Below are positions 1 to 64,000 of a DNA stretch of 64,000 nucleotides, piece by piece (position 1 is the first letter of the stretch; every line of letters starts with the position of its first letter). Origin of the DNA: Candidatus Iainarchaeum sp. (GTDB taxonomy: Archaea; B1Sed10-29; WALL01). The notes below the pieces were generated by a model. It saw only the letters and a list, made by a program, of their open reading frames with translations. It was not told where the DNA came from and ran no database searches. Location of the stretch: the NCBI GenBank assembly GCA_023129115.1, contig JAGMCR010000002.1, forward strand, positions 1 to 64,000, in the 5' to 3' direction. A program made the position numbers and the translations under genes.

Positions 1-31
1 CCGAGCTAGCAGTGGGCTTTTATAGTCAAAG

Positions 32-340
32 TTGGAACAGAATCATTTCAAAGTTGAAAAAATGTTGAGACCAACAATACGAACATATGATTCTTTGTTC
101 CTTTGGCCATCCGATCAATATGAGCGAATCAAAGACAAAAATAACTTAACACCACAAGAAAAAACAGTGAAATTCCTGCTCAAGGTTTTTGCGGTGACTG
201 GGAAAGTCACTGGTATGCAAATCTTTTTCCGTGTCTTGCATTATTATCTCAAACAAATAGAGATGGGATTGCTGGGCAATCCAAACAATATTGGCGGTGG
301 AGTGTATATTCGTGCAAAAGTACTCAAAAAACACAATTAA
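32..340 (+). CDS. Hypothetical 102-aa protein, possibly a truncated methyltransferase tail
   Basis: A short AT-rich reading frame starts at a TTG, with an in-frame stop just upstream at 23-25. The C-terminal half (FRVLHYYLKQIEMGLLG then GGVYIRAK) reads like the last strand and helix of a class I SAM methyltransferase, but no SAM-binding motif is present. It is therefore either a decayed 3' fragment of a methyltransferase or an unrelated small protein. It lies upstream of a surface-protein gene in a glycan region that has other methyltransferases, one of them broken. The family assignment is inference. Confidence 0.4.
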   Translation: MEQNHFKVEKMLRPTIRTYDSLFLWPSDQYERIKDKNNLTPQEKTVKFLLKVFAVTGKVTGMQIFFRVLHYYLKQIEMGLLGNPNNIGGGVYIRAKVLKKHN

Positions 341-435
341 TGGGATTAGTCCAACTGCACCTCTATGTTAAATTCATAATCCTTGGATGGCAGAACCCCT
401 GAGCAGCAAATCGGGATTTGGCATCGAAATATGGG

Positions 436-480
436 TGAGTATTTAAATATGCTCATTACTTAATTTTTTAATAGTTTTTG
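436..480 (+). promoter_or_regulatory. Putative promoter of the LamG surface protein gene
   Basis: Two AT-rich TATA-like boxes (gtatttaaat near 436 and tttttaata near 463) precede the ATG at 507. The second would place transcription start near 490, giving a short leader. The rest of 341-506 shows no reading frame or RNA that I can support. Confidence 0.35.
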
Positions 481-506
481 CCGGGTTAGGATGGATTGAT
501 GACCAT

Positions 507-3500
507 ATGCTTAAGCGCCTATTCATTGTGTTGCTTCTTTTTTCAGGGGTTTTTGCAGCCACGCTTGGCCTATCACCTGTGCTGAAGACAACCATGTCGC
601 AGGATCTGGAACTTGAGAATAACGGTGACATCACGGGCTCTGTTGGAGTGGGCTACTTGCCAGTACCCGCTTTTTTTGCTGTGGATAGAATTTCCACGGA
701 AAAAGATGATTATGTTTCTTTTGTTTTGGCTTGTAAGAACGAAGGGAATGCAAGTGGTGATGGGGCATGCAGTATAACTGTTCAAACCGATACAAAATCT
801 TTGTTTAATGGGTGTTCAACAACTGACAACTGGGGTGGAGGAATTAATTCTCCGGGCGGAGTAACTGTTTGTACTGGCGCAGTAACAGTTGAGGGTTCCC
901 CCCTTTCTTTCATAACCCATGCTTCTTCAAATAAAATGTATTTTAAAATCCCGACGAACAAGAAAGAATATGGAGTCGTGACTGTCTTCAACCTGCCGGA
1001 CCTTGAGGCGGTCGCGAACCTATCAGAAGTGCCGTATTACCACCCCGTTGTTTCGGGCGCTTTGCCGGTGAAGGATTATGGCGGCTATGATTGGGTGTTG
1101 ACGGGGCTGAAGGGCGTGGAGGACGCCTTCGGCAACAACGCCTCGAAGTACGCGGTGAACTCGAAGGCGTTCCTGCCCGGCGAGGGCGTGCTCGTGTTCA
1201 GCAACATTTCCAGTTCGTCCGTGTTCCTCTACGACGAGGACGGCGAGCTGCTTCAATCAAATTCCCTTTTGAACCCTGGGTTCGAGGGGGCTCTTGGCCA
1301 CTGGACAAAGGGCGACGGCGACTGGGTGGTCTCTTCGGACGGCGCAATCGGGAGCCACAGCCTCCTGCTCGCGAGCACGGGCAAGACAACGAAGGCTAGC
1401 GTGTACCAGGACTTTGACGTGCTCCCAAACACAACGTATAACGTGTCGGGGTGGATGAAGACGAACATCCTTGAGACAAGCGGTGACGGCGCCAATATTT
1501 ATTTCAGAACTGTGAACGGAAGCGGCGAGAAGGTGGGGAACTGCGCTGTTGGAAACATCAAGGGCACGAACGCGTGGGCATTTTATTCCAAGGCCGTGGA
1601 CAGTGGTGACGCGTATGACGCGCGCCTGACGCTGCGGTCTCACAAAGCCTCCGGCGACGCGTTTTTTGATGGGCTGCTGGTGAGAGAGTCAACCACCAAC
1701 ATGCAGTCTGGGAGCGTGCTGTGGCTCAGTGGTGACAGCGGCACGACTTATTCCATTAAGGCAGCGAATTCTTCCGCCAATGGCTCTGTCCAAATCACTG
1801 TCGAGAAAATCCCGGTGTTCACGTGCTTTGGCGGGGAGGCGGACACGAAAGACATAATCGTTGGCAGAGGAATCTTTGCCGAGAGCAGGTTCAAGGTTTC
1901 TTCGAAGGCGGTGGGCCGCCCGCAAGCAGTAGTGCTTGCCCCTGAAACGGGCTTCCCGGGCGACGTTGTTGCCGGGAGCTGTGCCTCGAGCACTGGCACG
2001 GAGTGTTGGGGCACCGTGGTGCTCGCCCCGGGGGGCAAAGTGTCGGGGAAGTTTTCGTGGGAGGAGAATGGAGTCAGCTATAACATCGCCGGGGTGTCCC
2101 AAAACTTTTCGGCACAGTCAACTCCCTCTATGCAAAAACTGGTCAAGCGCATCGTGCTCACGAACGACAATTCGGCGCGGAATTTGACCGGGATAAGGGG
2201 CTACGTGCGCGTGGACGGCACGTGTGTTAATTCTGACGAGACGCACAAAATTGACTGGGTGAAGGGGTGGTCGCTTGGGCCCGGCACGTGCTACTATGAA
2301 GTGGGCGAGCTGGCTGCCGGGGAGTCCATAGAACTTGAGATAGGGTTTTACGGCGACTTTATTGACATGTCTTTGGGGGCCATTGAGCAGGACCCTGACA
2401 GGCAGTCCACGCTTGACACGCAGTTCTTCAGGCGCCTCGTGGGCCTGGACTTTTTGGAGATACCTGTCTTTCACCTGGACGCCATTGACTGGGAGCTCTC
2501 CACCGAGCTGTGCGAGGGAATGCCTGGCAATTGTTTTGGAGGGGACCTCCGCATTGTTTCTGACGCACCGCCTGAATTACTTGTTGGTTTGTCGTTCGAC
2601 GAGAGCCAGCCCAAAGACTTTTCAAGTTACCACTCAAGCTGTGCCCTTAAGCCGAATGCTTCTGATGGGCCCAAGCAGGTTAACGGCAAGTTTGGGAAAG
2701 CGCTTGAGTTTAGCGGAAACAGCTATGTGGAGATAGAGAACAAGCATGCCCTCAATACAAGCAAGCCATTTTCACTCGCTTTTTGGGTGAAGTACGATGG
2801 CGTTATCGATGACAAGGAGGATACTTATGAAAACATTTTTGGTGCAGGAGAGGTCTATAAGCATGGGTTCAGGGTAGGGCTGAGGCAGAAGTCCTGCTCG
2901 CACGGCTTGCGGTTCAGGGTGAACAGTGGGACAGAAGGGTCTGCCTTCTGTGCATCGCCGGCGATTGACGACGGCGAGTGGCATCACGTGGCCCTTGTGA
3001 GCAACGGCACAGCAGTAATCGCGTACCACAACGGTGAAGTGTATGACACCCTCCCAAACCCCGACTTTAATGTTGACGAAATCACCGCTGACTTTTGGGT
3101 GGGTGGCTCTGAGGGGTTCAATGGGGCAATTGACGAGGTGCGGCTTTATAGCAAGGAGTTGCCCCCCACAGAGGTCCAAAGCCTGTTTTTGGGGGTGAAT
3201 GAGTCAAAGGCGCTGGCGGTTTATTCCAACACATCTGAATTGGAGTACACGGTTGGCGTGCCCCGGAAAAAAGAGTGGGTGGACGGCTCCCAGCGTTGGG
3301 CTATCGAGGTTTCCGTCAACAACAGTTTTGATATTGACCTGCATGGCGTCAGCGGCGCGGTGCCGGTTGACGGGGAGGTGGTTGCAGGCAGCCTGGAAGG
3401 CCCGGGCCTCGCCAACATCACATACAATGGCTCTGCAATCGCGTTTGTTGTCCCATCCCTCGAAAAAAAGAGTTTAGCCACTTTTAGCGTGGAGTATTCC

Positions 3501-4367
3501 ACAGCAGTAGAGCCGGAGGCCCAAACCGAAATAGAAATTGATTTGCCTGCCACGGACACTAGTCCAACCAGCTTGACCGGGCTTCTTGGCTTCTTGGGCC
3601 TAGGCGATTCTGGCTTCACCGACAGTATGCTCCTCAGTTTTGAGTTTGAGGAAGGCGCTGGGAACATCACTCATAACGCTGGAGGGGGGGACAACGGCGA
3701 AATCCATGGAGCCCCGCGCTGGACTGTGGGCCACGATGGGTTGGCACTCCAGTTCGACGGCGTGGACGACTACGTGAGGGTGCCGGTGGAGGGCGTCACA
3801 TGGACAGACCACTTCACAATAAGCATATGGGTGTACCCCACGGCCACGTCCGGGGAAGACGAGTACTTGTTCGCGAATGCCAACCTCAACAAGAGTGATG
3901 GGTTCCATTTATCCAGGCGGGGGGGGCAGGCAGTGTTTTGGGTTGGCGGCAGCGAGCCAGTCCGGCTTAGTGGTGGAAGCCTCCCGGAGAATAAATGGCA
4001 CTATGTAGCGGCGGTCGTAAGGGACGGCGAAGCCCTGTTGCATGTTGATGGGGAAATGGTGGACTCCAGCCCGGTTTCAGGGCTCCATAATTCGGGAAGG
4101 GACTACATCATCGGGCAGAACACGTGGAGTCCGGGCAGTGGGAGCCGCGCCTTCACGGGAAAGCTTGACGATTTGCGGGTTTACGGAAACGGGTTTTCAG
4201 AGCAGGAGGTAAAGGCAATGCGCGCTGGCATGGGTGCACAATGGTCTTTCTTTTATGTCGCCCAGCTGGAGCATTTTCTGCTGGCGTTGGTGGTTCTTGC
4301 CGCGATTTTTATTTCGTACATCGAGTTTAAGGTGAAGGGACAGCCCAAGAGGTGGTGGGAAGATTAA
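507..4367 (+). CDS. Large LamG-domain surface protein, C-terminally membrane anchored
   Basis: This 1286-residue protein begins with a signal-like hydrophobic segment (LFIVLLLFSGVFAATLG). A carbohydrate-binding-module-like stretch lies at about 253-398 (starts NPGFEGALGHW). Two concanavalin-like LamG domains follow at about 690-890 and 1040-1235; each has the FDG/FSG..DYV, W-xx-HVA/YVA and I/LDDLRVY hallmarks. One transmembrane helix at about 1256-1273 and a short charged tail end the protein. Many NxS/T sequons suggest a glycosylated exported protein. It is probably a cell-surface adhesin or glycan-binding protein; the ligand cannot be read from sequence. The first ~160 codons are AT-rich and the rest GC-rich, suggesting a mosaic gene. 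Confidence 0.9.
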   Translation: MLKRLFIVLLLFSGVFAATLGLSPVLKTTMSQDLELENNGDITGSVGVGYLPVPAFFAVDRISTEKDDYVSFVLACKNEGNASGDGACSITVQTDTKSLFNGCSTTDNWGGGINSPGGVTVCTGAVTVEGSPLSFITHASSNKMYFKIPTNKKEYGVVTVFNLPDLEAVANLSEVPYYHPVVSGALPVKDYGGYDWVLTGLKGVEDAFGNNASKYAVNSKAFLPGEGVLVFSNISSSSVFLYDEDGELLQSNSLLNPGFEGALGHWTKGDGDWVVSSDGAIGSHSLLLASTGKTTKASVYQDFDVLPNTTYNVSGWMKTNILETSGDGANIYFRTVNGSGEKVGNCAVGNIKGTNAWAFYSKAVDSGDAYDARLTLRSHKASGDAFFDGLLVRESTTNMQSGSVLWLSGDSGTTYSIKAANSSANGSVQITVEKIPVFTCFGGEADTKDIIVGRGIFAESRFKVSSKAVGRPQAVVLAPETGFPGDVVAGSCASSTGTECWGTVVLAPGGKVSGKFSWEENGVSYNIAGVSQNFSAQSTPSMQKLVKRIVLTNDNSARNLTGIRGYVRVDGTCVNSDETHKIDWVKGWSLGPGTCYYEVGELAAGESIELEIGFYGDFIDMSLGAIEQDPDRQSTLDTQFFRRLVGLDFLEIPVFHLDAIDWELSTELCEGMPGNCFGGDLRIVSDAPPELLVGLSFDESQPKDFSSYHSSCALKPNASDGPKQVNGKFGKALEFSGNSYVEIENKHALNTSKPFSLAFWVKYDGVIDDKEDTYENIFGAGEVYKHGFRVGLRQKSCSHGLRFRVNSGTEGSAFCASPAIDDGEWHHVALVSNGTAVIAYHNGEVYDTLPNPDFNVDEITADFWVGGSEGFNGAIDEVRLYSKELPPTEVQSLFLGVNESKALAVYSNTSELEYTVGVPRKKEWVDGSQRWAIEVSVNNSFDIDLHGVSGAVPVDGEVVAGSLEGPGLANITYNGSAIAFVVPSLEKKSLATFSVEYSTAVEPEAQTEIEIDLPATDTSPTSLTGLLGFLGLGDSGFTDSMLLSFEFEEGAGNITHNAGGGDNGEIHGAPRWTVGHDGLALQFDGVDDYVRVPVEGVTWTDHFTISIWVYPTATSGEDEYLFANANLNKSDGFHLSRRGGQAVFWVGGSEPVRLSGGSLPENKWHYVAAVVRDGEALLHVDGEMVDSSPVSGLHNSGRDYIIGQNTWSPGSGSRAFTGKLDDLRVYGNGFSEQEVKAMRAGMGAQWSFFYVAQLEHFLLALVVLAAIFISYIEFKVKGQPKRWWED

Positions 4368-4401
4368 AGAATTAAAAAATGCACTCAAGGGATACAGGCA
4401 G

Positions 4402-6708
4402 GTGTTGTATCTAACTGCAAGGAATCTTTCAATACTTTTTGTTTTGTTTTTGTTTTTAGAGTTAGGTGGGTACTTATCTGTACCATTTTTTAATATGACT
4501 CAATTTTTCTTCATTGTTTATGTAATAGATTTAATTGCAGTTATCTCATTTCTAAAATTTGATGGAGGGATTAAACCAGCAACCAAAGTTACAAAACCAA
4601 CACTTCTTGGCGGACTTCTTCTAATAGGGGTATTCTCACTTTTCCAGCCAATGCCTCAAACTTCTTTGCTTATGTTGATGGGGTTGCTTGTGATTCTTAG
4701 TATCCTCCATCTTTTTGAGAAACAAGATGTTACAGCTGACTTGGCTTCTACAACTAAAAAAGTAGTTGGCAATCAATGTATACTCAGTCACGTTCGCATG
4801 ATGTTGAAAAACATTTCTCTTTTTCGATGGGCCTCAATGAGCTTATTTCTGAATGCCTTGTTCATCTTTTTGGTGAAAAAAGGGGACCTGGTTTTTGGTT
4901 CACTGGGATTGGAAGCTATTTGGGATGTATTGAAAACAATAGACAGCTTTAATGTTCTCGGTTTTTTCTTTTTTATATGGATGCTCACGTTCGTTTTATT
5001 GTCACTCTATCTATTCAAGCGATTTCTTTTTTCTAACGGTAAAAATATTTTCGGTATGCTAAAAAAGGAATTATTGAATCTGGGCCACACCCCAATTATT
5101 CTGATTAGCCTTTTCGCAGTCGCGTTTTTTATCAGGATGAAATCAATCTATTTCAATTCCAACCTTCCTGACTCGTTTATAATGCCGCTAGTCGGAGCGA
5201 ACATGGCAACAAATGGCATATTCACGTTTGTGTTGGATTGGCTTCCTTCTCTTGGGATAAATTATCATCTTCCTTCTGGGGCCGTTTATTTCAAAGGCGT
5301 GCCTTTCATGGTTTCTCAAGCATTGTCTTTCAATCTGTTAGGGTTTACAGATATAGCGGCAAGGTTCCCCTCGATTATATTCGGGTCTTTATCTGTTGTC
5401 CTAATCTATCTCATTGGCAAACGGGTGTATAACAGAGAAGCCGGCTTGGCTGCTGCCATTCTGTTGGCGTTTTCAGGATGGGCTGTTTACATGTCAACGT
5501 ACATACGTTTTTATTCGATGCACACAATGTTCTTTCTCCTGTCAATATTTCTTTATTTGAAATATCGGGAGACTAGGGCAGACGGCTGGTTTTTTTCGTT
5601 GTGTGTGATTTTGTCTGTATGGAATTTTGTTAATCCCCAAGTTTTCGTAATGTTTGTGGTGTTATTGTTTTTGATGTTCTTGGACATCATACTGCTCAAT
5701 GAAAAAGCCAAAAACAAACTCATAAGAGTATTCAGCACCAGTTTAATCCTGTTTGTACCCCTATTTCTTGTTTGGAACCCATTGCCACAAACGCGTACCG
5801 GATTTATCCAGTTTGCAGCATATCACTTCGGATTTGAGAGCTGGGTATTTGTGTTGTCCCTAGTGCTTCTTGGTTCCGTGTATACAATTAAAAAATGGCG
5901 GGGTCTACGCGTAAATATCTTATTCTATTTGCCTTTTTTGGCTTTGCCGTACTTGATATTCGTGGAGAACATAAACCGAGATTATTTAATCCCACAATAT
6001 ACCACTGCATTTTTCCCATTGTTCCTGCTTTTCTTTTCAATCCCAATTGCTTGGCTGGCAGTGTCCGCATGCAAGCGTTTGACGAAAAGAAAACCAAATC
6101 AATTGTTGCGTTACGTGTCTGTTATCCTGGCAGTTATTGCGGTATCCATGCTATTTAGCAATTTTATATCCCCACTTGATGAGTACACACAGGAAAGCAT
6201 ACGGCCAGATTTGTATGATTACAAAACCGGGGGGTTTTATGGATATTCTGTACTCAAATTCAGATTTGGTTATGACACGGTTGTGGGGCCTGACTTAACC
6301 GCACTTCCCAAAAATGCAAGTATTGCTATGGTAAACCCATTTTCCCAGTCACTGTGCTGGTATGCTAAGATTAACGAAGAAACAATGGATGAACGGCTGG
6401 CACCAATTAGCTTTGAAATGAAGGGATATGATAAGTGGTTCCGCTCTTATGTTAAAGAAGATGTCCGACTAGCACATTACTGTGATATCAATGTCATAAC
6501 CACTATACCAGATCTTGATGAAGTGATTGACAGTTATGAATTTGGATATATCCTGGTTTCTGATTTTGGCCTTTATCGGCTCGATAACGAAGCTTTTTTT
6601 GGATATGTGGAAAATGAACCGAGATTAACCAAGCGCCTTGATGAAAACGATGTCCATGTTTATTCATGGGGGGTTGTGGCGGCTAATTCTGCGCCTAACA
6701 ACCTATAG
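4402..6708 (+). CDS. GT-C type membrane glycosyltransferase (PMT/ArnT-like)
   Basis: The protein is 768 residues with a dozen or more hydrophobic helices, then a soluble C-terminal domain of about 170 residues from near residue 590. A segment around 250-380 (acidic loop after the first long block, then AARFPSIIFGSLSVVLIY and MSTYIRFYSMHTMFFLLS) resembles PMT/ArnT family enzymes. Those enzymes move sugars from a polyprenyl-phosphate donor on the outer membrane face. The chosen start is GTG at 4402, with TTG at 4405 as the alternative. It lies 34 bases after the LamG gene and is followed by a flippase, consistent with lipid-linked glycan assembly. The acceptor is unknown. The AT-rich composition differs from the preceding gene. 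Confidence 0.8.
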   Translation: MLYLTARNLSILFVLFLFLELGGYLSVPFFNMTQFFFIVYVIDLIAVISFLKFDGGIKPATKVTKPTLLGGLLLIGVFSLFQPMPQTSLLMLMGLLVILSILHLFEKQDVTADLASTTKKVVGNQCILSHVRMMLKNISLFRWASMSLFLNALFIFLVKKGDLVFGSLGLEAIWDVLKTIDSFNVLGFFFFIWMLTFVLLSLYLFKRFLFSNGKNIFGMLKKELLNLGHTPIILISLFAVAFFIRMKSIYFNSNLPDSFIMPLVGANMATNGIFTFVLDWLPSLGINYHLPSGAVYFKGVPFMVSQALSFNLLGFTDIAARFPSIIFGSLSVVLIYLIGKRVYNREAGLAAAILLAFSGWAVYMSTYIRFYSMHTMFFLLSIFLYLKYRETRADGWFFSLCVILSVWNFVNPQVFVMFVVLLFLMFLDIILLNEKAKNKLIRVFSTSLILFVPLFLVWNPLPQTRTGFIQFAAYHFGFESWVFVLSLVLLGSVYTIKKWRGLRVNILFYLPFLALPYLIFVENINRDYLIPQYTTAFFPLFLLFFSIPIAWLAVSACKRLTKRKPNQLLRYVSVILAVIAVSMLFSNFISPLDEYTQESIRPDLYDYKTGGFYGYSVLKFRFGYDTVVGPDLTALPKNASIAMVNPFSQSLCWYAKINEETMDERLAPISFEMKGYDKWFRSYVKEDVRLAHYCDINVITTIPDLDEVIDSYEFGYILVSDFGLYRLDNEAFFGYVENEPRLTKRLDENDVHVYSWGVVAANSAPNNL

Positions 6709-6745
6709 CATATATTGATTAAAATCTTACTAACTACTAGGGGTC

Positions 6746-8287
6746 ATGATGGCAAACAAGAATATGAAGGACATTGTGCGGGGCTCAAGTTTGTTCTTCT
6801 TGAATAGTGCTGTCTTAATGATTTTTGGCATTATATACAAAGTTGTTGTTGCACGTTACCTTGGGCCGTCGGATTTTGGGCTTTTCTCACTTGGTTTTAT
6901 GGCTGTGGGCATAGCGAGCGTTCTCTCGCTCGTAGGCCTGCAATCCGCCCTCAAGCGCTACATACCGCATTACACCGCCAAAGGAGATGAAAGCAGGCTG
7001 AAGGGGATAGTTGTGTTCTCATTCATGATTGCGTTGGGGCTCAGCCTTCTCATTGCAGCCGTCTTGTTCCTCTTTTCAGACTATATTGCGATTAATGTGT
7101 TTGGCAGCGAAGCCTTTCCCCCTATTCTTCGGATATTTTCTCTTGGCATACCCTTGACCGTGTTGTTGAGGCTATTAGCAGAAGCATTCCTCGGATTTAA
7201 AAAAGTGGAGTTCAATGTCCTCACCGAGTTGTTCTCTAAGGGCGTAGGCAAGCTAATCCTTGCCCTTGCAGTGGTTTTTGCAGGGGGCTCAATTGTTGGG
7301 CTTAGCTATGCGTACATCCTCGCTTTGTTGTTGGGTGCAGCCCTTGGCCTCCTTATCCTTGAATTCAAGGTTTTTCCTGTCTTACGATCAAAAGCCCACT
7401 TCCAAATCGATAAACACCGTATACTCTCGTTTTCCCTCCCTCTCTTTCTGGCTTCGGCAGTGGGCTTGATTTTAGGGTGGAGCGATACGTTCATGATAGG
7501 GGTTATGCTGGAAGAAAGTGCTGTTGGGCTATACAATGCGGCTTACCCGCTAGGCATGATGCTTTCAGTGTTTGTACCTGCCCTCGCCTCCGTTTTTATG
7601 CCAGTGGCTTCTGAGCTGTACGCCAAACAAAAACTAAAAGAAATAGCTAAGATCTTTGACACTACGAAGAGGTGGTTAGCCGCGTTGGTTTTCCCCGTGT
7701 TTGTTTTCGTCCTTTTTTTCTCAGAAAACCTAATGCGGGTTGTCTTTGGTGAAGCCTATGCCGCGGCGTGGCCAGTATTGATAGCCCTTTCTTTTGGGGG
7801 CTTGGTCTTATCGGTTGTTGGATTGACATGCCAATTGTTGATGGTATTCGAGGAGACAAAAAAGATAGTTCTGGTTGGTGCGGCAGGCGCTTCGATAAAC
7901 TTGGTGCTAAACTTCATACTCATCCCAATGTTAGGCATACTAGGCGCGGGAATTGCTTCTGCCTTTTCGCTGTGCTTCATCAATATAGGGATGCTGGTAC
8001 TGGGAAGAAAGCTTATAGAAATAAGGTTCAACCCGCGGGATTACGCGAAGCTGGTGGGCGCCTCGGCTTTGGCGGTCGTCCCCCCGTTTTTGCTGTCCTT
8101 TTTCATAGCCTCCTCCTTGTTCACCCTAATCTTATTCGGCGTGCTTTATCTCGGGCTTTACTTGCTTTTCATTTTTCTTTTCAGGGTTCCGAACAAAGAC
8201 GACTTAGTGATAGCCGAAATTATTGAGAATAAAGCAAACATCAACTTAAGCCGTGTGAAGCAGCTCATCCCTGATGGCTCGGGCTAA
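6746..8287 (+). CDS. Oligosaccharide flippase (Wzx/MATE-like)
   Basis: This 513-residue integral membrane protein has about 14 hydrophobic helices. Its N terminus (GSSLFFLNSAVLMIFGIIYK, then VVARYLGPSDFGLFSLG) is typical of polysaccharide-export flippases of the MOP superfamily. It is likely to translocate a polyprenyl-linked oligosaccharide across the membrane. ATGATG at 6746/6749 gives two possible starts. It follows the GT-C glycosyltransferase by 37 bases and converges with the leftward glycan operon, overlapping the broken methyltransferase by 4 bases at its 3' end. Family assignment is strong; the cargo is not known. Confidence 0.88.
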   Translation: MMANKNMKDIVRGSSLFFLNSAVLMIFGIIYKVVVARYLGPSDFGLFSLGFMAVGIASVLSLVGLQSALKRYIPHYTAKGDESRLKGIVVFSFMIALGLSLLIAAVLFLFSDYIAINVFGSEAFPPILRIFSLGIPLTVLLRLLAEAFLGFKKVEFNVLTELFSKGVGKLILALAVVFAGGSIVGLSYAYILALLLGAALGLLILEFKVFPVLRSKAHFQIDKHRILSFSLPLFLASAVGLILGWSDTFMIGVMLEESAVGLYNAAYPLGMMLSVFVPALASVFMPVASELYAKQKLKEIAKIFDTTKRWLAALVFPVFVFVLFFSENLMRVVFGEAYAAAWPVLIALSFGGLVLSVVGLTCQLLMVFEETKKIVLVGAAGASINLVLNFILIPMLGILGAGIASAFSLCFINIGMLVLGRKLIEIRFNPRDYAKLVGASALAVVPPFLLSFFIASSLFTLILFGVLYLGLYLLFIFLFRVPNKDDLVIAEIIENKANINLSRVKQLIPDGSG

Positions 8288-8967
8288 GCCACTTTTTTAG
8301 CAGTTACCACCAACCCCCCCGTCTTCTTTCTGGTAAAAGCGAAGCAATCCAACAGCCGATCAATGTGGACCATAACACCAAGCGCCAGCCACCCCACCCC
8401 CAGTTTCTCAGCGGCTTTAAGGAAAAGGCTCCGCTTGGGCATGAAAAAAGTGCCGTGGAAGCCAGTTATTTTGAAGCCCCCCGCTTTTAGAACGTTCTTT
8501 AATCCCCCCAAGCCATGCTCTGCCCTACTGTACCCATAAAGGTTTTCTTTTGGCCCCCTTTTGAAGAACCAGTCCTTGTTGTGGACAGTGAACACAAGTT
8601 GCCCCCCTCACCCCAGACACGATTAATTTCTTGTAGGTAAGGTGGAAGGCTATTCACGTACTCGAAAATACCTACAGCCAGCACGAGATCGAACCGCCCG
8701 CCCTTAAAACGCATGTTAGAGGCGTCCATCGTGTAAAATGAAATGTTGCTTTTTTTCCATGCCCCTTAGCTTCGAGTTCGCGACAGCAATCATTTCTTCA
8801 GATATGTCAATCCCGACACCGTTTTCTATTCGGTTCGCTATAGAAAAAAGAAATCTTCCCGTACCTGTGCCTATGTCAAGGACGACTTTGTTCCTAAACT
8901 CAGCTGACTTAAGGACACAGTTGCCTTCAACCGCCGCGAAGTAATCTCCAATCAGGCCAGCTCCAGC
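8284..8967 (-). pseudogene. Broken class I SAM methyltransferase with two frameshifts
   Basis: Three frames on the minus strand join into one methyltransferase. The first piece (from about 8967 to 8740) has the SAM-binding motif VVLDIGTGTGRFLFSIA and GVGIDISEEMIAVA. It then runs into a stop just after a 7-A run near 8750; the continuation NISFYTMDASN...RFDLVLAVGIFEYV is one frame over. A second shift at a 6-G run near 8610 is needed to reach the C-terminal piece (LVFTVHNKDWFFKRG to the stop at 8284). No ATG/GTG/TTG start precedes motif I, so the N terminus is also missing or altered. Both breaks sit in homopolymers, so this is either a decaying gene or an assembly with indel errors. Confidence 0.8.
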
Positions 8968-9840
8968 TCAGTATTTTTCAGGCCCGGTTGCTTTGAAACA
9001 CCTGCCTGATGCACGTCGCCAGTTAGGCATATCACCCTTGTGCCCCCCAGTTTTTTTGAACCAGTAACTGACTCCAACATCGGAGTTCTTGAGTGATGCC
9101 TCTCCAAGATATTTGAAACCCATTTTTTTGCTCCACAGGCGAAGCGATTTTTCACTGAACAAACAAGTGTGGAAAGGGATTCTGAAAAAATGATGGTTGT
9201 GTCCATATTTAAAAGTTGTTGGAAAGCTGTGAGCCATTAACCCATTCTTTTTCAGTGACTTGTTGAAGAACTGCCACGCCTGGCGTATGCCCTGTATGTG
9301 CTCAATTGCATCTACAGACGATATGCCATCAAATTTTTCCGTAAATGGCTCTCTTGGATTGTAACGAAAAAATATTTTGTCATCATACGGATAACCCTCC
9401 CGTATTTCACAAGCGTATGCTTCCGTACCCTCTTTCCTTAGTTCGTAAGCCACAGAAAAATTGTTTCCACAGGAAAAGTCCAGATAAGCCCCCCCACGCC
9501 CAAGCTTTTCAATGAGCTCGTATTGAAGCCTTTTTTCCGATTCTTTTCTTGGTGTGGCCTCTGTGTTTTGCCCGTAACAGTAGGTGTAGATCTTACCCAT
9601 TTGTAGAATATCTTCAGGAAAGATTTTTGAATAAACGTGCCCGCAGTTCTCGCACAAATACTTATCGTGTGCAGGCAATCTCTTGAGTGGTGTCTTGAAC
9701 GGGGGGTAATGCAATACTCTGGCTTCAACTGATTCACAAACCGGGCAGGCCATCAAAACTTTCTTCAGTACAAGAGAGTTGTACCTGCCTAGGCCAACGA
9801 TGTCCCTGTAGAGCGCCTTGGCACTATTTTTAACCTTCAT
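8968..9840 (-). CDS. SAM-dependent methyltransferase with N-terminal zinc-ribbon
   Basis: The product is 290 residues. An N-terminal CxxC...CxxC pair (C32, C35, C63, C66) forms a likely zinc-binding domain. A class I methyltransferase core follows, with a degenerate glycine motif (YLDFSCGNNFSVAYEL, about 119-134), an acidic SSVDAIEHI segment and a typical C-terminal half. This layout is known from sugar or natural-product C/O-methyltransferases. Its place among glycosyltransferases suggests modification of a nucleotide sugar or glycan. It starts at ATG, 8 bases downstream of a GT4 gene in the same operon. The substrate is unknown. Confidence 0.82.
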   Translation of the reverse strand: MKVKNSAKALYRDIVGLGRYNSLVLKKVLMACPVCESVEARVLHYPPFKTPLKRLPAHDKYLCENCGHVYSKIFPEDILQMGKIYTYCYGQNTEATPRKESEKRLQYELIEKLGRGGAYLDFSCGNNFSVAYELRKEGTEAYACEIREGYPYDDKIFFRYNPREPFTEKFDGISSVDAIEHIQGIRQAWQFFNKSLKKNGLMAHSFPTTFKYGHNHHFFRIPFHTCLFSEKSLRLWSKKMGFKYLGEASLKNSDVGVSYWFKKTGGHKGDMPNWRRASGRCFKATGPEKY

Positions 9841-9848
9841 TCCATCAC

Positions 9849-10994
9849 TTATATGTTTTTGTAGAAACGATATAGTCTCTTCCCAATCGCCTCTTTACTG
9901 AAGTTTTCCCTGACGTACTTATAAGAATATTTTCCAAGCCTTTGCCGTAATGCTTTGTTTTCGTAGAGCTGTTCAATTGCTTCCTTAATCTCTTTTTCCG
10001 ACCTATCATTTATCACAAGGCTGGTTAGATTTTTTTCCGCGACGTACGGCAAACCACCAACATTAGTCACTATTGTTGGAACACCACATGCCATCGCTTC
10101 AAGCAGGGTCATGCCAAACTGTTCTTCGTTATTTGCTATTGCTAGGCTAGGCAAAACAACCACATCACTTAGGTTATATAAATATTGTATTTGGGTATTT
10201 GGGACGCTTTCTACATGATAAATTTTTTGGTTGGCTTTTATGTGCTTTCTGTAATACGCTTCATCCAAATGGTTATCTCCAACAACTATCAGCCGCATAT
10301 CCCCATATTTTTTTTCCAAATCTTCGAATGCAGCAACAAGGTACAAAACCCCTTTCGGTTCCTTCAGCCGATGAACAAAAAGAATGTTAAATGTACTGTT
10401 TAATTCTTTTGGCAAGCCAACGTTCGCGCTGTTTTTTGGGCCTTTATCAAAATATTTAAAATCAAGGGCGTTTGGGATAACCGTTATTTTGTCAGGGTTC
10501 ACTCCCTCATGGATAAGCGCCCGTTTCCCAAGTGTGGTTGTGGTTGTTATCGCGCATGCAGTGTCATTAACAAACTTTTTGGCATGCCACGTGAAAAAGT
10601 TTCTTTGTTTTAGTGGGTAAGGGATATTTTGGCCAGCTGAGAAAACAAACTTCTTTCCCTTGAGCCGTGCCCACAATGCGGCCTGAAGCGAAAAGAAATT
10701 AGAGTTTTCACTTGTGTGAACTACCTCAAATTCATTTACTATCTTTCCAATGCCCAATAGCACTGACTTCGGAAGCCTGAAAAACTCTAATCCTTTCCAA
10801 AGGACATATTTCTGATTGAATAAGTCAAGCTTGCCGTCAAGCCAATGAAGTTGCTTCACTGGCATTTTGAGAATAGACGTGTCAAATCTTGCTGGGTTGC
10901 TTTCGAAAGCAGTTATATCAATATCTTTGCAATTGGCGTTAACCCATTCCCAGGGGATTACCCCATTCGGCCTTAGGTGGGGCCCACGTATCAA
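9849..10994 (-). CDS. GT4 family glycosyltransferase (start region frameshifted)
   Basis: A 381-residue GT-B glycosyltransferase of family 4, with the C-terminal nucleotide-sugar site EQFGMTLLEAMACGVP followed by TIVTNVGGLP (EX7E motif). The open frame begins at TTG (10994), but family members normally begin MKI-ALIRGPH. The bases upstream encode K-I-K-I-A-L-I-R-G-P directly before that TTG, and an ATG at 11013 is out of frame by a single A in a 5-A run. Either translation starts at the TTG, or one base has been gained. It is part of the leftward glycan operon, 30 bases after a methyltransferase gene. Confidence 0.85.
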   Translation of the reverse strand: MIRGPHLRPNGVIPWEWVNANCKDIDITAFESNPARFDTSILKMPVKQLHWLDGKLDLFNQKYVLWKGLEFFRLPKSVLLGIGKIVNEFEVVHTSENSNFFSLQAALWARLKGKKFVFSAGQNIPYPLKQRNFFTWHAKKFVNDTACAITTTTTLGKRALIHEGVNPDKITVIPNALDFKYFDKGPKNSANVGLPKELNSTFNILFVHRLKEPKGVLYLVAAFEDLEKKYGDMRLIVVGDNHLDEAYYRKHIKANQKIYHVESVPNTQIQYLYNLSDVVVLPSLAIANNEEQFGMTLLEAMACGVPTIVTNVGGLPYVAEKNLTSLVINDRSEKEIKEAIEQLYENKALRQRLGKYSYKYVRENFSKEAIGKRLYRFYKNI

Positions 10995-11024
10995 TGCAAT
11001 TTTTATTTTTCATCACCAGTTATG

Positions 11025-11750
11025 CTATTTAATTAGTCTATACATATATCTAGCCAAAGATTCAAAAATAACGTAATAAACTGTTTTCGGTTTCCCATTT
11101 GTAACTTCATCCAATTTGTTCATGTCATATGGTTCCTCAAAAAACTTTTTGTAGTATTTGTCCTTAGGATTAATTATATAATCTATTTTTTCATTCCAAA
11201 AAAACTTTACTAGGAATATGCCGCTATATTGGATATGAAACATCCTTAAGAAAATGTTGTCCAATAAACTTCCTTTTTCGAAAATAGTCCCAAATACCGG
11301 TTTTGAAACTAAAGATTTATCATAAAATACCAACTTATTATTTATATTCAGAATAACCCACCGGTGATGTTTTCTAGTCGGCCGTAAAAGTTCCCCAAAA
11401 AGCGATGGGCATTCTATATACCCCCTTTTTCCAACGCGCATAATTTCTTCTAAGGCATTTTTAGGGTTTTCAACGTGCTCCAGTACTTGAGATGCAATAA
11501 CGTAATCAAATTCTTTGTCCTTGAAAGGCAATTTTTTGCATACATCGGCCTGATAAAAAGCGCGACCATTAGTGCGTAACGGGCGGTCCCCTCTTTCTTC
11601 ATTGTAATCAGTGTATTTATCACAAAGAACATCAGAACGTGGATTCGGGGAATTTCCCGACCCGATATCAAGGACTGCATCTCTAGGCGATATCTTTAGT
11701 ATATGCTCATAAACTTTTCTCTGCATACTTTGTTTAATTTTGTTAATCAT
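11025..11750 (-). CDS. Class I SAM-dependent methyltransferase
   Basis: The 241-residue protein has the SAM-binding loop DAVLDIGSGNSPNP at about 24-37. Next come the motif KLPFKDKEFDYVIASQVLEH and EEIMRVGKRGYIECPS, as in Methyltransf_11 family proteins. The C-terminal 100 residues are less conserved and aromatic-rich. It is very AT-rich. It sits between two GT4 genes with short spacers (30 and 14 bases), so it probably methylates a glycan or sugar precursor. It starts at an ATG (MINKIKQ). The exact substrate cannot be told. Confidence 0.82.
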   Translation of the reverse strand: MINKIKQSMQRKVYEHILKISPRDAVLDIGSGNSPNPRSDVLCDKYTDYNEERGDRPLRTNGRAFYQADVCKKLPFKDKEFDYVIASQVLEHVENPKNALEEIMRVGKRGYIECPSLFGELLRPTRKHHRWVILNINNKLVFYDKSLVSKPVFGTIFEKGSLLDNIFLRMFHIQYSGIFLVKFFWNEKIDYIINPKDKYYKKFFEEPYDMNKLDEVTNGKPKTVYYVIFESLARYMYRLIK

Positions 11751-11764
11751 ATTTTTTCTCCAAT

Positions 11765-12865
11765 CTAATAAATCTTTTTTTGGGCTAATGAACCAAGTAA
11801 ATCCTGTATTTCAATAAAATGTTTTTCTGGAGAAGACCTTTTAGCGCGGGACAAGCATTCTTCCGCCATTTTTTTCTGGAGATTATTATCTCTCAGAATT
11901 ATTTTAATCTTTTCGGTTAAATCGGCATAACTTTTTGGATTAACCAAAAACCCAGTCTCCCCATCTTGAACCAGCTCTGCTTGGCCCCCAATGTTAGTTG
12001 TTATAACCGGAGTACCCTGGCTCATGGCTTCTCTTATTGTAAGGGGGGAATTTTCCTCAATGATGCTTGGTAGCACGAATGCATACGCGTTGTAATACTC
12101 TTCCTTAACTCTCTCGGTTGGCAAATTCCCCATTAAGGAAACCTTGCCACCCATATTTTTTGACTTAACCAGTTTGACAAGTGAGTCCATGTTTTTACCT
12201 TCCCCGACAATCTCAAGCCTTGCTCCATTTATCTGTTCAAATGCTTTTATTAAATATTCCACCCCCTTGTTTTTTGTTAGTCTACCAACAAATAATATTG
12301 TTTTCTCGCCTTGGGTTACGCGAGGCTTTTCAGCCGCCGGAAAAAATGAGGGGTTTCTGATAAGCCGTATTCTGTTTTTTGTTATGCCCAATTGCTGTTT
12401 TAGCCATTTTTCAGTTGTTTCCGATGGGGCAAGGAATACATCAACGCATCTCTTAATTATGAACCGATGCAGTAGCGTACGCGGAACAAGAGCCACCCAG
12501 CATAGTTTTTTTAGCGTTATTTTCGGCCAGTCGTATATTGATAAGTTTGCCATTTTGAGGCAGATGGGGATATCTCTTTTATGAATCATTGAAAAGACTT
12601 GAGAAGATATGTTACTTCCGACTGCATGGGCAAAAACCACGTCTGGGGCAAAACCGTCAAGTATCTCATTAATTTCTTTGTTGTGCTTTCTGCTATACAC
12701 ACTCGAAAAAAAATTAAGAAGCCACCCCTTTTCTTTTCCACCGAAGTAAACAACTTCATAGCCCTGTTCTTCAAGCATATTCTTTAGTTTATGGTCATAT
12801 ACTTGAGCACCACCTTTCTCATAATCATAGTCATTGATAATCAAGATTTTCATTTGATTGCTCAC
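11765..12865 (-). CDS. GT4 family glycosyltransferase
   Basis: This is a 366-residue GT-B enzyme. The N-terminal acceptor domain starts MKILIINDYDYEKGGAQVY with the glycine-rich loop of GT4 enzymes. The C-terminal donor domain carries TILFVGRLTKNKGVEYLIKA and the EENSPLTIREAMSQGTP/VITTNIGGQAE site (EX7E). It acts on the cytoplasmic side, adding a sugar from a nucleotide donor to a glycan. The likely start is the internal ATG of MKILI (residue 5 of this frame), because the first four codons overlap the upstream gene by 4 bases. It belongs to the leftward glycan operon. Confidence 0.87.
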   Translation of the reverse strand: MSNQMKILIINDYDYEKGGAQVYDHKLKNMLEEQGYEVVYFGGKEKGWLLNFFSSVYSRKHNKEINEILDGFAPDVVFAHAVGSNISSQVFSMIHKRDIPICLKMANLSIYDWPKITLKKLCWVALVPRTLLHRFIIKRCVDVFLAPSETTEKWLKQQLGITKNRIRLIRNPSFFPAAEKPRVTQGEKTILFVGRLTKNKGVEYLIKAFEQINGARLEIVGEGKNMDSLVKLVKSKNMGGKVSLMGNLPTERVKEEYYNAYAFVLPSIIEENSPLTIREAMSQGTPVITTNIGGQAELVQDGETGFLVNPKSYADLTEKIKIILRDNNLQKKMAEECLSRAKRSSPEKHFIEIQDLLGSLAQKKIY

Positions 12866-13962
12866 ATCACACTTTCATATACTTCAATCAGTTTCTTGGT
12901 TTCTGCGAAATAATTATAATTTCTTTTGATTATAGTCCTTAACCCCTTTCCCATTTTCTTCCGCGCCCCCACATCATTTTTCAACTCTTCAATACAAGTA
13001 ATCATTTCTTGCGGCGTTTCTGCCATAAGCAACGCATTTTTCTCATCAAAACCTTTGGCACCGCTTCTTGTTGAAATAATGGGGGTTCCGCAAGCAGCAG
13101 CCTCCAGCAGCTTGTTCCTTGAGCCCCCGCCACGGTGGTATCGCCCGTACGGCAGTAGCAAGGCACCGATTGATGCCATGTAATCTTTGTATTCCTTATC
13201 GCCGAGCCTGCCCAAGACTTTGACGTTGTCCATGCCGTTGAACAAGGCCTTGTCTGCCGAAGAAATCGAGCCCACCAGTGAAAAGTTTGCGCTTGTGCGA
13301 TTGGCTATCGAACGGAGCGCGTTCATAGCCTCACAGTTTATGTGCGCGAACGGCCCGACGACCCCTACCTCGAACTCGGCTTCGTAACGGTTCCGTGGGA
13401 ACGCCGCGGGGTCAAGCATGTTGTTGACTACCTCAATCTTTTCTTGGGGAACATCGTGTTCCTTCACCATTTCTCGCTTTATGTTCGCGGATGCCACCAC
13501 AATTTTTTCTGCGCGGGCAATCCCTTTTCTCTCGATGCGCTTGACGAATGGTGCAATCACATACTGGTGCGCGAGCGAACCTGCGTGCAGGTCCCTGAGC
13601 ACCGAAGACTTCAGCGAGTGATAATCAAGGATTAGTTTGCCCTTGAAGCCATTAGCCACCGCAAGCACGCTGTAATAATTCTGTGCGTGCACAGCAGTTA
13701 CTTCCGGCGCAAACTTTTCTTTCAGTACTAATGGCATGTCAAAAAGAAAAGGCACGCCATCGGGCCTGAGATTTCGTGGGATCAATGAGAGCGGGCCTTT
13801 TCGCATTTCTGTTTGCTCGAAACCAAGGCCGGGATTGGTTTTGGTGCAGTGTACGGTAAAATCGTCAAAGCCGTTTGCTAGGAGACCTTCTGCTTCCATG
13901 ACCGGCCTGAGCGTGTTGCCATAGACACGGTTCATGTCGTACGGGGCCACGATACTTATCAC
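12862..13962 (-). CDS. GT4-like glycosyltransferase
   Basis: A 366-residue GT-B glycosyltransferase with a C-terminal donor site RNKLLEAAACGTPIISTRSG. The first glutamate of the usual EX7E pair is not obvious (GGGSRNKLLE), so the donor site is slightly atypical. The N-terminal half contains VTAVHAQNYYSVLAVANGFK, typical of GT4 acceptor domains. It overlaps both neighbours by 4 bases (ATGA), which indicates translational coupling within the glycan operon. Base composition turns from AT-rich to GC-rich within or near this gene. Confidence 0.8.
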   Translation of the reverse strand: MISIVAPYDMNRVYGNTLRPVMEAEGLLANGFDDFTVHCTKTNPGLGFEQTEMRKGPLSLIPRNLRPDGVPFLFDMPLVLKEKFAPEVTAVHAQNYYSVLAVANGFKGKLILDYHSLKSSVLRDLHAGSLAHQYVIAPFVKRIERKGIARAEKIVVASANIKREMVKEHDVPQEKIEVVNNMLDPAAFPRNRYEAEFEVGVVGPFAHINCEAMNALRSIANRTSANFSLVGSISSADKALFNGMDNVKVLGRLGDKEYKDYMASIGALLLPYGRYHRGGGSRNKLLEAAACGTPIISTRSGAKGFDEKNALLMAETPQEMITCIEELKNDVGARKKMGKGLRTIIKRNYNYFAETKKLIEVYESVM

Positions 13963-14759
13963 AGGTTTTCCACCTCCAGCCAGGGGACTTCTATCAAGCT
14001 GGGGGTGTACATCGCCGGGACGTGGCCGTAGATGCCGTTCTCGCCGAAAGACTCGCCGTGGTCAGATGTGACCACGGTTTTCCCACCAAGCTTTTTCACG
14101 AGTTTTTCAGCGTACTTCAGGACTTCAACCAAATTGGCTGCGTATGCGTCCCTTAGGACATCGAGCGTGATTGTATCGCCAAGCATAGTGCCCCAGTCGG
14201 GCGAGTACAATACACGGATTTGTTCTTTTGTCAGTTTGATGCGCGGGTTTCCAATGAAAGGCATGTGCGGCTGCATGTAATGCACAATCATTCTCTTGCC
14301 GGGATAGCTTTCCGCGAGCCGCAGGCTGGCTTTGTTCACTTGCTTTGGAAGGACGGTCGCATTTTTTTCGTCCCACGCGTCGTACCACACGTTCTCGAGG
14401 TGCAAAAACGGGCTTGCCTCCCCGGTCCACTGCTCCAGCTTTGGCGCAGAGACCTGGGGATTGGCCGAGACATAAACGACGTCGCTGCAGTTGCGGTTGA
14501 AGTTTTCCTTCAGCCACTCCACTGTATGGGTCCCGGCAGAAAATCTTTTTTCGAGTTTTCCGGGGATGGTGTTGTAGCTTTTGAAGTAATCGTACCTGCA
14601 TGCGTCCAGGACTATGAGGTAGTCCCAGTCCTCGTCCAGAACATGCAGTTGTTTTACCGCGTACTTGTTCTTCCAGAATAGCGCCCTCAAAAAAAGCGTT
14701 TTGGGCGTTTCTTCCCGCCTCTCCATGCGCCGCTTGAACTGCTTCGTTTCCTTAATCAT
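13959..14759 (-). CDS. Sulfatase/alkaline-phosphatase-like hydrolase
   Basis: The 266-residue protein has the alkaline-phosphatase superfamily signature. An N-terminal metal-site strand YLIVLDACRYDYF and a C-terminal VVTSDHGESFGENG (Asp-His metal pair) enclose IVHYMQPHMPF. The formylglycine motif CxPxR of true sulfatases is absent; the only cysteine at the right place is in DACRYD. It may transfer or remove a phosphate-type group on glycans, as pgm/PE-transferase relatives do. The start is taken as ATG at 14759 because it overlaps the stop of the upstream gene as ATGA; a longer frame upstream is less likely. Confidence 0.78.
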   Translation of the reverse strand: MIKETKQFKRRMERREETPKTLFLRALFWKNKYAVKQLHVLDEDWDYLIVLDACRYDYFKSYNTIPGKLEKRFSAGTHTVEWLKENFNRNCSDVVYVSANPQVSAPKLEQWTGEASPFLHLENVWYDAWDEKNATVLPKQVNKASLRLAESYPGKRMIVHYMQPHMPFIGNPRIKLTKEQIRVLYSPDWGTMLGDTITLDVLRDAYAANLVEVLKYAEKLVKKLGGKTVVTSDHGESFGENGIYGHVPAMYTPSLIEVPWLEVENL

Positions 14760-15853
14760 TTCTCTCCCCCGTAATACCTTAGGTACTCTGCGGCAGTGTT
14801 TTCCCACGACATTGACTTGGCAATCTTTCTGGACTTTTTCCCGTGCCTCTCGAGTAGTTTTGGGCTTTTGGCATATTTCTTGATTGCGCCTGCCAGCGCC
14901 GCCGGGTCCCTCATCGGCACCACAAAGCCATTGCCGTTGACAAGCTCTTTGGTGCCGCCCGTGTCCGTCACTATGACCGGCAGCCCCGACGCCATTGCCT
15001 CGAGCACGGAGTTGCTCATGCCCTCGCCAAGCGACGGCAGCACAAAAACATCAGCCTTTTCGTAAAACTTATGTATTCTTTCGTGTGGAACCGCGCCCAC
15101 AAACTCAACGCAGCCAGCGGCGCCGAGCCACGACGCCAGCCCCCCCAATTCCTTCTCCATGTTGCCGTCTCCAACAATACACAGCCCCACGCGGTCCAAT
15201 TTTGCAATCGCCTCAATCAAGTAATCAATTCCCTTGCGCCGGATGAGCCGCGACACGCACAGCACGCGCAGCTTTTTTCTTTTGGAGCGCACGGGCTTAA
15301 ATTCCTTTGTGTCAACACCATTTGGGATTATCTTGATTTTTCCACCCCAGCTCCTCGACGCCAACTCCTTTAGGCCCACGGAATTGGCCACCACTGCCCT
15401 CGCGTGCCCCCACGCGTTGACTATCAATGGCCTCAGGAAAACGTACTGCAGCGCGAACCGCTCGTTGTAGCCAGGGACGTCACTCCCCCGCAGGCTGACT
15501 ATGTATGGGACGCCCAGCAGCCGCGCCATCACGCCGCACGGGAACCCGAACCACGCGTGGACTAAATCGTACTCCTTTTCTTTCATTAATTTTTTCGAGA
15601 ACCGGAACGCCTTCCACATGTACCGCAGGATTTCTGCCTGTGTCCAGAAGTGCACGCCTTTTTTCCCGACATCCAGGCGGTAGACAGTGATGCTGTCCGA
15701 GAACTTTTCCTCGCTGTAGCCGCCCGGGGAAGACGTGACCAAATCGATTTGGATTCCCTTCCCGGCAAGCCCCTTCAGCAAATAATAATTGGCATTGGCC
15801 GCGCCCCCGCCAAGCGGCGGGAATTCGTAGTTCAGCATCAATACCCTTCGCAC
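14756..15853 (-). CDS. GT4 family glycosyltransferase
   Basis: A 365-residue GT4 enzyme that starts at GTG with RRVLMLNYEFPPLGGGAANA, the classic N-terminal loop of the family. The donor domain shows LRVLCVSRLIRRKGIDYLIE and LGEGMSNSVLEAMASGLP followed by VIVTDTGGTKELV (EX7E). It is GC-rich like its upstream neighbours. It is 7 bases from the epimerase gene upstream and overlaps the sulfatase-like gene downstream by 4 bases. It is likely a mannosyl- or glucosyltransferase in assembly of the surface glycan; sugar specificity is not readable. Confidence 0.88.
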   Translation of the reverse strand: MRRVLMLNYEFPPLGGGAANANYYLLKGLAGKGIQIDLVTSSPGGYSEEKFSDSITVYRLDVGKKGVHFWTQAEILRYMWKAFRFSKKLMKEKEYDLVHAWFGFPCGVMARLLGVPYIVSLRGSDVPGYNERFALQYVFLRPLIVNAWGHARAVVANSVGLKELASRSWGGKIKIIPNGVDTKEFKPVRSKRKKLRVLCVSRLIRRKGIDYLIEAIAKLDRVGLCIVGDGNMEKELGGLASWLGAAGCVEFVGAVPHERIHKFYEKADVFVLPSLGEGMSNSVLEAMASGLPVIVTDTGGTKELVNGNGFVVPMRDPAALAGAIKKYAKSPKLLERHGKKSRKIAKSMSWENTAAEYLRYYGGEK

Positions 15854-15860
15854 TGGCCAG

Positions 15861-16703
15861 TCACCTCCCCGGGTAGTAGTCGCTTATCTGCTTCTTTATC
15901 CCGTCTTCCAGCGAAACAGTCGGCGCAAGGTACGGGTTTTCGCACAGCGTGTCCTGCACGTAATTCAGGAGCGGGTTCTCCACGTACTCCGCCGGCACGC
16001 TCTTGCCGAACCCCCTGTTGATTAGCCCGACCAGGTCATTGAACGAGTGCGCCACGCCCGTCCCCACCTCGTACACGAAAGCGCCTTCTTTTCCCTCGCC
16101 CATCGCGGCAATGCACGCCCGCACAACGTCGTCCACGTGCACGAAGTCCCTTGTCTGTGTGCCGTCGCCGTAAATAACCGGGCTCCTGCCGTGCGCAATC
16201 TCGTGCATTATCTGCGTCAGCATGTTCGCGTACTGCTTTTTGTGCGCCTCGTGCGGGCCGTACACGCTGAAGAACCGCAGCCCAACCGAACACACTTTTT
16301 TCTCGTTGTAGTACGCTTTCGCGAGCGCTTCGTAGCACTCCCTAAGGCAGCTGTAAAACGTGGTGGGCCCCTGGATAGAGCTCGTGCTCGCGTAGACGAG
16401 CCTGGCATTGTTCTTCGCCGCCAGCTCAAGGACGTGCACAAAGTCCGCAACAGTCTTTGCCAGCCGCTGTTCTGTGTCAACCTCGAGCATCGGCGCGGAG
16501 CTGTAGTTCCCAAAGTGGAATATTGCGTCGCACTCGCCGCCGAAAGTGCCGCTGTCGCCCTCGACCCGGGCAATGCCCTCGTCAAGGTTGCCCCACTCCC
16601 CAAGGAACAGGCTGTCCACAACCGTGACGTCGTGCTCCTTCGCGAGCGCGTTGGCGAGGTTGCTCCCGATGAAGCCGGCCCCGCCGGTAACAATTATTTT
16701 CAT
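15861..16703 (-). CDS. NAD-dependent sugar-nucleotide epimerase/dehydratase with altered catalytic Lys
   Basis: The 280-residue short-chain (SDR) protein has the NAD-binding motif GGAGFIGSNLANAL at 7-20 and the sugar-binding RFFSVYGPHE and GDGTQTRDFVHVDD elements of UDP-glucose 4-epimerase relatives. The active-site YxxxK reads Y117-S-C-L-R121 here, so the lysine is arginine; the S/T partner is in ASTSS (about 106-109). Activity may be changed, or another lysine may serve. It overlaps the downstream-oriented GT2 gene by 4 bases. It presumably supplies or once supplied a UDP-sugar to the glycosyltransferases of the operon. Confidence 0.82.
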   Translation of the reverse strand: MKIIVTGGAGFIGSNLANALAKEHDVTVVDSLFLGEWGNLDEGIARVEGDSGTFGGECDAIFHFGNYSSAPMLEVDTEQRLAKTVADFVHVLELAAKNNARLVYASTSSIQGPTTFYSCLRECYEALAKAYYNEKKVCSVGLRFFSVYGPHEAHKKQYANMLTQIMHEIAHGRSPVIYGDGTQTRDFVHVDDVVRACIAAMGEGKEGAFVYEVGTGVAHSFNDLVGLINRGFGKSVPAEYVENPLLNYVQDTLCENPYLAPTVSLEDGIKKQISDYYPGR

Positions 16704-17626
16704 TTTATCACTTCTTCCACGTAATAAACCTTAAGCTTCCCTGTCGCAGAATACGTCTTGAGCACAACGTCCGCCAGCAGCCCCGAAATAAAGAACTGCA
16801 CCCCGAGCACGAAGCTGAAGAACGACATCGTGGGCAGGAAGTGGCTCGAGAAGTCCATGGTGTGGAATATCTTCATGTAAATCGAGTAAGTGCCCGTGAC
16901 GACCCCGAACAGAAGCAGCACGAGCCCAAGCCCACCAAACATGTGCAGCGGCCTGCTCGAGTACTTCTGCCAGAACCACACGTTGAGCATGTCGATGAAC
17001 CCCTTCCAAATCCTCTTGTAGGAATACTTTGTCGTGCCGTTGCGCCTCGGCCGGTGGTTCACCGGAACTTCGGTGACGCGGAAGCCCCTCCACCGCAGCA
17101 GCGGCGGGATGTACCTGTGCATCTCGCCCGTCAGGTTGAGGTCCCTCAGGCACTCGGCCTTGTACGCCTTGAGCGTGCACCCGAAGTCGTGTACGTTGCT
17201 GCCGAGGAACGGCACGCGTATGGCTGACGCGATTCTCGAGAACAATTTTTTGCCGAAAGAGTCCTTCCTGTTTTTCCTCCAGCCGGAGACGCAGTCGAAC
17301 CCGTCCAGCTTCTCGAGCAGCTTTGGAATGTCCCTGGGGTCGTTCTGCAGGTCCGCGTCAATCGCGACGACCACGCCGCCCCTCGCGTGGTCGAACCCCG
17401 CCTGCAACGCCGCGCTCTGGCCGAAGTTCTTCCTCAGCCTGACGCACTTCACGCGCCTGTCCTTTTTGTGCAGGGCCTTGATTGCCTCGAAGCTATTGTC
17501 TGTCGACCCGTCGTCAACAAAAATTATTTCAAGCAAACCCTTTCCCATTGCGGCCTTGAGCTCGCTGTACAGTGGCTTGATGTTCCCTTCCTCGTTAAGG
17601 ACCGGCACGACGACCGAAACAGTCAT
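16700..17626 (-). CDS. GT2 polyprenyl-phosphate glycosyltransferase (DPMS/GtrB-like)
   Basis: This 308-residue GT-A enzyme starts MTVSVVVPVLNEEGN and has the FVDDGSTDNS loop and the DxD-type motif AIDADLQNDP (D90, D92). A middle region ends near KYSYKRIWKGFIDM, and two C-terminal transmembrane helices lie at about 228-250 and 262-285. This is the GtrB/DPMS group, which loads a sugar on polyprenyl phosphate for use by GT-C enzymes such as the one at 4402-6708. ATG at 17626 is chosen because it overlaps the epimerase stop as ATGA; an upstream in-frame ATG at 17650 would overlap that gene more. Confidence 0.88.
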   Translation of the reverse strand: MTVSVVVPVLNEEGNIKPLYSELKAAMGKGLLEIIFVDDGSTDNSFEAIKALHKKDRRVKCVRLRKNFGQSAALQAGFDHARGGVVVAIDADLQNDPRDIPKLLEKLDGFDCVSGWRKNRKDSFGKKLFSRIASAIRVPFLGSNVHDFGCTLKAYKAECLRDLNLTGEMHRYIPPLLRWRGFRVTEVPVNHRPRRNGTTKYSYKRIWKGFIDMLNVWFWQKYSSRPLHMFGGLGLVLLLFGVVTGTYSIYMKIFHTMDFSSHFLPTMSFFSFVLGVQFFISGLLADVVLKTYSATGKLKVYYVEEVIK

Positions 17627-18573
17627 TGCACTACCTCTTCTTTGTACCACTCGAAGAACTTGTGCATCCCGTCCCTAATATTGGTGGTGGGCTCCCAGCC
17701 CAAAACCCTCTTGGCCTTCGACACGTCCGCGCACGTCACGTCGACGTCGCCCGGCTGCATCGGCAATTCCTCGACAACCGCCTTTTTGCCCACTGTCTCC
17801 TCGACCACTGCGATGAAGTCGTCCAGCGCCACTGGCCTCGAGTTCCCGAGGTTGATTACCTCAAACCCCTTCAAGCCCATGGCCCTTATCACCCCATCAA
17901 CAATGTCGCCGACATAGGTATAGTCCCTCTGCGACGAGCCGTCGCCGAACTTCTTTATCGCTTCCCCCCGGTAGACCCTGTCTGTGAAGATGTAGGGCGC
18001 CATGTCCGGCCTGCCCCGCGGGCCGTACACAGTGAAGAGCCGGAGGCACGCGATGTCCATGCCGTGCAAATGGTGGCAAGCGTGGCACAATCCCTCCCCC
18101 GCCTTCTTCGTCGCCGCGTACGGCGACACAGGCGTGTCCGTTGCCATGGACTCGGAGAACGGCGTGTCGCTGCAGTTCCCGTACACGGACGAGGACGACG
18201 CGAACACAAAGCTTTCCACGCCGTGCCTTCTCGCGAGCTCGAGCATGTTGAGAGTGCCGCCGACATTGACTTCCCCGTACAGCCGGGGGTTGGCGATTGA
18301 CGGCCTCACGCCCGCGCGGGCGGCGAGGTGCACGACTTTTTCGACATTGTTTTCCGCGAACACTTTTTCCATGGCTGCATAGTCCCGCACGTCCGCCTCG
18401 CACAAAGTGAATGCATTGTTTTCCAGCGCGCCAGCAATGTTCCGCCTCTTCCTGCCAGGACTGTAATAATCATTGAAGTCGTCCACGCATATGACGTCCT
18501 CTCCCTGCATCAGGAGCCTGTCGCACAATACCGAGCCGATGAAGCCCGCTCCACCGGTTAAAACCATGCTCAT
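17623..18573 (-). CDS. NAD-dependent epimerase, UDP-glucuronate/UDP-GlcNAc 4-epimerase type
   Basis: A 316-residue SDR epimerase. The NAD-binding GGAGFIGSVLCDRL lies at 7-20 and the catalytic PYAATKKAGE has Y152 and K156 intact. LRLFTVYGPRGRPDMA is the hallmark of UDP-glucuronate 4-epimerases and the related WbpP group. It is the first gene of the leftward glycan operon, starting at ATG with a GAGGGTG ribosome site 9 bases upstream. It supplies a nucleotide sugar to the operon's glycosyltransferases. It is GC-rich. The exact substrate (UDP-GlcA, UDP-Glc or UDP-GlcNAc) is open. Confidence 0.88.
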   Translation of the reverse strand: MSMVLTGGAGFIGSVLCDRLLMQGEDVICVDDFNDYYSPGRKRRNIAGALENNAFTLCEADVRDYAAMEKVFAENNVEKVVHLAARAGVRPSIANPRLYGEVNVGGTLNMLELARRHGVESFVFASSSSVYGNCSDTPFSESMATDTPVSPYAATKKAGEGLCHACHHLHGMDIACLRLFTVYGPRGRPDMAPYIFTDRVYRGEAIKKFGDGSSQRDYTYVGDIVDGVIRAMGLKGFEVINLGNSRPVALDDFIAVVEETVGKKAVVEELPMQPGDVDVTCADVSKAKRVLGWEPTTNIRDGMHKFFEWYKEEVVQ

Positions 18574-18607
18574 TGAAACACCCTCGCTAGCCTTTAACTC
18601 CGCGCAG

Positions 18608-18620
18608 CAGCCTTTTATTC
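18608..18620 (-). promoter_or_regulatory. Putative promoter of the leftward glycan operon
   Basis: On the minus strand a TATA-like GAATAAAAGG lies about 42 bases before the first gene's ATG at 18573. It would give a short leader that contains the GAGGGTG ribosome site. This is positional inference only. Confidence 0.4.
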
Positions 18621-18673
18621 ATTTCGCCGAGTGCCCCCCGCAGGGAGAGGTCTGGGCGGGGCGGCAAAAGGCC

Positions 18674-18712
18674 CACTGCTTTTAAACATAAAGATTCACT
18701 GCTTTTAAACAT
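18674..18712 (+). repeat. Tandem 16-base repeat next to the DprA island boundary
   Basis: CACTGCTTTTAAACAT occurs at 18674-18689 and again at 18697-18712. The second copy runs directly into the 51-base island repeat, so it may be a partial duplication of its left end. Each copy contains TTTTAAA, which could act as a TATA box. Confidence 0.7.
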
Positions 18713-18754
18713 ATGCGTCGTTGGTTATAACATCAATGCCCAGATATTTAAACA
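18704..18754 (+). repeat. Left 51-base direct repeat of the DprA island
   Basis: It is identical to 20683-20733 at 50 of 51 positions (G versus A at position 35). It starts TTTAAACATATGCGTCG and ends CAGATATTTAAACA. The two copies enclose about 1.93 kb of AT-rich sequence in a GC-rich neighbourhood, as expected of insertion-site duplication or site-specific recombination. The terminal ATATTTAAAC could also act as promoter. Confidence 0.9.
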
Positions 18755-18798
18755 TAGCTTTTTAATGTTTGACGTGGATATGTTCGATAGCTGTTATA

Positions 18799-19005
18799 AT
18801 GAAGTGGTTAAATTACGCGAGGGATATCCTAATCTCCACACTGGGTGGCTTTATAGCAGCCATGTTTTCGGTGGTTTTGTTTTATCCCAATGGAACAGCA
18901 GCCTTACCCTCCTTAGGCAGTATCCTCAACGCAACCGGCGGCATTTATTTTTGGACATTTGTTGTTGTCGTCCTGTTAGGTATTATCTATTGGAAACAAA
19001 AATAA
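18799..19005 (+). CDS. Small two-helix membrane protein of the DprA island
   Basis: This 68-residue protein starts MKWLNYARDILIS and has two hydrophobic helices, at about 9-29 and 44-64, ending in WKQK. A TTG 30 bases upstream would extend it; the ATG is preferred. Another overlapping frame in the same place has no membrane pattern and is judged a shadow. It is the first gene after the left direct repeat and precedes the ComF-like and DprA genes. Small membrane proteins next to nucleotide-binding SLOG proteins can be effectors in conflict systems; here that is inference from position only. Confidence 0.65.
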   Translation: MKWLNYARDILISTLGGFIAAMFSVVLFYPNGTAALPSLGSILNATGGIYFWTFVVVVLLGIIYWKQK

Positions 19006-19116
19006 TTACCATTGAACATGCCACGGAAGCGCTAGGGGCTTGGTTGAAGAAGAACAGGTGAGCCTCGGCAAGTCATAGACACAGCCTTTAAATATCCACC
19101 TGGCGAACTAATGTGT
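19006..19116 (+). promoter_or_regulatory. Spacer with tRNA-Ser-like att core and TATA box
   Basis: This 111-base gap contains AAGCGCTAGGGGC at 19027-19039, which matches the 3' end of tRNA-Ser(UGA) at 40155-40164 and the repeated sites near it. A TATA-like TTTAAATATCC follows at 19087-19097. It would start a leaderless transcript close to the ATG at 19111 or 19117. Confidence 0.5.
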
Positions 19117-19821
19117 ATGGTTAAAATCGCTCTCGCTGAACCGGAATTGTTTGTGGTACGGGCTTGTACATCAAAACCCACGTATCCCAATATGCTCCTG
19201 GTTTTTGCTATTAATCATTTTTATCCAGAAGAAAAAGAAGACGAATTCTCCAAAAAACTAATGGGCCTTTATCTTCACGGCTACGCCGAGGACTTCTTTT
19301 TAACCCAATTATCAGAGCTATACAACTTAAGATTCAAAGGAGATAGCGTTAAATTTGATTATTTAACCCTATATCCAACACACGAAAAAAATGGGGAGAA
19401 CAAGAATCTGGAGAATCTCGCGAAAAACTTCTGCAAACTAGTCAACTTGGAGTATCGGCAAATCCTGCGAAGGAATAGGAATATTAAGAAGATGCACGAA
19501 CTTCGTACCTTCAAAGAAAGACTGGAAAACATTCAGGGCTCGGTGGATATACTGGAAGATGTCAAGGGGAAAAATATTCTGCTACTAGATAATCTCACGA
19601 TTACCGGGATATCCTTGATAGATATGGCCAACCTACTAATCCAAAAAGGCGCGAAAAACGTTGTGGGTGTGTGCTTGGGGGTGAGTGCCAAGAATAAGGA
19701 GACAGATTGGATAGATTTAAATAAAACGCTTAAGTATTCTAGAATCAAACAAATCTGCAGATCCCCTTATGTCTCTGAGGAGAAACGGAAGGCATGGAAA
19801 AAGAAGAGTACGCAAGTTTAA
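19117..19821 (+). CDS. ComF-like phosphoribosyltransferase of the DprA island
   Basis: The protein is 234 residues. Its C-terminal half matches ComF-type type I phosphoribosyltransferases: HELRTFKERLENIQGSV (about 127-143) then NILLLDNLTITGISLIDMA (about 153-171), the PRPP-binding loop. The usual acidic pair DD is D158-N159. The N-terminal ~100 residues (FYPEEKEDEFSKKL, LYLHGYAEDFF) are not recognised. An ATG two codons upstream (19111) is equally possible. It overlaps the dprA-like gene by 28 bases, so the two are coupled. In bacteria ComF and DprA both serve natural transformation; here the pair may instead form a nucleotide-signalling or DNA-handling module. Confidence 0.75.
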   Translation: MVKIALAEPELFVVRACTSKPTYPNMLLVFAINHFYPEEKEDEFSKKLMGLYLHGYAEDFFLTQLSELYNLRFKGDSVKFDYLTLYPTHEKNGENKNLENLAKNFCKLVNLEYRQILRRNRNIKKMHELRTFKERLENIQGSVDILEDVKGKNILLLDNLTITGISLIDMANLLIQKGAKNVVGVCLGVSAKNKETDWIDLNKTLKYSRIKQICRSPYVSEEKRKAWKKKSTQV

Positions 19822-20687
19822 TGGCCCTAAAAAAAATAAACGGCCTAGGGAACACACGGCTTATACAACTAGCTACAGAACTCGGGGGCTGGGAAAAAGT
19901 AATAAAAGTTGATTTCAAGCATCTCGAGAAATTTAGCTTCATCAAACAAAAAACCTTCGAAGAAATCAAAAGTATCTCTGAGAGTGATTTAGACAAAGCC
20001 AGAGCCGATTTTGATTACTGTTCCAATAATAACATAACAGTCATCTCATTTTTTGACGAACGATTTCCTCCTAAATTGAAAGGCATACCAAGCCCCCCGT
20101 CCGCAATATTTGCAAAAGGTAAATTGAGTAATCTAAATAAACCAGCCATATCGTTTGTAGGCTCACGGTCTTCAACAGAAAAAAGTAAAGAGTGGACTTT
20201 TAAGTTCGCTAAAGAATTGGCTGAAAAAGATTACGTTGTAGTGAGCGGTGCAGCGAGGGGTATTGATACTGCTGCACATGCTGGCGCTTTGTCTTCCAAT
20301 GGACGCACCATCGCCGTGCTTGGTTGCGGTCTTGAAAACATTTATCCAAAAGAAAACGAGTCTTTGATTACAGAAATAATAGAAAATGGGCTGGTTGTTT
20401 CAGAATACCCACCCTCAGAAAATGTCACGCGGATTTCGTTACTTGAAAGAAATAGGATTACATCGGGTTTAGGAAATGCTCTTTTATTGGTCACAGCTCT
20501 TGATGGTGGTGGTTCAATGTCACAAGTCAAAAATGCTATTGCTCAAAGAAAACAAATTTTTGTGCCTCCTCCCGGACTTGGGTTAGAACCATCAGTCGGA
20601 GTCTTAAGACTAATAAGGGAGAATAAAGCTTCACAGATAAAAAATGTGGACGAACTACTCAATATTGCTAGTCATCAAACACTTTAA
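19794..20687 (+). CDS. dprA: DprA/Smf family protein (SLOG fold)
   Basis: A 297-residue protein with a helix-hairpin-helix start (KINGLGNTRLIQLATELGG, about 14-32) and a Rossmann/SLOG core. The core has FVGSRSST (121-128), VVSGAARGIDTAAHAGAL (149-166), AVLGCGLENIYP and LLERNRITSGLG (216-227). These are the conserved DprA features. The C-terminal winged helix of many bacterial DprA proteins is absent. DprA binds single-stranded DNA and loads recombinase during DNA uptake; Smf/SLOG relatives also occur in defence systems. The stop codon (20685-20687) lies inside the right 51-base repeat. Confidence 0.88.
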   Translation: MEKEEYASLMALKKINGLGNTRLIQLATELGGWEKVIKVDFKHLEKFSFIKQKTFEEIKSISESDLDKARADFDYCSNNNITVISFFDERFPPKLKGIPSPPSAIFAKGKLSNLNKPAISFVGSRSSTEKSKEWTFKFAKELAEKDYVVVSGAARGIDTAAHAGALSSNGRTIAVLGCGLENIYPKENESLITEIIENGLVVSEYPPSENVTRISLLERNRITSGLGNALLLVTALDGGGSMSQVKNAIAQRKQIFVPPPGLGLEPSVGVLRLIRENKASQIKNVDELLNIASHQTL

Positions 20688-20733
20688 ACATATGCGTCGT
20701 TGGTTATAACATCAATACCCAGATATTTAAACA
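20683..20733 (+). repeat. Right 51-base direct repeat of the DprA island
   Basis: This is the second copy of the repeat at 18704-18754, in the same orientation. It supplies the dprA stop codon. Outside it the sequence returns to a different context (CCCTCCTCTGATTTATAG), leading to a promoter for the next gene. Confidence 0.9.
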
Positions 20734-20835
20734 CCCTCCTCTGATTTATAGCTTTATTTCCCGGTTTTTCCCAGCAAGTTATTTATATAGCCTCTGCGTT
20801 TGGGTACATTGATTTTTCTTGAGAGGTGTTACTGG

Positions 20836-22287
20836 ATGATTGCTTTCCGTGAACTGCTGAAACGGCATGTTAGCCCCATCCTTGTGGTCGCGTTCGTTTG
20901 CGGCCTCTTGCTGATGGCCGGCCCGGCCAAAGCCATAACCATCAACATAAGCGGCTTAAGCGCCAGTTACTCGTCCGGCGGCACCAAGACAATCACGGTC
21001 ACTGTCACGTTCAACGAGGGCGACTTCGTGCCCTGGGACAAAAAAGTTTATTGGCAAGTAAAAAACAGCAACAACGTTGTAGTCAAAAGCGGCAGCAAAT
21101 CGGCGTACGCCAGCAGTGGCACTGTAATGTTTGGCTATGGCACAGGCACCTACAACGACACCGACACTTCGCAGACGTTCACGCCCGCCAGCGGCGCGGG
21201 ATGGGGCTACGGCAATGCCACAGAGGGCGTGATAAAGACGTTCTCGGTCCCAATAACCGTCCCCAACACCGCCGGCTCTTACACGCTTGTCATTCGCCTG
21301 AAAAAAGCTGACGGCACGACGTTCAAGACAAAGACACAGGGCTTCAGAGTCAGCGCGCCCAGCGGTGGCGGCTCTTCTGACTCCACACCCGCCGGAGTGG
21401 CTCCTCCGGCTGGCTACGAGGACACGTTCACCCCAACAACCGATACCACAGAAGGCTTCAATGACTTGATTGGCACGGACGAAGACATCCAGAGCGCGCT
21501 CGAGGACGCGGGCATCGACCTTTCTGACGCGAGTGAAGTCCAGGGAATCGCGGAGCTCTCCGCCGAAGTAGCGCGGCACAGCACTTTTTCCATGGAGGTC
21601 AGCCACACTGCCGGCGGCGGCTCCGCGCTCACGGTTACAGTCGAGTACACCGGCGGGGAAGAGCTCGAGGGCCACATAATCGTCATCGACATACCCAAGG
21701 CGTTTGCCTCGTCAGCGTCCAGCATTTCCGTGGACGCTGGTGGCGCGACAGTTGTCGTGACACAGTCCGACCCAGTCTTCACCATAATCTTCGACAAGAC
21801 GCTCCCACAGTCCGAGAAAATAATCCGGTTCGTCACCGACAACTACGTGAACAGGCAGACTGTCAAGAACGCGCTGGTCGCGCCCACGGCGTTCGCGAAG
21901 GGCTATGCTGAAGCGCCCGCGCTGCTGCTCCCGACTCCGACTCCCACAGCAACTCCTGCGCCGGCTCCGACTCCTACCCCGACCCCCGCCCCGACCCCGG
22001 TTGCGACTCTGGTGCCGGAAGCCGCGGGCTTTGACATGGGGATTGTTTGGGTGGCTGTTGCTGTCCTGCTCGTGGTGATAATGGCCGCCGTCCTGGCGAA
22101 GCAGCCGTGGAAGAGAAAGCCGCATTGGAAGGAAGTGCTTGACAGGCCCACGCCCGCCACGCCGACTCCTCCGGCAACGCCTGTTCAGCCGAGTGGTGGC
22201 ACGCCTGTTCAGCCGAGTGGTGGCACGCCTGTTCAGCCGAGTGGTGGCAACACGCAGGGGTATGCCCCCAACCAGGACACGCCCTAA
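20836..22287 (+). CDS. Secreted/surface protein with Pro-Thr stalk and membrane anchor
   Basis: A 483-residue protein with a signal peptide near the N terminus (SPILVVAFVCGLLLMAGPAKA). Two beta-rich extracellular regions follow (about 34-180, Ig-like spacing, and 250-365). A Pro/Thr stalk of PTPTPT/APAPTP type leads to a transmembrane helix (IVWVAVAVLLVVIMAAVLA) and a cytoplasmic tail with three exact TPVQPSGG units. The start is ATG at 20836, preceded by GAGAGGTG 8 bases upstream. It lies just right of the DprA island. It is probably a surface structural or binding protein; no enzymatic motif is seen. Confidence 0.85.
   Translation: MIAFRELLKRHVSPILVVAFVCGLLLMAGPAKAITINISGLSASYSSGGTKTITVTVTFNEGDFVPWDKKVYWQVKNSNNVVVKSGSKSAYASSGTVMFGYGTGTYNDTDTSQTFTPASGAGWGYGNATEGVIKTFSVPITVPNTAGSYTLVIRLKKADGTTFKTKTQGFRVSAPSGGGSSDSTPAGVAPPAGYEDTFTPTTDTTEGFNDLIGTDEDIQSALEDAGIDLSDASEVQGIAELSAEVARHSTFSMEVSHTAGGGSALTVTVEYTGGEELEGHIIVIDIPKAFASSASSISVDAGGATVVVTQSDPVFTIIFDKTLPQSEKIIRFVTDNYVNRQTVKNALVAPTAFAKGYAEAPALLLPTPTPTATPAPAPTPTPTPAPTPVATLVPEAAGFDMGIVWVAVAVLLVVIMAAVLAKQPWKRKPHWKEVLDRPTPATPTPPATPVQPSGGTPVQPSGGTPVQPSGGNTQGYAPNQDTP
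22177..22248 (+). repeat. Three exact 24-base tandem repeats
   Basis: The units are 22177-22200, 22201-22224 and 22225-22248, each encoding TPVQPSGG in the surface protein's tail. Perfect identity suggests recent slippage-type expansion and possible length variation between strains. Confidence 0.95.
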
Positions 22288-22291
22288 CCTT

Positions 22292-22423
22292 TTACCCTTG
22301 GCCGTACGCGTAGGTATAGACAGACCTTTTCTTCTTGATTAGCTGCCAGGCTATGACCGCAATCAGAACAAGCACCAGCACTCCAACGAACGCCAGTATC
22401 ATGGCCATGCCCTCGCCTTCCAT
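22292..22423 (-). CDS. Small single-helix membrane protein (43 aa)
   Basis: Read on the minus strand from ATG at 22423, this frame gives MEGEGMAMILAFVGV, then a long hydrophobic helix ending VIAWQL, then a basic stretch IKKKRSV and tail YTYAYGQG. A TATA box (ATTTAAATAC, 22445-22454) lies 26 bases before the ATG, the usual leaderless spacing in this window. It converges with the surface protein gene, 4 bases away. It is a single-pass membrane peptide of unknown role. Confidence 0.6.
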   Translation of the reverse strand: MEGEGMAMILAFVGVLVLVLIAVIAWQLIKKKRSVYTYAYGQG

Positions 22424-22444
22424 GCCTTGAATTACCGCGCATCC

Positions 22445-22454
22445 ATTTAAATAC
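22445..22454. promoter_or_regulatory. uppP: Shared TATA box for divergent small membrane gene and uppP
   Basis: The near-palindromic ATTTAAATAC is centred about 26 bases from both the minus-strand ATG at 22423 and the plus-strand ATG at 22476. One box could therefore serve both directions with leaderless transcripts. Confidence 0.6.
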
Positions 22455-22475
22455 CTAACACGTCTTTGTTAAGCG

Positions 22476-23210
22476 ATGCTGGAATACCTGGTCTTTGGCG
22501 TGCTCCAGGGCATTTTCGAGTGGCTGCCCGTGAGCAGCGAAGGAATAATCACGCTCGCCGCGGCCTACATCGGCGCCGCGGACCCGCTCCAGCTCGCGCT
22601 TTGCCTACACCTGGGCACAGTCCTCGCCGTGCTCGTGTACTTCCGCAAGGAAATAGCGGGCCTGCCGCGCGACAAAAAGCTGTTGCGCTTCCTCGGCATA
22701 GCCACGGCGTGCTCCCTCCCGCTCGGCCTCGCCCTGTACCTGCTTATCAAGCAAATCCCGTTCGGCTCGCCCGTGCTCTACCTCGTGGTGGGCCTTGGGC
22801 TTATCGCCACGGGCTTCTTCGTGCGCAAGAAAAAAGGCGGCCTCAAGACAGTGGAGAAGGCAACGGACCTCGACGCCGTCTTCGCGGGCCTGCTCCAGGG
22901 CCTGGCAGTGGTCCCAGGCGTCTCGCGCTCGGGCATAACCCTGTTCGCCCTCTTGTCCCGCGAGTACTCCCCCCGCGCAGCGCTCGTGCTGAGCTTCCTG
23001 ATGAGCGTGCCCGTGGTGCTGGCGGCGAACGCCTTCATCCTCCTCGAGGGCTTCGTGCTCGTGCCGGAGCACTTGCTGGCGCTTGTGCCCGCGTTTGTGT
23101 TCGGCATCTTGTCGATTGAAGTGCTGTTGAAACTCGCCGAGAAAGTCGATTTTTCGTGGTTTGCGTGGGGGTTTGGGATAATCTCTATCCTTGCTTTCTT
23201 AGCTGCTTAG
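22476..23210 (+). CDS. uppP: Undecaprenyl-diphosphatase UppP/BacA-like
   Basis: The 244-residue polytopic membrane protein carries both family signatures: QGIFEWLPVSSEG (11-23, matching QGxTEFLPVSSSGH, though the terminal His is replaced) and VPGVSRSGITLF (about 145-156). UppP dephosphorylates polyprenyl diphosphate to recycle the lipid carrier for glycan assembly, fitting the glycan cluster upstream. It is slightly shorter than the usual ~265 residues. It is GC-rich and ATG-started, 26 bases from a TATA box. Its 3' end overlaps the convergent zincin-like gene by 12 bases. Confidence 0.92.
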   Translation: MLEYLVFGVLQGIFEWLPVSSEGIITLAAAYIGAADPLQLALCLHLGTVLAVLVYFRKEIAGLPRDKKLLRFLGIATACSLPLGLALYLLIKQIPFGSPVLYLVVGLGLIATGFFVRKKKGGLKTVEKATDLDAVFAGLLQGLAVVPGVSRSGITLFALLSREYSPRAALVLSFLMSVPVVLAANAFILLEGFVLVPEHLLALVPAFVFGILSIEVLLKLAEKVDFSWFAWGFGIISILAFLAA

Positions 23211-23978
23211 CAGGTGCGAGTAGCACGCCAGCGCGCTCTCAATAAAAGCCTCGATGCCGTTTTCCGTGAGGCTGGCTTGCAGGAGAGCGGCTTCCATGCT
23301 GTCCAGGCAGGCGCTGAGCTCGCGGGGGATGTCGGCGAAGTGCATTTCTATGCTGGACTTGATTATTTGGCCCCTTTCGCCTTCCTGGGCCCGGTAGAAC
23401 GGCACGTAGGCAGGGAACAGGGCGGCGAGGGCGATGAAGAAGTCGTCGACCCTATCCTGCGTGAGCTCGCTGAAGGGCAGCACGTTGTCCTTGACGCGGG
23501 AGTGGATGACTATCAAGTAATGCTTGAAGAGCTCGCCGGAAAACCCTTCTTTTATCAGGGCGTCGTTCACGAAAATGTCCTTGGTTATCATGCCGAGGGC
23601 CTTCATGAACTCGAACCGGTCCCTGCCGAGGCCGCGCTCCCTGAAGCTCTTCGTGAAAATCCGTATAACCTCTTTTTCAGTGCCGTCCAGCTTCTGGGCC
23701 ATGTGCATGATTTCGTGGGCCAGCAGGCCCTTCAGCGCCCGCTTTTCAATCAATGCCTTCTGCAGGTTCATGGAGTTGTAGTCCAGCACGATTTTCCAGT
23801 CGCTGTAGTCAATGTGCGTGCCCGCGGGCTGGGGCCTCGCGCTTATCTTGAGCACAATCTTTTCGGGGAGCGCGTGGTTTTCCGCAATCCTGTCCGCGGC
23901 CTCCTGCGCCGCCTTTTCAATGACGTAGATGTGGTCCTTGCTTATCACGCGGTCGAACTCGCTCTCGACAACCGGCAT
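23199..23978 (-). CDS. Putative zinc metallopeptidase-like protein (HExxH)
   Basis: The 259-residue soluble protein contains LLAHEIMHMAQKLDG, an HExxH metal-binding helix, at about residues 86-100. No clear third ligand motif follows, so activity is uncertain. No signal peptide or membrane helix is seen. The start ATG is 27 bases from a TATA-like TTTAAA (minus strand, near 24005), consistent with leaderless expression. It converges with uppP. The family is not recognised beyond the zincin-like motif; similar single-copy genes are common in archaea as uncharacterised proteins. Confidence 0.7.
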   Translation of the reverse strand: MPVVESEFDRVISKDHIYVIEKAAQEAADRIAENHALPEKIVLKISARPQPAGTHIDYSDWKIVLDYNSMNLQKALIEKRALKGLLAHEIMHMAQKLDGTEKEVIRIFTKSFRERGLGRDRFEFMKALGMITKDIFVNDALIKEGFSGELFKHYLIVIHSRVKDNVLPFSELTQDRVDDFFIALAALFPAYVPFYRAQEGERGQIIKSSIEMHFADIPRELSACLDSMEAALLQASLTENGIEAFIESALACYSHLLSS

Positions 23979-24067
23979 CGAATGGATTACTCACCCAATG
24001 GTTTAAAGGCTTACGTTTTTCCCATAGCTCTCGCGTGTACGGGGGATGCCGCCAACCGAAAGGACTA

Positions 24068-24091
24068 GGGGGGCGCCAATTGGCGCCCCCC
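24068..24091. repeat. 24-base perfect palindrome in an intergenic gap
   Basis: GGGGGGCGCC-AATT-GGCGCCCCCC is fully self-complementary. It lies between the start of the zincin-like gene and the pilin promoter. It could be a hairpin terminator or barrier, or a relic of the GC-rich hairpins seen in the repeat elements near 27 and 40 kb. Confidence 0.75.
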
Positions 24092-24152
24092 CATAGGCCG
24101 GTTTAGCCCCTCTGGAGGCACGCTTTTATACCGGCACTGCGTTTTTTTGCCC

Positions 24153-24506
24153 ATGCGCGGCATTTCCCCCGCAATTGCGTTCGTCTTAATCCTCGCGATA
24201 GCGCTGCTGTCGACGCTCGCGATTTACTACTGGGTGGTTGGCCAGGCCACGTCGCCCGCGATGACCGAGTCCAGCACCGACATCCAGGTGCACAACTACA
24301 ACTCGACGCTCCTAAAGATAACGAACATTGGGGTGGTGAACACAACGAGCCTGTCCGCCATGAGCACGTCCGCGGGGGACTGCACATTCTCCGGGCCGAC
24401 AGTGTTGATGCCGGGAGTTACTTACCCGTGCTCCCTGGCCGCGCCCGCGTCTGGAGAAATTCGGGTGTGGGCCATTGGCGTGAACAGCGCGACCATCTAC
24501 TTGTAG
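24153..24506 (+). CDS. Type IV pilin-like protein
   Basis: This 117-residue protein starts MRGISPAIAFVLILAIALLS. That is the short basic N terminus plus hydrophobic helix of archaeal type IV pilins and archaellin-like proteins, which a prepilin peptidase cleaves. A small beta-rich domain follows (DIQVHNYNSTLLKITNIGVV) with a possible disulfide (C-terminal half, CTF...YPCS). A TATA box (CTTTTATACC) lies 26 bases upstream of the ATG. It is probably a minor pilin or surface subunit. It overlaps the convergent small membrane gene by 10 bases. Confidence 0.75.
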   Translation: MRGISPAIAFVLILAIALLSTLAIYYWVVGQATSPAMTESSTDIQVHNYNSTLLKITNIGVVNTTSLSAMSTSAGDCTFSGPTVLMPGVTYPCSLAAPASGEIRVWAIGVNSATIYL

Positions 24507-24694
24507 GCCTCGTAGACCAGGGCGACGCCGATTACCGCTGGAATCCCGTACCAGACAAGCGCGCCACTGCCGAGCCACAAGTACACCGCACCAGCAGCGA
24601 CCAAGGCAACAGCCCCCACAAACAAGAGGTCCTGGTCCAGTGCCTTCTTCCGCGAAGCAGGCTTCTTTTTCTTCTTGGCCTTTTTCTTTGCCAT
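24497..24694 (-). CDS. Small membrane protein with Lys-rich N terminus
   Basis: This 65-residue protein begins with MAKKKAKKKKKPASRKK. Two hydrophobic stretches follow (LLFVGAVALVAAGAVYLWLG and WYGIPAVIGVALVYEAY). A TATA-like TTTTATACC on the minus strand lies 26 bases before the ATG. The poly-Lys head may bind membrane or nucleic acid. The family is unknown. Its promoter borders the left end of the tRNA-Gly island. Confidence 0.7.
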   Translation of the reverse strand: MAKKKAKKKKKPASRKKALDQDLLFVGAVALVAAGAVYLWLGSGALVWYGIPAVIGVALVYEAYK

Positions 24695-24726
24695 GCTGTT
24701 GAAAACACGCCAGTGGTATAAAAATA

Positions 24727-24746
24727 GGGGGGTGCGCCGTGGGGGC
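24727..24746 (+). repeat. Left attachment repeat (attL) of the tRNA-Gly island
   Basis: AGGGGGGTGCGCCGTGGGGG is identical over 20 bases to 27208-27227, which covers the last 13 bases of tRNA-Gly(CCC) plus 7 flanking bases. A copied tRNA 3' end 2.5 kb away is the standard mark of site-specific integration into a tRNA gene. Confidence 0.85.
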
Positions 24747-24936
24747 TCGGGAGCTCTAGTTTAGGACTCCGGAATGCACGAAAGGCAGAGCAGCCCAATT
24801 AAGCATATGCCGCAGTGAACACAGCCATTCTCCAACAGAAACAATAAAATAACTTTCTAGTGTAGTAGAAGATAAGAGTATATACCTCCTATTATAATAG
24901 AAAGTTATATAAATGATAAGACATAAAAATAAGACT
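24747..24936 (+). promoter_or_regulatory. Spacer and promoter of the island ATPase with inverted repeat
   Basis: An 11-base inverted repeat (ATAACTTTCTA at 24849-24859, TAGAAAGTTAT at 24898-24908) flanks AT-rich sequence. Its right arm overlaps the TATA-like GTTATATAA, 29 bases before the ATG at 24937. This suggests an operator over the promoter. No reading frame is supported in 24747-24936. Confidence 0.55.
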
Positions 24937-26268
24937 ATGCGATTAGGCATAGGCCCTCTGCATGCTCGATTGGGTGAAGAAGATATTGCAAGGGCTTTGA
25001 AAAAATGGAATCAATGGTGGGTTATTCAAAAAGTTCCAAAAAATAAGTTGGGGATTAACCGCAACACCTACATCAAGGCCCTGAATGAGATGGTGTCGGC
25101 AGAAGAAATCGTGTGTTTGACAGGGGTAAGAAGAAGCGGAAAATCAACTCTGTTGCATCAAACCATCCAATCATTAATTGATGCCGGCACTAGCCCAAAC
25201 AACATTTTGTATGTCAATCTTGATGATCCTGTATTCCCACGCTCTATTGAAGGACTTGGGGATATTTTAGGGAAATATGGAGAACTAAAAAATCCTACTG
25301 GCAAAATCTATGTATTTTTTGATGAGGTGCAATCCATTCCTAACTGGGAAAGTTGGTTAAAATCAAAATATGATCAAAAAGAGAACATCAAATTTTTTGT
25401 GACAGGATCCAATTCTTCTCTACTGTCCAGCAACCTGTCTACTCTCCTCACCGGCAGAATGCTGAAACTCACAGTAATGCCTTTATCATTTAATGAGTTC
25501 TTGAAATTCAACAAAGTTGAGTTCAAGGACCTTGATCTGGACCAATCAAGACTAAAGTACCATCTTAGTAGTTACTTGGGAGAAGGGGGTTTTCCTCGCC
25601 CCGTGCTTGAGAAAGACAAAAATATGAAACAACAGCTTTTGAGAGAATATTATGATGGGATTCTCTTAAGGGATGTCCTAAAGGGAGCCAAAATCAAGTC
25701 GCCATCGAAGTTAATCGATTTAGCCCAGTTCGCTGCAGCCAACATAGGCAATCTACTCAGCTATAATAAAATTGGGGGCGCATTAGGTATATCTGATGAC
25801 TCAGTTAAGGAATATCTCCGTCTTTTAGAGAATTCATTCTTGTTGTCACAGGTAGAATTTTTCTCTTATTCTGTGAAAGAAACTGTGTCCATACAAAAGC
25901 CCAGGAAGAACTATCTTATTGATACAGGGATGAGGAACGCAGCGGGCTTTAGATTTAGCCCCGATAAAGGAAGATTAATGGAAAACCTGGTGTTCTTGGA
26001 ATTAAAGAGGAGAGGGCATGATGTCCATTATTGGAAGGGGCAAAATGAGGTTGACTTTGTGTTCAGGGCCGGCAACAAACTCCAGCTGGTTAATGTATGC
26101 TACAATCTTGGGAAATCAAAGAAAAGAGAATTAAATGGATTAATCGAAGCAATGAAAAAATTCAGGATCAATAACTCGATGATTATAACGTGGAGTACAG
26201 AGGGACAAGAAAAAATAGGCAAGAAAATCATCAATTTCGTTCCCCTGTACAAATGGTTGTTGGAGTAA
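24937..26268 (+). CDS. AAA ATPase with DUF4143-type C-terminal domain
   Basis: The 443-residue protein has Walker A GVRRSGKSTLLHQ (about 53-65), Walker B IYVFFDEVQSI, a sensor-like FVTGSNSSLLSS, and the C-terminal LLENSFLLSQVEFFSYSVK and LIDTGMRNA...ENLVFLELKRRGHDVHYWKG. The last element resembles a nuclease-like fold (E-K-x-x-VDFV). This is the AAA_14/DUF4143 group, common and multicopy in archaea and often in mobile or variable loci. An ATG at 24913 would add eight residues, but the TATA spacing favours 24937. It is AT-rich and lies inside the tRNA-Gly island. Function is unknown. Confidence 0.85.
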   Translation: MRLGIGPLHARLGEEDIARALKKWNQWWVIQKVPKNKLGINRNTYIKALNEMVSAEEIVCLTGVRRSGKSTLLHQTIQSLIDAGTSPNNILYVNLDDPVFPRSIEGLGDILGKYGELKNPTGKIYVFFDEVQSIPNWESWLKSKYDQKENIKFFVTGSNSSLLSSNLSTLLTGRMLKLTVMPLSFNEFLKFNKVEFKDLDLDQSRLKYHLSSYLGEGGFPRPVLEKDKNMKQQLLREYYDGILLRDVLKGAKIKSPSKLIDLAQFAAANIGNLLSYNKIGGALGISDDSVKEYLRLLENSFLLSQVEFFSYSVKETVSIQKPRKNYLIDTGMRNAAGFRFSPDKGRLMENLVFLELKRRGHDVHYWKGQNEVDFVFRAGNKLQLVNVCYNLGKSKKRELNGLIEAMKKFRINNSMIITWSTEGQEKIGKKIINFVPLYKWLLE

Positions 26269-26276
26269 ACCACAAA

Positions 26277-26306
26277 GGGAGGGACAAGCCCCCCCAATGC
26301 GCTTGT
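26277..26306 (-). repeat. Partial structured element after the island ATPase
   Basis: Read on the minus strand, the core CCCACAAGCGCAT is followed by a hairpin with 7-base arms and a CTTGT loop. The same core precedes a hairpin in the two larger elements at 26945-27183. The stem is complete only in the minus-strand RNA, where a G-U pair replaces an A-C mismatch. Confidence 0.45.
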
Positions 26307-26361
26307 GGGTGCTATAACCATCTAGTTCAGGGCGCCGGAAGGGTTTTAAGGCCTTGTTGGG

Positions 26362-26625
26362 TCATCGGAAGAGCTTTTTGTATATGTTTTTCCTGTGGTC
26401 CACTAGAAGTACTTTGACCACTTTTTTCTTGAATACTACCTCGATTATCGCGCGGTATTCTCCGCCGCGTATTTTCCTAAGGCTGCACCCCCCAAGCGGG
26501 AAAGAATCATGGATTGGGTCATCGGTTAGTTTGCTGGCTTTTAGAACCAACTGTCTTGCCACCTTTTTTGGCAGCCCCCGGAGCTCTTTCCTTGCTTTCT
26601 TGTGCCACTTTACCTTGAAAGGCAT
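26362..26625 (-). CDS. RelE-family toxin
   Basis: This 87-residue basic protein starts MPFKVKWHKKARKELRGLPKK and has the RelE/ParE elements LKASKLTDDP, LRKIRGGEYRAIIEV and VKVLLVDHRKNIYKKLF. RelE toxins cut mRNA at the ribosome. The ATG overlaps the antitoxin stop by one base (TGATG); a GTG one codon earlier is possible. It is paired with the RHH antitoxin at 26625-26846 and carried in the tRNA-Gly island. Confidence 0.88.
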   Translation of the reverse strand: MPFKVKWHKKARKELRGLPKKVARQLVLKASKLTDDPIHDSFPLGGCSLRKIRGGEYRAIIEVVFKKKVVKVLLVDHRKNIYKKLFR

Positions 26626-26846
26626 CACAAACCAAACTCTTTTTCAATCTCTCCCTGCGAGACAAAGTCTTTGCTGCTGCTTCTCCTGACCGCCTCTGCA
26701 AGTATTTCTTCCTTGAGCTCGGGAGCGAACATCTTCCTCAACGCGTCACGCACGACCTCCGACTTATTGGGGTAAACCCCTTTGGACACAGAAGCGTCTA
26801 ACAGGCGGAACAATTCCTTACTCAATCGCACTTGCACCGTTTCCAT
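26625..26846 (-). CDS. Ribbon-helix-helix antitoxin
   Basis: A 73-residue protein beginning METVQVRLSKELFRLLDASV, a ribbon-helix-helix strand and helix, with NKSEVVRDALRKMF as the second helix. The acidic tail (SQGEIEKEFGL) would bind the toxin. It is the first gene of a two-gene operon with RelE. A 24-base palindrome 11 bases upstream of its ATG is the likely autoregulatory operator. Confidence 0.88.
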   Translation of the reverse strand: METVQVRLSKELFRLLDASVSKGVYPNKSEVVRDALRKMFAPELKEEILAEAVRRSSSKDFVSQGEIEKEFGL

Positions 26847-26856
26847 ACAACAACAC

Positions 26857-26880
26857 CTTGTAGTACATGTGTACTACAAG
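26857..26880. promoter_or_regulatory. Palindromic operator of the RHH/RelE operon
   Basis: CTTGTAGTACAT-GTGTACTACAAG is self-complementary except at one central pair. It lies just upstream of the antitoxin start, next to a TATA-like CTATAAATAG (26880-26889). This is the expected position for repression by the RHH antitoxin. Confidence 0.75.
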
Positions 26881-26932
26881 CTATAAATAGGTTTCGGTTC
26901 AGGCCCAGTTAGTTCAGGACGCTCCCCCGGTT

Positions 26933-27041
26933 CTTTGCCGACTGGGCTTTTCTTTCGGGAAAGAAAAGCCTAGTGCGCTCGTGGAAAACAGCTGAAACTC
27001 AGCTGGCACGTTAGGTTTGGGGGCACAAGGCCCCCAGAGAC
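26933..27041 (-). repeat. Structured repeat element, copy 1
   Basis: This element has three hairpins. The first is at 26945-26970 (11-base perfect stem with AAAGAAAA arm), the second at 26989-27005 (CAGCTGA/TCAGCTG, loop AAC) and the third at 27018-27036 (TGGGGGC/GCCCCCA, loop ACAAG). The conserved linkers are CTAGTGCGCTCGTGG and GGCACGTTAGG. Copy 2 follows at 27065-27183 and a partial copy lies at 40002-40080. Stem sequences differ between copies while pairing is kept. It may be a small RNA or a folded recombination site. Confidence 0.6.
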
Positions 27042-27064
27042 AAGTTGTATTGTTCAAATAGTTT

Positions 27065-27183
27065 CTTTTGCCGACTGGGATTTTCTTTTCTAAAGAAAAG
27101 CCTAGTGCGCTTGTGGGGAACAGCCCAGACCTGGGCTGGCGAGGTAGGCTTGGAGGGTGCCGGTTGGCACCCCCCCAGAGGCA
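27065..27183 (-). repeat. Structured repeat element, copy 2
   Basis: It has the same order as copy 1. The first hairpin is at 27081-27099 (TTTTCTTT/AAAGAAAA), the second at 27121-27138 (CAGCCCAG/CTGGGCTG) and the third at 27155-27172 (GGGTGCC/GGCACCC). The linkers CTAGTGCGCTTGTGG and GGCGAGGTAGG match copy 1. It lies between tRNA-Gly and copy 1. Confidence 0.6.
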
Positions 27184-27207
27184 TTCAAACGTGGCCATAA
27201 CAGAAAA

Positions 27208-27227
27208 AGGGGGGTGCGCCGTGGGGG
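27208..27227 (+). repeat. Right attachment repeat (attR) within tRNA-Gly 3' end
   Basis: This is the 20-base partner of 24727-24746. It covers the acceptor 3' strand, discriminator and T-stem of tRNA-Gly plus 7 bases outside. The tRNA is left intact, as in other tRNA-targeted integrations. Confidence 0.85.
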
Positions 27228-27287
27228 ATTTGAACCCCCGTTATTGGCTTGGGAAGCCAAGGTCCTGCCAGGCTAGACTAACGGCGC
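27215..27287 (-). tRNA. tRNA-Gly (anticodon CCC)
   Basis: This 73-nt tRNA has acceptor GCGCCGT paired with ACGGCGC, discriminator A, and D-stem GTCT/GGAC (one T-G pair). The anticodon stem TTGGC/GCCAA has loop TTCCCAA (anticodon CCC), the variable loop is TAAC, and T-stem GGGGG/CCCCC has loop TTCAAAT. CCA is not encoded. A T-run terminator (CCTTTTT) follows directly on the minus strand. No intron is present. Confidence 0.93.
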
Positions 27288-27505
27288 ACTGCGAGCGAAG
27301 CGAGCTTTTTACCCACTTTTACTGGGGGGCCGCTTCCCAGGGTATGACGTACATCCCGCCGGATGTTCGTCTGGGCGGGGGGCTGTGCCCCCCGGGACGC
27401 TGCTGGGCTAACGGCGCGTGGGGGTTATTGGGAGCGAAGTGGTTTAAAATTGTTTTGAGGGGGCAAAGCGAAAACTCTTTAAACCCTTATTGCGTTTAGT
27501 TTTGC
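27288..27505. other. Intergenic stretch with GC-rich hairpin
   Basis: No gene is supported here. It has GGGGGGC-TGT-GCCCCCC near 27376-27392 and a short echo of the tRNA-Gly 5' side (CTAACGGCGC near 27409-27418), perhaps a relic of rearrangement at the tRNA. A TATA-like CTTTAAACC at about 27478 serves the next gene. Confidence 0.5.
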
Positions 27506-28030
27506 GTGGGAATATCAAGCCTGATTTATGACTCGTGGAAAATGGAGTGCCAGTTCCGCAAATACGACGGGATGCTGCCAATGCTCGAGGTAGTCAACCT
27601 CAAGGGCAAAGTCCTCGACGTCGGCATCGGCTCCGCGCTCTTCGAGGAATACCTCCGCGGAAAAGGCATAATCCTCGACGTCGTGGGAATCGACGAGGAC
27701 CCAATCATGCTCAAGACCGCGGCAAAAAAAGGGTACAATGCCGTGGCCGGCAGCGCCGAGCGGCTGCCCTTCGAAGACAACGAGTTCGACTTCGTGGTCT
27801 GCCTCGACACACTCCACGCCACCGAGGCCCGCAGGGCAATCAATGAAATGAAGCGCGTGCTGAAGCCGAGGGGCCACATCCTCCTCTCCAAGTTCTGCAA
27901 CGTCTTCAACAAGGCCCAGGCAATGGAAGAGCTCGAAGAGCTTGCGTACGGCATGCAGCTAATCAGCAAAAAAGTCGTTGGCCGCTCCGACGACGAGCTC
28001 AGTGCCGCCCTCCTCTGCAGAAAGGAATGA
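27506..28030 (+). CDS. Class I SAM-dependent methyltransferase
   Basis: The 174-residue protein has a compact methyltransferase core: GKVLDVGIGSALFEEYLRG (SAM loop), VVGIDEDPIMLKTAAKKG, SAERLPFEDNEFDFVVCLDTLH and MKRVLKPRGHILLSKF. GTG at 27506 is chosen because a TATA-like box lies 25 bases upstream; an ATG 12 codons later is the alternative. It is followed by a small membrane protein with only a 4-base gap. The substrate is unknown; the small size suits an RNA, lipid or small-molecule methyltransferase. Confidence 0.85.
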   Translation: MGISSLIYDSWKMECQFRKYDGMLPMLEVVNLKGKVLDVGIGSALFEEYLRGKGIILDVVGIDEDPIMLKTAAKKGYNAVAGSAERLPFEDNEFDFVVCLDTLHATEARRAINEMKRVLKPRGHILLSKFCNVFNKAQAMEELEELAYGMQLISKKVVGRSDDELSAALLCRKE

Positions 28031-28034
28031 AAAA

Positions 28035-28343
28035 ATGCAAGTCGACATCGTGCTCATCGAGGCCTTCGGGACCGCATTCTTCTTCCTGCTCTTCATTGTC
28101 TCTGCGTACTTCTACGGCTCGAACCCAAAGAACAAAATCCCAATCTACCTCTCCATAGCAATGATGTTCCTCGCGTTCCGCGAGGCAATGTACTTCCTCT
28201 CGGACAGCGGCGTCCTCGACGCCGGCTTCAGGGCCTACGGCGGGATAGTCTCGTTCTTCGCAGGAGTCCTCTTCCTCTACGTATTCATCGCCGAAGAAAA
28301 AGCAATGAAGGACATCCGCAGAATCAGGAACGCGTTCAAATAA
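28035..28343 (+). CDS. Small three-helix membrane protein
   Basis: A 102-residue protein with three hydrophobic helices (from IEAFGTAFFFLLFIVSAYFY, YLSIAMMFLAFREAMYFL and YGGIVSFFAGVLFLYVFIA) and a basic C-terminal tail. The chosen start is ATG at 28035, 4 bases after the methyltransferase stop; a longer frame reaching into that gene is unlikely. It is probably co-transcribed with the methyltransferase. The family is not recognised. Confidence 0.75.
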   Translation: MQVDIVLIEAFGTAFFFLLFIVSAYFYGSNPKNKIPIYLSIAMMFLAFREAMYFLSDSGVLDAGFRAYGGIVSFFAGVLFLYVFIAEEKAMKDIRRIRNAFK

Positions 28344-28388
28344 CTACTTTGGCAAAGGCTCTTCCCCTACCTCACTCCGGTGCCTGCC

Positions 28389-29429
28389 CTACTTAAACTT
28401 CTTGGCTCCACCCATTGCCCTCACGTGCTCTTTGGCTTTTTTGTCCTTGCCCTTCAGCTGCCGTTCAATCGCTTCTGGCTTGAACCCGGGCTCGTGCTCG
28501 TGCCCCAGCTTCTTCATCTCCCAGAGCATATCCCGCTTCTTTTTGTCTCCCCAGTACTTCTGCTTCTCCCAAATCTCTGCCAGCTTGTCCTCCGGGAAGT
28601 AGCCAGTGTCGTGCAGCCTCTTGAGCTCGCCGCCGAGGATGCCCGCGGCCTCCCTAATATTTATGCGGTTCTGCTCCAGCTGGCCCAGCTTGAACGCGAC
28701 CGAGCGCCCAAGCAGCTCCCTGTGGTCAATCTTCCTTATGTCCTCCGCCAGCTTGTTCTTCTCGGCAAAGCTGCCGAGTGCCATCATGTCAGCTCCGCTG
28801 AGCCGCTCGTTCCTCAGCCTCCCCTTCATCGCCTCGAGGTTGGCTATAGTGCGCAGGTGCCCAAGCTCCCGCTTGTAAAAATGGACTATGAGCGGCGTGT
28901 TCTCATGCGGCTCGCCAGAAAGCCCGTACTTTTCCAGAACCTTGTTTTCTTCCTTGCGTATGTCCCCGTAGTACTGGTCGATGCCCTTGAACTTGTTCGC
29001 CCAGAACTTCTGTCTCGCGCTCCTGTAAACCGACTTTGGCACGTCCTCGCCCTTGTCAGCCGCCCGCTGCTGCCGCTCCACAAGACTCCAAATCGTTTTC
29101 ATGTGCTCTTCCTTGGGCTCGGCCTTTACCTTCCCCTCCTCAAAGAACTCCGGGTTTTGTGACGTGAAAATCATGCTTGGAAAGCGCGTCCTCCTGTCCT
29201 GGAACTCCATGATTTTGGGGTCCATCGACGGAGTCGCGTCAATAGTTTTTTTCCCGTACCTCCTAATCAGCCGCTGCTTCCTCTCCCAGTACATCCTGCC
29301 CTCCTTCGTGCGGTCGTTTGGAGTGGCCCCCATAATATGGTGCATCTCGCGCCCCACCTTCAGGGTTATCTCCGCGTTCGCGGCCTCCATGTAGCGCATC
29401 GGCACCATCGCCCGGGCCTTTTCCATCAT
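28389..29429 (-). CDS. Lineage-specific charged helical protein, possible second half of a zincin
   Basis: A 346-residue, Lys/Arg/Glu-rich, largely helical protein with no signal or membrane segment. Its ATGATG start overlaps the stop of the HEYSH protein by one base. Early on it has RYMEAANAEITLKV, which resembles the E-A-x-x-A helix that supplies the third zinc ligand in gluzincins. The two genes may therefore be one peptidase split in two, or a pair of interacting proteins. A 6-G run 10 bases upstream could allow frameshifting. The rest is unknown. Confidence 0.65.
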   Translation of the reverse strand: MMEKARAMVPMRYMEAANAEITLKVGREMHHIMGATPNDRTKEGRMYWERKQRLIRRYGKKTIDATPSMDPKIMEFQDRRTRFPSMIFTSQNPEFFEEGKVKAEPKEEHMKTIWSLVERQQRAADKGEDVPKSVYRSARQKFWANKFKGIDQYYGDIRKEENKVLEKYGLSGEPHENTPLIVHFYKRELGHLRTIANLEAMKGRLRNERLSGADMMALGSFAEKNKLAEDIRKIDHRELLGRSVAFKLGQLEQNRINIREAAGILGGELKRLHDTGYFPEDKLAEIWEKQKYWGDKKKRDMLWEMKKLGHEHEPGFKPEAIERQLKGKDKKAKEHVRAMGGAKKFK

Positions 29430-29809
29430 CAGTCGTCGCCCCCCATCGCCACGTTCTGGAGCGCGTGCGAGTACTCGTGCACGAGGATTGCGCCCATTCT
29501 CTCGTTAATTGTGCCGTCGCTGTGGAACAAATTCTCTGGCACCTTGATGAACTCGCCGACCTGCCTCCCGCCGCGCGTCAGGCGCTCGTGCACGCCCATG
29601 GTCTTATACTTTCCCGACCGCGACAATTCACTTCCCGGCTCAACAATCAGCGGAATCTTCCCCTCGGCAGTCCGCTTCTTCAATTTCTTGACATACCCCG
29701 GGTCCGGCCACGGGTGCTTCGTGTCCTTGTGCTTCTCCGCCAATACGTCCATGGCCTCGCCAATCAATGCCACAAACGCCTGCAGGTTCTTTTCCCTGTC
29801 GTTTCCCAT
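29429..29809 (-). CDS. HExxH zincin-like protein (126 aa)
   Basis: This short protein ends in ILVHEYSHALQNVAMGGDD, a zinc-binding HExxH helix, only 12 residues from the stop. A normal zincin continues well past this point, so the protein looks cut off; the continuation may be the overlapping 346-residue gene. The start ATG at 29809 has GGTGA 5 bases upstream; earlier in-frame ATG/GTG codons overlap that site. It is in a leftward run with two peptidases, 16 bases after an M24 peptidase gene. Confidence 0.65.
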   Translation of the reverse strand: MGNDREKNLQAFVALIGEAMDVLAEKHKDTKHPWPDPGYVKKLKKRTAEGKIPLIVEPGSELSRSGKYKTMGVHERLTRGGRQVGEFIKVPENLFHSDGTINERMGAILVHEYSHALQNVAMGGDD

Positions 29810-29825
29810 ACGCATCACCTTATGA

Positions 29826-30827
29826 CTACAATGCCTTAAATCCCTTACTGGTCAAAACCCCGGTGTACTCAATCCGCGCCCCTTGGCCCGGGCCGACCAG
29901 CCCCGGCTCAAGCGTGAACACCATCCCCTCCTCCAGCACGTCATCGCTCTCCGGCCCAAGGCTCGGCGACTCGTGGATCGCAAGCCCAACGCCGTGGCCC
30001 AAGCCATAGGGCCAATACTTCGCATAATTCCCGAAGCCCTTCTTCACAAGTTCGTACAACTCCTTGGCCTTCATGCCCGGCTGCGCCTCGCGCAGCGCCA
30101 GCCTGCTCGCCCCGAACACCGCCAGCAGCATCTTTTCCGTCCTCTTGTCCGGCGACCCGCACCGCGTGACCGTGATGTCACTGCAGTATCCACCCACAAT
30201 GCACCCAGTGTCGATAATCACAGTGTCTTTTTTCCCAATCCGCTTCGCAGTGGGCCGCGTGTGAATCAGTGTCGTGCTCTTCCCCGCCGCGACAATCGGG
30301 TCAAACGCAAGCGCCAGGCCGCGCTTTGCGTAGCCCGAGACCAGCTCGGCGTAAACTGCTTTTTCCGTCCTGCCCAGCAACGGCAGCTTTTTCAATACCC
30401 CCCTTGTTTCTGCGCACGCCATCGAAATATTCTTTATTTCCCCCCTCTCCTTGACCGCCCGCACCTTCTTCAGTTCCTTGCTTATGTCCACCAGGCGCGC
30501 GCCGCTCTTCTTCCTTATCCTCTTCGCCGCGCTCGCCGGCAAATAATCCATGTTCACGCCGATTTTCTTGGCCCTCCTCTTCTTGAGCTCGCGGTAAACT
30601 GTGTCCTCGCCCTTCTTCGGCACGAGCCGCGCCCGCCTCTTCTGTTTAGTGTCCCGCGTTATCAGTATCGGCTCCCGCCCGACCTTCCACAGCACCGTGC
30701 CGCCCGCCTGCCTCGCGTCCATCCCCGAGTAGTACTGCAGGTTCATGTCCGGCGCGTCGCCGCTGCTCGGGATGAGCACAGCGTCACACTTTTTTTCGGC
30801 GAGCGTGTCGAGCTTCCACGTCCTCAT
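29826..30827 (-). CDS. M24 family metallopeptidase (Xaa-Pro aminopeptidase-like)
   Basis: The 333-residue pita-bread fold peptidase keeps all five metal ligands: D206 and D217 (VIIDTGCIVGGYCSDITV), H278 (YGLGHGVGLAIHE), E307 (FTLEPGL) and E320 (RIEYTG). The N-terminal creatinase-type domain is present. It probably removes N-terminal residues ahead of proline or trims peptides in the cytoplasm. ATG at 30827 is chosen because it overlaps the upstream gene's stop by 4 bases; a longer upstream frame is just shadow of that gene. Confidence 0.9.
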   Translation of the reverse strand: MRTWKLDTLAEKKCDAVLIPSSGDAPDMNLQYYSGMDARQAGGTVLWKVGREPILITRDTKQKRRARLVPKKGEDTVYRELKKRRAKKIGVNMDYLPASAAKRIRKKSGARLVDISKELKKVRAVKERGEIKNISMACAETRGVLKKLPLLGRTEKAVYAELVSGYAKRGLALAFDPIVAAGKSTTLIHTRPTAKRIGKKDTVIIDTGCIVGGYCSDITVTRCGSPDKRTEKMLLAVFGASRLALREAQPGMKAKELYELVKKGFGNYAKYWPYGLGHGVGLAIHESPSLGPESDDVLEEGMVFTLEPGLVGPGQGARIEYTGVLTSKGFKAL

Positions 30828-31726
30828 AACAGCTTCCCCTTGTCCATTATTTTCTTGTTGTCGAACCAAATCGTGGGCTTCCGGATTATGAAGTCCCAAT
30901 GAATTTCCGCGCCCACCGAGCCGCCCAGGCTCTTCGAGTCGCCGACCGCGATGTGGCACGTGCCCAATACTTTTTCGGCCTCGAGGGTGTTGTCCGTCGA
31001 CTTTGCGCCGGGATTCGTCCCAATCCCCAATTCCGCGATGTTCCGCGCGTTCCTGACCTTCCACAAGTGCCGCTTGAGGCGGGAGTTGCTGACGCCCACA
31101 ACTTTCCTGCCCTTCACCACAATCTTCACTTGCTTCTTCGTCAAGTGCAGGTCCTTCGCCGTGAAAAACCCGTCCGCGCCTCTGGGCGCCACCGCGGCCT
31201 CGCCGCTCGGAAGATTATGGATGCTCTTGCGGGGGAAGTCGCCGCCGTCGTCCGCGCGCCTGCACCCCCGCACGTCAATCACAATGTCCGTCCCACTCGC
31301 CACGATGCGGACCTTCTTCGCCTTGTGCAGCCCGTCCCCCACGCGCTTCGTGAGCCGCCGCACTTTTTTGTAGTCCACTCCAACGCCGCGCAAGAAAACA
31401 GCCCTCGTTATCCCCGGCAGAGTAATCACGGTCGCCCCGCTTTTCTTCGCGGCGCGGGACGCATTTGTGTGCGTCAATGAGTACTTGGTGGGGCAATAGA
31501 CAATGTCCACCTTCTTCATCGCCGCAGCCACTGCCTTCGGCGGCTCGCGGCCGTGCCCGCCCGTCTGCTTAATCACGATGATTTCCGCGCTGCACTTTTG
31601 TTTTGCAGCCTCGTAAATCGCTTTCCCGATTGCCAGGCTTGCCCTGTCAGTGACTACGAGGAGCCGCTCTTTTTTCTTTGGCTTTGCGAGCGCTACCGCG
31701 TTCCGCGCGGCGTCCATCAATTTCAT
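30824..31726 (-). CDS. M29-type aminopeptidase (AmpS/aminopeptidase T-like)
   Basis: A 300-residue protein whose C-terminal half matches the COG2309 family: ELGIGTNPGAKSTDNTLEAE, KVLGTCHIAVGDSKSLGG and AEIHWDFII. These contain the Glu/His/Asp metal residues. It is likely a co-catalytic metallo-aminopeptidase working with the M24 enzyme on peptides. The start is ATG at 31726, overlapping the zinc-ribbon gene's stop by 4 bases. The operon runs zinc-ribbon, M29, M24, HEYSH protein. Confidence 0.85.
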   Translation of the reverse strand: MKLMDAARNAVALAKPKKKERLLVVTDRASLAIGKAIYEAAKQKCSAEIIVIKQTGGHGREPPKAVAAAMKKVDIVYCPTKYSLTHTNASRAAKKSGATVITLPGITRAVFLRGVGVDYKKVRRLTKRVGDGLHKAKKVRIVASGTDIVIDVRGCRRADDGGDFPRKSIHNLPSGEAAVAPRGADGFFTAKDLHLTKKQVKIVVKGRKVVGVSNSRLKRHLWKVRNARNIAELGIGTNPGAKSTDNTLEAEKVLGTCHIAVGDSKSLGGSVGAEIHWDFIIRKPTIWFDNKKIMDKGKLL

Positions 31727-31935
31727 TTGCGTACATCTCCTGGCTTCACTGTCGTGGGCTTCGCGGAGTCGGGGATTGTGAGCTCGCCGCCCCCGCCCAT
31801 TGGCTTGGCGCCCTTGCAGTTGCTGCAGAGCCCGTCCTGTGGGGAGAAGTGGTCCATACACACTTTCTTGCCGCACTTCCAGCAGACGCGGACTTCGCCG
31901 GTGTTGCCGCAGATGTCGCACTTTCCTGTTGGCAT
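31723..31935 (-). CDS. Zinc-ribbon protein with four CxxC pairs
   Basis: A 70-residue protein with CDICG, CWKCG, a CMDHF and CSNCK, giving two treble-clef or ribbon zinc sites, then a flexible glycine/proline-rich tail. It resembles LIM/B-box-like or ClpX-type small zinc proteins. The ATG at 31935 lies about 30 bases from a TATA-like CTTTTATTC on the minus strand; a TTG two codons earlier is possible. It is the first gene of the peptidase operon. Confidence 0.75.
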   Translation of the reverse strand: MPTGKCDICGNTGEVRVCWKCGKKVCMDHFSPQDGLCSNCKGAKPMGGGGELTIPDSAKPTTVKPGDVRK

Positions 31936-31970
31936 AGCCAAGCACTAATCGCGTGGGGAATAAAAGCCTT

Positions 31971-33158
31971 TCAGCCGAACACGAGCGAAAGGAAAAACAG
32001 GATTATGATGATTATGACTATCAGCGAGAGAACGCCGGCGCCGCCTGCCCCGCCTCCGCCTCCACCGCCACCGCCGCCAAGTTTCCTGGCGCCGAGCTGG
32101 CCCTCTGCAATCATTGCCTCGAACCTGCTCGCGCCTTCTGCCTCGCCCTCTCCCGCGGCGGCAAGTAGCCTCTCGCCCTCGCCCGGCTCGGCAAGGCCTT
32201 CGCCTTCTCCCGCGGCGGCGAGGAGGCCCTCGCCCTCTTCTGGCTGTTCTTCCTCTTCCGCTGGAGTTGGCTCTTCTTCTTCGGGCCTTCTGCGTGGCCT
32301 CTCCGGCTCTTCTTCCGCCCGCTCTCCCGGCCGCCTCCGTGGCGGGCGCGTTGGCTCTTCTTCTCCCGGCCTTCTGCGCCTTCTTGGTGGCCTCTCCTCT
32401 GCTTCTTCTTCTGGCGGCCTTCTCCTCCCCCATTCTTCGTGCCTGTTCCCGGCATCAGTTATGAGTGTCTCCAGCTCCGAGAGTATTCTCTCGCCGTCCC
32501 GCGTGTGGGCTATCATGTACCTTGCGCCGACTTCTTCGTTGAGTGGGCGCGAAAGAGTTACCCCGGTAGGTGTCAGGCCCGCGTCAATAAAGTCCTTCCT
32601 CGTCTTTGCCCACGTCTTAATGTCCCACTTTTTCCGCGTCTCCATAATATTCCGCGTTTCGGTGAATGAGAGGGCCCGGCTGAAGTGGTCTTTCTGTAAA
32701 TCCTGGAGCCTCTCCAGCATGGAGTTGGCTTCCCCGTGGTCTTCGGTCGTGCTCGCGCGGTGGATGAGCCTCTCGACTGCGTTTTCGGCCTCCTGGAACT
32801 TGGCCCCGCTCTGGTTATAGTAGTCCTCCTCCAGCACAACGCGGCCCCTGCGCCTTCTCCCCTGGTGGCCATGCCGCCCCTCGACCACCTTGATGTATGT
32901 TGGCCTTAGGGACTCAATGCCCCTGTCGACGCGGACCTTCTGGGACGCCATCGCCTTCTGGTAGCCCTTGACAGCGGCCTTCCTCTGTTTTCTCGTGTAG
33001 CCCAGCGCCTTCATGAGGCTTTTCCGGTCCTTCCACTTGGGCTTGTAGGTCTTCTTGATGCCCTTTGCCTCAATCTTTTTCTGCTTTTTGTACCTTACTT
33101 CCTGAAGCTCGTAAATTGTCTTCACTTTCTTCTTGAAGAGCTCCCGAATCCTTGGCAT
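31971..33158 (-). CDS. Tail-anchored, low-complexity charged protein
   Basis: This 395-residue protein begins MPRIRELFKKKVKTIYELQE and has a basic/helical N-terminal half. An Arg/Glu/Pro-rich low-complexity region follows (blocks of RRRPGEEEP and AAAGEGEGL type). Next is a run of ten glycines and a C-terminal hydrophobic helix (VLSLIVIIIIILFFLSLVFG) with no residues after it. It is therefore probably a C-tail-anchored membrane protein facing the cytoplasm. It shares MPRI and a basic start with the coiled-coil gene upstream. The family is not known to me. Confidence 0.75.
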   Translation of the reverse strand: MPRIRELFKKKVKTIYELQEVRYKKQKKIEAKGIKKTYKPKWKDRKSLMKALGYTRKQRKAAVKGYQKAMASQKVRVDRGIESLRPTYIKVVEGRHGHQGRRRRGRVVLEEDYYNQSGAKFQEAENAVERLIHRASTTEDHGEANSMLERLQDLQKDHFSRALSFTETRNIMETRKKWDIKTWAKTRKDFIDAGLTPTGVTLSRPLNEEVGARYMIAHTRDGERILSELETLITDAGNRHEEWGRRRPPEEEAEERPPRRRRRPGEEEPTRPPRRRPGERAEEEPERPRRRPEEEEPTPAEEEEQPEEGEGLLAAAGEGEGLAEPGEGERLLAAAGEGEAEGASRFEAMIAEGQLGARKLGGGGGGGGGGAGGAGVLSLIVIIIIILFFLSLVFG

Positions 33159-33255
33159 TCAAACACTGCCGGCAACCCGTTGTTGCAATTATGTTTTTTG
33201 GTGTTTTTAAGTATTCATTGCGGTGGCTGGCGCATTGCACTCATTCATCTCAATC

Positions 33256-34950
33256 TCACGGGCGGTTAATCACCGTGTTCAGGAGGTCGTACATGCCCTG
33301 GAGCGCCGTCTGGTTCCCGTCCAGCGCGTCCCTCTTGAGGTCCGCGTACTGGCCCCTCTCGGCAGTGTCCATGGTATAGCTGGCGCTTATTTCATCCATC
33401 TTGGCGATGTTCTGGCTCACCCGGTCCAGCCCCCTCGTGAGGTTCCTCGTCAGGTCGCCAATGTTCTTCTTGGCCCCGTCCAGTTCTTTTTGGTGCTTGA
33501 GCTTCTTGTCCTCCACCGTGTTGAGCGTGTCCTTCAGGTCGGCGATTGTGTCCCTGTGCGCGTTCTGCAGCTCCGGGCTCCTCGCCATCATGGCGTCGAG
33601 GTTGCTCACGACCTTCTGGTAGTGCCCGACAGCATCGTTGAGCCCTTCCCTGGAAATGTCCTTGTGGCTGCTGAACGCAGTGAGCTGGTCCATCCCCTCC
33701 TTCAGGGTGGCCAGCGCGGCATCCACGGACATCTCGTACCCCTTCCTGCCAGGAGCGCCCGGCGCAGGCAGCTTTTTCTGTATCTGCCTGATGGCCTTGT
33801 TCGCCTTCACTGCATTGTTGTGCGTCCTGCGGACCTGCCTGGCGGACTCGGCCAGGGTATGCGAGATAAGTGTCGCGGCGCCCCTAATGTTCTCCAGCTC
33901 TGCGGTCATTGCCTCGTTCTGCCTCTGGTTGTGCCTGTAAGTCTTGTGGTACCCAATCCTGCCGCCGGACTGCGACACAGTGTCCAGGAAGTCAATGAGG
34001 TTGTCGGCGCTCCGCTCCACCTTCTGAACGTGGAGGCCGGCGCGCTGGTTCATGGTCGAGCGCATCGTGTGGTAGTTCTGCATGGTCTTGATTATGTCGC
34101 GCCGCATCTCCGGCCCAAGCCGCTTTATGCTGCCGTCCTTTTCCTTGAACAAGCCGTTCAAAAGCTCAAGCGTGCCGCCCCGCTGCGCGGCCTCGTTGAG
34201 CGTGAAGTCCTTGTACTCCTCCAGCGCCTCAACGTGCTCGTCGAGCAGCGACTTCGCGTCGTAAATGTTTTCGTCGATTATCTTGATTTGGTGGCTCAGC
34301 ATCCTCACCCGGTCTGCCAGCTCGAGCCCCCTCTCGCCGGTCTGCGTCGACTTGCGCCCGCGCAAGACCTTTCTCTGCTGCGTGAGGTCCGTCCGCAGGG
34401 CCTTTTGGTCCCGCATGTAATTCTTTACCGACGCCATGTTCCTGACGTTGTTCTGGAACGAGGCGATGTTCGCCAAGTGCTGCGCGATGCCCTGGAAAGC
34501 ACCCGAGTCCATTTTCGCGATGGTCCGCAGCTGAACCTTTGTGCCATTAATGGACTGTGCCGTGTACGGGCTCGGCGCCTCGTCAGTCGCCTTCCTCTCT
34601 GTCATGAACTCAAGCAGCTTGTGGTTCTTCACCAGCTTGGCGACCTTCTGGTCAATCTTTTTCTCTTGCTTCTGGTACTCCGCTTTGTTCACGACGTACT
34701 GCCTGTAATTCTTGAGGCCGCCTTTCTTGAAGAAAGAAACGATTCTGAAGCGGTCCGGCTTTTTGACCACGTCCGTGGGGAGCCACTCCCTTGCGCCAGG
34801 CACCAGCACCAATGGCTCTGCCCCCGAAGCCACCATCATTTTATTGGTCATGGTGTGGATGTTTTCCATCTCTGGCAGGAGGCCATGCTTTCTCCTGTGC
34901 CTCTCTGCGCGGCCTTCCAAGCTGAACATTCGTTTTAGGATACGGGGCAT
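33256..34950 (-). CDS. Large coiled-coil protein of unknown function
   Basis: A 564-residue, almost entirely helical and charged protein, with long heptad-like stretches (for example 85-120, 170-260, 430-520). There is no signal peptide or membrane helix. It starts MPRILKRMFSLEGRAERH with GGTG 7 bases before the ATG. An antisense frame of similar length on the plus strand is Leu/Val/Arg-rich, starts without a ribosome site and is judged a shadow. Together with the 395- and 346-residue proteins it forms a lineage-specific cluster next to peptidases; it may be a scaffold. Confidence 0.75.
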   Translation of the reverse strand: MPRILKRMFSLEGRAERHRRKHGLLPEMENIHTMTNKMMVASGAEPLVLVPGAREWLPTDVVKKPDRFRIVSFFKKGGLKNYRQYVVNKAEYQKQEKKIDQKVAKLVKNHKLLEFMTERKATDEAPSPYTAQSINGTKVQLRTIAKMDSGAFQGIAQHLANIASFQNNVRNMASVKNYMRDQKALRTDLTQQRKVLRGRKSTQTGERGLELADRVRMLSHQIKIIDENIYDAKSLLDEHVEALEEYKDFTLNEAAQRGGTLELLNGLFKEKDGSIKRLGPEMRRDIIKTMQNYHTMRSTMNQRAGLHVQKVERSADNLIDFLDTVSQSGGRIGYHKTYRHNQRQNEAMTAELENIRGAATLISHTLAESARQVRRTHNNAVKANKAIRQIQKKLPAPGAPGRKGYEMSVDAALATLKEGMDQLTAFSSHKDISREGLNDAVGHYQKVVSNLDAMMARSPELQNAHRDTIADLKDTLNTVEDKKLKHQKELDGAKKNIGDLTRNLTRGLDRVSQNIAKMDEISASYTMDTAERGQYADLKRDALDGNQTALQGMYDLLNTVINRP

Positions 34951-35031
34951 ATCAACACCTTGTAACTACTGTGCAGTGACATTATGTCCGCAATTATTAT
35001 TAAACCTTGCCATACCCATGGACGTATTGGC

Positions 35032-35041
35032 GATTTAAAAG
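35032..35041 (+). promoter_or_regulatory. TATA box of the site-2 protease gene
   Basis: GATTTAAAAG lies about 29 bases before ATG 35066, matching the leaderless spacing used elsewhere in the window. Confidence 0.55.
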
Positions 35042-35065
35042 GGTTTCGGTGCCCTGGCGGGCATA

Positions 35066-36181
35066 ATGCTTAATAAGGCGCCCGTGGGTAACAATGGCTT
35101 GATGAAGAGCAACTTCAAGATATTCAACGTCATGGGCATAGACATTGAGCTCCACATATCGTTCATCCTGTTCGTGCTGCTCTTCCTGATTCTTGACGTG
35201 AGCTTCCTCGTGATTTTATTGGTGCTCTTCGCCTCAATCACGCTCCACGAGCTCTCCCACTCCATAATCGGCAAATTGAACGGCATCAACGTCAAGAAAA
35301 TCGTGCTCCTGCCAATCGGCGGCATGGCCGCGATGGACGAGGTGCAAATCAAGCCGTATTCCGAGTTCAAGATGGCGATTGCAGGCCCCCTGTTCAACTT
35401 TTTATTGTGCACCTTGATTGCGCTGGCCACCCAGCTCTTCGGCCTTCCGTTCCTGCTGGGGTGGGCGGACTGGAACGCGGCGGTGGGCGGCGCCATCACT
35501 GTCCCGCTCGCGACCACCCTGTGGTCGAGCACGTTCTGGCTGAACTGGCTGCTGGGCACTTTCAACCTGTTCGTGCCCGCTATTCCCCTGGACGGCGGCC
35601 GCGTCTTCCGCTCCGCACTGGCGATGGTGACGGACTACGTGAACGCGACCAGAATCGCGACCACGGTCTCGACCGTAATCACTTTTTTCCTGTTCATCTA
35701 CGCCTTGTTCACGTACAACATACTCTTGTTGGTCATCTCTATCTTCGTCTACCTTGGCGCGGTCTCGGAATTAGAATACGCCTTGTCCAACAAATTATTG
35801 GCGCACTTCCCACTGAAGCGCATCGTGCGCGCGAACTATTTAGTCCTGAAGCCAGCCACCAAATTGGACAAGGCGATTGAGGAAATGATTAAGTCGCGGT
35901 CGCTGGTGGTGTTCACCACAATCGGCAAGCACATGGAACTGGTGAGCCTCTACGACATCCGGCACGTCCCGAAGTCGAAGTGGAAGAACACGAGCCTAAA
36001 GGAAATCGCGAACAGGGTGCGCGCCGCGGAAGTCACGGACTCGGTGACCGCAGTAATGCACTCAATGATGCGCAACGGGCTCGAGGCAATGCCCGTAATC
36101 AGCGAAGAAGAACTCGCGGGAGTCGTCTTCCGCGACGACATTAACCGAGTTTTCGAGATACTGAAAGTGAGTAATCCTTGA
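35066..36181 (+). CDS. Site-2 protease family (M50) with CBS domains
   Basis: The 371-residue membrane protein has HELSH (H61, E62, H65) in the first helix block and FVPAIPLDGGRVF with D176 as third zinc ligand. About six hydrophobic helices precede a soluble C-terminal part from near residue 240 (KLDKAIEEMIKSRSLVVFTT ... AMPVISEEELAGVVFRDD) that reads as a pair of CBS domains. Such enzymes cut membrane-bound regulators within the bilayer. ATG at 35066 fits the TATA box. Confidence 0.9.
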   Translation: MLNKAPVGNNGLMKSNFKIFNVMGIDIELHISFILFVLLFLILDVSFLVILLVLFASITLHELSHSIIGKLNGINVKKIVLLPIGGMAAMDEVQIKPYSEFKMAIAGPLFNFLLCTLIALATQLFGLPFLLGWADWNAAVGGAITVPLATTLWSSTFWLNWLLGTFNLFVPAIPLDGGRVFRSALAMVTDYVNATRIATTVSTVITFFLFIYALFTYNILLLVISIFVYLGAVSELEYALSNKLLAHFPLKRIVRANYLVLKPATKLDKAIEEMIKSRSLVVFTTIGKHMELVSLYDIRHVPKSKWKNTSLKEIANRVRAAEVTDSVTAVMHSMMRNGLEAMPVISEEELAGVVFRDDINRVFEILKVSNP

Positions 36182-36228
36182 GCAATGAGTCCAAGTGCTT
36201 CTTGATTAATGGCGCGTAGTGCTTTCCC

Positions 36229-36477
36229 TCACTGTCCGTCTTTGTGGTACAAGTCAAGGAAGACTATCGTGTCCTGGCTTTTGAGGCATAGGCAGGACAG
36301 CTTGAAGGGCGCAATGTAAACTTCCCCCGTGTTTTTTCGTGAGAAGCGCATTGGCTTTCCAACACTGGGGTCCCGCACAATCCTGGCGACCTGTTTTTTC
36401 ACCTTTTCTTTCAGGGCGTTGTCCCTTATCTTCTTGGCCCGTTTTTCAAAAACAGAGTCAGACCCAACAGTCACCAT
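36229..36477 (-). CDS. RelE/ParE-superfamily toxin, copy 1
   Basis: An 82-residue basic protein: KRAKKIRDNALKEKVKKQVAR, then IVRDPSVGKPMRFSRKNTGE, VYIAPFKLSCLCLKSQDTIV and FLDLYHKDGQ. This order of helices and strands is RelE-like, with the C-terminal LYHKD in place of a canonical catalytic end. It overlaps the AbrB-type antitoxin by 7 bases. It differs from copy 2 (38804-39052) at six residues: E/K, S/T, V/I, K/E, G/R, K/R. Confidence 0.82.
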   Translation of the reverse strand: MVTVGSDSVFEKRAKKIRDNALKEKVKKQVARIVRDPSVGKPMRFSRKNTGEVYIAPFKLSCLCLKSQDTIVFLDLYHKDGQ

Positions 36478-36740
36478 TTTTCAAGCTCTTTCAAAAACTC
36501 TTCGCCACTCACTTTTTTGAAGCGGCCTTTTTCGTAGCGCTTGAGCGCTTCTTCCGTGCGCTCGGCGAAGCGCAGGTCTTCTCCTATGTTCTCGCCGAAG
36601 TCGCTAACGCTCTTGAGAATGAACTTGTCCCCGCTCCTGATGACGACGAACTTCTCCCCCTCCCTGAAGCCCGCGCGCATGTCGCTGGGGATAACAATCT
36701 GGCCCTTGGAACTCATCTGGGTAACGCTAATATCAGGCAT
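36471..36740 (-). CDS. AbrB/MazE-type antitoxin, copy 1
   Basis: An 89-residue protein with the N-terminal swapped-hairpin DNA-binding fold (VTQMSSKGQIVIPSDMRAGF, EGEKFVVIRSGDKFIL) and a C-terminal toxin-binding helix (TEEALKRYEKGRFKKVSGEE). It is the first gene of the pair. It differs from copy 2 at two residues (Q/R and E/G). Confidence 0.87.
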   Translation of the reverse strand: MPDISVTQMSSKGQIVIPSDMRAGFREGEKFVVIRSGDKFILKSVSDFGENIGEDLRFAERTEEALKRYEKGRFKKVSGEEFLKELEKW

Positions 36741-36772
36741 GAGGCAAGATATGTCTTACCTCATATACAAAG

Positions 36773-36802
36773 TTTTCTTTTCCAAAGAAAAACTGGAGCG
36801 CT
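36773..36802 (-). repeat. Hairpin plus AGCGCT core upstream of TA copy 1
   Basis: TTTTCTTT (36773-36780) and AAAGAAAA (36784-36791) form a hairpin like the first hairpin of the elements at 27 kb. It is followed by GGAGCGCT (36795-36802), a partial copy of the tRNA-Ser att core. It overlaps the end of the 135-residue gene. Confidence 0.5.
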
Positions 36803-37209
36803 TATTCTTGCTGTGACGGGTCTTTGAGCTGCTCCAGCACGCTCCGGACTTGCGGCAGTCCCTGCAGATTGTGCAACCTGTCCACGAAATCCTGTTTGAG
36901 TATGCCACCGCCCTCACCAATTAATGTTACCAAGTAATTCAAACAGTACTTAGAACTAGTCTTCAAGAGCTTGTACACTTTATCCTTGTTTTCTGTATAG
37001 TCCTGATCGCCCAGATAGTTTTCCTCGTAATGCTTGCTGCTTGCAGTGGAGATCTCATCCATCAAGTCGCATAGCTCCTGCGCTTCTTTAAGGTCGATAT
37101 GCGTCCTGATTTCCTTGCTGTGGATGTAAACCGGCTTCGTGAATTTCGCGAAATTAGTAATGTCTTTCCTCAGCTGCTCTTCGTTGCCATGTCTTATTTT
37201 GAGACCCAT
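36802..37209 (-). CDS. Hypothetical helical protein (135 aa)
   Basis: A soluble, mostly helical protein with acidic patches (LKEAQELCDLMDEISTAS, NYLGDQDYTENKDKVYKLL). No motif is recognised. The ATG is 27 bases from a TATA-like GTTTATTC on the minus strand. It lies alone between two att-like cores, suggesting it is cassette cargo. Its role could be defence or toxin-antitoxin related, but nothing in the sequence proves it. Confidence 0.65.
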   Translation of the reverse strand: MGLKIRHGNEEQLRKDITNFAKFTKPVYIHSKEIRTHIDLKEAQELCDLMDEISTASSKHYEENYLGDQDYTENKDKVYKLLKTSSKYCLNYLVTLIGEGGGILKQDFVDRLHNLQGLPQVRSVLEQLKDPSQQE

Positions 37210-37246
37210 ACATGGCTTTAGGGGCTGTGAGAATAAACAAGGATTG

Positions 37247-37260
37247 GAGCGCTAGGGGCA
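37247..37260 (+). repeat. tRNA-Ser att-like core, internal copy
   Basis: GAGCGCTAGGGGCA is identical to the 3' end region of tRNA-Ser(UGA) at 40153-40165 and flanks. It stands 2.9 kb from the tRNA, between the 135-residue gene and the AbiE pair. Confidence 0.75.
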
Positions 37261-37436
37261 AACCAGTATACGGAGTTGACTTTTCGACTTTGAAGTCGAT
37301 TTACCAGCCTATTTCATAAGGGGGCAAGGCAGGGGCGGGTAGCACCAAACAGGCCCATGATTGGTTTTTCGGCCAATTGATTGGTTTTTGGCGTTATAGG
37401 CAACCTTTATATATTATACATGTTATGTATAATGCC
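37261..37436 (+). promoter_or_regulatory. AbiE operon promoter with palindromic operator
   Basis: TTATACAT-GTT-ATGTATAA (37414-37432) is an inverted repeat overlapping the TATA-like TTTATATATT and ending 4 bases before the ATG. It would suit autorepression by the AbiEi-type product. Upstream are a GACTTTGAAGTC hairpin near 37284 and a direct repeat of ATTGGTTTTT. No gene is supported here. Confidence 0.6.
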
Positions 37437-38066
37437 ATGATTAAGCTGACCGAGAAGAGGCAGGGCATAGTACTGTGGATTCTGGAGAACAGGGGCAAGC
37501 AGTGGTCTATCCACGAGCTTTGCACGAAGTTTGGCGGCCTGACGTACCCGAGCACTTATGACTTTGTCAACCAGCTTTTGGGGGCAGGGTATTTGATGAA
37601 GACCGAGGCCCGGGAGTTCACGGCAATGAATGCCCACGCACTGGTGCAGCAGCTGGCATACACGTTTCCATTAAAGGCCAAGGAGAAAAAGTGCTTCTTT
37701 GTGGTGGGGGGCATGGCAGACAAGATAAAGGTGCTCAAGAGCATCAAATTGGATTATTCGCTTACTGCGTTTGCTGCTGGCGAAGTGCTCCACCCCTATG
37801 TAAAGACAGAAAAAGTCCACGCCTATGCCCGAAAAAAAGACATTGGAAAATGGGGGGAGGAACTGGCCAGGAAAGGGGCCAGGCCTGCTTTTGAGGACGA
37901 GGCGAACCTGTTCCTGCTTCCAGTCCAAGAAGATTACTACTTCAACTTGTCCAGGAACATTCACGGCTTCAGGATAGCGCCGCTGGGCCTCGTTCTGGCT
38001 GACCTGGTTTCGATTGGGGGCCTTGGGGAAGAGCAGGCAAAGATGATTGAAGGGGCAGTGGAATGA
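37437..38066 (+). CDS. AbiEi-like antitoxin with winged helix
   Basis: The 209-residue protein starts MIKLTEKRQGIVLWILENRG with an N-terminal winged-helix (WSIHELCTKFGG, YDFVNQLLGAGYLM). A C-terminal domain follows (YSLTAFAAGEVLHPYVK, AYARKKDIGKWGEEL, EANLFLLPVQED) as in AbiEi/type IV antitoxins. The start ATG lies just after a palindromic operator. It overlaps the nucleotidyltransferase gene by 4 bases (ATGA). AbiEi represses its own operon and counters AbiEii. Confidence 0.78.
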   Translation: MIKLTEKRQGIVLWILENRGKQWSIHELCTKFGGLTYPSTYDFVNQLLGAGYLMKTEAREFTAMNAHALVQQLAYTFPLKAKEKKCFFVVGGMADKIKVLKSIKLDYSLTAFAAGEVLHPYVKTEKVHAYARKKDIGKWGEELARKGARPAFEDEANLFLLPVQEDYYFNLSRNIHGFRIAPLGLVLADLVSIGGLGEEQAKMIEGAVE

Positions 38067-38776
38067 TCGACGGGATTATGGCGGAGTACTCAAACAAGTG
38101 CCTGGCAGAGCTGTTCAGGCACGTGAAGCAAAAAAGCAGTATTGGCCTCATGGGCGGCTGGGCAGTCCACTACCTCTTGAAAGAAAAGGGGGTTGAGCAC
38201 ATTGGCTCTAGGGACATCGACATTTTCTTTGACCCGGAGAAGGTATCGTTTAAGAAAATCCGGGAACTGATTGAGGGGGAGGGGTTCAGGCCGCACTCGA
38301 CTTTCAGGTGGGCAAAGTTTGTCCACAGGCTTACTGGCAAGGAGATGAATAGTGCAGAGGCAACCAAAGTCCCGCAGTATGACTTGTGTGTTGTTTATGT
38401 TGATGTTGCAGCCCCACGGCACGTCGACAAAAGAGTGATGGACTTGCCTTTGTTGGAAAAAGTGTTTGAAGGGGAATCAAAATGGATTAAAGTGAATGGC
38501 ACCAAAGTCCTGGTCCCAAGCGAGAAAATAATGGCTGAGATGAAGCTGGATTCCACTGGAGAGCGGGGGGACCGGTTCAAGAAGTCCAAGGACATTGCTG
38601 ACCTGTTCATGCTGCTTTACAGCGAGCCCGGGCTGCTGGAGGCCGCCGACAAAAAATTGAGGAGAAAATTCAAGTTGGACTTAGGCGATTTTGGGACTTC
38701 TGGCAATCTAGCTGACGCTGCCAACATGTTGGGGGTGCCAGTAAGCGTAATACTGCGCGTCTTGGACAGGCTTTAG
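38063..38776 (+). CDS. AbiEii-like nucleotidyltransferase toxin
   Basis: The 237-residue protein has the nucleotidyltransferase signature GLMGGWAVHYLL followed by SRDIDIFFDPEK (two metal-binding aspartates) and a later KVLVPSEKIMAEMKLD. This matches AbiEii/MenT-type toxins, which transfer nucleotides to tRNA or other targets. The last ~70 residues are helical. It is translationally coupled to the AbiEi-like gene. The plus-strand orientation is opposite to the duplicated toxin-antitoxin pairs on both sides. Confidence 0.8.
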   Translation: MIDGIMAEYSNKCLAELFRHVKQKSSIGLMGGWAVHYLLKEKGVEHIGSRDIDIFFDPEKVSFKKIRELIEGEGFRPHSTFRWAKFVHRLTGKEMNSAEATKVPQYDLCVVYVDVAAPRHVDKRVMDLPLLEKVFEGESKWIKVNGTKVLVPSEKIMAEMKLDSTGERGDRFKKSKDIADLFMLLYSEPGLLEAADKKLRRKFKLDLGDFGTSGNLADAANMLGVPVSVILRVLDRL

Positions 38777-38803
38777 TTGGAACGGCTTGGTCAGCATTTT
38801 CCC

Positions 38804-39052
38804 TCACTGTCCGTCTTTGTGGTACAAGTCAAGGAAGACTATCGTGTCCTGGCTTTTGAGGCATAGGCAGGACAGCCTGAAGGGCGCAATGTAAACTTCT
38901 CTCGTGTTTTTTCGTGAGAAGCGCATTGGCTCCCCGATTGTGGGGTCCCGCACAATCCTGGCGACCTGTTTTTTCACCTTTTCTTTCAGGGCGTTGTCCC
39001 TTATCTTCTTGGCCCGTTTTTTAAAAACAGAGTCAGACCCAACAGTCACCAT
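38804..39052 (-). CDS. RelE/ParE-superfamily toxin, copy 2
   Basis: An 82-residue near-identical partner of the gene at 36229-36477, with the same helix-strand order ending LYHKDGQ. Differences are mostly conservative or charge changes (RDPTIGEPMRF, NTREVYIAPFRL). It overlaps its antitoxin by 7 bases. Both copies look intact. Confidence 0.82.
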   Translation of the reverse strand: MVTVGSDSVFKKRAKKIRDNALKEKVKKQVARIVRDPTIGEPMRFSRKNTREVYIAPFRLSCLCLKSQDTIVFLDLYHKDGQ

Positions 39053-39315
39053 TTTTCAAGCTCTTTCAAAAACTCTCCGCCACTCACTTTTTTGAAGCGG
39101 CCTTTTTCGTAGCGCTTGAGCGCTTCTTCCGTGCGCTCGGCGAAGCGCAGGTCTTCTCCTATGTTCTCGCCGAAGTCGCTAACGCTCTTGAGAATGAACT
39201 TGTCCCCGCTCCTGATGACGACGAACTTCTCCCCCTCCCTGAAGCCCGCGCGCATGTCGCTGGGGATAACAATCTGGCCCTTCGAACTCATTCGGGTAAC
39301 GCTAATATCAGGCAT
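39046..39315 (-). CDS. AbrB/MazE-type antitoxin, copy 2
   Basis: An 89-residue near-identical partner of 36471-36740 with the swapped-hairpin fold VTRMSSKGQIVIPSDM and the C-terminal toxin-binding helix. Cross-talk between the two antitoxins and toxins is likely given their identity. Confidence 0.87.
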   Translation of the reverse strand: MPDISVTRMSSKGQIVIPSDMRAGFREGEKFVVIRSGDKFILKSVSDFGENIGEDLRFAERTEEALKRYEKGRFKKVSGGEFLKELEKW

Positions 39316-39365
39316 GAGGCAAGATATGTCTTACCTCGTATACAAAGTTTTCTTTTCCAAAGAAG

Positions 39366-39385
39366 GGGTCGAGCGCTGGAGGCAA
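39366..39385 (+). repeat. tRNA-Ser att-like core, degenerate copy
   Basis: GGGTCGAGCGCTGGAGGCAA matches the tRNA-Ser 3' boundary at 40147-40166 at 17 or 18 of 20 positions, including the seven bases outside the tRNA. It marks the upstream edge of TA copy 2. Confidence 0.7.
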
Positions 39386-39416
39386 GCGTTATTAAAACGG
39401 TTTAGACCGCCGGTTG

Positions 39417-39689
39417 TCAAAAAAATTGGTTGTACCACTTTTCGTAGTCTTTGTGTTTTCCAACGAAGTAGAATCTTACTGTTTTGTTTAGCTCGAATAT
39501 TCTGTAAACAATTCTGTGTTGTCCTGTTTCGTTCACGAAGAATCTGGCTCCTTTTTTGAGGTGCCTTTTGCGCGGGTGTTCAAGAATATTTTTGATTTTC
39601 TTGGCAATCCGTTCTTTTGTTTGATTATCTAGTTTTCGGAAGTATTTCGGCCAGTCTTGATCGAATCTTTCTGTGTACATGACACTCAT
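39417..39689 (-). CDS. RelE-family toxin (YafQ/RelE-like)
   Basis: A 90-residue protein: MYTERFDQDWPKYFRKLD, IKNILEHPRKRHLKKGARF, NETGQHRIVYRIFELNKTV and RFYFVGKHKDYEKWY. It has the RelE fold order and a C-terminal HKDYEKWY typical of the group. The first codon overlaps the antitoxin stop (4 bases). Very AT-rich, it is the third toxin-antitoxin pair in this array and unrelated in sequence to the duplicated pair. Confidence 0.85.
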   Translation of the reverse strand: MSVMYTERFDQDWPKYFRKLDNQTKERIAKKIKNILEHPRKRHLKKGARFFVNETGQHRIVYRIFELNKTVRFYFVGKHKDYEKWYNQFF

Positions 39690-39928
39690 TTCAAGTGTTT
39701 TACATATGGCCCAAGCGCTTCTTCAGCAGTCAATAGTTTTCTTTTTCCTTGTTTTATTTTTTTATCGATTCTATCGAGTTTTCTGGCGACTAGTCCTTCT
39801 TCATTGGCATGGCTTTCCCCGAAATTTATTATAGCTAATCTAATTGCTTCTGACAATGTGTTTGCATAGCCTTCCTCAACCATATCCTCCAAAATTTGCT
39901 TTGTCCTTCCTCTTAAAATAACATTCAT
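39686..39928 (-). CDS. RHH-like antitoxin partner of RelE
   Basis: An 80-residue protein starting MNVILRGRTKQILEDMVEEG, with NTLSEAIRLAIINFGES as the second helix and a basic then acidic C-terminal (KLLTAEEALGPYVKHLK). ATG at 39928 is preferred over an upstream in-frame codon because promoter repeats lie between. It likely represses its own promoter through the paired repeats at 39959-39995. Confidence 0.8.
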   Translation of the reverse strand: MNVILRGRTKQILEDMVEEGYANTLSEAIRLAIINFGESHANEEGLVARKLDRIDKKIKQGKRKLLTAEEALGPYVKHLK

Positions 39929-39958
39929 TACAGGCCACCAACCATTTGATGTGTGTAT

Positions 39959-39995
39959 TATGTATCGTTTATGGTTTAAATATGTATCGTTTATG
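39959..39995 (-). promoter_or_regulatory. Promoter with two direct-repeat operators for the RelE pair
   Basis: TATGTATCGTTTATG occurs at 39959-39973 and 39981-39995, 22 bases apart (two helical turns), on either side of GTTTAAA. On the minus strand this gives a TATA box sandwiched between two identical operator half-sites. Confidence 0.7.
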
Positions 39996-40001
39996 AATAA
40001 A

Positions 40002-40080
40002 AGCGCTAGGGGCAGTGTCATAACGCCTGAAACTCAGGCGGCACGTTAGACGAGGGAGGCGCAAGGCCTCCCGGCGGCAT
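40002..40080 (-). repeat. Att-like core plus structured repeat, copy 3 (partial)
   Basis: AGCGCTAGGGGCAG (40002-40015) copies the tRNA-Ser 3' end. It is followed by hairpin CGCCTGA/TCAGGCG (40024-40040, loop AAC), the linker GGCACGTTAG, and hairpin GGGAGGC/GCCTCCC (40054-40072, loop GCAAG). Hairpin order, loops and linker match copies 1 and 2, while stem bases differ with pairing preserved. The AAAGAAAA hairpin is missing. Confidence 0.6.
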
Positions 40081-40146
40081 TTTCCATCGACGCTTTTCTA
40101 CCGAGCAGCCGCTGAGCAGGCAAGCGAAGTGGCTGTAACAGAAAAA
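40081..40146. other. Spacer between repeat copy 3 and tRNA-Ser
   Basis: No gene is seen here. It ends with GTGGCTGTAACAGAAAAAGG, almost identical to the sequence left of tRNA-Gly at 27191-27210 (two differences). The two tRNA-flanking zones are thus related beyond the hairpins. Confidence 0.5.
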
Positions 40147-40166
40147 GGGTCGAGCGCTAGGGGCAG
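40147..40166 (+). repeat. tRNA-Ser 3' end att core (parental copy)
   Basis: GGGTCGAGCGCTAGGGGCAG spans the acceptor 3' strand, discriminator and part of the T-stem of tRNA-Ser(UGA), plus 8 outside bases. Copies or partial copies lie at 40002, 39366, 37247 and 36795, all downstream of the tRNA in its reading direction. Confidence 0.75.
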
Positions 40167-40239
40167 GATTTGAACCTGCACGGGCCGAAGCCCACCGGCT
40201 CTCAAGGCCGGCGCGTTAACCGGATTCCGCCACCCTAGC
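40155..40239 (-). tRNA. tRNA-Ser (anticodon TGA)
   Basis: This 85-nt tRNA has acceptor GCTAGGG/CCCTAGC and discriminator G. The anticodon stem CCGGC/GCCGG has loop CTTGAGA (anticodon TGA), the long variable arm is TGGGCTTCGGCCCG, and T-stem GCAGG/CCTGC has loop TTCAAAT. The long variable arm and G73 support serine rather than leucine. CCA is not encoded. Confidence 0.92.
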
Positions 40240-40247
40240 AGCGTCTT

Positions 40248-40337
40248 GGGGGGAGCGCAGCTCCCCCCGCTACCCTTTCGGGAATCGCAATTCCCTTATT
40301 TCTGGCGATTTCCGAAATAAGGCGATACGAAATCGCC
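40248..40337 (-). ncRNA. Hairpin-rich segment between tRNA-Val and tRNA-Ser
   Basis: Four potential stems lie here: 40248-40268 (GGGGGGAGC/GCTCCCCCC), 40280-40295 (GGGAAT/ATTCCC), 40295-40321 (CTTATTTC/GAAATAAG) and 40321-40337 (GGCGAT/ATCGCC). A competing stem pairs GGCGATTT (40304-40311) with AAATCGCC (40330-40337), excluding the last two. It could be a processed spacer of a tRNA transcript, a switch-like RNA or simply a palindromic repeat. It resembles no RNA family I know. Confidence 0.4.
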
Positions 40338-40383
40338 GAAATGGGAAGCACCCCCCCTCAGTAAAACTGTATTACTTAAAAAA

Positions 40384-40458
40384 TGGGCCCGGTCGGATTC
40401 GAACCGACGAGCTTCTCCACGTCAAGGAGACGTCCTAACCAGGCTAGACCACGAGCCC
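40384..40458 (-). tRNA. tRNA-Val (anticodon GAC)
   Basis: This 75-nt tRNA has acceptor GGGCTCG/CGGGCCC (one T-G pair), discriminator A, anticodon stem TCTCC/GGAGA with loop TTGACGT (anticodon GAC), and T-loop TTCGAAT between GTCGG and CCGAC. CCA is not encoded and there is no intron. Confidence 0.93.
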
Positions 40459-40500
40459 ATTGCGTCGTATTTCTATCGTTTCTTTATAAAAGTGTTACAG

Positions 40501-40574
40501 TGGACCTGGCGCGATTCGAACGCGCGACTTCCCCCACGCCAAGGGGGTACTCTTCCGGACTGAGCTACAGGCCC
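40501..40574 (-). tRNA. tRNA-Ala (anticodon GGC)
   Basis: This 74-nt tRNA has acceptor GGGCCTG/CAGGTCC with the G3-U70 pair that identifies alanine tRNAs and discriminator A. The anticodon stem CCCCC/GGGGG has loop TTGGCGT (anticodon GGC) and T-stem GCGCG/CGCGC has loop TTCGAAT. It lies 42 bases from tRNA-Val and is probably co-transcribed with it. Confidence 0.94.
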
Positions 40575-40617
40575 GTGGGTAACTATTTCCATAAATCTCT
40601 TTTTAAATCCGACTGTC

Positions 40618-40860
<243 letters not shown>

Positions 40861-40878
40861 TTATGGGCGGAGGTAATA

Positions 40879-42156
40879 TTAAGCTTTCTGGTCCTCAGCC
40901 CGTTTTTCCTTGGAAACTCCCCCCAAAAGACTGGCCCCAGCAGGACCTGTCCCCGGAGAACTGGCCCCGGGAGCACTAGCCCCAGGAGAACCTGTCCCAG
41001 AAGAACTGGGGGGGACGCCAGTTGGCGTCCCCCCGGTTGGAGTCTTAGCTGCAGTGGTTGGCGTCCCCCCGGTTGGAGCCTTAGCTGCAGGAGTTGGGGT
41101 TGCCCCGGTTGGAGCCTTAGCTGCAGGAGTTGGGGTTGCCCCGGTTGGAGCCTTAGCTGCTCCGGTTGGGGCCTTGGCCGCGGGGGTTGGAGCCTTTGCT
41201 GCTTCGGCTGGAGCCTTGGCCGCGGGGGTTGGAGCCTTTGCTGCGGGCGGCTTCGGTGCGGGGGGCTTGGCTTCTTCTTTCGGAGCTGGCGCGGGTGGCT
41301 TTGCCTCTTCCTTCTTCGGCGCGGGCTTCGGCTTCTCTTGCTTCGGCGCCTTCTTCGTGCCCGTCAAGTCCCGCCTCTTCTTCGGCCTCAGCAGCCCCAG
41401 AATCGCGTCAAGCAGCCCCGGCTTCTTCGCCTCAATCATGGGCGGCGGAGCCCCAATCAGCTTGGCAGCCAGGTTGATTACCGCCGTGCCCCCGAGCGAA
41501 GTCGGGTGCTTCAGCACCACGGGCGTGCCCTCCAGCGAGCACTCGCGGAACTGTGGGTCCTCTGGAATCACCGCAAGCACCTCGGTCTGGAGCGCCTTCT
41601 GGATTTCCTTGGAAGTCATTTCCTGCTTCATGTCCTTGTACATCTCGACGACCACGCCAGTGATGTCGAGGCCGAGCCTCCGCTCGGCAATCATGATTAG
41701 CTTCAGTGCATCCGCGACGGCAATGGACTCCGCCATCGTCACCACAAGCACTTCGGTCGCGCCGTGCAGGCTGGCAAGCACGTCGTTCCCAATCCCGGCC
41801 GCGGTGTCTAGCAGGACTATGTCGGCCTGCTCCGCCAGCTCCTTGATGACGTCAGCCAATTTCTCGTCGTCCACGCGCCTGAACTTCTCGATGGAAAGCC
41901 CCGCCGGCACGAACCTAATGCCGCCAGGCCCGTCATAAATCGCGTCCGCCAGCGACGCCTCTCCCGCGAGCACGTCCTGGAGCGTGATTGGCCTGCCCTC
42001 CATGCCGAGCATGAGCCCGAGGTTGGCCATCTGCAGGTCAGTGTCGACCACAAGGACTCTCTTGCCCATCTTGGCGAGCGCGACGCCGAGGTTTGCGGCT
42101 AGGGAAGTCTTCCCGACCCCGCCCTTGCCCGACGCAATCGCGATAATCCGCGTCAT
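40879..42156 (-). CDS. minD: MinD/ParA-type ATPase with long Ala-Pro-Thr tail
   Basis: A 425-residue protein. The N-terminal ~260 residues form a MinD ATPase: deviant Walker A GKGGVGKTSLAANLG (10-24), VLVVDTDLQMANLGLMLG, DIVLLDTAAGIGNDVL and EVLVVTMAESIAVADALK. From about residue 265 to the end is low-complexity Lys/Pro/Ala/Thr/Gly sequence with repeated AAKAPTGATPTP units; no amphipathic membrane-targeting helix is evident. It probably positions a partner at the cell pole or membrane. It overlaps the upstream gene by 4 bases. The tail's DNA is itself a tandem repeat. Confidence 0.88.
   Translation of the reverse strand: MTRIIAIASGKGGVGKTSLAANLGVALAKMGKRVLVVDTDLQMANLGLMLGMEGRPITLQDVLAGEASLADAIYDGPGGIRFVPAGLSIEKFRRVDDEKLADVIKELAEQADIVLLDTAAGIGNDVLASLHGATEVLVVTMAESIAVADALKLIMIAERRLGLDITGVVVEMYKDMKQEMTSKEIQKALQTEVLAVIPEDPQFRECSLEGTPVVLKHPTSLGGTAVINLAAKLIGAPPPMIEAKKPGLLDAILGLLRPKKRRDLTGTKKAPKQEKPKPAPKKEEAKPPAPAPKEEAKPPAPKPPAAKAPTPAAKAPAEAAKAPTPAAKAPTGAAKAPTGATPTPAAKAPTGATPTPAAKAPTGGTPTTAAKTPTGGTPTGVPPSSSGTGSPGASAPGASSPGTGPAGASLLGGVSKEKRAEDQKA
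41010..41240. repeat. Coding tandem repeats in the minD tail
   Basis: Imperfect 33-36-base units (GGTTGGAGCCTTAGCTGCAG type) repeat several times and encode AAKAPTGATPTP variants. At 41010-41033 they include a strong hairpin (GGGGACGCC/GGCGTCCCC). Length is likely variable between strains. Confidence 0.75.
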
Positions 42157-42611
42157 GAATTGTCTCCCTTGTGTATCTTGCGCATGAGCGCCCTCATCTC
42201 AATGGGCGAGACATTGCCCATTGCCTCGACAACAACGAGCGAGCCGTTGTCGGGGCAGACTACATGAGTGCTTTTCTCGCCCTTTATTAATAAGTATTTC
42301 GCGTCAGGGATCTCCTTGAGGACCGAATCGTAAATGCTTTTCTCGGGCTGGATGTCCTTCCTCCCGCTCTCGGCTACCACGGAGCCGTCCCTGTTCGCGA
42401 GCACGATTGAGGAAAGCGTGAAGTCGTCCGCCAGCTTGCTGAAGTACTGCCCCGTCATCGCCGGCTTGACGAACCGCGTCTCGCCCGGGTAAAGCATCTC
42501 CCGCAGCAGAGCCATCCTCTCCTGCCGCTCGTCCTCCAGGCTCTTCTTGCCAATGAGCTTGCGAAAGGTGTTCCTCACCACCCAATCAATGTTCCACGGC
42601 TTGAGTCTCAT
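42153..42611 (-). CDS. Roadblock/LC7-like small protein
   Basis: A 152-residue protein whose C-terminal ~100 residues (KLADDFTLSSIVLANRDGSVV, then AKYLLIKGEKSTHVVCPDNGS and VVVEAMGNVSPIEMRALMRK) resemble the alpha/beta roadblock fold of prokaryotic GTPase-regulating proteins. The N-terminal 45 residues are basic and helical. It overlaps minD (ATGA) and follows a DUF2226-like gene by 4 bases, so it may regulate the MinD-like ATPase. The fold assignment is tentative. Confidence 0.6.
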   Translation of the reverse strand: MRLKPWNIDWVVRNTFRKLIGKKSLEDERQERMALLREMLYPGETRFVKPAMTGQYFSKLADDFTLSSIVLANRDGSVVAESGRKDIQPEKSIYDSVLKEIPDAKYLLIKGEKSTHVVCPDNGSLVVVEAMGNVSPIEMRALMRKIHKGDNS

Positions 42612-42615
42612 CGGT

Positions 42616-43383
42616 TCATGTCTCCTTCAGAAGCAGTTTCTTTAGCTTTTCGGCCTGCTGGTTGAGCTCCTCAAGCTCCTGTGTGGTCTCGGTGTCCAGC
42701 TCTTTGTCGACCAGCGCCTCCACCTTTTCCGGCGGCTTCATGTCCTCGACCAGCGGCTTTTCGGTCGGCTCCTCGCGCGGCGGCACGGGCTCCTTGGGCT
42801 TTTCCCCCGAGAGGTAGCCCTTGACCTTGTCCGCGACCTTGTCGGCCGCCCCCGCCGCCGGCACAGCCGACTCGACGCTTGCCTTTATGTCGGCGTAATT
42901 GTCTATCCTGATTTCCTCGAGCCCGTGCTCCGCGAGCACGCTCTTGGGCTTCTTGGGCAAGGCAGCCAATTCCTGCCTCTCGAACTCCTCGGAATACGCG
43001 ACCGGGACCATGCCCTCGAACGACCGGAGCGGAATCCGCTCCAGCAGCAGGATGTTCTCGTTGAATATCTTGAGCAGCTCGAGCTGCTGCGCCGTGAGGG
43101 TGTACGAGTCGTACACGCCATTCTTTGCGACGATGGCGTTGACCACGCGCTTAAGGGCCTCGCCAGCGGCGTGCTCCTTGCCGAACGCGAGGTACGCGTA
43201 GTGCGCGCCGAGGATGCCGCCGGACTCAATGACGAGCAAGCCGTCCTCGAGGCCGCGCTCCCCGCTAGTTGTGACGCAGAAGTAGCCCGTCTTGTTGGCG
43301 TCCATGAACGAGATTATGTCGCGGACCGCCTCTCCCGACAGGGCCTTGCCGGCGATTTCCTGGGCGCCAAGCGGTATGTTCAC
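42616..43383 (-). CDS. DUF2226-like archaeal protein
   Basis: A 255-residue protein with an N-terminal alpha/beta domain (RDIISFMDANKTGYFCVTTS, GLLVIESGGILGAHYAYLAF, GEALKRVVNAI). A Pro/Lys/Glu-rich linker and a C-terminal acidic coiled coil (TQELEELNQQAEKLKKLLL) follow. The N-terminal part resembles the archaeal DUF2226/DUF4388 type, thought to be related to regulatory scaffold proteins. It sits in the NYN-DUF2226-roadblock-MinD operon. The family call is from memory of pattern and is moderate only. Confidence 0.6.
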   Translation of the reverse strand: MNIPLGAQEIAGKALSGEAVRDIISFMDANKTGYFCVTTSGERGLEDGLLVIESGGILGAHYAYLAFGKEHAAGEALKRVVNAIVAKNGVYDSYTLTAQQLELLKIFNENILLLERIPLRSFEGMVPVAYSEEFERQELAALPKKPKSVLAEHGLEEIRIDNYADIKASVESAVPAAGAADKVADKVKGYLSGEKPKEPVPPREEPTEKPLVEDMKPPEKVEALVDKELDTETTQELEELNQQAEKLKKLLLKET

Positions 43384-43386
43384 TTT

Positions 43387-43842
43387 TCACTCACCGTCTA
43401 TCCTTCCAATCATAATCACTTTGTCGGCCGTGTTCCTGAGGGCAGTGGAAAACCCCGGCTCGACGCCGAGCACGATGGTCTCCTTGCCCTTGAGCTTTGC
43501 CTTCTGGAGCACGGGCTGGAAGTCCGCGTCCCTCGTCATGAGCGCGAGTATGTCGATGGACGAGTTGTACACGAGGTCGATGGCCTCGACGGCCATGGTC
43601 ACGTCCACGTCAGTGCTCGTTATCACGGGCTCGAACCCCTGGTTGGTCACGGCCTCTATCAGCTTGTCTGGCGCGTACTGGTCCAGAAAAACTTTGCAGA
43701 CCTTGACCTGGCCGTATGGCTTGAGCTTGTTCTTCATGTCGAACAGGTTGACGTTGAACTCCTTCCGTAGAATGTTTGGCCCGTCCACGAGCACGCCAAT
43801 ATGCTTGTGGGTAATCCTGTGCAAGCCAAGCTTGCTCCTCAC
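43387..43842 (-). CDS. NYN-domain protein (TIGR00288/LabA-like)
   Basis: A 151-residue protein that starts at GTG and has the PIN-like NYN nuclease fold: HIGVLVDGPNILRKEF (first Asp), STDVDVTMAVEAIDLVYN and DILALMTRDADFQPVLQKAK, with its conserved acidic residues. It probably binds or cuts RNA, or acts in a regulatory complex with the three genes downstream in the operon. A second NYN protein is encoded at 45603-46202. Confidence 0.85.
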   Translation of the reverse strand: MRSKLGLHRITHKHIGVLVDGPNILRKEFNVNLFDMKNKLKPYGQVKVCKVFLDQYAPDKLIEAVTNQGFEPVITSTDVDVTMAVEAIDLVYNSSIDILALMTRDADFQPVLQKAKLKGKETIVLGVEPGFSTALRNTADKVIMIGRIDGE

Positions 43843-43869
43843 TTCTTCAAATACAATAATAATCGCCGC

Positions 43870-44625
43870 CTACACGGTTCTGGCCGGGACAGCAAAAAAA
43901 CGCAGTGCGTTCTCAAAGATGTAATCCGTCGCATCGACTTCTTTCAAGGTCGACACCAAAGCAACAATATCACGAACGAAGAACGGCTCGTTGCGCTTGC
44001 CCCTCATTGGACAATTATAGGGGCTGTCTGTCTCGACTAAGGTATATTCTAGAGGAAGCAGCTTAATAAGCCTTTTGTCCTTGCTCCCCGTGCACAGGCT
44101 TATATAAAAGCCGTGGTCCAGGCACTCCTGCGCCTCTTCCCCGCTGCCAGAAAAGTGGTGCATCATCACCCTGTCAGGGCGCTTTTTGCCAATAATTTTC
44201 AATAAGTCTGGCATTGCGTCGCGGCAGTGGACCACCAGCGGCTTCTTCAGCTCCTCTGCCAGCGCGATGAACTTCTTGAACACTTCTTTCTGCCTTTCCC
44301 TGCCCTTGCCGGCGGGGGTCCAGTGGTAGTCCAGCCCGACCTCGCCGATTGCGGTGATGTCGTCGCGGTGCTCTTTAATCAACTCAATAAAGTTGTCGAC
44401 GTCTTTGTCGCCCATCTTTGCCGCGAGCGGCGGCGCGAGCCCGAGCGAGGCCTTGATGAACGCGGGGTGCTCGTGGTGCATCTCGAGCGTGGCAGTGTTT
44501 CCCGAGAAATCGACTCCCGAATTAACAACGAAGTCCACTGCCTTCTTGTTCCGCTCGATGACTTCCTCGCGGTCCTTCTCGAACCGCTTGTCCTCGAGGT
44601 GGCAGTGGCAGTCCACTAGTGGCAT
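43870..44625 (-). CDS. tatD: TatD family metal-dependent hydrolase
   Basis: A 251-residue TIM-barrel protein with the expected ligands: DCHCHLED at the N terminus, AIGEVGLDYHW (glutamate), VVHCRDAM (histidine), MHHFSGSG (histidine) and VETDSPYNC (aspartate). TatD proteins act as 3'-5' exonucleases or deacylase-like hydrolases. The ATG at 44625 is 26 bases from TTAAATAG on the minus strand; an extra Met codon upstream at 44628 is possible. Confidence 0.9.
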   Translation of the reverse strand: MPLVDCHCHLEDKRFEKDREEVIERNKKAVDFVVNSGVDFSGNTATLEMHHEHPAFIKASLGLAPPLAAKMGDKDVDNFIELIKEHRDDITAIGEVGLDYHWTPAGKGRERQKEVFKKFIALAEELKKPLVVHCRDAMPDLLKIIGKKRPDRVMMHHFSGSGEEAQECLDHGFYISLCTGSKDKRLIKLLPLEYTLVETDSPYNCPMRGKRNEPFFVRDIVALVSTLKEVDATDYIFENALRFFAVPARTV

Positions 44626-44629
44626 CAAG

Positions 44630-44655
44630 TTAAAAAAGGTTAAACTCTATTTAAC
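44630..44655. promoter_or_regulatory. Overlapping divergent promoters of tatD and a UPF0104 gene
   Basis: GTTAAAAAAGG (about 44629-44639) sits 26 bases before GTG 44660 for the rightward gene. CTATTTAAC (about 44647-44655) sits 26 bases from the tatD ATG at 44625. The boxes face opposite ways and overlap in reach. Confidence 0.5.
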
Positions 44656-44659
44656 CATT

Positions 44660-45655
44660 GTGCAGAAAAAGCAGCTTTTTTCAACGTTTTTCGTCGGGCT
44701 CCTCGTGTTCGCGGTAATCGTCTGGGTGCTCGGGCCGGCAGAGATGTGGGCACAGCTCTCTGCGATGAGGCCAGAATTCCTTTTGCTGGCGCTGGGCCTG
44801 CAGCTCCTGGTAATGGCCGCCATGGCGTACCGGTGGTCAATCTTCATCAAGGCCACGGGCCACAAGGCCGGGTTCGGCAGCGTGCTCCTGATGACGCTGG
44901 CGGGCACTGCCTTGAACAACATCACGCCCAGCTCGCGAATGGGCGGCGAGCCGCTCCGCGCGTATTTACTGAAGAAGCGGCACGGCGCGCGCACCAGCAC
45001 GGGCCTCGCCACGGTCGTCATCGAGAAAATCGCTGACATGACCGCGTTCTCCATAATCACGGTCCTCGCCATCTTCTACGCGTTCTATTACCTCAACGTC
45101 CCCGGCCATACGGTCCTGCTCCTCGTGCTCTCGTTCTTCTTCACCACGGGCGTGATGGCCGCCCTGGTCTACGTCACGCTCCGCCGCAAAATCAAGGCCA
45201 AGTGGATTGTGGGCTTGATTGACAAGTACCAACACTTGTCCGAGAAGTTCCCCCTGGTCTCGTACTACCGGGACAAGATGGACGACTCGCTCGCGAATTA
45301 TTACGACTCCGCGGCGCGCATCGCGAAGAAGCGCGTCATAGTCAAGGCAATCCTTGCGTCGCTTTTGTATTGGGCCCTGGAGATATCCCGCGCGTACGTG
45401 CTTTTTCTGGCGTTCGGCGTGAACGTCCCGATTGCCGTAATCGCGGCGGTCTACGTGATTGCAAATATTGTGGCCTCGCTGCCGCTGCCGCCGGGCACGC
45501 TTGAGGCGACAATGATAATTATTTATTCGAGCACTGCGATTAACACGGTAACTGCGGGTGCAGTCACGCTCATTGACCGCCTGATTTCGTTTTGGCTGGT
45601 CATTATCGCCGGCCTGCCGGTCGCGTGGCACCTCGGGCTGACAAGCAAGAAGTGA
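44660..45655 (+). CDS. UPF0104/lysylphosphatidylglycerol synthase-like membrane protein
   Basis: The 331-residue protein has about 8 membrane helices and the family motif NNITPSSRMGGEPLRAYLLKK, then VVIEKIADMTAF and ASLPLPPGTLEATM. Archaeal members (COG0392) are thought to be transporters or flippase-like. GTG at 44660 is chosen by TATA spacing and because the upstream in-frame ATGs lie in the tatD antisense. Its last 53 bases overlap the convergent NYN gene. Confidence 0.88.
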   Translation: MQKKQLFSTFFVGLLVFAVIVWVLGPAEMWAQLSAMRPEFLLLALGLQLLVMAAMAYRWSIFIKATGHKAGFGSVLLMTLAGTALNNITPSSRMGGEPLRAYLLKKRHGARTSTGLATVVIEKIADMTAFSIITVLAIFYAFYYLNVPGHTVLLLVLSFFFTTGVMAALVYVTLRRKIKAKWIVGLIDKYQHLSEKFPLVSYYRDKMDDSLANYYDSAARIAKKRVIVKAILASLLYWALEISRAYVLFLAFGVNVPIAVIAAVYVIANIVASLPLPPGTLEATMIIIYSSTAINTVTAGAVTLIDRLISFWLVIIAGLPVAWHLGLTSKK

Positions 45656-46202
45656 CATCCAACCCGCATTTTTCCAAAAGCTCTTTTGTTATTTCTTCTC
45701 TGTCGTCGGATAGGTCAAACAGTTCGTCGTGCACATAGGTGTTCCCGTCGTAATACAATATTGTCAGGACATTTGCTTCTTTTGCTTGCCCCACTGCTGG
45801 GGCGTAGTCGCTGTCACCGCTAACAAGGACTGCTGTGTCGATTTTTCCTGTCCAGCTCAGCTTGACAAGGTCTATGGCAAGAAGGATGTCCACCCCCTTC
45901 TGTTGAAAGGGCTTGTCTTGTTGGCTTGTTTTCTTGAGGTGGCCCCATCGGGTCACGAACTTTGGTAATCTCTCCAGTTTCTTCCTGAACTTGTATTTTT
46001 TTGAGTACCTCTCTCTTTCTTTTTCAGTCGGTGGGTTACTCTGGAACGGCATGCAATCGTAGACATACGTCCTAAACCTTTTCCCCCCTTGTTTTCTACA
46101 GAGTTCTTCTGAAAACTGCAGGTAATCTACTCGAGGGACCCCCAGGTTACGGCATGCCTTTTCAAAATAGGCATTATCGATAAAGACTCCAATCCTCTCC
46201 AT
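45603..46202 (-). CDS. NYN-domain protein (PIN-like nuclease fold)
   Basis: A 199-residue protein starting MERIGVFIDNAYFEKACRNL (D9), with KGVDILLAIDLVKLSWTGKI and DTAVLVSGDSDYAPAVGQAKE, the acidic triad of NYN domains. The last ~20 residues (GRR end) overlap the convergent UPF0104 gene on the other strand. The ATG has GGGAGAGG 8 bases upstream. It may be an RNase or defence-linked protein; the function is not known. Confidence 0.85.
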   Translation of the reverse strand: MERIGVFIDNAYFEKACRNLGVPRVDYLQFSEELCRKQGGKRFRTYVYDCMPFQSNPPTEKERERYSKKYKFRKKLERLPKFVTRWGHLKKTSQQDKPFQQKGVDILLAIDLVKLSWTGKIDTAVLVSGDSDYAPAVGQAKEANVLTILYYDGNTYVHDELFDLSDDREEITKELLEKCGLDVTSCLSARGATRPAGRR

Positions 46203-46230
46203 TTATTTCCTCTCCCACATAGTTTAACTA

Positions 46231-46264
46231 CCGTTCCTGGCGGCCCAAATAAGCCGGGGAACGG
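46231..46264. other. Stable stem-loop upstream of aIF5A
   Basis: CCGTTCC (46231-46237) pairs with GGAACGG (46258-46264), with an inner CGGC/GCCG stem and an 8-base loop. Lying between the divergent NYN and aIF5A genes, it may be a regulatory structure or a small RNA. 46265-46389 otherwise holds only AT-rich promoter-like sequence. Confidence 0.5.
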
Positions 46265-46389
46265 CAGCGAATATGGTAAATATTAATTGGGGTTTTTTGT
46301 TTATAAGCATTGTGATTTTCTTGACGATGTATTAGACTAAAGCCTTTTATTTGAGTTAGGAGTAATCCAAGCCAACGAGGGGTAATCAC

Positions 46390-46773
46390 ATGGCTGGAAA
46401 GACAATTGGAATGGTCAAGGACCTGAAAAAAGGAAAGTACGTGCTTATTGACGACGTGCCGTGCAAGGTAGTCGACATCCAGACGTCGAAGCCCGGGAAG
46501 CACGGCGCCGCCAAGGCGCGGGTGACGGCAATCGGTGTTTTTGACGGCTCGAAAAAGCAATTGCTCAAGCCCATGGACGCCAACTGCGAGATTCCGATGG
46601 TTGACCGCCGCAAGGGCCAGGTCATCGCGGACCTCGGCGACAACATCCAGCTCATGGACATGGAGACGTACGAGACGTTCGAGATGAAGAAGCCAACGGA
46701 CATCGCCGTGGAAACGGGCGCAGAAGTCGAGTACATGGACGTCATGGGCCAGAAAATGATTACGAGGAAATGA
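46390..46773 (+). CDS. eif5A: Translation factor aIF5A
   Basis: A 127-residue protein with the hypusination loop SKPGKHGAAKAR (K37 is the modified lysine) in the N-terminal SH3-like domain and a C-terminal OB-fold (IQLMDMETYETFEMKKPTDI). It helps ribosomes through stalling sequences and needs deoxyhypusine synthase, not in this window. GAGGGG 7 bases before the ATG supports the start. Confidence 0.97.
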   Translation: MAGKTIGMVKDLKKGKYVLIDDVPCKVVDIQTSKPGKHGAAKARVTAIGVFDGSKKQLLKPMDANCEIPMVDRRKGQVIADLGDNIQLMDMETYETFEMKKPTDIAVETGAEVEYMDVMGQKMITRK

Positions 46774-46821
46774 GCCCAAACCTTTATTAGATTTGAGTTG
46801 CATAATGCTAGCGGTGAGACT

Positions 46822-47193
46822 GTGGAGAAATTTCGGGTAAGAAGGCAGTTCAAGAAAAATAGGATTAGTGTTACAATACACCAAATGGAGTATGAGAAAG
46901 ATACTACTGGCAAGAAAAAGTTCTCCAAGACCTTCAAGCTGAAGAGTGTTGATGGGAGGCACATCGACGCGATTACAAGCGCTATCGAGGAGGAGGGGGT
47001 TGGCCCGGGGCCATCGGCAAAGCTCTTTTTTCACTTGACTTCCCTGGAAGTCAGAACCCAAGTTAATGAAGCAATAAAAAACGGGGAGATAGCCATGGAG
47101 CACAAATTCTTTCTCTTTAGGAAACCCCTGGTGTTTTCGCTAAGGGGCAAATATTCCGAGCTGATAAAGGAATACCAAAGCAAGCAGAAATAG
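46822..47193 (+). CDS. Hypothetical basic protein (123 aa)
   Basis: The frame from GTG 46822 gives VEKFRVRRQFKKNRISVTIH, a beta-rich middle (FSKTFKLKSVDGRHIDAITSAIEEE) and a basic end (KYSELIKEYQSKQK). The GTG is chosen because GGTGA lies 6 bases upstream; a TTG at 46798 is the alternative. It is downstream of aIF5A by 48 bases. No family is recognised. Confidence 0.6.
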   Translation: MEKFRVRRQFKKNRISVTIHQMEYEKDTTGKKKFSKTFKLKSVDGRHIDAITSAIEEEGVGPGPSAKLFFHLTSLEVRTQVNEAIKNGEIAMEHKFFLFRKPLVFSLRGKYSELIKEYQSKQK

Positions 47194-47241
47194 GTTCGCG
47201 CGGGAAATGAGTTAAATACCCCCTTTTCTTAATTGGTTTTG

Positions 47242-48201
47242 ATGCACGCAATCAAGGCAAGGAACGTAGTCAAGGTCTATGACGATCCAAGCGGCCGCGT
47301 AAAAGCACTGGACGGCGTTTCTTTCGAGGTCGACAAAGGCGAAATCTTTGGGCTCTTGGGCCCAAACGGCGCTGGAAAAAGCACGCTCATAAACATGATT
47401 ACCGGGCTTATTTCTTCGACGAGTGGCAACATAAAGATTTTTGGGAAGGACGTGGCCACAGACTGGTACAGTGTCAAGGAAATGACTGGCACGTGCTTCG
47501 GCTTCGCGAGATTCATTTATTTCATGACCGGCCGTGAAAACTTGAGGTTCTTCGGTTACTTGTATGATATGAGTGACCACGAAATTGACAAGCGAATTGA
47601 CGAGCTCGCCCAAACGCTTCGGCTTTCGGAAATCGATTCGCGGGCCGGCACCTATTCCTCCGGGATGACCCAGAAGCTCTCGCTCATGAAAGGCCTCTTG
47701 CACAACCCCAAGCTCTTGCTGGTGGACGAGCTGACGGTTGGGCTCGATGTCGACGCGGCGATGAACGTACGGAATGTCTTCAGGCAGGTCCAGCGCGACG
47801 AGGGCACCACGGTTTTGCTCACCACGCATTACATGCAGGAGGCGAACGACCTTTGCAACCGAATAGCGCTGATAAGCAAGGGCAAGCTATACGCGCTGGA
47901 CACCCCAAAAAAGCTGAAGCGCCTGGCGAGGGACTATGACGTCATCGAAATCACCCTCAAGCAAGCAAAAAAAGCCGAGGCAATTGTGCGGCGGCAGAAG
48001 GGCGTCCTCGACGTCTTCGTCGGCAAGGACAGGCTCGTGGCCAAGGTATCGTCTTCAGAAAAAAGCCTCCAGCCAGTCATTGGCGGGCTGCTGAAAAAAG
48101 GGTTTATGTTCACCAACCTCAAGGTCAGGAAGCCCATGCTGGAAGAAGTCTTCTTGTCACTGACCGGCCAAAGCCTTGGGGGTGAGTGGCACGAATTTTA
48201 A
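47242..48201 (+). CDS. ABC transporter ATP-binding protein
   Basis: A 319-residue nucleotide-binding subunit with Walker A LGPNGAGKSTLINM (about 35-48), signature YSSGMTQKLSLMKGL, Walker B LLLVDELTVGLD and H-loop VLLTTHYM. The C-terminal ~90 residues match DrrA-like drug or polysaccharide exporters. ATG at 47242 lies 28 bases from TTAAATACC. It pairs with the ABC-2 permease downstream; the substrate is not known. Confidence 0.92.
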   Translation: MHAIKARNVVKVYDDPSGRVKALDGVSFEVDKGEIFGLLGPNGAGKSTLINMITGLISSTSGNIKIFGKDVATDWYSVKEMTGTCFGFARFIYFMTGRENLRFFGYLYDMSDHEIDKRIDELAQTLRLSEIDSRAGTYSSGMTQKLSLMKGLLHNPKLLLVDELTVGLDVDAAMNVRNVFRQVQRDEGTTVLLTTHYMQEANDLCNRIALISKGKLYALDTPKKLKRLARDYDVIEITLKQAKKAEAIVRRQKGVLDVFVGKDRLVAKVSSSEKSLQPVIGGLLKKGFMFTNLKVRKPMLEEVFLSLTGQSLGGEWHEF

Positions 48202-48955
48202 TACCGTGAAGGCCTTTGCTTACCGGCTTATCGCCAACTTCTGGAAACAGAAGATGTACATATTCGCCGAGGTATTGTTCTGGCCCCTAATGTTTTTGGT
48301 CGCGTTTGGGCTGTTGATAAAGACGTTTTCGGCCGACCCCACAGTGATTAATTACATTCTCGCGGCGTCAATAACCTGGCGCATAACCACGGTCTTCCAG
48401 CAGTCAGTGAATATGGGGTTCCTCCTTGACTACTGGAACGAGACCATGCGCCAGACCTGGGTCGCGCCGTTCCACCTCAAGGAATACGTAATCGGGAACA
48501 GCATGCTGGGCCTGCTTTCCGGCTCGGTCACGTTCCTGGTGTCGCTGGTCGTGGCGTGGCTGGCGTTTGGGTTCAGCTACCAGCCGCTGTGGCTCTTTGT
48601 GCTTACAATTGTAATAATGGCGGTGTGGGGGTGCGTGATTGGCGTCCTCATTCTTGCGACAACTGTTCGCGTTGGGGAAGGCGCCACACGCCTCGCGTGG
48701 GTCATCACAGACATAATCGTGCTGTTGAGTGGCGTGTTTTACCCAATCACGATGCTGCCCGTGCCAATCCAGTTCGTCAGCCACTTCCTGCCGTCCACGT
48801 TCCTGTTCCAAATGCTGCGCGTGCACTCCTTCAGCCCGGTGCTCATGGCCGGGTCAGCTGTAATGGTGGTGGCCTACCTCGTCCTGGGGATGGCGCTGCT
48901 GAGGTACAGCGTGAACCACGCCAAGAAAGTCGGCAGGCTCGTGAGGTTCTACTGA
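48182..48955 (+). CDS. ABC-2 type permease
   Basis: A 257-residue membrane protein with six hydrophobic helices (for example AEVLFWPLMFLVAFGLLIKT and WVITDIIVLLSGVFYPITML), as in ABC-2 exporters. GTG at 48182 overlaps the ATPase gene by 20 bases; a second GTG at 48206 would avoid overlap. Its stop overlaps the methyltransferase start (TGATG). Confidence 0.88.
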   Translation: MSGTNFNTVKAFAYRLIANFWKQKMYIFAEVLFWPLMFLVAFGLLIKTFSADPTVINYILAASITWRITTVFQQSVNMGFLLDYWNETMRQTWVAPFHLKEYVIGNSMLGLLSGSVTFLVSLVVAWLAFGFSYQPLWLFVLTIVIMAVWGCVIGVLILATTVRVGEGATRLAWVITDIIVLLSGVFYPITMLPVPIQFVSHFLPSTFLFQMLRVHSFSPVLMAGSAVMVVAYLVLGMALLRYSVNHAKKVGRLVRFY

Positions 48956-49500
48956 TGAAAAAAACACGCCCCGAGCACCAGCCCGGCTTTGAGTTCCGCC
49001 CCGGGGAATACGAGTCCCCTGGCATGAAGCGAATGCAGGAACAGCTCACGCTCCGGGCAATCGAATTGTTGGGAATCGACTCCGGCCGAGTCATCGACAT
49101 TGGCTGCGGCACCGGCTACTCCACCCAAGTGCTTGCGGACACTGGCTTCGACGTCGTCGGCATCGACCCCAACCAAGAAATGGTCGAGAGGGCCAACGAA
49201 AGAAAACTAGCGTGTTCCGTGGGCTCGTTCGAGGAAATCCCCTTTCCCGACCATTCCTTCGACGCCGCCGTCTCCATTTCCACGCTGCAGTGGGTCGAGG
49301 ACTACCGCGCCGCCGCCAAAGAAGTGAGCCGCGTGCTGAAGTACTCCGCAAAAGCAGTGTTCCAGTTCTACCCCGAGTCAGAAGAAGACGCCATGAAGAC
49401 CGCGAAGGCATTCGCCCGCGAGGGCTTCAAGGCCGAGCTCGCGATAGACAACCCAGACAACCCAAAGAAAAAGAAAGTGTTTCTTGTCCTCGAACGCTAA
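48955..49500 (+). CDS. Bud23-like class I methyltransferase
   Basis: The 181-residue protein's N-terminal KKTRPEHQPGFEFRPGEYES then MKRMQEQLTLRAIELLGIDS resembles the start of eukaryotic Bud23/WBSCR22 rRNA guanine-N7 methyltransferases. RVIDIGCGTGYSTQVLAD is the SAM loop; SFDAAVSISTLQWV and VSRVLKYSAKAVFQFYPES follow. The ATG overlaps the permease stop, so it is co-transcribed with the ABC genes. The target is likely rRNA or tRNA but unproven. It lacks the long basic tail of eukaryotic Bud23. Confidence 0.8.
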   Translation: MKKTRPEHQPGFEFRPGEYESPGMKRMQEQLTLRAIELLGIDSGRVIDIGCGTGYSTQVLADTGFDVVGIDPNQEMVERANERKLACSVGSFEEIPFPDHSFDAAVSISTLQWVEDYRAAAKEVSRVLKYSAKAVFQFYPESEEDAMKTAKAFAREGFKAELAIDNPDNPKKKKVFLVLER

Positions 49501-49544
49501 CAATTTTATACTGCAAGCGCCTTAACCCCCATGGGGAGAGAGTT

Positions 49545-49961
49545 GTGCGCCTGTACATAGACACCAACGTGCCGATTAGCCTGGTCACTGGCGAGTTCGG
49601 GAAAAACTATGAATTCATGGAAGAGAGAGTTAGAAGATTTCTTTCTGTGTGCGAAGAAGAAAAGCATACACTCATAATCTCTGACTGGATGACGAAAGAG
49701 CTTGAAGGAGTTAAGCCCCATTGTTCTAATTGGATTCAAGACTTTGCTGCTGAAAACATTATTGAATACGTTGAACTTACAAGAGAAGACAGCCTAAAGG
49801 CCAAAACGATATCTAATGCAAAAGGCATCCATTACTCCGACGCTCGGCATGTTCAGCTAGCGTTAAAGTCAAAGGCCGACGCAATAATAACGTGGGACAC
49901 CAAAGACTTCCAAAAAGTGAGTGACCTAATAACCGTGATGACGCCCGAACAGTTTATATGA
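49545..49961 (+). CDS. PIN-domain toxin (VapC-like)
   Basis: This 138-residue protein reads RLYIDTNVPISLVTGEFG (first Asp), HTLIISDWMTKEL, GIHYSDARHVQLALKSKADA and IITWDTKDFQKV: the PIN fold with its acidic residues. GTG at 49545 is preceded by GGGGAGAG. An RHH antitoxin converges on it tail to tail rather than preceding it, which is unusual. It is AT-rich relative to neighbours, suggesting transfer. Confidence 0.83.
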   Translation: MRLYIDTNVPISLVTGEFGKNYEFMEERVRRFLSVCEEEKHTLIISDWMTKELEGVKPHCSNWIQDFAAENIIEYVELTREDSLKAKTISNAKGIHYSDARHVQLALKSKADAIITWDTKDFQKVSDLITVMTPEQFI

Positions 49962-50241
49962 AGCCCTTTTCCCGGTCGAACTCCTCAGCAAGTTTGTCCT
50001 TGTAGTCCTTGTCAAACATCGCCCTCTCCAAGTCCTCGAGAGTAACACCCTCTTTCTTGAGCCTATCAGCCCACTTCTTTGCTACTGCATCCCATCTCCT
50101 CATACGCAGCTGAATCGCTTTTTCCCTCATTGCGTCACGCACTGCCTCGGAAACATTGGAGTACAGTTTACTCTGCTCTACTAATTCTTCAAACTCCTTC
50201 TTGAAAACAGGGTCAAGGCGGATTGTATAGCTCTGCTGCAT
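49954..50241 (-). CDS. RHH-type antitoxin
   Basis: A 95-residue protein starting MQQSYTIRLDPVFKKEFEEL (RHH strand and helix), then NVSEAVRDAMREKAIQLRMR and an acidic helical tail (LEDLERAMFDKDYKDKLAEE). It overlaps the PIN gene by 8 bases in convergent orientation. TATA TATTTAAAT (50267-50275) lies 30 bases upstream; an upstream ATG at 50262 is less likely. Confidence 0.78.
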   Translation of the reverse strand: MQQSYTIRLDPVFKKEFEELVEQSKLYSNVSEAVRDAMREKAIQLRMRRWDAVAKKWADRLKKEGVTLEDLERAMFDKDYKDKLAEEFDREKGFI

Positions 50242-50266
50242 GTATTTACATTGTACATACAACTGG

Positions 50267-50275
50267 TATTTAAAT
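50267..50275. promoter_or_regulatory. Shared TATA box for the RHH gene and agmatinase-like gene
   Basis: TATTTAAAT is 26 bases from ATG 50297 (rightward) and about 30 from ATG 50241 (leftward). This is the third such shared box in this window. Confidence 0.55.
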
Positions 50276-50296
50276 CATGCTGCTAAAAACCACCCC

Positions 50297-51064
50297 ATGC
50301 TCCGCAAAAACCGATTGATATGGGAAAACCTCTACGAATTAAGCGAGGCCGAGGTAGTCCTGCTTGGAGTGCCGTTCGACGGCACGTGCACCGGCCTGCC
50401 AGGCGCGCGCCTTGCCCCGTCACGCATCCGCGAGGACTTCGACTTGTTCGTCGCAGGCCACGAAAAGGGCATCGGGGACCTCGGCGACGTGAAGCTCTAT
50501 GACGCCGGCGACGTGGACGTGGTGCACGGCTCGCCCGAAGACACTTTTGACCGAGTCGTGGAAGCGGTGCGCGAAATCCGCGACGAGACAAAAGCCCCAA
50601 TTATTACACTCGGCGGAGACCATTCTATCACTCTCCCCATCGTTTCCGCGCTCGCCGAGCTCGAAAAGTTCGGCTACGTGTGCTACGACGCGCACCTAGA
50701 CCTGCTTGATGACTTCAACGGCTACCCCAATAGCCACACGTGCGTGAACCGCCGCGTGATGGAAGTCGTCAAGGACGTCGAAATCGTGGGCGCGCGCGCC
50801 GGCAGCAAGGAAGAGTGGGCAGTAGCCAAGAAGCTGAGGCCAGTGAAGGGCAAGTGCTACGTAAGCATTGACGTGGACGTGCTCTCCGCAGTGCCCACGG
50901 GCACGCCGGTCCCGAGCGGCATGCAATTCCGCGACCTATGGACAAAAATAAGCAAGCGAAAAATTGTCGCTGCCGACATAATGGAGTACAACCCGTTGGT
51001 TGGCCACTCCACTGTCCCAGCCGAGCTCTTGAAGCGCCTCATCCTCAAGACGGGTAGAACATGA
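50297..51064 (+). CDS. speB: Agmatinase/arginase-family ureohydrolase
   Basis: The 255-residue protein keeps all six manganese ligands: H109 (GGDHS), D131, H133 and D135 (DAHLD), and D192 and D194 (SIDVDVL). The usual SIDxDxxDP is SIDVDVLSAVP here. Together with the short N terminus this makes specificity (agmatine, guanidinobutyrate or arginine) uncertain. It would supply putrescine for polyamine or hypusine synthesis if agmatinase. Leaderless start from TATA at 50267-50275. Confidence 0.88.
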   Translation: MLRKNRLIWENLYELSEAEVVLLGVPFDGTCTGLPGARLAPSRIREDFDLFVAGHEKGIGDLGDVKLYDAGDVDVVHGSPEDTFDRVVEAVREIRDETKAPIITLGGDHSITLPIVSALAELEKFGYVCYDAHLDLLDDFNGYPNSHTCVNRRVMEVVKDVEIVGARAGSKEEWAVAKKLRPVKGKCYVSIDVDVLSAVPTGTPVPSGMQFRDLWTKISKRKIVAADIMEYNPLVGHSTVPAELLKRLILKTGRT

Positions 51065-51341
51065 CCACGCACTGGCCACTCGCGCACGCGAAATAGCCCT
51101 GCCCGCAGTCCACAGTGTTTGGCCTGCAGTCCAGGGTACAGGCGACGTCAGTGCAGTTCGGGGCGTTCAAAGTGTTCACCGAGCTGGTTGGGTGGCAGCA
51201 CTGCTCTGCGACGCAGTCCGCGTCGATTGTGCACATGCGCTTGTCGTCAGCTCCGCCTAGGCCTGCATTGATGTCTGCTGTTGGTGGAGTAAGGCACCCA
51301 ACAAGCATTGCCGCAAGAAGCACGGCAAGGATTGGTCTCAT
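51045..51341 (-). CDS. Cys-rich lipoprotein-like secreted protein
   Basis: A 98-residue protein with a signal peptide and lipobox (LAAMLVGC at 9-16), then a small domain with about ten cysteines (CTIDADCVAEQCCHP, CTDVACTLDC, CGQGYFACASGQCV) that must form disulfides. It is probably lipid-anchored and extracytoplasmic. The last 20 bases overlap the convergent agmatinase-like gene. Function unknown. Confidence 0.72.
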   Translation of the reverse strand: MRPILAVLLAAMLVGCLTPPTADINAGLGGADDKRMCTIDADCVAEQCCHPTSSVNTLNAPNCTDVACTLDCRPNTVDCGQGYFACASGQCVVMFYPS

Positions 51342-51374
51342 GAAAAAAAAGACGCCGAGGACGCATAAATAACT

Positions 51375-51497
51375 TTACTTTATCCTGTGCACCTTGCCGC
51401 ATTCGTCGCAAATGAGGTATTCCTTTCCCCTGCTGGCAATCGGATAAAGCGCAGTCGAGCCGCATGACTTGCATTCTTCAATCTTTTTGTCTACCAT
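51375..51497 (-). CDS. Small zinc-ribbon protein (40 aa)
   Basis: Translated from ATG 51497 on the minus strand, it reads MVDKKIEECKSCGSTALYPI, then ASRGKEYLICDECGKVHRIK, with two CxxC pairs forming a zinc ribbon. GGGGAG lies 8 bases upstream. Such mini zinc ribbons are common in archaea and often associate with transcription or RNA-binding complexes. Confidence 0.65.
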   Translation of the reverse strand: MVDKKIEECKSCGSTALYPIASRGKEYLICDECGKVHRIK

Positions 51498-51571
51498 AGA
51501 AGTGCTCCCCTTCCCTTTAGAAGTTCCCCCCATACTATAGCTTATGTCTTAACACGTATAAAAGGCTATGT

Positions 51572-52243
51572 TTAAACAACCAGTTTGCCGTACGCGCACA
51601 GTTTGTTCAAAAAGCACTCCCCGCACTTCGGCCGATTCGCCGGGCAGACTCGCTGGCCGTGCTTCACGAGCCAGTCATTGATGCCGAGCCAATACTTTTT
51701 TGGGACGATGGCGCGGAGTGCACGCTCTGTCTGCTCCGGAGTCTTCGTTTCCACCCAGCCAAGCAAATTGCTAATCCTGTGCACGTGAGTGTCCACGCAC
51801 ATCGCCGGAATCCCGAACGCGTAAACAAGAGTGCAGTTCGCGGTTTTCCTCCCAACGCCAGGCAGTTCGACCAGGCCACTGATTGTTTTGGGTATTCCGG
51901 TCTTTTCCACGCGTTTCGCCAGCCCAATAACATTCCTTGCCTTGGTCTTGTACATCCCAACCGGTTTAATTAGCTTCTCGACCTCAGCCACAGAGGCCTT
52001 TGCCAGTTTCTTTGCTGTTGGGTAGTTGGCAAACAATTGCTTCGCGGCTTTGGCAGTGTTGACGTCCCTGGTTCGGGCGGACAACGCAGTAGCTACCACT
52101 GTTTGAAAAGGAGTCCAGTGTTTTACAACGGCTTTCAACCCACCGTAATGCCGCTCCAGCAGCCGGCAAGCGGCGGCTATTTCTTCTTCTTTTTCTTTGC
52201 CGCTTTTTTGGCCGGCTTTTTCTTTGTTCCGCATCCACCGCAT
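51572..52243 (-). CDS. nth: Endonuclease III (Nth)
   Basis: The 223-residue enzyme has helix-hairpin-helix LPGVGRKTAN (127-136) with catalytic K133, catalytic D151 in VDTHVHR, and a C-terminal [4Fe-4S] cluster C200-x6-C207-x2-C210-x5-C216. It removes oxidised pyrimidines in base-excision repair. ATG 52243 is taken as start; an in-frame Met four codons later is possible. It is an extra ~10 residues longer at the N terminus than E. coli Nth. Confidence 0.95.
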   Translation of the reverse strand: MRWMRNKEKAGQKSGKEKEEEIAAACRLLERHYGGLKAVVKHWTPFQTVVATALSARTRDVNTAKAAKQLFANYPTAKKLAKASVAEVEKLIKPVGMYKTKARNVIGLAKRVEKTGIPKTISGLVELPGVGRKTANCTLVYAFGIPAMCVDTHVHRISNLLGWVETKTPEQTERALRAIVPKKYWLGINDWLVKHGQRVCPANRPKCGECFLNKLCAYGKLVV

Positions 52244-52278
52244 GGCATAACCTCATCAAACACAAAACCAGTATTTAA

Positions 52279-52797
52279 TTACTTATCTTCGGCAACGTCG
52301 ACCACTGTTCCATGCGAAAACTTCGTAATTTCGGACGGGGCCAGCTTCAAGCCCACACACGGCGAGCCCGCCGAGCCAACGACCCACTCTTTTTCCAAGA
52401 GCTTCTCGTCGATGAACACCGGAATATCCGGCGGCACAGTCAAGGCGTCTACTCCCCCCGGCAGTCTGCCGAATAAGTCCTGGAGTTCATCACGCCTCGC
52501 CATCCGCACTTCCTTGAAATGAGCAGTTCTTTGGAGCTTTTTCATGCTGATGCGCACTTCACCAGAAGCAATAACCACTAAAGGCCGCCCCCTGGAAACA
52601 AAACACAAGCACTTAAGCACGTTGTCGGCAGAGCCGCTGTAAAGGTCAAGGTGTGACTGTAGGTTTGTTATTGGATGATCCGGATGCGCAATGAGTTTCG
52701 CGTCCATGTTGTTCATTTTCACAAACTCGAAGACCTTCTTCACGTTTTCTTCCCCAGGCACTCCAGCAAAATCTTGTTCTGAAGTGATTTCTTTCAT
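52279..52797 (-). CDS. YbaK/EbsC-type aminoacyl-tRNA deacylase
   Basis: A 172-residue protein with the YbaK fold: NNMDAKLIAHPDHPITNLQS, KCLCFVSRGRPLVVIASGEV and EVRISMKKLQRTAHFKEVR, then GSAGSPCVGLKLAPSEI. These enzymes hydrolyse mischarged tRNA (Cys-tRNA-Pro or similar). It overlaps metG by 4 bases, so the pair is co-transcribed. Confidence 0.87.
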   Translation of the reverse strand: MKEITSEQDFAGVPGEENVKKVFEFVKMNNMDAKLIAHPDHPITNLQSHLDLYSGSADNVLKCLCFVSRGRPLVVIASGEVRISMKKLQRTAHFKEVRMARRDELQDLFGRLPGGVDALTVPPDIPVFIDEKLLEKEWVVGSAGSPCVGLKLAPSEITKFSHGTVVDVAEDK

Positions 52798-54752
52798 TCA
52801 ATCACGCTGCCTGGCTTTGCGTCCTTGTCAGGAACAAGCACTTGCCAGTCCGGCCCAGCAGCCAGAATCATCCCCTGTGATTCAACACCGCGGAGTTTCT
52901 TTGGTTCGAGGTTAGCGAGATACAACACTTTTTTGCCCTGGAGCGCTTTGGGTGCATAATTCTCTGCAAGCCCAGCCATAACCGTCCGCTCTCCCAACTC
53001 ACCAACGTCGAGCACGACCTTGTAAAGCTTGTCGCTCTTTTCAACGCGCTCCGCGCTCTTTACCTCAGCAATTCTTAAGTCCATTTTTTTGAAGTCCTCG
53101 TATTTCACGTAACTCACTTCCTCTTTTTTTCCGCCGAAGCGCTCCTCGTAATCCTTAACGCCGTCCAGCTTCGTGAACAGCGGCTTTGACTCGCCCAATG
53201 GGCCATTAACCGTAATCTCCGCAGCGTCTTCCCAACGCAACTCTTTCTCGCCAAGCAGCGCACGAATCTTCTTTGCGTCACCCGGGATGAACGGCTCCAA
53301 AAGAATGCTTGCGGACCGGCACACTGCAAGCGAAAGGTACAGCGTGTTCGCCCGCACGGCCTCGTTCTTCCACGGCTCCTGCTCGTTCAAGTACGCGTTG
53401 CCGTCCCGGACCAATGCAACAGCGCGCTTCAGCGCCTCGCGCAAGTGCGCCTTCTCCAATTCCTCCGCCACACTCGCCGGCGCCGCCTTGATTTTTTCGA
53501 TTAATTCCTTGTCCTTCGCGGTCCATTCCCCGTGCTCGGGCACTCCATCGAAGTACTTCTTGTTGAGCACGAGCGTCCGGTGCACGAAGTTCCCAACGAC
53601 GTCCGCCAATTCATTAACGCTTTTTTGGAACTGCTCCCATGTGAAGTCCGAGTCGTGCGTCTCCGGAGCCATTTGGATTAGTGCGTACCGCCACTGCGAC
53701 GCCGTGAACGGCAGGGACTGGCAGTCCTCCAGAGTCACGCCAACGCCCCTGCTCTTCGAGAACTTCCTGCCCTCGTAGTTAAGGTACTCTGCCCCGACGA
53801 CGTTGTATGGCAGGATGAACTCCTTCGTGCCCATTAGCATGGCTGGAAAAATAATCGTGTGGAACGGGATGTTGTCCTTGCCAAGGAAGTGCACGAGCCG
53901 CACGTCTTCCGCGGTCCACCAGTCGTGCCAGTGCTTACCGGTTTCGCCCGGCGCGTCTTTTGTTATAGCTATATATGCCACAGGTGCGTCAAACCACACA
54001 TACAGAATCTTGTCCTCGTAGCCCTTGAGCGGCACTTTCACGCCCCACTTCAAATCGCGGGTAATGCACCGCGGCTTCAGGTCGCCGACGAGCGAGACCG
54101 CCCAGTTAAGCACGTTGGGCGCCCAAAACTTTTTGGTGCCAAGCCACTCCTTCAGCTCCGGCGCGAACTTCGGCAGGTCAAGGAACAAGTGCTTGCTCGT
54201 GCGCAGCACGGCCCCACCGCCGCACACAACACACTTCGGCTCCTTCAATTCCTTTGGCTCCTGCAGCTTGCCGCACGAGTCGCACTGGTCCGCGTTGGTC
54301 TCTTCGCCGCACTTTGGGCACAGTCCCTTGACGTACCTGTCCGGCAGGAACCGCTTGCATTTGTCACAATACAGCTGCTCGACTTCTTGCTCGAAGACGT
54401 TTCCCGCGTCGTAGTTCTTCTTGAATATGTATTGGGTGAGCTCGTGGTTTGACGGGCTGGAAGTCCGCCCGAAGTTAGTGAATTCTATATCAAACCACTC
54501 GTAGTCCACCTTGTGCAGCGCGTGGTATTCCTCGCACCACTTTTCCGGCGTGACGCCGGCCTTCTCGGCGGCCAGTTCCGTCGCAGTGCCGTGCTCGTCG
54601 GTCCCGCAGATGTAAATCACTTCGTGGCCCTGCAGACTCAAATAGCGCGTGTAAATGTCCGGCGGCAGCAGACTGCCGATTAAGTGGCCGAGGTGCGGCC
54701 TGGAATTCACGTAAGGCAGTGCAGAAGTTACCAAATAACGGAAATTAACCAC
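52794..54752 (-). CDS. metG: Methionyl-tRNA synthetase
   Basis: A 652-residue class Ia synthetase: YLVTSALPYVNSRPHLGHLI (HIGH motif as HLGH), a knuckle domain with CDKCKRF/CPKCGEE/CDSCGKL/CVVCGGG zinc sites, FSKSRGVGVTLED (KMSKS), and a C-terminal EMAP/OB tRNA-binding domain (LRIAEVKSAERVEKSDKLYK, GQGMILAAG-type end). GTG at 54752 is chosen from TATA spacing (TTTAAAAAC about 30 bases upstream); the longer frame upstream is the antisense of the neighbouring small gene. Confidence 0.95.
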   Translation of the reverse strand: MVNFRYLVTSALPYVNSRPHLGHLIGSLLPPDIYTRYLSLQGHEVIYICGTDEHGTATELAAEKAGVTPEKWCEEYHALHKVDYEWFDIEFTNFGRTSSPSNHELTQYIFKKNYDAGNVFEQEVEQLYCDKCKRFLPDRYVKGLCPKCGEETNADQCDSCGKLQEPKELKEPKCVVCGGGAVLRTSKHLFLDLPKFAPELKEWLGTKKFWAPNVLNWAVSLVGDLKPRCITRDLKWGVKVPLKGYEDKILYVWFDAPVAYIAITKDAPGETGKHWHDWWTAEDVRLVHFLGKDNIPFHTIIFPAMLMGTKEFILPYNVVGAEYLNYEGRKFSKSRGVGVTLEDCQSLPFTASQWRYALIQMAPETHDSDFTWEQFQKSVNELADVVGNFVHRTLVLNKKYFDGVPEHGEWTAKDKELIEKIKAAPASVAEELEKAHLREALKRAVALVRDGNAYLNEQEPWKNEAVRANTLYLSLAVCRSASILLEPFIPGDAKKIRALLGEKELRWEDAAEITVNGPLGESKPLFTKLDGVKDYEERFGGKKEEVSYVKYEDFKKMDLRIAEVKSAERVEKSDKLYKVVLDVGELGERTVMAGLAENYAPKALQGKKVLYLANLEPKKLRGVESQGMILAAGPDWQVLVPDKDAKPGSVIE

Positions 54753-54780
54753 CTTTTGGAGGATATGAAAACGAGTGTTT

Positions 54781-54996
54781 TTAAAGCCAGCCCTTGTTCC
54801 GCAGCAGAATCCGCAGCACCACTGCCTCCATCGCCACGACCACGACGAAGAGCAGCGCAATCACCGACGCCAAAAACTCGACAGTGGCCTCGCCAATGGC
54901 CAGCCCAGTCACAGTCACCAGCAGTACCAAAAAAGCCGTCGCTGCCAGCCCCTTCATGAGGCTCTTCTCCCGCCGCGTCGAGCCCTTGGGATACAT
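54781..54996 (-). CDS. Small two-helix membrane protein
   Basis: A 71-residue protein with a basic start (MYPKGSTRREKSLMKG), two hydrophobic helices (AATAFLVLLVTVTGLAIG and EFLASVIALLFVVVVAMEAVV) and a basic end (LRILLRNKGWL). It shares a TATA box with the divergent phosphate transporter gene and ends just before the metG promoter. Confidence 0.7.
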   Translation of the reverse strand: MYPKGSTRREKSLMKGLAATAFLVLLVTVTGLAIGEATVEFLASVIALLFVVVVAMEAVVLRILLRNKGWL

Positions 54997-55019
54997 AGCC
55001 CCTCCCTACGGCGGCTGGG

Positions 55020-55029
55020 TTTTTATATG
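55020..55029. promoter_or_regulatory. Shared TATA box between a small membrane gene and the phosphate transporter
   Basis: TTTTTATATG is about 29 bases from ATG 54996 leftward and 26 from GTG 55051 rightward. Its position makes GTG 55051 a better start than ATG 55027 for the transporter. Confidence 0.55.
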
Positions 55030-55050
55030 CCGCTCCCGAAATTATATTCG

Positions 55051-56667
55051 GTGTTTGATTCCATTGTCCCATTTGCATTAGGCCTATCCCTATTCCTGTA
55101 CGGGATAATCACGCTTAGTGGCGACCTCCAAAAGTTCGCGGGCAGCAAGGCAAGCGAGTACCTCCAGAAGGCGGCCGCCAACCCGTGGAGCGGCGCCTTC
55201 GTGGGAATGCTCGTCACCATGGTAATCCAGTCCAGCAGCGCCACCACAGTCATCGTCGTGAGCCTCGTGGACGCCGGGCTCCTGAGCTTCGTGCAGTCCC
55301 TCGGCATAATGTTCGGCGCCAACATCGGCACCACCATCACCGCCCAAATCGTCGCGCTCAAGGCCACGGCCCTCGCGCCCTTCTTCATAATAATCGGCTT
55401 CCTCCTCTCGACATTCACCAAGGGGCGGAACCGATTCATCGGCAACGCACTGTTCAGCCTCGGCATACTCTTCCTCGGCCTCGACTTCATGGGCCAGGGC
55501 ATCGCCCCAATAAAGTCCGACCCCGGCATCGCGAGCAGCCTGATGCTGCTCGACAATCCCCTGTACGCCCTCGCGCTGGCAGCAATATTCACTGGCATTG
55601 TCCAGTCCAGCAGCGTCACCACGAGCCTCATAGTCCTCATGGGAATGCAAGGGCTCCTGAACATCGGCCAGGCAATCCCAATGATAATCGGCGCCAACGT
55701 CGGCACCACCGTCACCGTAATGCTTGCGTCCACACGCCTCGGCCGCAACTCGAAGCGCGCGGCAATCGGCCACTTAATGTTCAACGCACTAGGCGCATTG
55801 CTGTTCATTCCATTCATGGGGCTACTCGCCCAGGTAGCGGCTGCGACCGCCGGCTCAACCGCCATGCAAATCGCGAACGCCCACACAATCTTCAATGTGG
55901 TCACGGCAGTCGCCGCGCTGCTGCTCATAAAGCCCTTCAGCGCTATGCTCATGCGGCTAATCCCACAAAGCGAAGAAGCAGAAGAGCACCGCGCCGTCCA
56001 CCTCAAGGAGCACGCGGGAGAGCCGTTCGTCGCGCTGGAACTGGTGGAGAAAGAGCTGCTCCGCCAGGGCAAAATCGTCCTCAAGATGCTCGACAAGGGA
56101 TACGCCACAATGTTCGAGCGCAACGAAAAGAAAATCCGCGAGGTCCAGAAGCTCGAGAACCTCGTGAACCACCTCCAGAAAGAAATCACCAACGCCCTTA
56201 TCAAGTCGTCCCGCCGCGAGCTCAGCAAGTACGACGCCCAGCGCGTCGCCGCCTACTCCAGAATGACCAACGAGATAGAGCGTGTCGGCGACCTGGCGAT
56301 GCACCTTGGCGGCGTCGCGCAGCGGTTGATTGACGAGGACACCAAGTTCTCGGCCCACGCGAAGAAAGACCTGGAAAAAATACACTCGCTATCGTTCGAG
56401 AGCTTCGAAAAAGCAGTGTCGCTCATCGAAAAGTACGACCGCGGCGCCTGCGACGAAGTCGTCCGCATCGAGGAGACCGTGGACTCGTTCATGCCGCGGC
56501 TCCACTCCGCGCACATGGGCCGCATGTGTGAGGGCCTGTGCAAGCCAGCCGCTGGCCAGGCTTACCCCGGCGTAATCCACATCCTGGAGCGCATTTCTGA
56601 CCACGCCAAGAACATCGCCCAAAAGACCAAGGCCCTCGAAAAAGCGCGGAAGCGCAACGGGAAGTGA
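55051..56667 (+). CDS. Na+/phosphate symporter with PhoU-like domain
   Basis: A 538-residue protein with two NptA/Na-Pi cotransporter repeats (each with TMVIQSSSATTVIVVSLV or TGIVQSSSVTTSLIVLMG, the QSSS motif) forming eight or more helices. A C-terminal PhoU-like helical domain follows from about residue 320 (LELVEKELLRQGKIVLKMLD, IERVGDLAMHLGG). It imports phosphate with sodium or relays phosphate status. GTG 55051 is the preferred start; ATG 55027 is the alternative. Confidence 0.92.
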   Translation: MFDSIVPFALGLSLFLYGIITLSGDLQKFAGSKASEYLQKAAANPWSGAFVGMLVTMVIQSSSATTVIVVSLVDAGLLSFVQSLGIMFGANIGTTITAQIVALKATALAPFFIIIGFLLSTFTKGRNRFIGNALFSLGILFLGLDFMGQGIAPIKSDPGIASSLMLLDNPLYALALAAIFTGIVQSSSVTTSLIVLMGMQGLLNIGQAIPMIIGANVGTTVTVMLASTRLGRNSKRAAIGHLMFNALGALLFIPFMGLLAQVAAATAGSTAMQIANAHTIFNVVTAVAALLLIKPFSAMLMRLIPQSEEAEEHRAVHLKEHAGEPFVALELVEKELLRQGKIVLKMLDKGYATMFERNEKKIREVQKLENLVNHLQKEITNALIKSSRRELSKYDAQRVAAYSRMTNEIERVGDLAMHLGGVAQRLIDEDTKFSAHAKKDLEKIHSLSFESFEKAVSLIEKYDRGACDEVVRIEETVDSFMPRLHSAHMGRMCEGLCKPAAGQAYPGVIHILERISDHAKNIAQKTKALEKARKRNGK

Positions 56668-56672
56668 CCGAT

Positions 56673-57761
56673 ATGGCGATAAAAAAGCTAGTCGCACTCA
56701 ACGCAGCGTTCACAGCGGCAGTCGGCCTCGGCTGGACGCTCTTCGTGCCCTACCTAGTGTCACTCGGCTACTCCTACCTCGACGTCATGCTGTTCTTCGC
56801 GGCGTTTTTCTCGTCTGCTCTCTTCGTTATGTTGTTCACGAGGAACTGGAAAATCAAGAACTACCTCACCCTCGGGCTTGGCACCCGCGCCCTGACTTTC
56901 CTCGCCGTCACTCAGGTCTCCCACCACTTCCACCTCTTCCTTGTCGCCATAATTTACTCGTTCATCATGACTGACTTTTGGGTCGTCTACAACTCACTCG
57001 TCGAAAAACAGACGACGAAGCACAACCGTGCGTTCACCAACAGCATTGTGATGGGCGCGGGCTTATTTGTGAACATAATCGCCCCGGTCGCCGCGGGGGT
57101 AATCGCGAGCCAGTACGGGTTCCACTGGGCGTTTGCCGCCGGCTTCCTCGCGATGCTGCCCACAATTTACCTTGCCCGGGGCCTCGGCGAAAAGCGCAGG
57201 CGCATAGACCTCTTCCCCGCACTTAAGTCCAACAAGCGCGTCCAGGAAATCATTTTCCTCGAGGGCTTCGCCCACGGCGCGTCATGGATTATTCCCATGG
57301 TCGTGACGCTCCAGTTCGTCACCGGCGTCGTGGAGTTCGGCGCGTTCTTTGCCTACCTCGCGCTCGCTGGAGCGGTTAGCGCATTGTTCCTGGGCAAGAA
57401 AAGCGACAAGGACGGCAACCGCGGGAGATACATAACGCCGGTCATGGTCTTCAGCGGCATAGCCCTCGCCGCCGCCGGATTCGCTGACTCCCTGCTCTTC
57501 TGGGCGGTTGCGATGGGCGCCAGCCGCTTCGTCGACAGCATAAAGTGGCCGTTCACGTGGACACTCATAACAGAGTCAGCCAAGACCATTGAGGAAGGCA
57601 TGCTCGTGCGCGAGTTCTGGCTCAACTCCGGCAGGATGGCCTCAATAATGGTGACAGTCGCGTGCCTCGCCTTCTTCGGCAGCGTGCAGTACGGGCTCGT
57701 CTTCGGCGGCGCAGCAGCCATGCTCTTCCCCGTCGCAATGAAGCTCAGGAAACTCGGATAA
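56673..57761 (+). CDS. MFS-type transporter
   Basis: A 362-residue protein with about 10-12 hydrophobic helices (for example VGLGWTLFVPYLVSLGYSYL and GAGLFVNIIAPVAAGVIAS), a fold typical of major facilitators, with the loop GLGEKRRRIDL between halves. ATG 56673 has GAAGTGA upstream; GTG 56664 overlapping the symporter stop is the alternative. The substrate is unknown. Confidence 0.82.
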   Translation: MAIKKLVALNAAFTAAVGLGWTLFVPYLVSLGYSYLDVMLFFAAFFSSALFVMLFTRNWKIKNYLTLGLGTRALTFLAVTQVSHHFHLFLVAIIYSFIMTDFWVVYNSLVEKQTTKHNRAFTNSIVMGAGLFVNIIAPVAAGVIASQYGFHWAFAAGFLAMLPTIYLARGLGEKRRRIDLFPALKSNKRVQEIIFLEGFAHGASWIIPMVVTLQFVTGVVEFGAFFAYLALAGAVSALFLGKKSDKDGNRGRYITPVMVFSGIALAAAGFADSLLFWAVAMGASRFVDSIKWPFTWTLITESAKTIEEGMLVREFWLNSGRMASIMVTVACLAFFGSVQYGLVFGGAAAMLFPVAMKLRKLG

Positions 57762-59310
57762 CGCCAGGATAAACTTCCTCGAACTGCGCGAGCGCCGGGT
57801 AAAACCCCAGCTTTTTCTCGCGCTCCCCAACAAAAACGTAGTCGACATTGTTCTCCAGCAACAGCTCCCGCAATCGCCCTCCGTCACTCTCGCCGGTGAT
57901 TTGCTTCACCACCCCCCGATTGTCAAGCCCGTGGTACTGCACGCCGTAGTGCCCGCCGTAAAGAATCCTCCGGTGCGCCAAATACGGCACGCGCGGGAAC
58001 AAAGACCACTCCTCAAGGAAAATCGCGTCCTGCGGCGTGTTTTCCCTCGCCCACTCCAGCGCCGCCAGCTCCGAAGGCGCCGCCTGCCCGTATTGGTTTC
58101 CAGTGTACACGCCAACAAGCGCGACCGACGAAATGCACAGCAGCCCGGCGATGAGCACGCGTGGCGCATTGTCCAGACGAGGGCTCGCGAGCACCGCGAG
58201 CGGCAATGCCGCGTAAACCAAAAACCTGTACCCGTTCTGCGTCAGTGGAATCGCCACGAACAATGCCAATGCAATCCCCAGCCACGAAAGCAATGCGAGC
58301 AGCTCCGTCTTCCTGTTCCGCCACGCCAGCGCACCGAGCGGCAGCACTGTCAATGCAATCGTCGGCAATGCCTCGGGCCGAAACCCGAACGCCATGTGGC
58401 TTCCGCTCACCGACAGGAGCGGGAGCAGGAACGGAATCCCTAGCGCCATCCACGGCAGGAACCTAGGCTTTTTCCTGTTGATTGCGTGGTGCAGGAGAAT
58501 GGCACCGACCAGCACTGCCGCGGTCTGCAAGTGATAGCCGGCCAGCACCGCAAGCGTCACTCCCAACAGCTTATCCTGCTTCTTGAGGAAAAGGAACAGC
58601 GCGAACGCCATCAAGCCGAGTCCAATCGCCTGCGGCTGCGGCAAAAAGAAGAACAGCAGCGTGGGGTCGAACTTGAACCCCAGCGGCGCAAAGATTATTT
58701 CCTGGAACCCGGTGCCGAGCACCCAGCTCCCGCCCGCCAGGAGCATGAACAGCGCGCCGGCCCGCATGCCGCTCCTGAACAGCTTTTCGCCAACGAGATA
58801 GACCGACAAAAACAGCGCCAGCGCGGCCAGCGGAATCGCCGCCATCCCGGCCTCGCCGAGCAGCACGGTGAACAGCCAGTTGCCATTGATTGTGTGCCCC
58901 GGCGTGTAGCTGTCCTCTGGCGGGAACTGCGGCGACAGCCTGTACCACTCCGCGTTCGACATGTGCCACACCGCGTCTCCCGCGTGCGTCGGGTGCACCG
59001 CGGGCCCGGCGTACTGCAAGAGCACCAGCGCGACCAGCAATGCAAACACAAGCCCAACCGCGAGCGCCATTTTGTCCCTTTTCCCAATCGTTAGCCTCCC
59101 GCCCTTTCGGTAGAGCAGGTAGGCGACAAAAAACCCGAGTGGAACTACTGGCGCAAGGCCCATTGGCCTCGCCAACATCGCGGCGAACGGCAGCACAACC
59201 ATCGAGAGCGCGATGGACGCGGCCACGAGCTCGGCCAGCGAAAACTCTTTCCTCATCCGCGAATACAGCACAAGCCCCGGCACAATCAGCAGCGCGAGCG
59301 ACAGCATCAC
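57745..59310 (-). CDS. Multi-pass membrane protein, GT-C glycosyltransferase-like
   Basis: A 521-residue protein with about ten hydrophobic helices and the loop HPTHAGDAVWHMSNAEWYRL, then FPPEDSYTPGHTINGNW, between early helices. A soluble C-terminal domain (ALEWARENTPQDAIFLEEWS, VDYVFVGEREKK) resembles GT-C proteins of archaea. It starts at GTG 59310 or ATG 59307, 25-28 bases from a TATA box shared with the RuBisCO gene. Its 3' end overlaps the MFS gene by 17 bases. Confidence 0.72.
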   Translation of the reverse strand: MMLSLALLIVPGLVLYSRMRKEFSLAELVAASIALSMVVLPFAAMLARPMGLAPVVPLGFFVAYLLYRKGGRLTIGKRDKMALAVGLVFALLVALVLLQYAGPAVHPTHAGDAVWHMSNAEWYRLSPQFPPEDSYTPGHTINGNWLFTVLLGEAGMAAIPLAALALFLSVYLVGEKLFRSGMRAGALFMLLAGGSWVLGTGFQEIIFAPLGFKFDPTLLFFFLPQPQAIGLGLMAFALFLFLKKQDKLLGVTLAVLAGYHLQTAAVLVGAILLHHAINRKKPRFLPWMALGIPFLLPLLSVSGSHMAFGFRPEALPTIALTVLPLGALAWRNRKTELLALLSWLGIALALFVAIPLTQNGYRFLVYAALPLAVLASPRLDNAPRVLIAGLLCISSVALVGVYTGNQYGQAAPSELAALEWARENTPQDAIFLEEWSLFPRVPYLAHRRILYGGHYGVQYHGLDNRGVVKQITGESDGGRLRELLLENNVDYVFVGEREKKLGFYPALAQFEEVYPGVIRVS

Positions 59311-59330
59311 TCATGTTACCGCGCCGGTGC

Positions 59331-59340
59331 TTTTAAATAC
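59331..59340. promoter_or_regulatory. Shared TATA box for the membrane gene and rbcL
   Basis: TTTTAAATAC is about 28 bases from the rbcL ATG 59363 and 25 from the leftward start at 59310. It is the clearest of the shared boxes. Confidence 0.65.
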
Positions 59341-59362
59341 CCCCGGCGAGTTATGCCCACCG

Positions 59363-60586
59363 ATGCGCTACGAGGACTACGTAGACACGCGCCACAAGCC
59401 CAGCCGCAGCGAAATGACCTGCGACTTTTACGCCGAGGGCGTGAGGGGCGTCAAGCCAAAGTGGCTCGCCGGAGGAATCGCTGCAGAAAGCTCGACCGGC
59501 ACATGGACAGAGCTCACGACCGAGAAGCCCTACATGAAAAAATTGGCAGCCCGGGTCTACAAAATCAAGAAGAGCGGGCGCGGCATGGACATAAGCATCG
59601 CCTACCCCCCCGAACTGTTCGAGGAAAACAACATGCCCAACATCCTGAGCAGCGTCGCCGGGAATATCTACGGGCTCAAGGAAGTCCGCTACCTCCGCAT
59701 GAACGGCCTCCGCCTCCCGAAAAAATTGGCCAAGTCCTTCAAGGGCCCCAAGTTCGGCATCAAGGGCGTCCAAAAAACGTTCGGCAAAAAAACGCCGCTC
59801 GTGGGCACAATCGTAAAGCCCAAGCTTGGCCTGCGCACCGCGGACCACGCCAAGGTCGCGTACGAGGCATGGGTCGGCGGGTGCGACGTCGTGAAGGACG
59901 ACGAGAACCTGAGCGGCCAGTCGTTCAACCGCGCCAAGAAGCGGATTGAAACGACTGTGAAATACAAGCGCCGCGCCGAAAAAGAGACGGGCGAGCGCAA
60001 GGGATACATGTTCAACGTCACTGCCGAGACCTTCGAGATGCTGAAGCGCACTAACATGGCGGCCGACCTGCGCAACGAGTACGTCATGATTGACATTCTT
60101 ACCGAGGGCTGGGGCGCGCTGCAGACCCTGCGCGACCATTCCCGGGGCCGCATAATCCACGCGCACCGCGCGGGCCACGCCGCCATAACAAAGCTGCCGT
60201 ACCACGGCATGTCCATGCCAGTGATTTGCACTATTTCCCGCACCATTGGCGTGGACCAATTGCACGTCGGCACGGCGGTCGGGAAAATGGGCGAGGACAA
60301 GCGGGAGGTCCTTGAGAACATCGCGGCGTGCAAGGAAAAGTACCACGGCATAAGGCCCGTGATGCCCGTCGCCTCCGGCGGCCTCAACCCGCTGCATGTC
60401 CCCGCGCTCTACAAGATATTCGGCAACGAAGTCATCATACAAATGGGCGGCGGAATACATGGCCATCCGTGGGGCACGCGCGCCGGGGCAAAGGCCGCCC
60501 GCGACGCACTCGACGCCGTGGTCCAGGGCAGGAGCATTCGCAATTATTCGAAGGAGCTTGACGAGGCAATCAGGAAGTGGGGATAA
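59363..60586 (+). CDS. rbcL: Form III RuBisCO large subunit
   Basis: The 407-residue protein has the active-site elements ESSTGTWTELTT (42-53), K152 in TIVKPKLGL, the carbamylated lysine K178 in DVVKDDENL, AHRAGHAAITK, LHVGTAVGKMG, VASGGLNP and QMGGGIHGHP. It lacks the N-terminal extension of form I. In archaea form III enzymes act in nucleoside salvage (ribose-1,5-bisphosphate to 3-phosphoglycerate via AMP phosphorylase and R15P isomerase); neither partner lies in this window. The start is ATG, leaderless from the TATA at 59331. Confidence 0.96.
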   Translation: MRYEDYVDTRHKPSRSEMTCDFYAEGVRGVKPKWLAGGIAAESSTGTWTELTTEKPYMKKLAARVYKIKKSGRGMDISIAYPPELFEENNMPNILSSVAGNIYGLKEVRYLRMNGLRLPKKLAKSFKGPKFGIKGVQKTFGKKTPLVGTIVKPKLGLRTADHAKVAYEAWVGGCDVVKDDENLSGQSFNRAKKRIETTVKYKRRAEKETGERKGYMFNVTAETFEMLKRTNMAADLRNEYVMIDILTEGWGALQTLRDHSRGRIIHAHRAGHAAITKLPYHGMSMPVICTISRTIGVDQLHVGTAVGKMGEDKREVLENIAACKEKYHGIRPVMPVASGGLNPLHVPALYKIFGNEVIIQMGGGIHGHPWGTRAGAKAARDALDAVVQGRSIRNYSKELDEAIRKWG

Positions 60587-61035
60587 TGGAAGACCTTGAC
60601 TTTGGTGAGAGCATGAGCATGCCAAAACTGAATTTCGACGTAAAAAAAATTGGGGTTGCGCTGGTGGGCCTTATCGTGCTGTTTGCCCTCGTCTACCTGG
60701 CGATGGGCGTGCTGAACCAGCCGCCGGTGTCGCTGCAGTTCAAAGACACCGAGATAAGCCCGGGCCAGGCCACTGTGCTGACGGTCGTCGTCGTAAACAC
60801 GGGCGAGGAAGACGCGGCCGGCGTCACCATCCAAATAGTGCCGGAGAGCGTGGTGCTTACCGTCACTGACCCCGTGAGGACCGAGCCCATCATCGGCTCC
60901 AAGGCGAAGAGGGAGTTCGAGTTCGCCGTGACCGTTGGTCCCGACGCGACGCCTGGGACCTACAAGGTAACAGCCAAGGTGGACAACCTCATCGATGGCG
61001 AGCAGGAAGCCAGGGCTTACCTAGAAGTAGGGTGA
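60586..61035 (+). CDS. Membrane-anchored Ig-like (CARDB-type) protein
   Basis: A 149-residue protein starting MEDLDFGESMSMPKL, overlapping the rbcL stop by one base (TAATG). It has one membrane helix (IGVALVGLIVLFALVYLAMG) and an extracellular beta-sandwich (SLQFKDTEISPGQATVLTVV, NTGEEDAAGVTIQIVPES). It probably binds or presents something at the surface; there is no apparent link to RuBisCO beyond position. Confidence 0.75.
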   Translation: MEDLDFGESMSMPKLNFDVKKIGVALVGLIVLFALVYLAMGVLNQPPVSLQFKDTEISPGQATVLTVVVVNTGEEDAAGVTIQIVPESVVLTVTDPVRTEPIIGSKAKREFEFAVTVGPDATPGTYKVTAKVDNLIDGEQEARAYLEVG

Positions 61036-61037
61036 AT

Positions 61038-61352
61038 TCACTCGCTGTCCTCGATTTCTTTTTCGACCCAGCGGCGGGCCTTGCCTATGTCGATGGCAAT
61101 GGTGATGTCAAGCGCGTTTTCGTTGTTCAGGATTATCTCGTCAATCACGCCGGTCCTGCTTATGATTAGCGGGCTTGGGAGCATCTGGCCCTCCCTGACG
61201 CCCATGACCTTTTTTGCCATTCCCCTCATTAGCAGTGCCGCGCACTCGTCACAAATCTTGAACTTGTTGACGGGAGAATCAGCGCCGTGCTCCTGGATAA
61301 ACCAATTTTGTTTCGGCTCCTTAGCTTTTTTGCAGAGCCCGCAAAACACCAT
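61038..61352 (-). CDS. Zinc-ribbon protein (104 aa)
   Basis: A protein with CGLCKKAKE and CDECAALLM zinc-binding pairs, then a C-terminal alpha/beta part (EIILNNENALDITIAIDIGK, VEKEIEDSE). ATG 61352 is 27 bases from TTAAATACC on the minus strand; ATG 61358 is the alternative. The family is not known to me. Confidence 0.72.
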   Translation of the reverse strand: MVFCGLCKKAKEPKQNWFIQEHGADSPVNKFKICDECAALLMRGMAKKVMGVREGQMLPSPLIISRTGVIDEIILNNENALDITIAIDIGKARRWVEKEIEDSE

Positions 61353-61385
61353 CCGCATCTATAACGCAGTTAGGGTATTTAAGTG

Positions 61386-62603
61386 TTATATTGGTTCGGC
61401 TTTGACGTAAAAGAGCTTCAGCGAGACTTCCTGGCTGAGGTCTCTCTCTATGCGCTGCTTCAAGCGGTCGCGGAACCCCTCCGGCGGCGTGATGAACGAA
61501 ACAATCTTTAGGTCGACCCTGAGGGGGCTGTACCTTATGTCCAGCTGCTCCACTTCACCGCCCACACTCGCGGCCTCGGCCGCCACCGTTGCAGTGATTA
61601 TGGTCTCAATCTGCGACTGCTCGTAGGAGATGAGGCTCGTGTAGACGAACGGTATGCTCAGCATGAACAGCATGAGGGCGGCGACCTTGAGGTGCGTCGA
61701 GAAAAACTTCTTTTCCTGCTTTTTCGGCGCCACGCCGTACGCGTAGAACACGACGGCGCTCCCGATGTCGATGCTGATTATGTTGACGAGCAGCACGAGG
61801 AGAGTTGTTGCGGCGACCGTGAAGTCGACGATTCCAAAGAACGCGAAGAACACGTTGATGGAAAGCGCCGCGACCGGTGGCATCAGCGACACCGCAATGG
61901 CGACGCCGGCCAGGGCCTCGTTCAGGTCCGTCAGGAGCGAGACCGCAGCGATTATCCCCGAGATGAACGCGACGCCTATCGTGAGCAGGCTGAGCTGGCT
62001 AATCCCAAGCAGGATTGGGGACGGCTGGCTCGCCGGCAGCAGGAACATGGAAAAGAACACGACTATGCACGAGAGCAGCAGCCCGATTGTAAGCGCGGAC
62101 GCGCCGCGCCAGAACATCAGCACGTCGCCCGTGACTGTCCCGAGCGACGACGTAGTGATTGGCCTCAGCAATGGCGCGATTATCATGGCGCCGATGACCA
62201 CGATGGGGCTGTCCTGCAGCAAGCCAAACGCGGCCAGCAATCCCGACAGCACGCAGAGAATGATGTACGTCATGTCTATTGACGATGACTCGTACGCATG
62301 CGCCTTTAATTCCTCGACCGGGACCCGCCTCTCTTCCTTCCCCTCTTTCTCGACCTGCGCGAAGGGCTCCTCGGCCTTCCAAATCCGTATGTCGGGCTGG
62401 ATGTGCTTCTTGTCCTCGTACTCCGAAATGCTCTTGATTATCGCGTCCACGGCGCTTTCCTTGGCCGTTATTGAGACGAGTTCGCGGTTGATGCCGGGGC
62501 CGTGCGACTCCAGAATTATGACGTCGCTTGCGCCGGCCTTTTCCGCGCGGAAGGCGACCCATTTGCCCTTGCCCTTGGGCACAGCCACCTCTATTTTCCT
62601 CAT
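61386..62603 (-). CDS. DUF389 family membrane protein
   Basis: The 405-residue protein has a ~110-residue soluble N-terminal region and then about six hydrophobic helices containing the family core VVIGAMIIAPLLRPI, RGASALTIGLLLS and AVSLMPPVAALSIN. These widespread proteins (TIGR00341/UPF0271-like group) are of unknown function, perhaps ion or metabolite transporters. The start is ATG 62603. Confidence 0.85.
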   Translation of the reverse strand: MRKIEVAVPKGKGKWVAFRAEKAGASDVIILESHGPGINRELVSITAKESAVDAIIKSISEYEDKKHIQPDIRIWKAEEPFAQVEKEGKEERRVPVEELKAHAYESSSIDMTYIILCVLSGLLAAFGLLQDSPIVVIGAMIIAPLLRPITTSSLGTVTGDVLMFWRGASALTIGLLLSCIVVFFSMFLLPASQPSPILLGISQLSLLTIGVAFISGIIAAVSLLTDLNEALAGVAIAVSLMPPVAALSINVFFAFFGIVDFTVAATTLLVLLVNIISIDIGSAVVFYAYGVAPKKQEKKFFSTHLKVAALMLFMLSIPFVYTSLISYEQSQIETIITATVAAEAASVGGEVEQLDIRYSPLRVDLKIVSFITPPEGFRDRLKQRIERDLSQEVSLKLFYVKAEPI

Positions 62604-62636
62604 TGCAGCAGAATAACCATCAGCGGTTTAAAAGCC

Positions 62637-64000
62637 TTATTGCTTGAAGAACTCGCCCACGCAGTACGCTGGGTCCCTCGTCAGCACCAAGTCCATGTCC
62701 TGGGGGAAGCACTTGGCGTAATTCGCCCACTTGAACCGCTCGTCCAGGAACACAATCGCGCCCCGGTCGTCCTCGTTCCGGATTACCCTTCCCGCGGCCT
62801 GAATCGCCCTGTTCATCGCGGGGTACAAGTACCCGTAGTTCCACCCCGCGCCGAACTTGTACTCGTAGTACTCGACCAGCGCCTGCGTCTCGAGCCCCCA
62901 CTCCGCGAGCGGCACCCCCACGACCACGGCAGCCATCAAGTCCCTCCCGGGATAGTCGATGCCTTCTGCGAAAGACCCCCCGGCCACCGCGCACAACACG
63001 GCCCCGAAGTGCCTGCTCTCCCGGAACTGCGCGAGCAACTGCGCCGCCTGTGTTGGCGTGCTCCTCTCCTTCTGCGAGTAAACGGGCTTGTTGGGCTTGA
63101 AATTGAACAAGACTTCCCTCATCACGCGGTACGACGGGAAGAAAACAGCAACATTCCCAGGCACCGTGTCCACTACTTTCGTTACTTCGCCGGCAATCTT
63201 CTGGTACTGCTCGTCGCTCCGCTTCGCGTACCTCGTCGTCACGGAATCGCTAATAATGTTAACCCGGTTCTCCCTCGGGAACGGCGACTCGTACTGCCGC
63301 ATTTCGGTCCTCTCCTCCTCGAACCCAAGCAAGTCCTTGTACATCTCGAGTGGCGTTAATGTCCCGCTCATCGCAATTACCGAGTGCGCTTCCTTAAGGA
63401 TGCCCCCCGTGGCGACTCCCGCGTCCATGCAGTTGTGGTGCACTCCCCGCGCGTTGCTCATGCGCAAATACTCCTGTGACTCGACGGGCCACATCGAGAG
63501 GAACGAGTGAATCGCGAGGCACGCCGACCGCATCCTGTTTGTGGTCTCCAAATAGTCATTGCCGAGCGCCTTCAATTCCTCAAGGTCGTCCTCGTCCCAT
63601 GTTGGCAAGGCATTTTGCTTAATCACTTGCGGCTCTTTCTTCGCGAGTGCCTCGGTATCGCGCTTCAATTTCTCAAGCTTTTTCTTCAGTGGCGACTTCA
63701 GCAACCCTGCTTCTTTTATCGCCCTCTTGAGCGTGAACGGCGCCAGCGAGTGGCTGAGTATGCTCCTTATCCTCTCGCTTGCGTTCTGTGCCTCGTCAAC
63801 AATGATTATGGAGTCCTCGAGCTTTTTGCCGACTTTTTTCATGAACGCCCCGGCGATGTGGGGGTACAGCACGTGAAAATAGTCGCACACGATGACGCTG
63901 CTCTGCCTCGCGATTTGCATTGCGGTCTCGTACGCGCAGAGCGCGTGCTTTTTCCCGCCGTACTTGAACTCGGCGCATTCCTGGACGAGCTCGTTGTTGC
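62637..64000 (-). CDS. XPD/Rad3-type DNA helicase, N terminus cut by window end
   Basis: The frame stays open to the right edge. The visible part has CAEFKYGGKKHALC (part of the iron-sulfur cluster region), SIIIVDEAQNASERI (motif II, DEAQ), MSGTLTPLEMYKDLLGFEEE, VAVFFPSYRVM (motif IV), GGSFAEGIDYPGRDL (motif V) and IQAAGRVIRNEDDRGAI (motif VI). These are hallmarks of the 5'-3' XPD/DinG helicase family in repair and transcription. Motif I and the first cluster cysteines lie outside the window. Confidence 0.9.
   Translation of the reverse strand, partial: NNELVQECAEFKYGGKKHALCAYETAMQIARQSSVIVCDYFHVLYPHIAGAFMKKVGKKLEDSIIIVDEAQNASERIRSILSHSLAPFTLKRAIKEAGLLKSPLKKKLEKLKRDTEALAKKEPQVIKQNALPTWDEDDLEELKALGNDYLETTNRMRSACLAIHSFLSMWPVESQEYLRMSNARGVHHNCMDAGVATGGILKEAHSVIAMSGTLTPLEMYKDLLGFEEERTEMRQYESPFPRENRVNIISDSVTTRYAKRSDEQYQKIAGEVTKVVDTVPGNVAVFFPSYRVMREVLFNFKPNKPVYSQKERSTPTQAAQLLAQFRESRHFGAVLCAVAGGSFAEGIDYPGRDLMAAVVVGVPLAEWGLETQALVEYYEYKFGAGWNYGYLYPAMNRAIQAAGRVIRNEDDRGAIVFLDERFKWANYAKCFPQDMDLVLTRDPAYCVGEFFKQ

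What the first reader, a model, noticed from the sequence alone, without database searches (positions are those of the whole stretch)
28389..29809. Possible split or frameshifted zincin across a one-base overlap and a 6-G run
The upstream gene ends 12 residues after HEYSH, and the downstream gene begins with a helix RYMEAANAE that could supply the third ligand. A 6-G run sits 10 bases before the junction. This could be programmed frameshifting, a recent break, or two interacting polypeptides.
Basis: partly seen in the sequence, partly recalled or inferred. Interest (0 to 1): 0.6.

Follow-up and report, generated by a model that had tools for sequence, protein, structure and literature searches.

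The report
Zinc-protease-like gene split in two
A predicted zinc-binding protein of an uncultivated Diapherotrites-group archaeon, made as one chain in six relatives, is here cut into two overlapping genes between its two sets of metal-binding residues, at a spot that also looks like a working restart site for translation.

Summary
On the minus strand a 126-aa ORF with HEYSH (29809-29429) overlaps by one base (TGATG) a 346-aa ORF (29429-28389), with a 6-G run 9 nt before the second ATG. Six relatives in the same order carry the protein as one uninterrupted chain, five of them between the same M24 peptidase and methyltransferase genes. Across seven members only P, G, P, H, E, H and E are invariant; the final E is the one in RYMEAANAE. 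So this is a gluzincin-like site (HExxH + Glu) split across two frames in this lineage. The family has no Pfam/NCBIfam match and was found in 7 of 11 genomes of the order and in none of 286 others. How it is expressed is unresolved. The G run is a strong Shine-Dalgarno-like site next to TGATG, a layout random frameshifts give in about 0.3-0.7% of cases; this favours two chains made by termination-reinitiation. The same run is a -1 slip heptamer (G GGG GGC), but no stem-loop or conserved slip site was found. A recent mutation or a single-base assembly error cannot be excluded: one genome of the species is held. No other split was found among 346 genes compared.

The parts
29429..29809 (-). Upstream ORF, 126 aa: N-terminal half of the zincin-like domain, HEYSH (ligands 1 and 2, catalytic Glu); ends 11 residues after HEYSH
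   Evidence: about 61% identity over 119-120 residues to G001's single chain
28389..29429 (-). Downstream ORF, 346 aa: starts in the loop after the active-site helix and carries the invariant Glu (RYMEAANAE) and a long helical C-terminal region
   Evidence: 38% identity to G001, no acceleration relative to G001
29439..29444 (-). 6-G run: part of the in-phase -1 heptamer G GGG GGC and of a Shine-Dalgarno-like sequence (GGGGGCGA, duplex -9.9 kcal/mol) for ATG 29429
29427..29431 (-). TGATG stop/start overlap (1 nt shared)
29826..30701 (-). Conserved neighbour: M24-type metallopeptidase
   Evidence: Pfam PF00557 9.7e-42; beside the zincin in G001, G003, G009, G002 and G007
28035..28343 (+). Convergent neighbour: small membrane protein
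   Evidence: same place in G001, G006, G009
27506..28030 (+). Neighbour: class I methyltransferase
   Evidence: PF08241 5.7e-21; syntenic in relatives

Best explanation
The ancestral gene encodes one gluzincin-like protein (HExxH, 17-26 further residues, then a Glu ligand on a predicted helix). In the window's lineage a net frame change in that loop (8 nt more than in G001 and G003 between HExxH and Glu) divided it into two cistrons. Most likely both are still translated: the ribosome ends at TGA, and the G-rich Shine-Dalgarno-like run plus the overlapping ATG restarts it (termination-reinitiation). The two chains would then associate to rebuild the metal site. Shown: the homology, the split, the invariant ligands and the TGATG/Shine-Dalgarno anatomy. 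Inferred: that both chains are made, that they associate, that zinc is bound, and that the break is real in the organism.
For: Six single-chain relatives; HExxH and the downstream Glu invariant in seven members. The duplex energy of the G run with the anti-Shine-Dalgarno (-9.9 kcal/mol) is reached by 7% of matched gene starts and 0.5% of internal ATGs. Simulated random frameshifts give a coupled stop/start overlap with such a site in 0.31%, or 0.3-0.7% when placed at homopolymer runs. The downstream part is as similar to G003 (29.1%) as the intact G001 is (29.1%), and its GC3 (0.80) equals that of its neighbours. The break lies in a loop of variable length. TGATG coupling with intragenic Shine-Dalgarno motifs is known in archaea, and such pairs often encode heteromeric complexes (PMC6728339, PMC10666635).
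Against: One genome only, so a recent break or an error would show the same absence of decay. The energy and simulation tests were chosen after seeing the site. The anti-Shine-Dalgarno sequence was assumed, since the 16S end was not in the sampled DNA. There is no structure or expression evidence. Two genomes of the order (G005, G008) lack the gene at this place, so its loss is tolerated.
Confidence: 0.42

Rival explanations
1. Recent real frameshift in the G run or loop: the gene is decaying, or switches phase by run length, in this strain.
For: Relatives are intact; G005 and G008 lack the gene at this locus, so it is dispensable; homopolymer runs are typical indel sites; one break among 346 compared genes is an ordinary rate.
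Against: No further stops in 346 codons, no acceleration, normal GC3; TGATG plus a strong Shine-Dalgarno-like site would be a coincidence at about 0.3-0.7%.
Confidence: 0.25
2. Single-base sequencing or assembly error in the G run of this draft genome.
For: The break coincides with a homopolymer; the genome is an incomplete draft (19 contigs, 88.6% complete).
Against: No other split was found in 346 matched genes of about 102,000 residues; matched genes hold some 150 G/C runs of 6 or longer; the coupled start site would be a coincidence.
Confidence: 0.17
3. Programmed -1 frameshifting (or polymerase slippage) at G GGG GGC makes the full-length protein alongside the short one, as for fucA1 of Saccharolobus solfataricus.
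For: Heptamer of form X XXY YYZ in the right phase and direction; an in-phase G6 is expected by chance in about 1% of 25-codon overlaps, though any X XXY YYZ in about 21%; the fused product falls in the family's HExxH-Glu spacing range; archaeal precedent (PMC8211752).
Against: No stable structure downstream (energies equal to background; z -0.56); the slip site is not present in relatives, which are in one frame; Y = G is not the usual A/U (PMC8211752).
Confidence: 0.16

Closest known systems
Gluzincin metallopeptidases (HExxH + Glu)
   Same: HExxH and a downstream invariant Glu on a predicted second helix
   Different: No significant sequence match to any Pfam, NCBIfam or PDB family; spacing variable; here split across two ORFs
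fucA1 alpha-L-fucosidase of Saccharolobus solfataricus (-1 programmed frameshifting)
   Same: Archaeal gene in two ORFs related by -1 with a homopolymer slip heptamer; relatives full length
   Different: fucA1 has A-AAA-AAT, a 40-base overlap, a putative stem-loop and experimental proof; here a G run, no stem-loop, and a restart site at the junction
TGATG/ATGA overlapping gene pairs translated by termination-reinitiation
   Same: 1-nt overlap with an intragenic Shine-Dalgarno-like motif
   Different: The pair derives from one ancestral protein and divides its predicted active site

Membership tests
Gluzincin-type metalloprotease | HExxH motif | tested here: met
   Invariant H, E, H in seven members
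Gluzincin-type metalloprotease | Third ligand Glu on a helix after the motif | tested here: met
   E138 (G001 numbering) invariant; helix 134-157 in a low-confidence model
Gluzincin-type metalloprotease | Zincin fold | tested here: inconclusive
   Models with mean pLDDT 53.5 and 39.9; fold search without significant match
Gluzincin-type metalloprotease | Zinc binding and proteolysis | not testable with these tools
   needs purified protein
Any named Pfam or NCBIfam peptidase family | Score above the curated cut-off | tested here: not met
Programmed -1 frameshifting | In-phase slip heptamer X XXY YYZ | tested here: met
   G GGG GGC
Programmed -1 frameshifting | Stimulatory structure 5-9 nt downstream | tested here: not met
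Programmed -1 frameshifting | Conservation of the two-frame layout | tested here: not met
   six relatives in one frame; no other genome of the species held
Termination-reinitiation gene pair | 1- or 4-nt stop/start overlap | tested here: met
   TGATG at 29431-29427
Termination-reinitiation gene pair | Shine-Dalgarno motif in the upstream gene (helpful, not essential) | tested here: met
   -9.9 kcal/mol, with an assumed anti-Shine-Dalgarno
Termination-reinitiation gene pair | Coupled translation | not testable with these tools
   needs a reporter assay

The most novel reading that the evidence does not exclude
A natural split zincin: the HExxH helix and the third-ligand helix of one metal site are made as two polypeptides by coupled translation from an overlapping gene pair, and the enzyme exists only as a heterodimer.
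Probability: 0.25. Interest if true: 0.65.

Novelty: new variant of a known kind. Interest (0 to 1): 0.36.

Why it matters
If both chains are made and associate, a catalytic metal site would be shared between two co-translated chains that relatives make as one, a clear case of gene fission inside an active site. If full-length protein is made by slippage, it would add to the very few archaeal -1 recoding cases. Independently, the protein belongs to an unnamed HExxH/Glu family found here only in one archaeal order.

Tried and rejected
Pfam, NCBIfam and PDB sequence searches gave only chance-level matches. Structure models were too poor for fold comparison; the PDB list is meaningless. The first genome scan with the upstream ORF found nothing; the second, with an alignment, returned only G001 and G003 under their public names. 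Viral contigs: no match. Apparent further splits in this genome (L073, L111, L060) were antisense shadow ORFs, adjacent genes or unconvincing on inspection; the candidates on the G001 side were only partly inspected. A downstream frameshift-stimulating stem-loop was sought and not found. No reads and no second genome of the species were available.

Full report
Observation. The window lies on contig 12 of a 1.25-Mb draft genome. On the minus strand, ORF 29809-29429 (126 aa) contains HEYSH and ends 11 residues later; ORF 29429-28389 (346 aa) begins on the last base of its stop codon (TGATG). The junction reads GCG ATG GGG GGC GAC GAC TGA in the upstream frame; the 6-G run ends 9 nt before the second ATG. 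The downstream frame is -1 relative to the upstream frame.

Relatives. Both ORFs match one and the same open frame in G001 (same genus, 437 aa) and G003 (same family, 480 aa). Public records for these are DPANN group archaeon S014_61_esom and Candidatus Diapherotrites archaeon AUK171 (the positions match). More distant single-chain members occur in G006, G009, G002 and G007. An M24 peptidase gene is next to the zincin in G001, G003, G009, G002 and G007, and the methyltransferase gene lies close on the other side in all six. G005 and G008 have the peptidase and methyltransferase genes close together (458 and 37 nt) without the zincin. A profile of seven members finds the family in 7 of 297 genomes, all in this order of 11.

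The metal site. In the alignment of seven members the invariant columns are P34, G71, P90, H110, E111, H114 and E138 in G001 numbering. E138 aligns with the Glu of RYMEAANAE, on the downstream ORF. Between HExxH and this Glu lie 17 to 26 residues in the relatives, and 26 in the window if read through with a -1 shift. A low-confidence model of the G001 protein (mean pLDDT 53.5) has a helix 102-122 with HEYCH, an uncertain loop 123-133 and a helix 134-157 with E138: the split falls in that loop. No family library or PDB sequence search gives a significant match, so the protein is best called gluzincin-like, with fold and activity untested.

Where the frame changes. Frame-0 homology runs to the G run and frame -1 homology starts at the ATG; the window has 8 nt more than G001 or G003 between HExxH and Glu. 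Any cause must act in those dozen bases.

Is the genome noisy? Comparing about 735 kb of this genome with 558 kb of G001, 346 G001 genes had a match; the zincin is the only one found broken, the other candidates on this genome's side being shadows or neighbours on inspection. Matched genes hold about 150 G/C runs of six or more. Systematic homopolymer error is therefore unlikely; a single error is not excluded.

Is the second half decaying? It is 29.1% identical to G003, as is the intact G001 protein, and its third-position GC equals that of neighbours. It has either been kept in use or was cut off recently.

Restart versus slip. The G run pairs with the standard archaeal anti-Shine-Dalgarno at -9.9 kcal/mol, an energy reached by 7% of the ATG starts and 0.5% of the internal ATGs sampled (the 16S end itself was not seen). 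Random in-silico frameshifts yield a 1- or 4-nt coupled overlap with such a site in 0.31% of cases, and 0.3-0.7% when placed at homopolymer runs (the G6 figure is 1 of 139). These features were noticed first and tested afterwards, so the figures are a guide. TGATG coupling is established in archaea and the intragenic motif often helps (PMC6728339); [quoted passage not shown] For programmed -1 frameshifting the heptamer form is right, but some X XXY YYZ heptamer is expected in 21% of such overlaps and an in-phase G6 in 1%; no stable structure follows, and relatives offer no conservation. The fucA1 case (PMC8211752) shows that such genes can be real in archaea.

Verdict. A lineage-specific split of an otherwise single-chain, order-restricted, gluzincin-like protein, between its ligand pairs. 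Two chains by termination-reinitiation is the best-supported reading (0.42); recent break (0.25), assembly error (0.17) and slippage (0.16) remain. Read data at the G run would settle most of it.

Noticed in passing
window 26362-26846 (-): ParE-like toxin and CopG/ParD-like antitoxin genes overlapping by 4 nt, close to the zincin locus.
   Followed up: partly
window 24913-26268 (+): AAA_14/DUF4143 ATPase gene next to the toxin-antitoxin pair.
   Followed up: partly
window 31971-34950 (-): Two long ORFs without significant Pfam matches, one rich in Arg/Pro/Glu with a Gly run and a C-terminal hydrophobic tail, the other coiled-coil-like.
   Followed up: no
window 26960-27124: Two copies of a 33-nt direct repeat 132 nt apart between the toxin-antitoxin pair and the methyltransferase gene.
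   Followed up: no
L141:661-1089 (G005): In G005 a different small ORF (142 aa) sits between the methyltransferase and the peptidase genes, where relatives have the zincin.
   Followed up: no

What the first reader, a model, noticed from the sequence alone, without database searches (positions are those of the whole stretch)
36773..40166. Serial cassette array at the 3' end of tRNA-Ser(UGA), separated by copies of the tRNA end
The core AGCGCTAGGGGCA and its flank recur at 40002, 39366 (degenerate), 37247 and 36795 (partial), always on the downstream side of the tRNA. Each copy directly precedes a gene or promoter: the RelE pair, TA copy 2, the 135-residue gene and TA copy 1. This is the pattern expected if elements were inserted one after another at the same tRNA site, each restoring the tRNA end. 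It gives an integron-like stack of toxin-antitoxin cargo without any visible integrase.
Basis: partly seen in the sequence, partly recalled or inferred. Interest (0 to 1): 0.9.

Follow-up and report, generated by a model that had tools for sequence, protein, structure and literature searches.

The report
Mobile cassettes stacked at tRNA ends
In a small DPANN-group archaeon, short gene cassettes (several of them toxin-antitoxin pairs) and tiny hairpin elements are stacked one after another behind tRNA, ribosomal RNA and even protein genes, each separated by a copy of that gene's own end; this looks like repeated site-specific insertion that never damages the host gene.

Summary
The array is real and is one case of a genome-wide pattern. 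The tRNA-Ser(UGA) end (13 nt) recurs exactly at 40002 and 37248, degenerately at 39372, and as a 7-nt remnant at 36796, each 39-74 nt upstream of a start codon. Across 46 tRNAs of this genome, 19 copies of a tRNA's own last 13 nt lie downstream on the same strand, against 1, 1 and 2 in the other placements. A same-genus genome gives 12 against 0, 0 and 0, with mostly different inserts.

The copy nearest the tRNA follows a two-hairpin module, 'E' (54 model hits here, 7 in the sister species, none in 59 other archaea). E also sits between duplicated ends of protein genes, and E-flanked gene cassettes follow the 23S rRNA. The duplicated protein ends differ mainly at synonymous sites, which fits incoming DNA carrying a diverged gene end better than ordinary target-site duplications.

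The same toxin-antitoxin cassette sits in tRNA-Ser-end contexts in other genera. The only tyrosine recombinase found lies in a sister array at tRNA-Thr(CGU).

Best explanation: serial site-specific integration of integrase-less cassettes, served in trans by a tyrosine recombinase. Array, variation and duplicated ends are shown; the enzyme and E's role are inferred. It is not a canonical integron.

The parts
40154..40239 (-). tRNA-Ser(UGA), the anchor gene of the array; its 3' end (TGCCCCTAGCGCT) is the repeated core
   Evidence: ARAGORN and Rfam RF00005, 62 bits
40153..40165 (+). own copy of the core AGCGCTAGGGGCA (antisense of the tRNA end)
40080..40152 (-). palindromic module 'G' (ACCCTTTTTCTGTTAC...GAAAAGCGTCGATGG) directly after the tRNA; similar modules follow or precede other tRNA-end copies here and in the relatives
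40025..40079 (-). two-hairpin module 'E', right-hand border of the tRNA-proximal insert; 70.5 bits to the model (this copy was used to build it)
40002..40014 (+). exact core copy, 151 bp from the tRNA's own
39686..39928 (-). small protein upstream of the ParE-family toxin, presumed antitoxin (no confident family)
39417..39689 (-). ParE/RelE-superfamily toxin (PF05016, 35.7 bits)
39372..39384 (+). degenerate core copy (2 mismatches), flank GGGTCG conserved
39046..39315 (-). AbrB/MazE-like antitoxin, TA copy 2
   Evidence: PF04014, just under cut-off
38804..39052 (-). ParE-like toxin, TA copy 2
   Evidence: PF15781, under cut-off; 93% identical to copy 1
37437..38066 (+). AbiEi-like protein (weak: PF09952, E = 0.0086, below cut-off)
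38063..38776 (+). AbiEii-like nucleotidyltransferase (weak: PF08843, E = 0.0047, below cut-off)
37248..37260 (+). exact core copy
36802..37209 (-). 135-residue gene, no confident family
36796..36802 (+). remnant of a core (GAGCGCT) at the border of TA copy 1
36471..36740 (-). AbrB/MazE-like antitoxin, TA copy 1
36229..36477 (-). ParE-like toxin, TA copy 1
36223..36789 (.). TA unit copy 1 of a 567-bp duplication; partner 38798-39364; both end 7 bp before a core
40240..40276 (+). palindromic module 'F' (AGCGTCTTGGGGGG...CCCCCC) abutting the 5' end of the tRNA in inverse orientation
26990..27042 (-). second E module in the window, downstream of tRNA-Gly(CCC) (27212-27288), followed by an end copy with an insertion
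24730..24742 (-). exact copy of the tRNA-Gly(CCC) end, 2482 bp downstream of the tRNA

Best explanation
The region is an array of integrase-less mobile cassettes that integrated one after another by site-specific recombination at the 3' end of tRNA-Ser(UGA), each bringing its own copy of the tRNA end so that the tRNA stays intact. It belongs to a multi-locus system of this archaeal family. Cassettes and tiny hairpin-only inserts (about 65-160 bp) sit at the ends of many tRNA genes, downstream of the 23S rRNA, and at ends of some protein genes. A structured module (E in this genus, other hairpins in relatives) borders the copied end. The likely enzyme is a XerA-like tyrosine recombinase acting in trans, such as the one in the tRNA-Thr(CGU) array. 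Shown: arrays, copies, strand bias, cassette differences between relatives, recurrence of one TA cassette at tRNA-Ser ends, duplicated gene ends with mostly synonymous differences. Inferred: circular intermediates, the enzyme, and E as part of the recombination site.
For: Own-end copies downstream on the same strand: 19 vs 1/1/2 in G000, 12 vs 0/0/0 in G001, 3 vs 0/0/0 in G003, 3 vs 1/0/0 in G004; 19 vs 1.24 expected from foreign ends. E lies downstream of a tRNA on its strand 24 times, expected about 0.4. Inserts at the same tRNA differ between the two species of the genus. The same TA family follows tRNA-Ser(GCU) in G002, with an exact end copy at +167; follows an interrupted tRNA-Ser(GCU) in G005; and is flanked in G008 by a 21-bp direct repeat (19/21 identical) ending in tRNA-Ser-like CACCCCCAGC. 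Gene-end duplicates differ at synonymous sites: 5/5, 6/6, 6/8 plus an ATG/GTG start. The XerA-like recombinase lies next to a tRNA-Thr end copy, with an inverted copy of that end at its start codon; a 42% identical fragment lies just after tRNA-Ser(GCU) in G001.
Against: No excision product, circular form or strain-level empty site was seen; the data are fragmented MAGs. One recombinase would have to serve, or have replaced, many different targets, since att cores differ at every tRNA. E is bordered by ends of unrelated genes, which a single sequence-specific recombinase does not explain simply. Within the window's array only the tRNA-proximal copy is preceded by E.
Confidence: 0.66

Rival explanations
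1. The inserts are transposons (MITE- or casposon-like) and the end copies are target-site duplications; insertions survive only where the duplication restores a gene end.
For: Direct repeats of 13-57 nt flank 24 of 54 E copies; E, F and G modules occur in both orientations with the same side facing the copy. Casposons insert in tandem at 3' gene ends in archaea (PMC6563490).
Against: Duplication length varies and in the protein-gene cases runs to about the stop codon rather than having a fixed length. Copies differ mainly at synonymous sites, so they diverged while both were coding; a target-site duplication starts out identical. No Cas1 in the genome (88.6% complete).
Confidence: 0.17
2. An integron or a relative: E is a diverged attC site, and tRNA or rRNA ends act as attI-like entry points.
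For: Cassettes of about 0.8-1.5 kb after the 23S rRNA, with E or an E remnant at each of five junctions; compensatory changes preserve hairpin A; RYYYAAC-type boxes in 15 of 30 E copies; the homologous TA pair in G029 lies between two attC-like sites.
Against: Recombinase scores 46.8 bits to the integron-integrase model (cut-off 265) and fits XerA better. The opposite box is not consistently GTTRRRY. Cores are gene ends that differ at every locus.
Confidence: 0.08
3. Recombination or replication slippage at hairpins plus segmental duplication in MAGs produced tandem copies; nothing is mobile.
For: A 567-bp duplication exists in the array, and E plus gene end forms tandem 110-113-bp units at two loci.
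Against: The same E sequence lies next to unrelated genes; inserts differ between species; TA homologues recur at tRNA-Ser ends in other genera; recovered in several independent assemblies.
Confidence: 0.07

Closest known systems
Archaeal integrated mobile elements targeting tRNA and protein-gene 3' ends with tyrosine recombinases (PMC6563490, PMC8371274)
   Same: Target is the 3' part of tRNA or protein genes; short att repeats (median 17 bp in Thaumarchaeota); the host gene is restored; re-use of one site to form arrays is documented
   Different: Here cassettes are mostly under 2 kb or only about 65-160 bp without genes, carry no integrase, occur at a large fraction of tRNA genes at once and after the 23S rRNA, and share a structured border module
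Integrons / CALINs in archaea (PMC9668308)
   Same: Serial single-gene cassettes, TA cargo, folded sites between cassettes, recombinase elsewhere
   Different: No IntI above cut-off; repeated cores are copies of the neighbouring gene end; E fails the attC box pattern in half of its copies
Casposons (PMC6563490, PMC6614799)
   Same: Insert at 3' ends of tRNA and protein genes, can be tandem, short direct repeats
   Different: No Cas1; duplications of variable length with synonymous divergence
Tycheposons (from general knowledge; named in PMC10872708)
   Same: tRNA-linked integrative elements with tyrosine recombinases and partial tRNA copies
   Different: Larger bacterial elements; hairpin-only inserts and a shared module across different targets are, to my knowledge, not described
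Phage 21/e14-type integration into icd (from memory)
   Same: Element carries its own 3' end of the host gene, differing mostly at synonymous sites
   Different: A whole prophage with a dedicated integrase, one target

Membership tests
tRNA-targeted tyrosine-recombinase integrative elements | Direct repeat of the tRNA 3' end at both borders | tested here: met
tRNA-targeted tyrosine-recombinase integrative elements | Own integrase gene in the element | tested here: not met
   No integrase among the window's array genes; one PF00589 gene in the genome, in the tRNA-Thr(CGU) array
tRNA-targeted tyrosine-recombinase integrative elements | Presence/absence variation between relatives at the same tRNA | tested here: met
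   tRNA-Ser(UGA) of G001 has no end copy within 1.4 kb; many tRNAs carry different inserts. Same-species strains were not available
Integron | Integron integrase (IntI) | tested here: not met
   Only PF00589 gene scores 46.8 bits to TIGR02249 (cut-off 265); genome 88.6% complete
Integron | attC sites with R''/R' boxes (RYYYAAC / GTTRRRY) | tested here: not met
   One box fits in 15 of 30 E copies; the partner box is not consistent
Integron | Series of gene cassettes at one entry site | tested here: met
   tRNA-Ser(UGA), tRNA-Thr(CGU) and 23S arrays
Casposon | Cas1 casposase | tested here: not met
   PF01867 absent from the genome
Casposon | Target-site duplication of constant short length, identical at birth | tested here: not met
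   13-57 nt, synonymous divergence; birth state not observed
Type II toxin-antitoxin (ParE/RelE superfamily) | Family toxin next to a small upstream antitoxin gene | tested here: met
   39417-39689 passes PF05016; the two AbrB/ParE-like pairs are just under cut-off. Activity not tested
AbiE (type IV TA) | AbiEi regulator plus AbiEii nucleotidyltransferase | tested here: inconclusive
   Weak matches, E 0.005-0.009, below cut-off

The most novel reading that the evidence does not exclude
E and its counterparts in relatives are portable folded recombination sites that let one recombinase deliver cassettes to the end of many different genes (tRNA, rRNA, protein), each cassette carrying a matching gene end: a cassette-capture system separate from integrons, spread across a DPANN family.
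Probability: 0.3. Interest if true: 0.9.

Novelty: new variant of a known kind. Interest (0 to 1): 0.74.

Why it matters
DPANN archaea have tiny genomes, yet this one gives many of its RNA genes over to stacked small cassettes, several of them toxin-antitoxin pairs. If the reading holds, it is a gene-capture system that uses gene ends as docking sites without harming the host gene, and a source of genome plasticity in a group where mobile elements are little known. It gives a concrete testable question: does one recombinase with a folded module serve many targets? The mini-inserts without genes also offer a minimal view of what an integrative element needs.

Tried and rejected
E as a known RNA: no Rfam match in the array besides the tRNAs and one sub-threshold hit. 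E in other taxa: the degenerate pattern hit only the genus plus chance-level single hits in three bacteria and one viral contig. Cas1/casposon: absent. Viral relatives of the integrase: none in IMG/VR by this method; plasmid and virus hits are distant, at most about 41% identity. I considered E as a tRNA-like pseudogene or a split-tRNA half and dropped it, because the same module borders protein-gene ends. E as a transcription terminator does not explain duplicated gene ends. A strict empty-site comparison at tRNA-Ser(UGA) was not possible: neighbouring genes differ in G001. The degenerate core copies alone are not above chance in the window.
Full report
WHAT WAS CHECKED. The window is positions 1-64000 of contig C12 of a 1.25-Mb archaeal genome (G000, 19 contigs, 88.6% complete). 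The core AGCGCTAGGGGCA is the antisense of the last 13 nt around the 3' end of tRNA-Ser(UGA). Exact copies are at 40002 and 37248; a 2-mismatch copy with conserved flank is at 39372; a 7-nt remnant is at 36796. With 3 mismatches the motif is not enriched in the window, so the weight rests on the exact copies: 8 places with at most one mismatch in the genome against 0 for the reversed pattern.

THE ARRAY IN THE WINDOW. Reading away from the tRNA: an insert with no gene (palindromic module G, then E, 40016-40152); a ParE-family toxin with an upstream small gene (39417-39928); TA copy 2 plus a divergent AbiE-like pair (38804-39315 and 37437-38776); a 135-residue gene (36802-37209); TA copy 1 (36229-36740); then the 3' end of an M50 peptidase gene (35066-36181). 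The two TA copies are a 567-bp duplication (36223-36789 and 38798-39364) that ends 7 bp short of a core in both cases, so the duplicated unit coincides with the cassette border.

IT IS GENOME-WIDE. Among 46 tRNAs detected in the fetched stretches of G000, copies of a tRNA's own last 13 nt (at most 1 mismatch) within 6 kb are downstream on the same strand 19 times, downstream on the opposite strand once, upstream 1 and 2 times. Using the ends of other tRNAs as control, 1.24 would be expected. Distances fall into a short class (77-175 bp, plus 308) and a long class (2.4-4.1 kb). tRNA-Thr(CGU) at C12:74872 has about ten further end copies over 18 kb, some with 1-2 mismatches. In G001 the counts are 12 against 0, 0 and 0; in G003 3 against 0, 0, 0; in G004 3 against 1, 0, 0. 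The intervening short sequences differ between species even at the same tRNA.

THE MODULE E. About 55 bp: a variable hairpin A, a near-constant linker (usually YCTAACGTGCC), and hairpin B (RGCTGAGTTTCAGCY). A covariance model finds 54 copies in G000, 7 in G001 and none in 59 other archaeal genomes. The model has few base pairs and was built from 27 of these copies, so weaker hits are less certain. In the commonest type hairpin A pairs in 97.5% of cells with 22 double changes against 6.0 in shuffles, and slid versions collapse; hairpin B has three pairs with compensatory changes. E lies within 400 bp downstream of a tRNA on its own strand 24 times, against about 0.4 expected. 24 of 54 E copies have a significant direct repeat of their right flank within 350 bp to the left; the right-hand control gives 6.

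GENE ENDS OTHER THAN tRNA. Downstream of the 23S rRNA 3' end (C7) the sequence AACGACTATGCACTGCC recurs, sometimes with changes, at roughly 0.8-1.5-kb intervals, with genes between, and E or an E remnant at the junction. E also separates duplicated ends of protein genes (C5:40453, C9:44361 and 44474, C13:112804, C19:13072, C19:64320, C1:39045; G001 C34 at a gene start) and a tRNA-Gln 5' end in G001. Where the gene end is inside the left copy, the duplication runs to about the stop codon. Differences between copies are synonymous in 5/5 (P = 3e-4) and 6/6 (P = 4e-5) cases, 4/7 at C13, and 6/8 plus an ATG/GTG start difference in G001 C34. These P values assume independent, uniform substitutions. 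A noncoding leftover copy should not keep a coding pattern, so the two copies most likely diverged as coding sequences in different lineages before they met.

THE SAME CARGO ELSEWHERE. Homologues of the AbrB/ParE-like pair occur in 9 of the 60 other genomes searched. In G002 the pair lies 0.8-1.3 kb downstream of tRNA-Ser(GCU), after an exact end copy at +167, a lipoprotein-like gene and a degenerate copy at +641. In G005 it directly follows what I read as a tRNA-Ser(GCU) with two insertions, next to a HicBA-like pair between 23-bp repeats and an AbiE-like pair. In G008 it lies between two copies of TGGTCTC[A/G]C[A/G]GCACCCCCAGC (0 of 1000 shuffles score as high). In G029 it lies between two attC-like sites. 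So this TA pair is mobile and is repeatedly found with tRNA-Ser ends.

THE ENZYME. The only Phage_integrase-family gene found in G000 (C12:78360-79526, 389 aa, best NCBIfam match archaeal XerA but below cut-off, with a C-terminal zinc ribbon) starts about 75 bp after a long copy of the tRNA-Thr end. An inverted copy of that end overlaps the region before its start codon in G000 (approximate) and in the 85% identical G004 homologue (exact). A 42% identical fragment in G001 begins about 45 bp downstream of tRNA-Ser(GCU). This makes a tyrosine recombinase the best candidate; no recombination was observed.

MECHANISM. Shown: serial copies, strand bias, cassette differences, recurrence of cargo, coding-type divergence of gene ends. 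Inferred: an incoming circle carrying [gene end - cargo - border module] recombines near the start of the duplicated segment; the gene receives the incoming end, and the old end is pushed to the far border. Repeated events at the gene-proximal site give the array. What E does is open: recombinase arm site, folded single-strand site, or a separate element that shares the junction.

COMPARISON. Integration of archaeal elements into tRNA and protein-gene 3' ends, and re-use of one site to form arrays, are known (PMC6563490; PMC8371274). Not found in the literature searched: hairpin-only inserts of 65-160 bp at a large share of the tRNAs of one genome, and one structured module bordering ends of unrelated RNA and protein genes. 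The integron and casposon readings each fail a defining feature.

LIMITS. All genomes with the pattern are draft MAGs; no same-species strains, reads or excision products were available; the tRNA set comes from ARAGORN and Rfam on stretches around known tRNAs; E's recall depends on one model.

Noticed in passing
L087 (C12:74000-92000) and L112: About ten further copies of the tRNA-Thr(CGU) end over 18 kb, with three kinds of left border (E, AGGCTCTAYAGCCGTACGASYTGTTCC, CTTGACSTGGYCAAGC); holds the genome's only XerA-like recombinase and an AAA_14/DUF4143 ATPase
   Followed up: partly
L116 (C7:60000-74155), 67250-73100: Cassette array downstream of the 23S rRNA, core AACGACTATGCACTGCC, E or a remnant at each junction; cargo includes a Vsr/DUF559-like endonuclease
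   Followed up: partly
L159 44361-44533 (C9), L162 40453 (C5), L158 112804 (C13), L166 6288-6450 (G001 C34): E flanked by duplicated ends of protein genes whose copies differ mainly at synonymous codons
   Followed up: yes
L258, about 9608-9845, minus strand (G005): Apparent tRNA-Ser(GCU) with insertions in the anticodon loop and in the T-loop, missed by ARAGORN (default settings) and Rfam; the T-loop insertion lies where array copies begin in other tRNAs
   Followed up: no
L260 9218-9301 and 9949-10029 (G029): The homologous TA pair lies between two attC-like sites, that is, in what looks like an integron cassette of an archaeon
   Followed up: partly
L258 8421-9012 (G005): HicBA-like pair between perfect 23-bp direct repeats, next to the AbrB/ParE pair and an AbiE-like pair
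   Followed up: no
L203 (G001 C46): tRNA-Gln(CUG) followed by two tandem 94-bp units, each ending in a copy of the tRNA end; an E with a copy of the tRNA's 5' end lies on the other side
   Followed up: no
window 40240-40276; many tRNA flanks: Other dispersed palindromic modules (F: AGCGTCCTNGGGGGG...; G: ACCCTTTTTCTGTTAC...GAAAAGCGTTGATGG) abut tRNA ends in either orientation
   Followed up: partly
L237, L238 (G003, G004): Two genera share a hairpin (GAAACTTTTGTAAAAAGTTTC) directly before tRNA-end copies: a counterpart of E
   Followed up: no
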